Shown piece by piece: positions 1 through 32,060 of a stretch of 32,060 nucleotides of DNA. Origin of the DNA: Betaproteobacteria bacterium HGW-Betaproteobacteria-18 (GTDB taxonomy: Bacteria > Pseudomonadota > Gammaproteobacteria > Burkholderiales > Burkholderiaceae_C); contig PHCO01000011.1 of assembly GCA_002842265.1 (NCBI GenBank), positions 1 to 32,060 of the forward strand. The letters run 5' to 3'. Both the position numbers and the translations under genes were made by a program. The notes beneath the pieces were generated by a model, which saw only the letters and a program-made list of their open reading frames with translations, was not told the origin of the DNA and did not search any database. The number at the start of each line of letters is the position of its first letter. Within the stretch, counting starts at the first letter, position 1.

Positions 1-1728
<1,728 letters not shown>

Positions 1729-1977
1729 GAGGAAGGCTTGGGGCTAAGCAAGATCTGAGTTAGACGGCGATTTTAAGCTGCCCGTCTGTGGCTGCTTTGC
1801 AACGCCATCTTGAAATAGTCATTCGGGATACAGATAAAGTACGGATGAGTTGATATTGCGCATACTGCAGAAACGGTCTGTGGCACAATGATCTCTAACT
1901 CCCAATTTGATAGGCATTTTGGGTGTCCGTATTCCGACGCAGCGTAGCTGCGGATTTTTCCCTTAAGGAGAACCCTG

Positions 1978-2637
1978 ATGAAATTAAATAAAGTAGCCAT
2001 GCTGGTCGCGACCGTCGCACTCGCAACCGTCGCCAGTGCACAGACCATCGACAACTGGCGCAGTGCAGATGGCACAGTCTGGAAAAACGGCACCAACGAA
2101 CTCTGCTGGCGCGATGCCAGCTGGACACCCGCAACTGCCGCTGTCGGTTGCGATGGCGCCATCGTGGCACCTAAAGTTGTAGCTGCACCTGCTCCTGCAC
2201 CAGCTCCTGCTCCCGCACCAGTGGCTGCTCCAGCTCCCGCACCGGCTCCCGCACCGGCTCCTGCTCCTGCTCCCGTTGCTGCTGCCAAGGTGACTTACGC
2301 CGCTGATGCCTTCTTCGACTTTGACAAGTCTGTGCTCAAGCCTGAAGGCAAAGCCAAGCTCGATGATCTGGTGGCTAAAGTCAAGGACATCAACCTCGAA
2401 GTGGTGATTGCAGTTGGTCACACCGACGCCACCGGCCCTGATGGTTACAACCAGAAACTGTCGGTGCGCCGCTCTGAGGCTGTCAAGGCTTATCTGGTGT
2501 CCAAGGGCATTGAAAAGAATCGCATTTACACCGAAGGTAAAGGCGAGGCACAACCTGTGGCTGACAACAAGACCAAAGAAGGCCGTTCCAAGAACCGCCG
2601 CGTTGAAGTTGAAGTCGTGGGTACACGTGCCAAGTAA
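1978..2637 (+). CDS. OmpA-family outer membrane protein with Pro/Ala-rich linker
   Basis: ATG preceded by AAGGAG; signal peptide MKLNKVAMLVATVALATVASA; (AP)n linker; C-terminal OmpA domain (FFDFDKSVLKPEGKAKLDDL...VGHTDATGPDGYNQKLSVRRSEAVKAYLVSKGI...NRRVEVEV). Confidence 0.93.
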   Translation: MKLNKVAMLVATVALATVASAQTIDNWRSADGTVWKNGTNELCWRDASWTPATAAVGCDGAIVAPKVVAAPAPAPAPAPAPVAAPAPAPAPAPAPAPAPVAAAKVTYAADAFFDFDKSVLKPEGKAKLDDLVAKVKDINLEVVIAVGHTDATGPDGYNQKLSVRRSEAVKAYLVSKGIEKNRIYTEGKGEAQPVADNKTKEGRSKNRRVEVEVVGTRAK

Positions 2638-2664
2638 TTGGTTCATGTCCTAGCGCTTCAAGCT

Positions 2665-2698
2665 CAACAAAAAACCCGCTTAGGCGGGTTTTTTGTTG
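2665..2698 (+). terminator. Rho-independent terminator after the OmpA-family gene
   Basis: Perfect 15-bp stem CAACAAAAAACCCGC / GCGGGTTTTTTGTTG with 4-nt loop and T-tract. Confidence 0.9.
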
Positions 2699-2729
2699 TC
2701 TGATTAAACAGGGATCGATACGACAATGA

Positions 2730-2745
2730 TTAGGGTTTACCCTAA
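2730..2745. promoter_or_regulatory. Inverted repeat TTAGGG-TTTA-CCCTAA, possible operator upstream of maoC-pta
   Basis: Perfect 6-4-6 palindrome in the intergenic region, about 137 bp upstream of the start codon at 2882. Confidence 0.4.
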
Positions 2746-2881
2746 AATATTCATCAGCGAGATGCCCCCGATACCTGAACATGCATCATGGCCCCTCGCA
2801 GGAGGGGACGTTGGCCTGCGGTAACGTTGTGCTTATGCAGTTCACAATGACACTGTTATTTTTGCCTGAACATGGATCACT

Positions 2882-4303
2882 ATGAACCTGCCTTTGGATA
2901 GCGAGCTGATTGAAAATTACACATTCTCCGAGATCAAGCTTGGGCAAAGTGCACGGTTGTTGCGCACCCTGACGCTTGAAGATATCCAGGCTTTTGCAGC
3001 CGTGTCGGGCGACACCAATCCGGCGCATCTGGACTCCGTCTATGCCAGCGACAGTTTGTTTCATGGCGTGATTGCCCACGGCATGTGGAGTGGTGCCTTG
3101 ATTTCAGCGCTGTTGGGTACCCAGTTTCCCGGTCCAGGCACGATTTATCAGGACCAGGCGCTGCACTTCGTCAAACCTGTTCGCGTTGGTGACACACTCA
3201 CCGTGACGGTGACGGTGACGGTTTTGAACCCCGAAAACAAGAGTGTGGAGCTCGATTGCCGGGTTTTCAACCAGCGCGGTGAGTTGGTTCTGAGCGGCGT
3301 TGCCAAGGTGCTGGCCCCCACCAACAAGGTGCGCTTGCCGCGCGTGGTGGCGCCGCAGATTCAATTGTTCGACCCGCAATCGCGCTTCAATCAGTTGCTC
3401 GCGCTTGGCGAAAAGCTTGAAGCGGTGCGCTGTGCGGTGGTGCACCCCTGCGACGCAGGCTCGCTCAGCGGCGCCATGGATGCCGCCCGCTATGGCTTGA
3501 TCGTGCCGGTGCTGATTGGCCCCGAGGTGCGCATTCGCCATGTCGCCGCCGAGGCTGGCATTGATTTGACGGGTGTTGAGATACTTTCCGTGCCGCACAG
3601 CCATGCGGCAGCCGAAAAAGCCGCTGACATGGCGGCTGCATGGGAAGTCGAGATGCTGATGAAGGGCAGCCTGCACACCGATGAACTGATCCACGCGGTG
3701 CTGGCCAAGCCGGCGCTGCGCACCGGCCGACGCATGTCGCATGTGTTTCGCTTTGATGTGCCGCTGTACCACAAGCCACTGCTGATCACCGATGCCGCGC
3801 TCAACATCCGTCCCACGCTGAATGAAAAAGTGGACATCATCCAGAATGCCATCGACTTTGCGCGCATTTTGGGTGTGCCCGAGCCCAAAGTCGCTATTTT
3901 GTCGGCAGTAGAAACGGTCAATCCAGGCATTCCTTCAACGCTCGATGCGGCTGCCCTATGCAAAATGGCCGAACGTGGCCAGATCACCGGCGGTGTGCTC
4001 GATGGGCCACTGGCTTTTGACAATGCGATCTCGCTGCACGCGGCACAAATCAAGAACATTGACTCGGCCGTTGCGGGGCATGCCGACATCCTGGCGGTGC
4101 CTGATCTTGAAAGCGGCAACATGCTGGCCAAGCAGTTGGAATACCTGGCCGGCGCCAGCGGCTCCGGCATTGTGCTGGGAGCCCGGGTGCCCATTGCCCT
4201 GACCAGTCGCGCCGATGGGCCGTCGAATCGGGTGGCTTCGGCCCTGCTGGCTTTGCTGGTGGCGCACAACGCGCGTCGCGACCAACCGCGCCCGATCTGG
4301 TAA
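2882..4303 (+). CDS. Bifunctional MaoC-like enoyl-CoA hydratase / phosphate acetyl(butyryl)transferase
   Basis: N-terminal MaoC hot-dog segment (FAAVSGDTNPAHLDSVYA...FHGVIAHGMWSGALIS) fused to Pta-type segment (GLIVPVLIGPE...LAVPDLESGNMLAKQLEYLAGASGSGIVLGARVPIALTSRAD). Confidence 0.92.
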   Translation: MNLPLDSELIENYTFSEIKLGQSARLLRTLTLEDIQAFAAVSGDTNPAHLDSVYASDSLFHGVIAHGMWSGALISALLGTQFPGPGTIYQDQALHFVKPVRVGDTLTVTVTVTVLNPENKSVELDCRVFNQRGELVLSGVAKVLAPTNKVRLPRVVAPQIQLFDPQSRFNQLLALGEKLEAVRCAVVHPCDAGSLSGAMDAARYGLIVPVLIGPEVRIRHVAAEAGIDLTGVEILSVPHSHAAAEKAADMAAAWEVEMLMKGSLHTDELIHAVLAKPALRTGRRMSHVFRFDVPLYHKPLLITDAALNIRPTLNEKVDIIQNAIDFARILGVPEPKVAILSAVETVNPGIPSTLDAAALCKMAERGQITGGVLDGPLAFDNAISLHAAQIKNIDSAVAGHADILAVPDLESGNMLAKQLEYLAGASGSGIVLGARVPIALTSRADGPSNRVASALLALLVAHNARRDQPRPIW

Positions 4304-4312
4304 GGCTGATGC

Positions 4313-5497
4313 ATGGCTATTTTGTCGGTCAACGCGGGCTCTTCCACCCTTAAATTTTCGCTGTATCCACTCGACCAGAAGCAAGTGCAAGCGCAAATAC
4401 TCAATGGCAGCATTGAGGGGCTTGAACCGGCTGGTTCACCTGAGATGTTTTGGACGTTTCAAGGCCAGAGTCACAGCCGCTCCCTGAGCTTGGGCACTGA
4501 GCAGGTTTTTGCCCAAGCGCTGCTGAGCTTGCGTGAACTGCTGGCTGAACTGACGGGCATCCCCCACATGCAAGCCGTGGCGCACCGGGTGGTGCATGGT
4601 GGCACAAGCTACCGCGCCAGCGTGGTGGTGACCGATGCCGTACTGGCTGATCTGACACAGCTCAACTCGCTGGCGCCACTGCACCAACCGCACAACCTGG
4701 CCGGCATCAGGGCTTTTACCAGGGCGTTTCCTGAAGTGCCCCAAGTGGCGTGTTTTGACACGGCGTTCCACGCCACCCTGCCCGAGCTGGACTACCGCTT
4801 TGCCCTGCCTGAGGCGCTGTACCAACAGGGTTTGCGTCGTTACGGCTTTCATGGACTGTCGTACCAGTATGTGATGGGCGTGCTGCTTGAACACAGTTCG
4901 CGCGGCAACGGACGGGTGCTGATGGCGCATCTGGGCAATGGGGCCAGCCTGTGCGCTGCACGGGAGGGCAAGAGTTGCGCCACCACCATGGGTTTTTCAG
5001 CACTTGATGGCTTGATGATGGGGACACGTACCGGTTCACTTGATGCCGGGGTCACGCTCTATCTGCTGGAGCAAGGCTGGGACCATGACCGCTTGCAAAA
5101 GCTGCTCTACAAGCAAAGTGGCTTGCTGGGCGTGTCGGGTATCTCTGCCGACATGCGACGCCTGCGCGCTGACACCTCGGCCAGTGCCCGATTGGCCGTT
5201 GACATGTTCACTTATCGTGTGCTGCGTGAAAGTGGTGCGCTGATCGCCTGCCTGCAAGGGCTCGATGTGCTGGCCTTCAGTGGTGGCATTGGTGAACATG
5301 ACGTGGCGCTGCGCACCGATGTGGGCCAGCGGCTGGCCTGGTTGGGGGTGGCCATCGACCCGATGCGCAATGCCCAGGCCACGGGTGACCAGATCATGGC
5401 CATCCACGCCCCCGGCAGTGCGATCGAAGTCTGGGTGGTGCCCACCGATGAAGGTGTGGTGGCTGCGCGCGAAGCGGCCCAACTGATCGCCGCCTGA
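4313..5497 (+). CDS. ackA: Acetate kinase
   Basis: MAILSVNAGSSTLKFSLYPLD...AHLGNGASLCAAREGKSCATTMGFSALDGLMMGTRTGSLDAGV...AFSGGIGEHDVALR; acetate kinase motifs. Confidence 0.95.
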   Translation: MAILSVNAGSSTLKFSLYPLDQKQVQAQILNGSIEGLEPAGSPEMFWTFQGQSHSRSLSLGTEQVFAQALLSLRELLAELTGIPHMQAVAHRVVHGGTSYRASVVVTDAVLADLTQLNSLAPLHQPHNLAGIRAFTRAFPEVPQVACFDTAFHATLPELDYRFALPEALYQQGLRRYGFHGLSYQYVMGVLLEHSSRGNGRVLMAHLGNGASLCAAREGKSCATTMGFSALDGLMMGTRTGSLDAGVTLYLLEQGWDHDRLQKLLYKQSGLLGVSGISADMRRLRADTSASARLAVDMFTYRVLRESGALIACLQGLDVLAFSGGIGEHDVALRTDVGQRLAWLGVAIDPMRNAQATGDQIMAIHAPGSAIEVWVVPTDEGVVAAREAAQLIAA

Positions 5498-5574
5498 CCG
5501 ATAAATCTGGAGGCGGTTTGGCAGTCGCCTGGGGCAGATGTCCATCCTGCCTCACGCTTTGCGATACTCGGCGC

Positions 5575-6336
5575 ATGCAACTTCAAGATATTCTTTATTC
5601 CCAGGGCTTTGGCACCCGGCGTGTTTGTGCCGGCTTGATCCAGCAAGGTTTGGTTCAGGTGTATGAATCCGATCAGGCGCTTGCCGCCGTCACATGTCTC
5701 CAGGCAGCGGCTGAATTTGTCGCCGAAGGGCTGCGTTTTCGGGTGCAGGGCGTGGACTGGCCGTATGCCGGGAAGGCCTACCTCATGCTGCACAAACCGA
5801 CAGCCACCGAGTGCTCGCAAAAACCCTCCACCTATCCCAGCATTTACACCTTGTTGCCATCGCCGCTACGGCTAAGACCGCAAAAAGGCGCGGTGCAGGG
5901 CGTGCAGGCCATCGGCAGGCTCGATCAGGACACCACCGGCCTGCTGTTGCTCACCGACGACGGCAAGTTCATTCATCGCATGAGTTCACCGCGCCACCAT
6001 GTGCCCAAAGTCTATGAGGTCACCGTCAAGCACCCGCTGGATGCGCGCCAGGTCAACCAGTTGCTGTCCGGTGTGGTGCTTGATGACGATCCCAAACCGG
6101 TGCGCGCAGCAGCCTGTGAGGCGGTGTCTGAGTTTCACTTGCGCCTGACGCTCACCGAGGGCAAATACCACCAGGTCAAGCGCATGGTGGCTGCGGTCAG
6201 CAACCGGGTGGAAGCCTTGCACCGTTCGCAAATCGGCGCTTTGCGTTTGCCTGACGGCCTGGCTCCCGCCCAATGGCGCTGGCTTAGTGATGCGGATTTA
6301 GCCAGTATTGCGGGCGTGCCCGCTGCGGTATGCTAG
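5575..6336 (+). CDS. RsuA-family pseudouridine synthase (16S rRNA pseudouridine synthase-like)
   Basis: MQLQDILYSQGFGTRRVCAGLIQQGLV (S4-like) ... GRLDQDTTGLLLLTDDGKFIHRMSSPRHHVPKVYEV...EGKYHQVKRMVAAVSNRVEALHRSQIG. In-frame ATG at 5575 preferred over ORF start 5518. Confidence 0.9.
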   Translation: MQLQDILYSQGFGTRRVCAGLIQQGLVQVYESDQALAAVTCLQAAAEFVAEGLRFRVQGVDWPYAGKAYLMLHKPTATECSQKPSTYPSIYTLLPSPLRLRPQKGAVQGVQAIGRLDQDTTGLLLLTDDGKFIHRMSSPRHHVPKVYEVTVKHPLDARQVNQLLSGVVLDDDPKPVRAAACEAVSEFHLRLTLTEGKYHQVKRMVAAVSNRVEALHRSQIGALRLPDGLAPAQWRWLSDADLASIAGVPAAVC

Positions 6337-6341
6337 GCAGC

Positions 6342-7250
6342 ATGAGTCTGCTGTTCGATTCCTTCTGGCGCGCGGTGGCCTATGGCTTGCGGCCTCGGGT
6401 CGTCGTGTTGTCGTTTTTGCCACTGCTGCTGATGGTCGGCCTGGCCTTGGGCTTGGGTTACTTCTACTGGGACGGGGTGCTGGCGGCTGTGCGCCTGTGG
6501 CTGGAATCTTCGACGCTGGTGGGCAGCATTGCTGGCTGGTTGCAGAGCATGGGCCTGGGCAATCTGAAGGCGGTACTGGCACCTTTGATTGTGATTTTTG
6601 CTGTGACACCGCTCATCGTGGTGTTCTCGCTGCTGGTTGTGGCACTCATGATGACCCCGGCATTGACCTTGCTGGTGGCTGAAAATCGCTTTCCTTCACT
6701 TGAGCGCAAACGCGGTGGCTCCTTGCTTGCCAGTTTGTGGTGGTCACTGGTGTCCACCCTGCTGGCCCTGGTGGCGCTGATTGTGTCGGTGCCGCTGTGG
6801 CTCATTCCTCCCTTGATTTTGATTTTGCCGCCGCTCATTTGGGGTTGGCTCACCTACCGGGTCATGGCTTTTGACGCGCTGGCTGAGCACGCCAGCAGCG
6901 AGGAACGTCATGAGATTTTTCGTCGCCACCGCCTGAGTTTGCTCGGTATCGGCCTCTTTTGCGGCTACCTGGGCGCGGCCCCCAGCCTGATTTGGGCTTC
7001 GGGTGTCCTGTTTGTGGCCGCCTTTGTGGTACTGGTTCCCCTGGCCATCTGGCTTTACACCATGATTTTTGCCCTGGCCTCGCTCTGGTTTGCCCACTTT
7101 TGTCTGGCGACCTTGCAAGCGCTGCGGGCCGAGCGCGCCGCTGCCGCTGCTGCGCCAACGCCGCCCGATGTCATGACCATTGATTCTTTGCCCCTGTCCC
7201 TGAGCCATGCACCCGACCCCTTCGACCCACCCAATCCAACCCGCCAATAG
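6342..7250 (+). CDS. EI24 (CysZ-like) domain membrane protein
   Basis: Multiple hydrophobic segments; MSLLFDSFWRAVAYGLRPRVVVLSFLPLLLMVGLALGLGYFYWDG resembles the EI24 family of beta-proteobacteria. Confidence 0.75.
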   Translation: MSLLFDSFWRAVAYGLRPRVVVLSFLPLLLMVGLALGLGYFYWDGVLAAVRLWLESSTLVGSIAGWLQSMGLGNLKAVLAPLIVIFAVTPLIVVFSLLVVALMMTPALTLLVAENRFPSLERKRGGSLLASLWWSLVSTLLALVALIVSVPLWLIPPLILILPPLIWGWLTYRVMAFDALAEHASSEERHEIFRRHRLSLLGIGLFCGYLGAAPSLIWASGVLFVAAFVVLVPLAIWLYTMIFALASLWFAHFCLATLQALRAERAAAAAAPTPPDVMTIDSLPLSLSHAPDPFDPPNPTRQ

Positions 7251-8055
7251 TGCCGCTCCGAACTTTGGCCTGATCATCATTGGCGACGAAATTTTGTCGG
7301 GCAAGCGTGCCGACAAACATTTGCCCAAGGTGATCGAGTTGCTCAAGGTGCGCGGGTTGCCGCTGGCCTGGGCCGAGTATGTGGGCGACGACCCTGAGCG
7401 CATCACTACAGTCTTAAAGCGTGCCTTTGCATCGGGCGACGTGGTGTTTTCCACCGGTGGCATTGGCGCCACGCCTGACGACCACACCCGCCAATGCGCC
7501 GCGCGTGCACTGGGCGTGGACCTGGCGCTGCACCCGCAGGCCAAAGCCTTGATCCAACAACGCATGCAGGACGTGGCGCTGGAGCAGGGCAAAACCTATG
7601 ATCCCCATCAAGCCGACAACCAGCACCGCCTCAACATGGGTGTTTTCCCGCAGGGCGCGCAGATCATTCCCAACCCCTATAACAAAATCCCGGGTTTCAG
7701 TTGTGGCCAGGTCCACTTTGTGCCGGGTTTTCCGGTCATGGCCTGGCCCATGATTGCATGGGTGCTTGACAGCCATTACCGGGCGTTTTTTGCCAAAAAC
7801 ACCTGGCTGGAGCGTTCGGTGATCGTTTTTGGTGCCATGGAAGCGACCCTGACCCCGCTCATGGAAACCATTGAGCGTGATTTTGCCGACATCAAGGTGT
7901 TCAGCCTGCCCAGTGTGGATCACCCCCAGTATGGTCGCCATATCGAACTGGGTGTCAAAGGGGCTCCAGAAACCGTGGCCAGTGCGTTTGTGGCACTGCT
8001 TGATGGACTTCAGGCGCTTCACGTCAAACTTGGCCCTGAAATGGTGCGTTCTTGA
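7207..8055 (+). CDS. CinA N-terminal / molybdopterin-binding (MoCF) domain protein
   Basis: FGLIIIGDEILSGKRADKHLPKVIELLKVRGLPLAWAEYVGDDPERITTVLKRAFASGDVVFSTGGIGATPDDHTRQCAARALG. No CinA C-terminal deamidase domain. Confidence 0.88.
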   Translation: MHPTPSTHPIQPANSAAPNFGLIIIGDEILSGKRADKHLPKVIELLKVRGLPLAWAEYVGDDPERITTVLKRAFASGDVVFSTGGIGATPDDHTRQCAARALGVDLALHPQAKALIQQRMQDVALEQGKTYDPHQADNQHRLNMGVFPQGAQIIPNPYNKIPGFSCGQVHFVPGFPVMAWPMIAWVLDSHYRAFFAKNTWLERSVIVFGAMEATLTPLMETIERDFADIKVFSLPSVDHPQYGRHIELGVKGAPETVASAFVALLDGLQALHVKLGPEMVRS

Positions 8056-8081
8056 AAATTAAATTCAGATCAAAGTATTAA

Positions 8082-8098
8082 TGCACATTAATGGTGCA
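8082..8098. promoter_or_regulatory. Candidate NtrC-binding site upstream of glnA
   Basis: TGCACATTAATGGTGCA, close to the enteric NtrC consensus (TGCACC-N5-GGTGCA). Confidence 0.65.
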
Positions 8099-8226
8099 AT
8101 TCATGCTCGGTTTGAGCGCACTGATCAGCGCTTAATTCTCACCACCTATCAGAATGCCCATTTGAAACTATTCAAACTCAAGGCAAAATAGACACCATGG
8201 CGGATCAAGTCAAAAACTCATTGGTC

Positions 8227-8242
8227 TGGCACAAAACCTGCA
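8227..8242 (+). promoter_or_regulatory. Candidate sigma54 (-24/-12) promoter of glnA
   Basis: TGGCACAAAACCTGCA: GG-N10-GC spacing (GG 8228-8229, GC 8240-8241), about 47 bp upstream of the glnA ATG. Confidence 0.7.
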
Positions 8243-8288
8243 TTCCCAAACCGAATCCCTTTCAACAACTGTTCCTTTGGAGTAATCA

Positions 8289-9704
8289 ATGGCCAAGACC
8301 GTCGCAGACGTGATGAAGATGGTGAAAGACAACGAAGTCAAATTTGTTGACTTCCGTTTCACCGATACCCGTGGCAAAGAACAGCACGTCACCGTGCCTG
8401 TGTCCCACTTTGACGAAGACAAATTCACTTCCGGTCACGCTTTTGACGGCTCGTCGGTGGCCGGCTGGAAAGGCATCGAAGCCTCGGACATGCAACTCAT
8501 GCCTGACCCCAACACCGCCAACATTGATCCCTTCTTTGAAGAAACCACGCTCTTCATGAGCTGCGACGTGATCGAACCCAGCGACGGCAAAGCCTATGAG
8601 CGTGATCCGCGCTCCGTTGCCCGTCGTGCCGAAGCCTACCTCAAGGCCTCTGGCATGGGCGATACCGCCTACTTTGGACCGGAGCCAGAATTTTTCCTGT
8701 TTGATGACGTGCGCTGGAACACCGACATGTCGGGCTGTTTCTTCAAGATCGACGACTACGAAGCGCCCTGGAACTCGGGCAAAAAAATGGAAGGCGGCAA
8801 CCGCGGTCACCGCCCCACCACCAAGGGTGGCTACTTCCCGGTACCACCCGTGGACAGCACGCAAGACATGCGCGCCGAAATGTCCTTGATTATTGAGTCG
8901 CTGGGCATCCCGGTCGAAGTGTTTCACCACGAAGTGGCCGCCCCTGGGCAATGTGAACTCGGCACCAAGTTCAGCACGCTGGTTGAGCGCGCTGACTGGA
9001 CGCAGGTGATGAAGTACGTGATTCAAAACGTGGCCAACGCCTACGGCAAGACCGCCACCTTCATGCCCAAGCCCATCGTCGGTGACAACGGTTCCGGAAT
9101 GCACGTGCACCAATCGATCTGGAAAGACGGCAAGAACCTGTTCGCGGGCGACGGCTATGCTGGTCTGTCTGACTTTGCGTTGTACTACATCGGCGGCATC
9201 ATCAAGCACGCCCGTGCTCTCAACGCCATCACCAACCCCGGCACCAACAGCTACAAGCGCCTGGTTCCCGGCTTCGAGGCGCCGGTCAAGCTGGCTTACT
9301 CGGCCAAGAACCGCTCGGCGTCGATCCGTATTCCCTACGTGGCCAACCCGAAAGGTCGTCGCATCGAGGCGCGCTTCCCCGATCCGCTGATGAATCCGTA
9401 CCTGGGCTTCTCGGCCCTGATGATGGCCGGCCTGGACGGTGTGGAAAACAAAATCCACCCCGGCGAAGCCGCCACCAAGGACCTTTACCACCTGCCGCCT
9501 GAAGAAAACGCCAAGATTCCGACGGTCTGCCACAGCCTGGATCAGGCGCTGGAATGCCTGGACGGCGACCGTGCCTTCCTGACCAAAGGTGGCGTGTTCA
9601 CCGATGGCCTGCTCGATGCCTACATTGAACTCAAGATGGGCGAAGTCACGCGCTTGCGCATGGCCACTCACCCGATTGAGTTCGACATGTACTACTCGCT
9701 TTAA
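8289..9704 (+). CDS. glnA: Glutamine synthetase, type I
   Basis: [21 protein letters not shown]...[15 protein letters not shown]...[19 protein letters not shown]...[27 protein letters not shown]...[11 protein letters not shown]. Confidence 0.98.
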
Positions 9705-9711
9705 TCTCCCG

Positions 9712-9738
9712 CTTGAGGTTGTTCCCGGCAACCTCAAG
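9712..9738 (+). other. Stem-loop between glnA stop and terminator
   Basis: CTTGAGGTTG-TTCCCGG-CAACCTCAAG, perfect 10-bp stem and 7-nt loop, no T-tract. Confidence 0.7.
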
Positions 9739-9741
9739 GTC

Positions 9742-9773
9742 AAAAAAAGGACGGCTCCGGCCGTCCTTTTTTT
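9742..9773 (+). terminator. Rho-independent terminator after glnA
   Basis: AAAAAAAGGACGGC-TCCG-GCCGTCCTTTTTTT, 14-bp stem, 4-nt loop. Confidence 0.92.
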
Positions 9774-9858
9774 ATTGTGGGAAACTCATCACCCGTTCAG
9801 CGTGCATTTGCGCCAAAGGGTGCCAGCACCGCTGACAGTTAGAGAAGGGCATGGATAT

Positions 9859-10362
9859 ATGACACAAATCACCTGGACAGGGTTGTTGCTGCTGGCGTTA
9901 TGTGCCAACGCGCAGGCGCAAGATCGCATCTACCGTTGCGGTAATGCTTACACCAACACGGTGACGCAGGAACAGGCTAAAAACTGCAAACTTGTCGAAG
10001 GCGGCAACGTCACGGTGGTGCAGGGCACACGCCCGGTTAAAGCATCCCCGCAAGCCAGTGCCAACGGGACCGCGCCGGTCAGTGCGGGCCCACGCGTAAA
10101 CGCTGCTGAACAAAAATCGCGTGACTCCGATGCGCGCCTGATATTGCAATCCGAACTCAAAAAAGCTGAAGAGCGTCAAGAGGAGTTGCTCAAGGAATAC
10201 AACAACGGCGAGCCAGAAAAACGCGGTGATGAGGCGCGCAATTACCAGCACTACCTGGACCGTGTGGCAGCGCTCAAAGCCAGCCTGGCACGCAACGAGA
10301 GTGATATGGCCGGGATTCGTCGCGAGCTCGATCGCTTGCCTGCCAGCACGGCTGCCCGCTAG
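9859..10362 (+). CDS. DUF4124-like secreted/periplasmic hypothetical protein
   Basis: Start at 9859 gives MTQITWTGLLLLALCANAQAQDRIYRCGNAYTNTVTQEQAKNCKLVEGG: signal peptide plus DUF4124-like segment. ORF start 9589 lies inside glnA and is rejected. Confidence 0.72.
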   Translation: MTQITWTGLLLLALCANAQAQDRIYRCGNAYTNTVTQEQAKNCKLVEGGNVTVVQGTRPVKASPQASANGTAPVSAGPRVNAAEQKSRDSDARLILQSELKKAEERQEELLKEYNNGEPEKRGDEARNYQHYLDRVAALKASLARNESDMAGIRRELDRLPASTAAR

Positions 10363-10380
10363 GCGTTCCAAGGGTTCCCC

Positions 10381-11475
10381 TTGAAGCTGGCTTTTCCCAA
10401 AATTCGGCCGAAAACGCTCAGTACGCCCAACCAGCGTTTTGTCGCCTTTGATTTATTGGCCACGCTGGTGGCCGTGGTGCAAAGTGACGGCACCGTCACG
10501 TTTGCCAATGCGGCCCTGGAAGACGCGCTGGGCATCTCGCGGCGCACCATTGTGGGCTCGCATTTGCCTGACAGTTTTACCGAGCCGATCCACTTGCAAA
10601 CCGCGTTGCAGGGCGCCGGCAGTAATCAATTTGCCGCCCTGCGCTACGACGCCAAGCTGCTGCGTCTGGGGCGGGAACTGTTACCGGTGCATGTCATCGT
10701 GACGCAGACCGAAAGCGCCGACATCATCGTCGAGCTGCTGCCGCTGGAGCAACAGGCACGCCAGGACCGCGAGGAACGTCTGGCCGAACAAGCGCAGGCC
10801 AACAAGGAGCTGATTCGCAACCTGGCGCACGAAATCAAAAACCCGCTGGGCGGCATCCGTGGCGCGGCGCAGTTGCTGGAGCTGGAAATGGCCCAGCCCG
10901 AGCTCTCTGAGTACACCCAGGTCATCATCCATGAAGCCGACCGTTTGCAGTCGCTGGTGGATCGCTTGCTGGCGCCGCACCGCCGGCCCCACGTGGTGGG
11001 CGATGTCAATATTCACGAGGTGTGCGAGCGGGTGCGCTCGCTGATTCTGGCGGAGTTTCCCAAAGGTCTGGACGTGGTGCGCGACTACGACACCTCGATC
11101 CCCGAGTTTCGCGGCGACCGCGAGCAGCTCATCCAGGCCCTGATCAACATTGCCCACAACGCAGCGCAGGCGCTGACCGATCGCATCAGCCAGGGTGATG
11201 CGCAAATTATTTTTCGCACCCGGGTGGCGCGCCAGAGCACTTTTGGCAAGCAGCGCTACCGGTTGGCATTGGAATTGCATGTGATTGACAACGGGCCTGG
11301 CGTGCCCGATGCGATCAAGGACCGCATTTTTTACCCGCTGGTGTCGGGGCGGGAGGGCGGCTCCGGGCTGGGCCTGACATTGGCGCAAACCTTTGTCCAG
11401 CAGCACCATGGCCTGATCGAGTGTGACAGTGCGCCGGGTTGTACTGATTTCAAGATTCTGATTCCACTGCCCTGA
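10381..11475 (+). CDS. glnL: Nitrogen regulation sensor histidine kinase NtrB/GlnL
   Basis: TTG start; PAS-like N-terminus; H-box LIRNLAHEIKNPLGGIRGAAQLLELEM; N/G boxes (INIAHNAAQAL, DNGPGVPDAIKDRIFYPLVSGREGGSGLGLTLAQTFVQQHHG). Confidence 0.95.
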   Translation: MKLAFPKIRPKTLSTPNQRFVAFDLLATLVAVVQSDGTVTFANAALEDALGISRRTIVGSHLPDSFTEPIHLQTALQGAGSNQFAALRYDAKLLRLGRELLPVHVIVTQTESADIIVELLPLEQQARQDREERLAEQAQANKELIRNLAHEIKNPLGGIRGAAQLLELEMAQPELSEYTQVIIHEADRLQSLVDRLLAPHRRPHVVGDVNIHEVCERVRSLILAEFPKGLDVVRDYDTSIPEFRGDREQLIQALINIAHNAAQALTDRISQGDAQIIFRTRVARQSTFGKQRYRLALELHVIDNGPGVPDAIKDRIFYPLVSGREGGSGLGLTLAQTFVQQHHGLIECDSAPGCTDFKILIPLP

Positions 11476-11529
11476 TCGCAAGCGGCTTGACATGCGCTGC
11501 GCTGCCGGGCCAACGAAAGGTGAGACAAC

Positions 11530-13026
11530 GTGATGAAGCCCATTTGGATCGTAGATGATGACCAGTCCATCCGCTTCGTACTGGAAAAAGCGCTGCTGCG
11601 CGAGCAATTGCCCAGCCGCAGTTTTACCAATGTGCGTGATGTTTTAAGCGCGCTCGACGAAGAGAAAGGCCCGCAGGTGCTGGTCAGCGACATCCGCATG
11701 CCGGGTGGCTCGGGGCTGGATTTGCTCGACAAGGTCAAGGCCAGGTACCCCGGCCTGCCGGTCATCATCATGACCGCTTACTCTGATCTTGACAGCGCCG
11801 TGTCCGCCTTCCAGGGTGGCGCTTTTGAGTATTTGCCCAAACCGTTTGATCTGTCCAAAGCCGTGGAGTTGATCCGCCGCGCTGTCGAAGAAAGCCAGCG
11901 CGAAGAAGTGGCTGACGAAGCCATGGCCGAGGCGCCCGAGATGCTGGGCCAGGCGCCCGCCATGCAGGACGTGTTTCGCGCCATTGGCCGCCTGAGCCAA
12001 AGCAACGTCACCGTCATGATCACCGGCGAGTCAGGTTCGGGCAAAGAGCTGGTGGCGCGCGCGCTGCACAAGCATTCGCCGCGCGCCAACGGGCCGTTTG
12101 TGGCCATCAACACCGCAGCCATTCCCAAAGACCTGCTTGAATCCGAGCTCTTTGGTCACGAGCGCGGCGCTTTTACCGGCGCACAAAGCATGCGTCGCGG
12201 CCGCTTTGAGCAGGCCGATGGCGGCACGCTGTTTCTGGACGAAATTGGCGACATGCCGTTTGACTTGCAAACGCGGCTCTTGCGCGTGCTGTCAGACGGC
12301 CATTTTTACCGGGTGGGCGGCCACAGTGCGGTCAAAACCAATGTGCGCGTGATTGCCGCCACGCACCAGAACCTGGAGCAGCGCGTTAAAGACGGTGCCT
12401 TCCGCGAGGACTTGTTTCACCGCCTCAACGTCATTCGCTTGCGCTTGCCGGCCTTGCGCGAGCGGCGCGAAGACATTCCCATGCTGACGCGCCACTTTTT
12501 GCAGCAAAGCGCGCGCCAGTTGGGCGTCGAGCCCAAGCGCATTTCCGACGCGGCGCTGGCGTGGTTGGGGCAGTTCGCTTTCCCCGGCAACGTGCGCCAG
12601 CTTGAAAACATGTGCCACTGGCTTACCGTCATGGCGCCGGCGCAAGTCATCGAGCCCAAAGACCTGCCGCCTGAAGTGGGGGTGTCGAACACGTTGCCTG
12701 CTGCGCCGCTGGCGGCGGAAAACCATGATGAGTCCGTATCGCCATCGTTGCAGCAAGCGTTACCTGATGCTGCGGCGTTTCATCATTTACCCGATGATCT
12801 GGTAGTGACCGTGAGCGGCTGGGAACAGGGCCTGGAGGCCGAGGCCAGCGCCTTGCTGGCCACCGACCGCACCGACGTGTGGGACACGCTGACGGCCCGC
12901 TTCGAGTCGCGCCTGATTCATGCCGCGCTGGCCGCCACCCGTGGTCGGCGCATCGACGCGGCGCAAAAGCTCGGCATTGGCCGCAACACCATCACCCGCA
13001 AGATTCAGGAACTCGGCCTGGAGTAA
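11530..13026 (+). CDS. glnG: Nitrogen regulation response regulator NtrC/GlnG (start GTG 11530 or ATG 11533)
   Basis: Receiver domain ([18 protein letters not shown]...[15 protein letters not shown]), sigma54-activator AAA+ ([34 protein letters not shown]), C-terminal Fis-type HTH ([22 protein letters not shown]). Confidence 0.97.
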
Positions 13027-13034
13027 ACCCCGTA

Positions 13035-13844
13035 TCAGTTGAGTTCGACCACCACCGGTGCATGGTCGCTGGGGCGCTCATTCTTGCGCGGGGTTTTGTC
13101 GATCCAGCAGGCGGCGACCTGGGGCTTGAGCGCGGTGCTCACCAGGATGTGGTCGATGCGCATGCCGTGGTTGCGCCTGAAACCAAAGTCGCGGTAGTCC
13201 CACCAGGAATAGCTTTTGGGCGCTTGGGGAAACAGCCGGTGCGCATCAATCAGGCCCAGCGCGATCAGTGCGTTCAATTCGTAGCGCTCTTCGTCGGTGC
13301 AATGAATCTGGTCGCACATGCCCTCGGGGTCCCACACATCGGCGTCGTCGAAGGTGATGTTGAAGTCGCCCATCAGCACCAGCCTGGGGTAGGCGACCAG
13401 CTCAGTGCGCAGCCAGTCGCGCAGGCCCTTGAGCCAGGCCAGTTTGTACTCGAACTTGTCGCTGCCGGGCTCCTGACCATTGGGGAAATAGGCGCCCACG
13501 ACCCGGATGCCGGTTGACGACTTGTCCGTTGTCGCAGGCACGGCGTCAGTTTCAGCAACAAAGGTTGCGCTGATCACGCGCGCCAGGCCATCACTGAAGC
13601 CGGGAATGTTGCGCACCACGTTGTGTGCAGGCGTCTTGCTGATCAGTGCCACGCCGTTGTAGGTTTTCTGGCCAAAACACACCGACTGGTAACCCGCTGC
13701 GGCAAACGCCGCATGCGGGAACTTGTCGTCGCTCAGTTTGAGCTCTTGCAGCGCCAGCACATCGACCGGGTTGGCAGCCAGCCAGTCCAGCACTTGCGGC
13801 AGACGCACGGTGAGCGAATTGATATTCCAGGTAGCGAGCTTCAT
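13035..13844 (-). CDS. xth: Exodeoxyribonuclease III
   Basis: MKLATWNINSLTVRLPQVLDWLAANPVDVLALQELKLSDDKFP...GDFNITFDDADVWDPEG...RIDHILVSTAL...SDHAPVVVELN. Confidence 0.95.
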   Translation of the reverse strand: MKLATWNINSLTVRLPQVLDWLAANPVDVLALQELKLSDDKFPHAAFAAAGYQSVCFGQKTYNGVALISKTPAHNVVRNIPGFSDGLARVISATFVAETDAVPATTDKSSTGIRVVGAYFPNGQEPGSDKFEYKLAWLKGLRDWLRTELVAYPRLVLMGDFNITFDDADVWDPEGMCDQIHCTDEERYELNALIALGLIDAHRLFPQAPKSYSWWDYRDFGFRRNHGMRIDHILVSTALKPQVAACWIDKTPRKNERPSDHAPVVVELN

Positions 13845-13848
13845 GGTT

Positions 13849-14337
13849 TCACAAATCCTTTTGGTAGGTCACGAAACTGTAGCCCAGTCCGTTGCTGCTG
13901 ACATGCGATTCGCGGGCCACTTCCTGCCACTCGGGGCCAAAACCGGGGGCGAAAGCGTCGCCGGCAAAGTCGGCATCAAGCTCGGTCACCACGGCGCTGC
14001 TGGCCAGCGCCAGCGCCTGGGCGTAGAGCTCGGCGCCGCCAATCACCCACGCCGTGCTGTCGCTCGGGCAGGCGGCGCAGGCGGCTTGCAGGGAATTCAC
14101 CACCACGGCGCCTTCAGCCGTCCAGTCGGGCTGGCGCGTCACCACCACATTGAGGCGGCCGGGCAGGGGCCGGAATTTGACCGGCAACGAGTCCCAGGTC
14201 TTGCGCCCCATGATGACCGGGCAGCCCAGCGTGGTGCGCTTGAAGTGCGCCATGTCCTCGGGCAGGTGCCAGGGCAGGGCGTTGTTGGCGCCGATGACGC
14301 CGTTGCGGGCGCGGGCCAGGATCAGATTGAGTTTCAT
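13849..14337 (-). CDS. folA: Dihydrofolate reductase
   Basis: [52 protein letters not shown]...WVIGGAELYAQAL. The track ORF extends to 15513 only because the frame is open upstream. Confidence 0.95.
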   Translation of the reverse strand: MKLNLILARARNGVIGANNALPWHLPEDMAHFKRTTLGCPVIMGRKTWDSLPVKFRPLPGRLNVVVTRQPDWTAEGAVVVNSLQAACAACPSDSTAWVIGGAELYAQALALASSAVVTELDADFAGDAFAPGFGPEWQEVARESHVSSNGLGYSFVTYQKDL

Positions 14338-15221
14338 AAGATGGTTGCAGGTTTGCGCGGTGGCAGCAGCACTGCGGCTATGGCGACCATGACGCACAGC
14401 ACGGCCACCAGGTCTTGCCAGCCCGGCACCTCGTGCACGATCAGGGTGGCGCTCAGGGTGCCCACCAGCGGGATCGCCATGATGCTCATGGCGCTGGTGG
14501 CGGGTGGCAGGTGGCGCGCCATGCCAAACCAGATGATCTGGGCAAAACCGTAGTTGATGAGCGCGCCATAGACCAGGCTGCCCCACATCGGGGTTGAAAA
14601 TTGCCAGACGGGCCAGGGCTCCAGCACCGCGGCCAACACCCACAGGCAGACGCTGGCCAGAATCAGCATCCACACGGTGAGCGTCTCCATGGGCAGCGTC
14701 AAATGGGCACGGCGCATCATCAGCGTGCCTGCCGCCCACGACAGCGCGGCCAGCTCCATCCAGACAATGCCCAGCGGTTTGCCGGTGATGGCAGTGAGCT
14801 CGTTGAAAGTGAGCAGGCCAATGGTCAGCGCCACGGCCAGCATGGCAAAAACGATGCGTTTTGTCAGCTTCTCCTTGAACACCAGCACCCCCAGCAGCAC
14901 CGTCCAGATCGGCATGGTGAAGCCCAGAATGGCAGCGCGGCCGCTGGCGAGTTCCTTCACGCCCAAAATCGCCAGCGTGTGCCAGCCCAGCACATTGGGC
15001 AGCCCCAGCGTGACGATGCTGCGCCACTCGCCCCCCTGCGGCCACATGCGCACGCCCTTGAAACGGTAAAAACCGAACAACCAGAGCGCGCCAAAGCTCA
15101 TGGTCAGCGCGCGAAAGTAGAGCGGCGAGAGCTCGCGCAAGCTGTACTTCATCATCGGCCAGTTGATGCCCCACATCAGTGTGAGGGCGACCAGGCCCCA
15201 GATTTGGCGGCGACTGATCAC
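14334..15221 (-). CDS. EamA/DMT-family transporter
   Basis: About 10 hydrophobic segments; [43 protein letters not shown] at 15221 overlaps the thyA stop (GTGA); its stop overlaps the folA ATG (ATGA). Confidence 0.88.
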
Positions 15222-16051
15222 ACGGCCACCGGCGCCTTGATGGCGGGGTGACACTGGTAGCCGTTGACCGCGAAATCTTCATAGACGTAGTCAAAGATCG
15301 AGTCAGGTCGGCGTTTGATTTCCAGTGTGGGGTAGGCAAATGGCGTGCGGCCGAGCTGCAGCGCCACCTGCTCGGCGTGGTTGCTGTAGATGTGACAGTC
15401 GCCGCCGGTCCAGATGAAGTCGCCCACGTCGAGGTCGCACTGCTGCGCCACCATGTGGGTGAGCAGCGCATAGCTGGCGATGTTGAAGGGCACGCCCAGA
15501 AAAATGTCGGCACTGCGCTGGTACAGCTGACAGCTCAATTTGCCCTTGCCGCCCGGTGCGGTTGCCGGGGCCACGTAGAACTGGAAAAAAGCATGACAGG
15601 GCATGAGCGCCATTTTGTCGAGCTCGGCCACGTTCCAGGCGCTCACCAGCATGCGGCGCGAATCGGGGTTGCTTTTAAGGGTGTTCATGACCTGGCTGAT
15701 CTGGTCGATGTGGCCGCCGCCTGGCGTCGGCCAGCTGCGCCATTGCACGCCATAGACCGGCCCCAGGTCGCCGGTGTTGGGGTTCGCCCATTCGTCCCAG
15801 ATGGTGCAGCCGTTGTCCTGCAGCCATTTCACGTTGGCGTCGCCGCGCAAAAACCACAGCAGTTCGACGATGATGGCCTTCAGGAATACCTTCTTGGTGG
15901 TGACCAGCGGAAAGCCCCGGGCCAGGTCAAAACGCATCTGGTAACCGAAGACGCTTTTGGTGCCGGTGCCGGTGCGGTCGGCCTTGAAAACGCCGTGGGT
16001 GTCCACATGGCGCAGCAAATTTTCGTATTGGGAACTGGTGGATTGGGGCAT
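15218..16051 (-). CDS. thyA: Thymidylate synthase (start 16051 or 16069)
   Basis: [65 protein letters not shown]...[14 protein letters not shown]...[29 protein letters not shown]. Confidence 0.97.
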
Positions 16052-16124
16052 GTCAAAAAGGGCACGCATCCCTTTTCCTTGTTTCGCTGAGGTAAGCGAT
16101 TCTAACTTTCCGGGCATCAGCCCT

Positions 16125-18683
16125 TCAGTCCTTCGCCACCACCGTGTCATACAACCCGTAGTGGGTCAGGCCATCGTGGCTCAGAATGCCGGTGTAACGC
16201 AGCGAGGCATCCTCATAACGCCGAAACGCAAACACCGCCTGGTTCATCTGCTCGGTGTTGAACACCTTGAGCCGCACCAGCAGGTGAAAGTCCTGCACCG
16301 TCAGCCCGGTCACGGTCAAAAACAACTCAGGCTCCAGCTTGGTGATGACATCTTGCAGCGTGTTCTCCCGAAAATCGGTGAGGTACATGAACGCCGGGAT
16401 GCGGGTGGCAAACTTGATCAATTTTTCCTGCACCAGCTTGCGCTTGGACTTGTATTCCTTTTCCTCATCAGAAAGCTCTTTTTTCTCTTTTGCTGACAGC
16501 TCGCCTTCCTTGGCCTTGGTTTTGAGGTCTTTGACCTTTTCGCTTTTGTTGATGATGGTCTCAATGACGTTGTCGCCCAGCGAGCGCCAGCCCTCAATGC
16601 GCCCCACCGCCGCCATCGCCTCCGGGCTGTCAAGGATGCGGCGCAGCGTGCCGTTGTCCACATTCACCAGCAGCGCACTCTCCCACTTGCGGGCCAGCAG
16701 CGTGGCCGAGGTGCCTGCCATCGCAATGTCCAGAATGCCGCCCGCGTCGATCTGCGTCATGTTGGCACCATCAAAAGCCAGCACCGGCAAAAAGGCCACC
16801 AAATCCCGCACCGCGTTCTCGGGGTTGGACTCGTTGGGCGACAGGCCAATCCCGTATTCCGACAACTGGCGCAGCGCACGCGTCGGCGCAAAGTCGAACA
16901 CAAAGCACACCGGTTTCAGGATTTCCTCTTCGTTCGGGTTGTCGCCGTTGGGGTTCTTGATGGACCACGGCGACTGCACCCGAAACGCCGCCTGAAAGTA
17001 CGTCTCGGGTGACTTCAAATTGCGCAGCATCAAAATGGACGACCACTGTGCCACCGTCACGCCCGTGGTCAGCTTGCCGCATGACAGCGTGATGGTTTTG
17101 GTGTCGAACCCGCTGCCAATCGCCTTGCGCACGGGCGGCAGCGCCTCCAGCCCAATACCCGCCGTGCTGCCGGCGGCCACGATGACCTGATAGCCAAGCC
17201 AAAAGGTGTTGTGCCGCTCGGCCAGCAAATTCGCCATGGCCTGGCAAGCCGCCACATTGGGCAGAAACCAGAACGAATGCTGCAAATAGGGCAGCAGGCG
17301 CACGTCTGAGTACGGAAACGGCGGGCGCGTGCCGGTTTTCAGCACCTCCGCCGACTGCGCCGCATAGCCGCCGCGAATGATGTCCAGCCACTTCTGCACA
17401 TCACTCTTGTGGGTGAACTCGGCACCCACCCCGGTGCCCTTGGCCTCAAAAAAAGCATTCAGATCAAACTCGTCAAACTCACCGCCACTGGCAATCGCCA
17501 GCAACTCGTCGGGCATTTGGTAGGTCAGCAGGCGCATCTGCGGCAGGGCCGCGTAGGGGTTGCGCTTGGCTGGATGCTGGACGGCAAACGCTTCCTTGGC
17601 ACGCTGTTCGTCGGTGTAGGTCCAGTTGAAGATTTGTTCTTCGATGAACTCGCCCGTGGCCAGCGCCTTGAACGGTGTGCCCGATAAGTACAAATAGGCC
17701 CGGGTGGTGATGGGCAAAAACTCGGTTTCCCGCTCAGAGAGCACGGTCAGGTCTTCGTTGACGCTCTCCAGCTCACCCGCGTATTCCAGCTTGGCCTCTT
17801 TCTTGGCGACTGCGTCGTCCTCGCCCTCGAACAACTCCTTGGCCGTTTCGCGCCAGGCGCCAAAGTGGTATTCGTCAAACACCACCAAATCCCAATTCAC
17901 CGCGTGCAGCCATTCATTGCGTGGCTTGATGTTGCCCGCTGCATCACGGCCCAGCAAGTCTTGAAACGAGCCGAAATAGATCACCGGCTTGGCACGGTCG
18001 ATCTGCGTCGGATCACTGTCCGAAGATCGCGACAGGTATTGCCATCCCTCAAAGTCCACATGGCTTTCCAGGTCGGTCTGCCAGGCATCTTCCACCGCCG
18101 GTTTGAAGGTCAGCACCAGCACGCGTTTGGTCTGGAGCTTTTTGGCCAACTGGTAGGTGGTGAAGGTCTTGCCAAAACGCATCTTGGCATTCCACAGAAA
18201 GCGCGGGGCAGCGTTGGCATCCTCAGCCCAGATTGAGTGGTAGTAGTCGAAGGTCTTGCTGACCGCATCAAGCTGCTCGGCACGCATGCCAAAGGTCTCG
18301 TGGTGTGTGCCGCTGAGCTGCTTTCCGCTGCGCAGCTCGGCCAGCACGGTGGCCACATCTGCCACCGTGCAGCGCACCCATTCCAGGGTGGTGTTCTCGA
18401 ACCCTTTTTTGCCCAGTGCTGAGCGCACCTCGTGGTCGGTAAAGATGGAACCGTCGTCGCGCTCGGCGGCTTCATCCAGCTCAATACTGAAGTTCTGGAT
18501 GGCGGCAGTCTTGAGCTGTTCGGCCACACGCCGCTTGACATCCCGACTGGTCTGGCCCACCTTGAGCAGGCCGTGGTGCGCGGCATCGGCAATCGCGTAG
18601 GCGTAGATGCGCGGGCGGGCTTCGGGCTTGGGCGCGAGGATGTCCTCGATGGTCGGTTTGCTCACAAAGTCGGGTTTGCTCAC
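16125..18683 (-). CDS. GIY-YIG (T5orf172/MUG113-like) nuclease domain fused to SF2 helicase; putative restriction component
   Basis: N-terminus [33 protein letters not shown]...[25 protein letters not shown]; Walker A-like [22 protein letters not shown] box (VVFDEYHFG); [13 protein letters not shown] 18683 forms a GTGA overlap with the fic stop; ORF-track start is 18707. Confidence 0.83.
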
Positions 18684-19714
18684 GCTGGCCTTTCGATGAT
18701 TTCCCAATGACCCGCCTTGTCAGAGCCCACGCGCTGGATTCGGCCTTGCTCACGCAGTGCTTTGAGATGGCGCTTGATGGTCTTGTCCGTCACGCCCAAC
18801 GCGAGCGCCATCTTCTGAGCTGTCACCTTGGGATTGGCGCGCACCATCGCCAGAATTTTGTCTGTGAGTTCATTTACAGGGACATTTACAGGGACATTTA
18901 CAGGGATATTTACAGGGACATCCACCACCGTCTGCGCCGCCACATCGATGTACTTGTAGAGCGAATTTGCCAGGGCATCGAGCATAAAGTCGATAAACGG
19001 GCGGCAATCTACCTGCGCGCCAGCATGGGAATCTTGCAAGGCCTTGTAATACAGCACTTGGTTGTGGTGCACCAGCGTCTCCATCGGCATCCAGGCAAAC
19101 AATGGGTTCCACTGGGCAAGAATCAGCGTTTGCCACAGCCGTCCGATTCTGCCGTTGCCGTCGCGAAAAGGATGGATGTACTCCAGCCGGTAGTGAACAG
19201 CAGAACTCTTGATGAGCGGATGCGCTTCGCTGGTTTGCCCCCACTGCAAAAGCTGCTCTACAAGGCTGGGGACTTGAGCCGATAACGCGCCACGGTGCAA
19301 CAGCGTGCCATCACTGCCCACCACGGCCACACCGCCTGAGCGGAACTGACCCGATTCGCCAATCAGGGTGTTTGTCAGGTGCGCGTGCGCCCGCAGCAAG
19401 TCGTCCACCGACCAGGGTGTGTAGCCAGGCAACTCGTTGTAAGCATGCCAGGCGTTTTGCACCTCTTTGATGTCCTTGGGTGGCCCCCAGACCGGTTTGC
19501 CGTTGATGACATCGGTGACCTGACCCAGAGTGAGCTGGTTGCCTTCAATGGCGGTGGAGGCGTGCACCGAGAGAATGCGATTGAGTTTGCGCAGGTGCAG
19601 CACATCGCCCGACTGCTCCTCGCTGATCTTGACGCGCTCCAGCAAGGCATGAATGGCACCGATTTTTTCGTGCCACTTGGGGGCTTCTGTGAAGAATTTC
19701 TCCATTGGCTTCAC
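18680..19714 (-). CDS. Fic family protein with C-terminal HTH
   Basis: Fic motif HPFRDGNGRIGR intact; N-terminal inhibitory-type motif STAIEGN; VPVN-repeat linker; C-terminal winged-helix-like VTAQKMALALGVTDKTIKRHLKALREQGRIQRVGSDKAGHWEI. Confidence 0.93.
   Translation of the reverse strand: MKPMEKFFTEAPKWHEKIGAIHALLERVKISEEQSGDVLHLRKLNRILSVHASTAIEGNQLTLGQVTDVINGKPVWGPPKDIKEVQNAWHAYNELPGYTPWSVDDLLRAHAHLTNTLIGESGQFRSGGVAVVGSDGTLLHRGALSAQVPSLVEQLLQWGQTSEAHPLIKSSAVHYRLEYIHPFRDGNGRIGRLWQTLILAQWNPLFAWMPMETLVHHNQVLYYKALQDSHAGAQVDCRPFIDFMLDALANSLYKYIDVAAQTVVDVPVNIPVNVPVNVPVNELTDKILAMVRANPKVTAQKMALALGVTDKTIKRHLKALREQGRIQRVGSDKAGHWEIIERPA
18873..18920. repeat. 4 x 12-nt tandem repeat TTTACAGGGACA within fic
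   Basis: Units 18873-18884, 18885-18896, 18897-18908 (one mismatch, GGGATA), 18909-18920; encodes VPVN-IPVN-VPVN-VPVN. Confidence 0.97.
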
Positions 19715-19762
19715 GGCCTGCCTCCGGGCGGTTTAGGAGCGCGGGTCTCCTCGATGACGGGT

Positions 19763-21415
19763 TTAGTCATCTTCACTTTCGCCAACGGCGACCTCGCCAA
19801 ACAGGTCACTGGTCAGATCCATCGGGCGGACTACCTTCTCGATGAACTCGATCTCGCTCGCAGAGATGCCATATTTGGCGTACAGGTCTTCGTCCGTCCA
19901 CCGCTTTGTCCATTCTTGTGTCGGCACGAAGGTGTAAACCTTGCGCGTGGTGTCCTGGGATGGCTTGTGCAAAAGGATCAGCAGGCGGGTCAGACGGCAA
20001 GTCAAATAAGACAAGGCGCTTTCGGCTTCGATTTGGCTGTCGAACGGGCAGATGCAGAGATAGGTTTCGGAACAGATGCTGCCCGGTTCGCCAATGAAGG
20101 GCGTGCTGAGGATGCGGTGCGGATAGGTGTCTCGGTTGCCGGTGCCCGGCGCAGCACGACCCACAAAAATCTTCCATTTGTCGATGAGTTCGGTGCCGGC
20201 GGTTATCGAGTCTCTGGCGATGTAGCCTGTTCCGCCATTCTGGTAGATCAGCACATCACCATCACGCTTTGTCTTTCTACCCTTGAAAGTTGTTTCAAGG
20301 GCGAATGGTTTTCTTGAGCTGACCAATCGGTCAAACCGTTTACCCTCCGGCATCAAGAGAGACTCAGATTGCCCCGTCTCAACCAATACGACTTTCTTGA
20401 GGATCGAAAGTCCTTTATTGAAACGGATGAAAATGTCTGCCCCGTTTTCCATGAGCGGCCGGGTGGCGGTAGATACCGGCCAATCCTTGAAATGGGTGCT
20501 CACGTCACAGAGGCCAGGGTGGTCACGGTTCCAGAGGAAATAGCAAACACCGCCCTTGAGGCCCACGCCAGGAAAAACATCTGCAGCACTCAGGTAGTCA
20601 GCAATGGAGCGCAGGCGATTGTCGGCGAGCATCGATTCCCTGAACTCATCCAGCCCCTTGCCGCCAGCAAACCAGCGTGCCGGAATCACCATCGACAGGT
20701 AGCGTGGCTCCAACGCTTTGGCCTGCTCCACGAACAACTGGTAAATCGGCGCGGCGCTGGTGCCATAACCACCATCGTTCAACTGATACGGCGGATTGCC
20801 AATGATGACGTCGAACTGCATATCGCCTCCAAACAACTCGGTCATCCGAGTCTTGATATTGTCTGTGTGAATGAATGCGTAGGCGTGGGTTTCCAGCGCC
20901 TCGCCACGGTCCAACGCCGCCTGACTGGCGCCGCAAAATGTGCATTTGCCGTTGGCCCAGGTGTGCTCGGTGCGCTCAAACCAGATATTGCCCGCATCAC
21001 TGGCAAAGCCCTTGACAATGGAATGCGCGCCATTGGCGTGTTTGGAGCAATACACGCTACGCCGCGCCAGCAGGCTGGTGAGTTGCGTGATGCCGATGCC
21101 AAAAACCTGTTTTGTGAGGATGTGGTTCACGCGCGCTTGCAGGTCTGGCATCTGCTGCGCCAGCCCAAGGGTCAGGCGGCTGGTGATTTCGCGCAGAAAA
21201 ACGCCTGATTTGGTGAACGGGTCCAGAAACCGCACGGATTTGTTTGCCCACAAATCTGCACCATTGTGGTCATGGCTCCAAGCCTCGGCCAGCATGTCCA
21301 GCATGCGGCTGGCAAGCTCGGGCGGCGTAAAAACCTCGTCGTTTGACAGGTTGGCAATGCAGGTCAGCACATCCGGGTTGCGGCCGCGCAGGGTGAAAGA
21401 AACTTGTTCGTTCAT
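19763..21415 (-). CDS. Eco57I-like N6-adenine DNA methyltransferase/restriction protein (M2)
   Basis: Motif X-like NDEVFTPPELASRMLDML; variant motif I FLDPFTKSGVFLREI; motif IV DVIIGNPPYQL; C-terminal region with Eco57I/TaqI-like appearance. Confidence 0.85.
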   Translation of the reverse strand: MNEQVSFTLRGRNPDVLTCIANLSNDEVFTPPELASRMLDMLAEAWSHDHNGADLWANKSVRFLDPFTKSGVFLREITSRLTLGLAQQMPDLQARVNHILTKQVFGIGITQLTSLLARRSVYCSKHANGAHSIVKGFASDAGNIWFERTEHTWANGKCTFCGASQAALDRGEALETHAYAFIHTDNIKTRMTELFGGDMQFDVIIGNPPYQLNDGGYGTSAAPIYQLFVEQAKALEPRYLSMVIPARWFAGGKGLDEFRESMLADNRLRSIADYLSAADVFPGVGLKGGVCYFLWNRDHPGLCDVSTHFKDWPVSTATRPLMENGADIFIRFNKGLSILKKVVLVETGQSESLLMPEGKRFDRLVSSRKPFALETTFKGRKTKRDGDVLIYQNGGTGYIARDSITAGTELIDKWKIFVGRAAPGTGNRDTYPHRILSTPFIGEPGSICSETYLCICPFDSQIEAESALSYLTCRLTRLLILLHKPSQDTTRKVYTFVPTQEWTKRWTDEDLYAKYGISASEIEFIEKVVRPMDLTSDLFGEVAVGESEDD

Positions 21416-21440
21416 GGCAGAAATTACATGGTTTTTCGCG

Positions 21441-22034
21441 TCAAAGGAAGCCGATGGGCGGTTTGGCTTTGCGCGTTTTGTCCTCTGCTATGAGCTGTTT
21501 TATGGCATCGAACACTTGGGAAAACTGCTCGTCGTAGCGGGTTTCCATGGCCTCAATGCGGCGGGCCAAATCGCGGTTGGAGTCCATCAGGCGGCGCAAC
21601 TGCACAAACGTGCGCATGATGGCGATGTTGACCTCGACGGCACGTTGGGAGCGCAGTACGCTGGAGAGCATGGCGACGCCCTGCTCGGTGAAGGCGTAAG
21701 GCGGTGTGCGTCGTCCCCCTCTGTTGTTTGACATCACAATTTGTGATGTCAAACCCGCAATAGACGGCGAACTCGTCACAGTTTGTGATGACTTGCCGCC
21801 TTTGATCGCTGATGTGGTCACAATTTGTGACCGCATAGCCGTCCACTCGTCAGTTGTAAGCTGAAACATGAAGTCATCAGGAAACCGGCTACGGTTGCGG
21901 GCCACGGACTGGTTCAGGACACGTGCTTCAACACCATAGAGGTCGGCAAGATCAGTATCTAACAACACTTTTTCGCCCCGGACGAGAAAGACGAGCTTGG
22001 CCAGATTTTCTGGTTGAGGGACGATTTGAGTCAT
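21441..22034 (-). CDS. ORF6N domain-containing protein
   Basis: NLAKLVFLVRGEKVLLDTDLADLYGVEARVLNQSVARNRSRFPDDFMFQLT and RRTPPYAFTEQGVAMLSSVLRSQRAVEVNIAIMRTFVQLRRLM. Confidence 0.92.
   Translation of the reverse strand: MTQIVPQPENLAKLVFLVRGEKVLLDTDLADLYGVEARVLNQSVARNRSRFPDDFMFQLTTDEWTAMRSQIVTTSAIKGGKSSQTVTSSPSIAGLTSQIVMSNNRGGRRTPPYAFTEQGVAMLSSVLRSQRAVEVNIAIMRTFVQLRRLMDSNRDLARRIEAMETRYDEQFSQVFDAIKQLIAEDKTRKAKPPIGFL
21726..21832. repeat. Three TCACA(A)n-TTGTGA inverted repeats at 42-bp spacing inside the ORF6N gene
   Basis: 21726-21754 GTTTGACATCACAA-T-TTGTGATGTCAAAC (perfect); 21776-21788 TCACA-GTT-TGTGA; 21816-21832 GGTCACAA-T-TTGTGACC (perfect). Centres 21740, 21782, 21824. Confidence 0.95.
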
Positions 22035-22696
22035 GGCGTCAATTTTTTAAGCGTTGATGGCGATGGCTCCTGCAAGGCAGCCAGTTCGCACGCCGTCATG
22101 GGCGGGTGGGTTTTGATGGGGGCAAAGATTTCGTGCTTGCCCAGGTCGGCAAAGAGCGAACCCTCTGCGCTGAAGGCCGACGAGCCGGTGAGCACGTCAA
22201 ACCGGAAGTCGCGCCGCTGGTACTTGCCTTTGCCCAGGTAGCCCCATTCGGCAAAGGTGATGGGCTGGCCGTCTTTGGCGCGCATGGTCAGCGCGTCGCC
22301 GTGCACCAAATTGACTGACAGTACATGCGTGGCGGCCCGGTACAGGTCGTCCGATTCATCCAGGTTGAGGTACTCGGCAAATACATCCAGCACGTTGGCG
22401 CGGCATTCGGCAATGTTGTCGGCCAGCAGTTCGATGCCGTAGATGCACATCAGCCCCAGAAGGGCGTAATGCTGCCGCTCGAAATCTGACTTGCCGTATT
22501 TGCGTTCCACTGCAGCAAGCTTGCGTTTGAGTATTTGCACGATGAAGTTGCCGCTGCCGCACGCCGGTTCCAGAAAGCGGGCATCGATGCGCTCGGTCTC
22601 GTCTTTGACCAAATCCAGCATGGCCTCCACCATCCATGCGGGCGTGAAGACCTCGCCGTGGTCGGCAACGCGTTGTTTGGATTTGACGAGACTCAT
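22031..22696 (-). CDS. Small N-6 DNA methyltransferase-like protein lacking an NPPY motif (M1)
   Basis: [21 protein letters not shown] (motif X-like) and [20 protein letters not shown] (motif I); no NPPY. Stop overlaps the ORF6N start (ATGA). Confidence 0.85.
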
Positions 22697-22718
22697 GAGA
22701 TGGCGACGGTATGTGCCG

Positions 22719-22806
22719 TGGCGGAGAGAGTGGGATTCGAACCCACGGTACCTTGCGGTACGCCTGATTTCGAGTCAGGTACATTCGGCCACTCTGCCAT
22801 CTCTCC
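22719..22806 (-). tRNA. tRNA-Ser (anticodon CGA), encoded CCA
   Basis: Reverse strand GGAGAGATGGCAGAGTGGCCGAATGTACCTGACTCGAAATCAGGCGTACCGCAAGGTACCGTGGGTTCGAATCCCACTCTCTCCGCCA; 7-bp acceptor stem, long variable arm, anticodon loop CTCGAAA. Confidence 0.96.
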
Positions 22807-22832
22807 GCGAAGCCGCGAATTGTACAGTGCCG

Positions 22833-24131
22833 CTAGCCCTGTTTGCTCTCGTGCAAGGCTTGCAGGGCGGCCGCGATGTCGCTTTCCGTGATGTCCGGAC
22901 CCGGCTGTAGCGGCACCGGGCTGCTGTGCAAGGCTTGGATGCCGTCCGTTTGCAGCGCGGCAATGGTTTGTCCGGCCACTTTGGGGGAGGCAAATGCGCC
23001 GCTTTGCAGCAGCAGGCGACCATCGGCGCTTTGCAGTTTGAAGTAAAACTGGCCATCCGGTTCACGGTATTGTTTGAACACGGGCAGCGCCAGTTTGGCA
23101 GTTTTGGCCGCCACCGTGTCTTGCGTGCGCAAATCGCGCAGCCCCACGGCGTGGCGCAACTGGCCTATGAACGGCGTGGCAATGGCGCGAGCTTTGGCGG
23201 CACCCGCATGCAGAATGGCTTCGATCTTGCCGGGGTCGTTCATCAGCGCTTCGTAGGCTGCACGCATCGGCGCAATTTCACGGTCAATGTGCTCAAACAC
23301 GCGCTGCTTGGCATCGGCCCAGGAAATGCCGGTGGCATAGGCCTGGCGCATCGTCTCGGTATCTTCGGCGCTGGCAAAGGCCTGGTAAATCTGGAACAGC
23401 GCCGAGCCGTCCACCGCTTTGGCCTCGCCGGGCGGCGTGGAGTCGGTCACGATGCTGCCAACGAGCTTTTTGAGCTGATCGCGCGGCGCAAACAGCGGGA
23501 TGGTGTTGTCGTAGCTCTTGCTCATCTTGCGGCCATCGAGGCCGGGCAGGGTGGCCACATGGTCTTCAATGGCTGCCTCGGGCGCCACAAAGTGCTCGCC
23601 ATAGCGGTGGTTGAAGCTGTGCGCCATGTCGCGCGCCATTTCGATGTGCTGCACCTGGTCGCGCCCCACCGGCACCTGGTGCGCGTTGAACATCAAAATG
23701 TCGGCGCCCATCAGCACCGGGTACATGAACAGGCCCACATTGACATCGGCGTCGGGGTCGGTGCCCGCAGCCGTGTTTTTATCCACGGCGGCTTTGTAGG
23801 CATGGGCGCGGTTGAGCACGCCCTTGCCCAGCACGCAACTCAAAAACCAGGTGAGTTCGGGGATTTCAGGGATGTCGGACTGGCGGTAAAACACCACCTT
23901 GTCCGGGTTCAGGCCGCAGGCCAGCCAGCTGGCGGCAATCTCCAGCGTGGAGCGCTGGATGCGCGCCGGCTCGTCCACCTTGATCAGGGCGTGGTAATCG
24001 GCCAGAAAATAAAAACTCTCGACACCGCTGCGCAAACTATGGCGCACCGAAGGGCGGATCGAGCCCACGTAATTGCCCAGATGGGGCGTGCCGGAGGTGG
24101 TGATGCCGGTCAGGAAACGTTCAATGCGCAT
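22833..24131 (-). CDS. trpS: Tryptophan--tRNA ligase with C-terminal DUF1508/YegP-like extension
   Basis: [40 protein letters not shown]; tail [45 protein letters not shown] start 24140; ATG at 24131 fits better. Confidence 0.94.
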
Positions 24132-24158
24132 GGGAGACAAAGTCAGGGTTCGTTGCGT

Positions 24159-24827
24159 TCACCCCACCAGCCAAGCCAGCGGGGTGAGGAGCAGGTTGAT
24201 GAGCTGGTAGGTCAGGCCCATCAGCGGGCGCAACCACAAGTTGCTGACCACCCCGGCCAGCACCAGCGCCATCACGATAAAAAAGCCCCATGGCTCCACG
24301 CGCGACACCAGCATGGCCTGGCGATACGGCAGCAGCCCCACCAGGATGCGGCCACCGTCAAGCGGCGGCAGCGGAAACAGGTTGAAGACCGCCATCACCA
24401 CATTGACCAGCACGCCGCCTTGTGCCATTTCAATGAGAAAAGGCTCGGCAATGTCCATGCCCTTGAACAGGTACAGCAAGGCACCCCACACCAGGGCCTG
24501 AAAAAAGTTGGCCCCAGGCCCGGCCAGCGCGACCCAGATCATGTCGCGCTTGGGGTTGCGCAAGTTGCCAAAGCGCACGGGTACCGGCTTGGCGTAACCA
24601 AACAGAAAAGCGCCCGAGGTGGCGAAGTACAGCATCAGCGGCATCAGGATGGTGCCCACCGGGTCGATGTGCGGCAGCGGATTGAGCGTGACACGCCCCA
24701 GCTTGTAGGCCGTGTTGTCGCCAAAATGCCTGGCGGCATACCCGTGCGCCGCTTCGTGCAGGGTGATGGCCAGCAACACCGGAATGGCGTAGAGGCTGAC
24801 AGTTTGAATCAGGTGGGCGAAATCCAT
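24159..24827 (-). CDS. Site-2 protease-like M50 family metalloprotease
   Basis: ITLHEAAHGYAARHFGDNTAYKLGRVTLNPLPHIDPVGTILMPL (HExxH) and FNLFPLPPLDGGRILVGLLP (NxxPxPxLDGG). Confidence 0.92.
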   Translation of the reverse strand: MDFAHLIQTVSLYAIPVLLAITLHEAAHGYAARHFGDNTAYKLGRVTLNPLPHIDPVGTILMPLMLYFATSGAFLFGYAKPVPVRFGNLRNPKRDMIWVALAGPGANFFQALVWGALLYLFKGMDIAEPFLIEMAQGGVLVNVVMAVFNLFPLPPLDGGRILVGLLPYRQAMLVSRVEPWGFFIVMALVLAGVVSNLWLRPLMGLTYQLINLLLTPLAWLVG

Positions 24828-24854
24828 GGATTGATTGTCTCAGAGCAGTTCGAG

Positions 24855-25478
24855 TTACAGGCCCAGGGTGGCCAGGGAGCCCCGGCCTTCGCGGATGACG
24901 ACCGGGTCGCCAGCAGTCAAATCGACCACGGTAGTGGGTTCGCGCGGGCAGGCGCCGGCATCGATGATGGCGGCGATGCGGCCTTTGTAATGGGCGCGAA
25001 TCTCGTCGGCATCGTTCATGGGATCAAGCTCGCCCGGCGCGATCAGGGTGGTGGCCAGCAGCGGTGTGCTGTACAGCGCCAGCAGCTCTTGCAACACCTT
25101 GTGGTCGGGCACGCGCAGGCCGATGGTTTTGCGCGACGGGTGGCTCAGGCGACGCGGCACTTCCTTGGTGGCTTCCAGAATGAAGGTGTAGGCGCCGGGG
25201 GTGGCGGCCTTGATCAGGCGGTACTGCTGGTTGTCCACTTTGGCGTAGGTGGACAGCTCCGACAGGTCGCGGCACAGCAGCGTCAGGTGGTGCTTGTCAT
25301 CGACACCGCGAATGCGGCGCAGCTTGTCGGCGGCGGCCTTGTCGTCCAGATGGCAGACCAGCGCATAGCTGGAGTCGGTGGGCACGGCCAGCACCTCGCC
25401 CTTGTCAAGCAGGGCGGTGGCCTGTTTGAGCAGGCGCGGTTGTGGGTTGTCTGGGTGAATTTCGAAAAGTTGCGGCAT
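24855..25478 (-). CDS. L-threonylcarbamoyladenylate synthase (Sua5/YciO/YrdC family)
   Basis: MPQLFEIHPDNPQPRLLKQATALLDKGEVLAVPTDSSYALVCHLDDKAAADKLRRIRGVDDKHHLTLLCRDLSELSTYAKVDN; YrdC-family pattern. Confidence 0.9.
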   Translation of the reverse strand: MPQLFEIHPDNPQPRLLKQATALLDKGEVLAVPTDSSYALVCHLDDKAAADKLRRIRGVDDKHHLTLLCRDLSELSTYAKVDNQQYRLIKAATPGAYTFILEATKEVPRRLSHPSRKTIGLRVPDHKVLQELLALYSTPLLATTLIAPGELDPMNDADEIRAHYKGRIAAIIDAGACPREPTTVVDLTAGDPVVIREGRGSLATLGL

Positions 25479-25482
25479 GGCG

Positions 25483-26367
25483 TTATTGTCGCAGTCCGGC
25501 CGCTTCGCGCGCAGACAGCATGGCGTTGCCCACACCGCTGGTGGCGATCACGGCAATGCCGGCCCAGGCCAGGCCATCGGGCACATGGCGAAACACCAGC
25601 CAGCCCAGCAGGGTGGCAAAAGCAATCTGGGTGTAGAGATAGGGCGTGAGCACCACGGCGTTGGCGCGGTTGAAGGCGCGGATCAGCATCAGGTGGCCAA
25701 AGGTGCCCAAAAACCCGACCAGCACAAACCAGTACCAATAGCGCAGTAAAGCGGCGCTGTCCCAACTGAACAGCATGATCGGCGTCATGACCACGGCGCC
25801 CACCAGCCCGGTGTAAAAGTGCGTGGTGTAAGGATTTTCATCGCCACTGAGGCGGCTGGTGAGCACCTGAAACCAGGCGTAAGCGGTGACCAGCACCACC
25901 GGAAACAACAGCGCCCAGCCAAACACCTGGCCGCCCGGGCGCACCACCAGCAACACACCCAGCAGTCCCAGGGCCATCAGTACCCAGCGCCGTGGCGACA
26001 CATGGTTTTTGAGTGCCCAGGCCGCCATGGCCGTGGCCACCATCGGCGAGAGCATGGCCATGGCGGTGAATTCACCGACGGGCAAATACTGCAAGCCAAA
26101 AAATGAACAGGCACTGGTGGTGAGCAGCAGCACGCCGCGTAGTGCCTGAAAGCGCGGATTCGGGGTGGCAAAGAGGCGGGTTTTTTGCACCGGAAAGCGC
26201 AGCGCAAAGGTCACCACGGCCTGAAACGCATAGCGAAACCACAGCAGCATCAGCACCGGCACCAGTTTCGTGGCGTGCTTGGTGACGGTGTCGAGCGAGG
26301 CAAAGGTCAGCGCTGTCAGAATGATCAGCAAGATGCCGCCGGCCTGGCGGCTTTTCCAGAAAGACAT
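25483..26367 (-). CDS. EamA/DMT-family transporter
   Basis: Two EamA-like repeats: ILLIILTALTFASLDTVTKHATKLVPVLMLLWFRYAFQ... and LFPVVLVTAYAWFQVLTSRLSGDENPYTTHFYTGLVG. Confidence 0.88.
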   Translation of the reverse strand: MSFWKSRQAGGILLIILTALTFASLDTVTKHATKLVPVLMLLWFRYAFQAVVTFALRFPVQKTRLFATPNPRFQALRGVLLLTTSACSFFGLQYLPVGEFTAMAMLSPMVATAMAAWALKNHVSPRRWVLMALGLLGVLLVVRPGGQVFGWALLFPVVLVTAYAWFQVLTSRLSGDENPYTTHFYTGLVGAVVMTPIMLFSWDSAALLRYWYWFVLVGFLGTFGHLMLIRAFNRANAVVLTPYLYTQIAFATLLGWLVFRHVPDGLAWAGIAVIATSGVGNAMLSAREAAGLRQ

Positions 26368-26373
26368 GTGGAC

Positions 26374-27255
26374 CTACGCCCGTGCCGTGATCGGGCTGGG
26401 TGCACGTTGAATACGCTCGGCCAGCAGCGTCCAAACGGGGGTGAGTGCAGCTGGCAGGGTGGGCAGGGCGCCGAGTTCGATGCGGCTCTCGGCCGGGCTG
26501 TGAAAGTCGCTGCCTCGGGATGCGGCCAAGCCAAATTCAAGCGCGGTCTCGGTATAACTCACGCATTCAGCCGCTGAGTGGCTACCAGTGACCACTTCCA
26601 CGCCGCGGCCGCCGAGGCCCTTGAATTCGGTGAACAGCGCCAGCTCTTCGTTGGCGCTGAATTTGTAGCGCGCCGGGTGCGCGATGATGGCCATGCCACC
26701 GGCCTGGGTGATCCAGCGCACCGCGTCTTTCAGGTTGGCCCAGCGGTGCGCGACAAAGCCGGGTTTGCCTTCGGTGAGGAATTTCCGAAACACCTCGTAG
26801 GTGTCTTTGCAGATGCCGGTTTCCACCAGAAAGCGGGCAAAGTGGGTGCGCGAGATCAGCTCGGGGTTGCCGGCGTATTTCAGCGCGCCCTCGAAGGCGC
26901 CCTGGATGCCGACGCGTGCCAGGTCGGCGGCCATTTCCTGGGCGCGTTGCGAGCGGCCACCCCGGGTTTGCTGCAAGCCGGCTTCCAGTGGCCCGTTGTC
27001 GGCATCAAAACCCAGCCCGACGATGTGCACGGTTTGCTGCAGGAAAGAGACCGAGATTTCAACCCCGGTCAGGTAGTCCAGCCCACAAGCGGCAGCCGCG
27101 GTGGCGGCACGGGCCTGGCCACCAATCTCGTCATGGTCGGTCAGCGACCACAGTTCCACGCCCTGGGCCTTGGCGCGCGCGGCCAGTTCTTCAGGCGTCA
27201 GGGTGCCGTCGGAAACAACGGAATGGCAATGCAGGTCGGCGTTAAGGGTGTTCAT
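26374..27255 (-). CDS. PHP-domain phosphoesterase (3',5'-nucleoside bisphosphate phosphatase / YciV-like)
   Basis: MNTLNADLHCHSVVSDGTLTPEELAARAKAQGVELWSLTDHDEIGG...AHPARYKFS...GSDFHSP. ORF-track start 27582 is upstream frame inside recJ. Confidence 0.92.
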   Translation of the reverse strand: MNTLNADLHCHSVVSDGTLTPEELAARAKAQGVELWSLTDHDEIGGQARAATAAAACGLDYLTGVEISVSFLQQTVHIVGLGFDADNGPLEAGLQQTRGGRSQRAQEMAADLARVGIQGAFEGALKYAGNPELISRTHFARFLVETGICKDTYEVFRKFLTEGKPGFVAHRWANLKDAVRWITQAGGMAIIAHPARYKFSANEELALFTEFKGLGGRGVEVVTGSHSAAECVSYTETALEFGLAASRGSDFHSPAESRIELGALPTLPAALTPVWTLLAERIQRAPSPITARA

Positions 27256-27268
27256 AGCGTGACGGATT

Positions 27269-29005
27269 TTAGGGCTGGGCGGGTAATTCGGCCGCTTCCA
27301 CCAGAAATCGCACCCGACGCTCGCCGCGCCAGCTGTCCACATCGAGCCGGAACGCCAGCTTGACGCGCGCGGGCAGCGGCTCGGTGTGGCCGAACCAGAT
27401 GCCGTCGACCGGCTCGCCGCGGTGTTTGAGCTTGAGCGACAGGTGTTTTTCGGCCACCAGGCGCTGCGACACCACGTCGAGCTCTTCGCTGAAGGTGGGC
27501 GCGGCAAAGCCCTGGCCCCAGACCTCGTGGTGCAGCGTGTCCACCAGGTCCGGGCGCCGGTATTCGGGCTTGAGCGCGCCATCGGTGTCGAGACGGCGCG
27601 TCAGCGTGGCGGCATCCAGCCACTCATGGGCGACCTCACTCAAGCCCTGTTCAAACGTGTCCAGCTGATCTTCGTTCAACGTGCAGCCGGCCGCCATGGC
27701 GTGGCCGCCAAAGCGCAGCAGCACGCCGGGGTGGCGCTTGGCCACCAGGTCGAGCGCGTCGCGCAGGTGAAAGCCCGCAATGGAGCGGCCCGAGCCTTTG
27801 AGTTCATGACCGTGGCCGCTGGCGCCACTGCTGGCAAAAACGAAGGTGGGGCGGTGAAACTTGTCCTTCAGGCGCGCCGCCACGATGCCGACCACGCCTT
27901 CGTGAAACCCGGCATCGAACACGCAAATGGCCGGTGGCGCTTCTGCTGCATCTTCAAACAGCGACTCGGCCACGAGCAGCGCCTGCTCGCGCATGCCGCC
28001 TTCGATGTCGCGGCGCTCGCGGTTGATGGCATCAAGTGTTTTGGCCAGTTCCTGCGCGCGAGCGGCATCGTCGGTGAGCAGGCATTCAATGCCCAGGCGC
28101 ATGTCGCTCAGGCGCCCCGCAGCGTTGATGCGCGGCCCCAGCGCAAAGCCAAAGTCAAAGGTGGTGGCGCTTTTGGCTTCACGCGAGGCGGCCACGAACA
28201 GGGCCGCCAGGCCGGCGGGCAGGGCCAGGGCGCGCACGCGTTTGAGCCCTTGCGCCACGAGGCGGCGGTTGTTGGTGTCGAGCTTGACCACGTCGGCCAC
28301 CGTGCCCAGGGCGACAAGCGGCAGCAGGGCGTCCAATTTGGGCTGGTTTTGCGCGGTGAATAGGCCGCGCTGGCGTAGTTCGGCGCGCAGCGCCAGCAGC
28401 ACGTAAAACATCACGCCGACGCCGGCGATGGACTTGCTCTCGAAGCCGCAGCCGGGCTGGTTCGGGTTGACGATCACGTCGGCGTCGGGCAGTTCAACCT
28501 GGCCAGCGCGCATGGCGGGCAGGTGGTGGTCGGTCACCAGCACCTGCAGGCCCAGCGCGCGGGCCGCCGCCACGCCGTCGAAGCTGGCAATGCCGTTGTC
28601 GACGGTGATCAGAACATCCGCGCCGCTGGCCTTGACGCGCGCGGAAATCGGCGGCGTCAGGCCGTAGCCGTCCTGTACCCGGTCGGGCACGATGTAGTCC
28701 ACCTGTTTGGCGCCCAACAGGCGCAGGCCGCGCAGGCCGACGGCGCAGGCGGTGGCGCCGTCGCAGTCGTAGTCGGCCACGATGCAAAGCTTTTTGTCCG
28801 ACTGGATGGCATCGGCCAGCAAGCGCGCCGCTTCAAGCGTGCCTTTCATGCTGGCGGGTGGCAGCAGCTTGGCCAGGGCGTCATCGAGTTCCAGCGCGCT
28901 TTGCACGCCACGCGCGGCATACAGTTGCGCCAGCAGCGGGTGAATGCCGGCTTGCTCCAGCGCCCAGACGGTTCTGGGGGGCGCATCTCGCACGATGATT
29001 TTCAT
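27269..29005 (-). CDS. recJ: Single-stranded-DNA-specific exonuclease RecJ
   Basis: DHH motif IVADYDCDGATACAVGLRGLRLLGA; VTDHHLPA; VNPNQPGCGFESKSIAGVGVMFYVLLALRA; C-terminal GGHAMAAGCTL (DHHA1). Confidence 0.96.
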   Translation of the reverse strand: MKIIVRDAPPRTVWALEQAGIHPLLAQLYAARGVQSALELDDALAKLLPPASMKGTLEAARLLADAIQSDKKLCIVADYDCDGATACAVGLRGLRLLGAKQVDYIVPDRVQDGYGLTPPISARVKASGADVLITVDNGIASFDGVAAARALGLQVLVTDHHLPAMRAGQVELPDADVIVNPNQPGCGFESKSIAGVGVMFYVLLALRAELRQRGLFTAQNQPKLDALLPLVALGTVADVVKLDTNNRRLVAQGLKRVRALALPAGLAALFVAASREAKSATTFDFGFALGPRINAAGRLSDMRLGIECLLTDDAARAQELAKTLDAINRERRDIEGGMREQALLVAESLFEDAAEAPPAICVFDAGFHEGVVGIVAARLKDKFHRPTFVFASSGASGHGHELKGSGRSIAGFHLRDALDLVAKRHPGVLLRFGGHAMAAGCTLNEDQLDTFEQGLSEVAHEWLDAATLTRRLDTDGALKPEYRRPDLVDTLHHEVWGQGFAAPTFSEELDVVSQRLVAEKHLSLKLKHRGEPVDGIWFGHTEPLPARVKLAFRLDVDSWRGERRVRFLVEAAELPAQP

Positions 29006-29949
29006 AGCTGCTCAAGTTTGCTTTGTGGAGGCGCAGAGCCAAAAAGATGCTTGATTTTTTGCATCAAGGCTTGTGGCTGTGTCAACCAGGTCTGGGCGTG
29101 GCGTTCGCCGCACAGGGTGAGCTGGACCGCTTCGCCGCGGGTCTGTGCATCGAGCAGTTGCCTGACTTGGGTTGCGTCGAGTGTTTGCCAGGCGCTGGCC
29201 CAGGTGGCCCAGTCTTCCTGCAGGGCGGTCTCGCGCAGCGTCGCGACCACGCTGGGCGGCAATGGATGGCGGACTGGGTCCGCCATGGCAGGCAAAGTCC
29301 CCGTGCCGCTGAGCCAGATGGCGTTGACCGGCAAAGCGCCACGTTGCGCTCTGGCATCGTTGAGCGGGTGGGTGTAGAGCAGCATTTGCACTTCGCTCAT
29401 CAGCCGGATCAGGCTGCCGGCCTGTGCCGCTGTCGGCATCCAGTGAGTCAAATTTCGTCCGAGCACCCGGTCGGGCGAGGCACTGGGCAGGCCGTCGAAG
29501 ACAGCGCCATGCGCCAGCCAGCGCCCTGGCTCGCCTGCGTAAAGCGTGATGCCATCCTCGGCAAAAAAGGGCTGCATGGTCGCGAACAAGCCGTCAGATT
29601 CGGCGGCGCTGAGCTCGCGCATGGGCAACTGGCGCAGCGTGACCTCGTGCATGCTGGCCTGCCAGCGGCACAGCGTCACAAAAGCCCAGGCGCCTCCCAG
29701 GCGAGCCAGTTCGGGGTGTTTGCCGGCCTGCAGCGCCGCCCAGGGAATCTGCCCGTCGGTGACTGTCAGCCCCAAGGCGCGGGCCATCGCGCGCTCGTGC
29801 GGCGGCGACCAGCTCAGTTCGTCGCCCACGTCCGGCGTTTGCGCGCTCAGGCGGCTCAACAGTTTTTGCAGGTTTGGCAGTTTCAGCGTGGCCAGAGCGG
29901 CCTGACAGCCTTCGGCATGACTGGCGGCGTAGGGAATCAGCAGGTGCAT
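29002..29949 (-). CDS. Conserved hypothetical protein (possibly related to cofactor-independent phosphoglycerate mutase-like proteins)
   Basis: MHLLIPYAASHAEGCQAALATLKLPNLQKLLSRLS...; ATGA overlap with recJ start. Family assignment from memory, weak. Confidence 0.7.
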   Translation of the reverse strand: MHLLIPYAASHAEGCQAALATLKLPNLQKLLSRLSAQTPDVGDELSWSPPHERAMARALGLTVTDGQIPWAALQAGKHPELARLGGAWAFVTLCRWQASMHEVTLRQLPMRELSAAESDGLFATMQPFFAEDGITLYAGEPGRWLAHGAVFDGLPSASPDRVLGRNLTHWMPTAAQAGSLIRLMSEVQMLLYTHPLNDARAQRGALPVNAIWLSGTGTLPAMADPVRHPLPPSVVATLRETALQEDWATWASAWQTLDATQVRQLLDAQTRGEAVQLTLCGERHAQTWLTQPQALMQKIKHLFGSAPPQSKLEQL

Positions 29950-30097
29950 GGGGTCAGGATCAGGTCGGCAGTAGTCGATGGGGTTTGGGCTTCGGGCGCG
30001 CCATGGTGCTTTTCTCGCAAACGATTCAAGCCTTGATTATGCGGGAGACAGCTTGCCCGAGCCGGACCGGGTTTTGCTGCAATGCCACAATGCGGGC

Positions 30098-31354
30098 ATG
30101 CAACTCCCCTATGAACTCATCCTTGGCTGGCGCTACACGCGGGCCGGTCGCGCCACCCGGCGCAACGGCTTTATCTCGTTCATTTCGGGCGTGTCGATGC
30201 TGGGTATCGCGCTCGGTGTGGCGGCGCTGATCATCGTGCTGAGCGTGATGAACGGCTTTCAGAAAGAGGTGCGCGATCGCATGTTGGGCGTGGTCTCGCA
30301 CATCGAAATTTTGGCTCCCAACGGCGAGGCCTTGCCCGATGTGGCGCGCACGCTGACGCAGGTCCGATCCAACCCGGCTGTGGTTGGTGCTGCGCCTTTC
30401 ATCGCAACCCAGGCCTTGCTGGCCAGGGGTGAAGACATGAAAGGCACCATGGTGCGTGGCATCGACCCGGCGCGCGAGGGCGAGGTGACCGAGCTGGCGC
30501 TGGAACTTAAAAACTCGGGACTGAACCGGCTCGTTCCCGGCGAGTTCGGCGTGGTGCTGGGCGCCGAACTGGCGCGCAGCCTGGGTGTGATTTCCGGCGA
30601 CAAGGTGACGCTGGTCGCACCCAGCGGCCAGGTGACTCCGGCAGGCGTGGTGCCGCGCCTGAAGCAGATGACGGTGGTTGGCACCTTTGATTCCGGCCAT
30701 TTTGAATACGACTCGGGCCTGGTGCTGATACACATCGAGGACGCGGCGCGCATCTTCCGGCTGGAAGGCCCGAGCGGCGTGCGCGTCAAGCTGCGCGACC
30801 TGCACCAGGCCCGCGAAGTGGCCGCGCAACTGGCCACCACGCTGACCGACAAGCTGCTGATTCGCGACTGGACGCGGCAGAACCGCACCTGGTTTGCCGC
30901 GGTTCAGCTTGAAAAACGCATGATGTTCATCATCCTCACGCTGATCGTGGCGGTGGCGGCGTTCAACCTGGTGAGCACGCTGGTGATGACGGTGACCGAC
31001 AAGCGCGCCGACATTGCCATATTGCGCACGCTCGGTGCCAGCCCGGGCTCCATCATGGGCATTTTTGTGGTGCAGGGCGCCATGGTGGGCGTGATCGGCA
31101 CGCTCGCCGGGCTGGCGCTGGGCCTGGGTGTGGCGTTGAACATCGACGTGATCGTGCCGGCACTGGAGCGCTTGCTGGATGCCAGCTTTTTGCCGCGCGA
31201 CATTTACCTCATCAGCCGCATGCCGAGCGACCCGCAGCAGGGTGACATCCTGCCGATCACCCTGATTTCCCTGGTGCTGGCGTTTGTCGCCACGCTGTAC
31301 CCGAGCTGGCGCGCCAGTCGCGTCAACCCGGCGGAGGCGTTGCGCTATGAATGA
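30098..31354 (+). CDS. lolC: Lipoprotein-releasing ABC transporter permease LolC/E
   Basis: [71 protein letters not shown]. In-frame ATG 30098 preferred over ORF start 29978. Confidence 0.94.
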
Positions 31355-32060
31355 TATGACCCCCACGCTTGCCGCTTCGCGTGCTGCGCTGCCCCCCGAG
31401 GGGGCGCGTTTCGCCTTGGGGCGGCCCGGCGGCGAAACATCCGAACTAGGAAAGCTGGTGCTGAGCGCGCGCGGGCTCACCAAACGATTCACGGAGGGAC
31501 GGCTGGATGTGACCGTGTTGCAGGGCGTGGATATGGACGTGTATGCCGGTGACACGCTGGCCATCGTGGGCGCCTCGGGCTCTGGCAAAAGCACCCTGCT
31601 GCATTTGCTGGGCGGGCTGGATGCGCCGACCAGCGGTTCGGTCATGCTGCTGGGGCAGGATCTGGCCCATCAGAGCGCCGCCGCCCAGGGACGCCTGCGC
31701 AACCAGCACCTGGGCTTTGTCTATCAGTTCCACCATTTGCTGCCTGAATTCAGTGCGCTCGACAATGTCGCCATGCCACTGTGGATCAGGCGCATGGCGC
31801 ATGCCGACGCGGCACAGGTGGCGGCAAAAATGCTGGCCAGTGTGGGTCTGGAGGGCCGCTTGCAGCATCGCCCGTCCGAACTCTCCGGCGGTGAGCGCCA
31901 GCGCGTGGCCATTGCCCGCGCTCTGGTGACCCAGCCCGCCTGCGTGCTGGCCGATGAACCCACAGGCAACCTGGACCGCAACACCGCCCAGGGCGTGTTC
32001 GACCTGATGCTGGAATTGGCCCGCACGCAAGGCACCGCGTTTGTGGTGGTCACGCACGAC
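31347..32060 (+). CDS. lolD: Lipoprotein-releasing ABC transporter ATP-binding protein LolD (partial, runs off right edge; start 31347 or GTG 31458)
   Basis: [32 protein letters not shown]...[24 protein letters not shown]...[35 protein letters not shown]. Confidence 0.95.
31368..31436. repeat. GC-rich palindromic (REP-like) element at lolC/lolD junction
   Basis: CTTGCCGCTTCGCGTGCTGCGCTGCCCCCCGAGGGGGCGCGTTTCGCCTTGGGGCGGCCCGGCGGCGAAA; stem GCCCCC-CGA-GGGGGC (31391-31405). Resembles elements I recall being dispersed in Comamonadaceae genomes. Confidence 0.6.

Follow-up and report, generated by a model that had tools for sequence, protein, structure and literature searches.

The window, the whole 32,060-nt stretch of DNA that we analysed, contains a compact restriction/Fic island at 16125-22806, made up of an ORF6N gene, two methylase-like genes, a Fic-HTH gene and a ResIII helicase gene (Table 1). 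Because the island lies between tRNA-Ser(CGA) (22719-22806) and an ORF at 15218-16150 whose sequence reads as thymidylate-synthase-like, its position suggests insertion at the tRNA gene. The upstream methylase-like gene overlaps the ORF6N start codon by 4 nt, and the two genes are therefore likely to be co-transcribed; the Eco57I-type methylase gene begins 25 nt past the ORF6N gene. In a profile search the ORF6N product scores 113.9 bits against PF10543, above the cut-off of 27.8. Its gene receives the PADLOC candidate label PDC-S05, and the protein matches PHROG 4792 'anti-repressor' in sequence (E 6e-24).

Table 1. Genes, protein segments and palindromes of the restriction/Fic island
Feature	Position	Strand	Basis or remark
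ResIII-type helicase/restriction subunit, end of likely operon	16125..18707	-	PF04851; REase_MTase_IIG
Fic/DOC protein with C-terminal HTH, same likely operon	18680..19714	-	PF02661, HTH_11; SoFic-like
Eco57I-type restriction-modification methylase, downstream gene	19763..21415	-	PF07669 E 1e-37
ORF6N-domain protein gene, 197 aa, predicted self-binding regulator	21441..22034	-	PF10543 E 4.2e-33
Wing-like GGRRT, residues 106-110	21705..21719	-	counterpart of family columns 78-81
Loop, residues 74-105, hosting two extra 14-codon repeat units	21720..21815	-	AF2 model
Main predicted intragenic operator, 29-nt perfect palindrome GTTTGACATCACAA-T-TTGTGATGTCAAAC	21726..21754		centre 21740; 14/14 paired
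Second site, imperfect, TCACAGTTTGTGA	21776..21788		centre 21782
Third site	21812..21836		centre 21824; arms paired overall at 11/12 positions
Predicted recognition helix, residues 37-46, specificity residues R38, V39, Q42	21897..21926	-	AF2 model + mutual information
Upstream gene, N6-adenine methylase-like	22031..22696	-	weak PF02384/PF20473 matches; MTase_II in PADLOC

Three palindromes in the ORF6N gene

An earlier note on this DNA had described three palindromes at exact 42-bp intervals inside the in-frame ORF6N gene. All three are present as described, and their centres, when re-measured, lie exactly 42 and 42 bp apart. The sites have the orientation TCACA-N3-TGTGA, and the third has a perfect core of 17 nt (GGTCACAATTTGTGACC, 21816-21832). 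This third site, centred at 21824, occupies the family position, that of the single site of most homologues; the sites at 21782 and 21740 are repeats at 42-bp steps from it.

The same note held that synonymous codon choice keeps the palindromes. We drew synonymous codons at local usage 50000 times and compared the palindrome scores. The score of site 21740 was reached in 0/50000 draws and that of site 21824 in 3/50000, so that the claim stands for these outer two palindromes, which are far above codon expectation. The middle palindrome, 21782, was matched in 1137/50000 draws and, taken alone, is just mildly unusual. Exact TCACAANTTGTGA occurs twice in the 3.58-Mb genome to which the window belongs, both times within the window ORF6N gene, and a search for the longer motif TTGANRTCACAANTTGTGAYNTCAA that allowed up to 3 mismatches likewise gave sites in that gene only.

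An operator of a wider regulon was considered and rejected, because the motif is absent elsewhere in its own genome and in 20 other genomes lies nearly always in or beside ORF6N genes. Among the 42 Q-class sites in those genomes, 30 fall inside ORF6N domain matches, 6 adjoin them and 6 are elsewhere; the reversed control pattern gave no sites in the same 20 genomes.

A palindrome at a fixed place in ORF6N genes

We drew ORF6N genes from the genus, a scan of the whole collection, Bacteroidota and other genomes, viral contigs and plasmids, which gave 189 non-redundant genes; 188 could be aligned and span at least 20 named phyla, many of the sequences being from metagenome bins. Caulobacter vibrioides and Lactococcus lactis are among the species with ORF6N genes. 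An odd palindrome of 25-41 nt lies at one fixed place in the 188 genes, with a median distance of 207 bp between its centre and the likely start codon, and the longest perfect palindromes reach 41 nt (L089). The excess over codon expectation holds family-wide: among the 189 genes, the best palindrome near the hinge has a mean score of 11.6 vs 4.9 in synonymous recodings, and 171 genes score at least 8, every one of them with an odd-centred palindrome.

The arms vary in sequence, and both arms change together (TCACAA/TTGTGA, TCGCAA/TTGCGA, TTCCAA/TTGGAA, TGCCAA/TTGGCA, TTGCAA/TTGCAA). At each arm position from ±2 to ±13, 85-100% of the 188 genes have a Watson-Crick pair, and the variable positions (±4, ±5 and ±7 to ±13) share 0.4-1.3 bit of mutual information with their partners vs about 0.1 with wrong partners.

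The earlier note would have taken homologues that keep the peptide but not the DNA palindrome as a refutation of its reading. The reverse is seen. In twelve ORF6N genes the palindrome is in another reading frame, where it reads VITNCD or VANCD and not SQIVT; because of these genes, the conserved entity, as judged from the alignment, is the DNA and not the peptide. Among frame-0 genes, the codon for the Ser that precedes Q is TCA in 97/97 genes with T at +4 (Val next) and TCG in 33/33 genes with C at +4 (Ala next), and the Leu codon is TTG or TTA as set by the base at +10. The palindrome thus sets the Ser codon and even pairs of amino acids, a clear case of DNA-level constraint dictating protein sequence.

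Most homologues have one palindrome, so the 42-bp array is not the core feature that it had appeared to be; from the comparison of homologues, it is a local elaboration of a family-wide feature. Close relatives of the window gene carry one (L012, L013), two (L006-L010) or three (L005, L011 and the window gene) copies of the 42-nt unit. More than one site is found in 22 genes, the commonest spacing being 42 bp (10/27, partly shared descent).

Extra sites, whether coding or upstream, are often of a class other than that of the gene's own helix. Several multi-site genes (L182, L036, L039, L005, L208, L112 and L223) have a site for their own helix plus foreign-class sites, as if old sites outlast a switch in specificity or serve paralogues. 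Sites are also enriched upstream of ORF6N genes, with 30 in 188 windows vs 10 in 680 control windows. The ORF6N gene L257 is preceded by four palindromes at an exact 34-bp spacing, each of a different specificity class; this array could answer to several ORF6N proteins.

The palindrome covaries with a predicted recognition helix

An AlphaFold (AF2) model of the window protein, built from an alignment from which two plasmid-collection rows and, for size, some others were left out, has a mean pLDDT of 78. In the model, helices 26-33 and 37-46 form a putative helix-turn-helix, of which helix 37-46 bears residues 38, 39 and 42. The stretch encoded by the site is predicted to close a helix and then to enter a disordered loop, residues 74-105, with pLDDT below 50 in segments 74-85, 88-91 and 94-105; that the encoded stretch runs into this loop accounts for the tolerance of extra 14-codon units. 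A sequence search for relatives of ORF6N in the PDB returned none, and Foldseek with the fold model gave no significant match.

Every protein column was tested against each base pair of the palindrome. The best predictor of base pair ±4 is residue 42, in helix LYGVETKVLNQAVKRN, and not the residue encoded there. Gln at residue 42 goes with A:T (103/107), Glu with G:C (36/37) and Arg or Lys with C:G (36/41). Similarly, Lys at residue 38 goes with G:C at ±7 (95/96), Y81 with G:C at ±8 (75/78) and G78/R80 with G:C at ±10 (119/119); family columns 78-81, to which Y81, G78 and R80 belong, co-vary with positions ±8 and ±10. Gln-adenine, Arg/Lys-guanine and Glu-cytosine are textbook contacts. The window sites match the helix class of their own protein (Q, A:T), genes with the palindrome in another frame obey the code too, and the code is broken at the best site in 10/185 genes.

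Outside the encoded stretch, columns 38, 39 and 42 score highest in mutual information between protein and DNA. The signal does not stem from simple linkage: column 42 has 1.31 bit, and columns 44-65, although closer to the site, have a mean of 0.15. We also built a tree from which the helix and site columns were left out. About 54 changes at ±4 fall on it, and each test gave 10-14 supported independent pairs, with 9 to 12 in the same direction and 0 in the opposite one. Proteins that are 92% alike elsewhere exchange helix and palindrome jointly (for example, L241/L251 and L017/L031). Helix and site are about 100 nt apart within one gene, and recombination could transfer both at once, although the intervening columns show no covariation.

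Palindromes in RhuM and Bro-N genes

RhuM (PF13310) genes have an equivalent palindrome in 40/41 cases, at the same offset in 35. In this set (L299-L353), long perfect palindromes such as AACTATCCGGAAATTCCGGATAGTT and GCAGTATGTGCAAATTTTGCACATACTGC lie just past the recognition helix. The residue before the conserved His goes with base pair ±4 as follows: Glu with G:C in 8/8, Lys or Arg with C:G in 13/17, and Gln, Leu, Met or His with A:T in 13/13. RhuM thus resembles ORF6N both in having a palindrome after the recognition helix and in the residue-base code at ±4. A DNA similarity search of E. coli genomes found no RhuM relative there.

Some Bro-N genes (PF02498; L269-L298) also have perfect intragenic palindromes, for example TCAACTGGTGACAAATTGTCACCAGTTGA (L290, L283, L293, L295); other Bro-N genes have no palindrome at that place. 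RhuM and Bro-N are domain families different from ORF6N, and the cores of their palindromes differ.

Discussion

Proteins of ORF6N, a family of phage-type regulators, and of RhuM occur widely in phages, plasmids and defence loci, and we know of no established target for either. In ORF6N genes, a DNA palindrome is conserved, is independent of reading frame and covaries with the helix. On these grounds, the palindromes are very probably sites bound by the protein of the same gene, an ORF6N dimer that represses its own gene. Each half-site would be read by the recognition helix (residues 38, 39 and 42) and the wing-like segment. Binding about 200 bp past the start codon, within the coding sequence, would give self-repression whatever the promoter, and could account for a mobile regulator that controls itself behind any promoter. 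We postulate that the most likely means is a roadblock to elongating RNA polymerase. In the window gene, such a roadblock would also throttle the restriction genes that follow in the likely operon. With a spacing of 42 bp, or four helical turns, the three sites would form an array on the same face of the DNA and should bind more strongly or cooperatively. The suggestion in the earlier note of an intragenic operator with autoregulation by ORF6N is thus strongly supported by the family-wide recognition code.

Several other explanations have to be weighed against self-binding. The palindrome might be a site of recombination or shuffling at which cassettes of helix and site are swapped among ORF6N genes, binding being secondary. 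Near-identical proteins do differ by an exchanged helix-plus-palindrome block, ORF6N copies are often tandem or fragmentary, and the number of palindromes per gene varies. However, shuffling predicts neither the residue-to-base code, nor the lack of covariation in the intervening columns, nor the enrichment of sites upstream of the genes, and no recombinase is constantly linked in the ORF6N neighbourhoods examined; we regard this explanation as quite unlikely. It is very unlikely that the palindrome works at the mRNA level, folding into a hairpin that controls translation, is a target for RNase or is bound by the protein as RNA. The arms are perfect over 12-20 nt and a mismatch is tolerated at ±1, as in a triloop, but G.U pairs are not favoured (22 G.U vs 41 A.C mismatches at positions 2-13), and where T stands at ±4 the opposing Ser codon is TCA in 97/97 frame-0 genes; TCG, the codon that would form a G.U pair, is absent. 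The residue-base code, moreover, fits the chemistry of double-stranded DNA (Gln-A, Arg/Lys-G, Glu-C), and an Rfam search returned one weak, unrelated chance match. We reject the hairpin because G.U is not tolerated and there is no credible Rfam match.

The sites could instead be operators of another protein, such as a host factor, the Fic HTH or CRP, given that the DNA is palindromic and that the Fic protein of the window has an HTH. This would be highly improbable, since covariation of the site with the ORF6N helix holds in neighbourhoods that are unrelated to each other. The consensus for CRP is TGTGA-N6-TCACA, the opposite arrangement to TCACA-N3-TGTGA, and we found nothing to support the Fic HTH, which the earlier note had named as a possible binder and for which there is no basis in covariation. 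Lastly, there is next to no chance that the sites are nothing more than a slipped-strand repeat of a 14-codon peptide with fortuitous palindromy. The unit is exactly 42 nt and varies from one to three copies among close relatives, and slippage, also proposed in the earlier note, does account for copy number. It leaves the palindromes unexplained: palindromy is far over synonymous expectation and persists in single-copy and other-frame genes, and as a sole explanation slippage is refuted by this family-wide test.

Binding of the ORF6N protein to its own gene would have a close precedent in C.Kpn2I, a small HTH regulator in a restriction-modification locus that is a roadblock to elongation when bound to a site within its own coding sequence; its authors stress that such a switch is promoter-independent and suited to horizontal transfer (PMC6237814). 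Like the ORF6N sites of the window, that of C.Kpn2I is within its own gene and in a restriction locus (PMC6237814), and we consider it the closest precedent. The two proteins differ in kind: C.Kpn2I is of the XRE type, whereas the window protein matches PF10543 alone and is thus not a member of the C.Kpn2I/XRE C-protein family. The C.Kpn2I site falls within the first part of the ORF or immediately ahead of it, has three-nucleotide outer repeats and was shown for a small clade (PMC6237814). In contrast, the ORF6N palindrome is long and perfect, lies about 200 bp inside the gene, covaries with the helix and is found in at least 20 phyla.

In the LacI family, a few residue-base pairs make up a family-wide recognition code that autoregulation exposed, and bound repressor can block elongation (PMC2978694, PMC3711431). 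The LacI-family code was derived from intergenic sites, whereas the predicted ORF6N operator is part of the very sequence that encodes the DNA-binding domain. RptR is a small autorepressor of R-M defence islands with palindromic sites in tandem (PMC12255303). It resembles the predicted action of ORF6N as a small self-repressor of a restriction locus through tandem palindromes, but the proteins are unrelated, and RptR binds 6-bp palindromes in the promoter and not in its own gene (PMC12255303). We found no description of autoregulation through intragenic palindromes for ORF6N or RhuM in the open-access literature that we searched. The intragenic mode itself is already known from C.Kpn2I; an operator that covaries across a whole family and lies within the sequence encoding a DNA-binding domain is, as far as we have seen, without precedent.

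For the ORF6N and RhuM families, sequence alone yields predictions for the target and the specificity code as well as a mode of regulation, and the code could supply orthogonal repressors. We speculate, tentatively, that ORF6N, RhuM and part of Bro-N might be a superfamily of mobile regulators in which each gene is tagged with the operator of its own protein, helix-palindrome classes being groups of immunity or incompatibility and foreign-class sites a network of mutual repression. If so, a resident protein would silence incoming elements that carry a gene of the same helix-palindrome class, and resident members would be linked in mutual repression through foreign-class sites located upstream or in the loop.

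Another short in-frame repeat beside a DNA-binding domain occurs in the same island. The Fic protein contains, at 18870-18960 and ahead of its HTH, a linker of repeated VDVPVNIPVNVPVNVPVN with four VNxPVN-type units.
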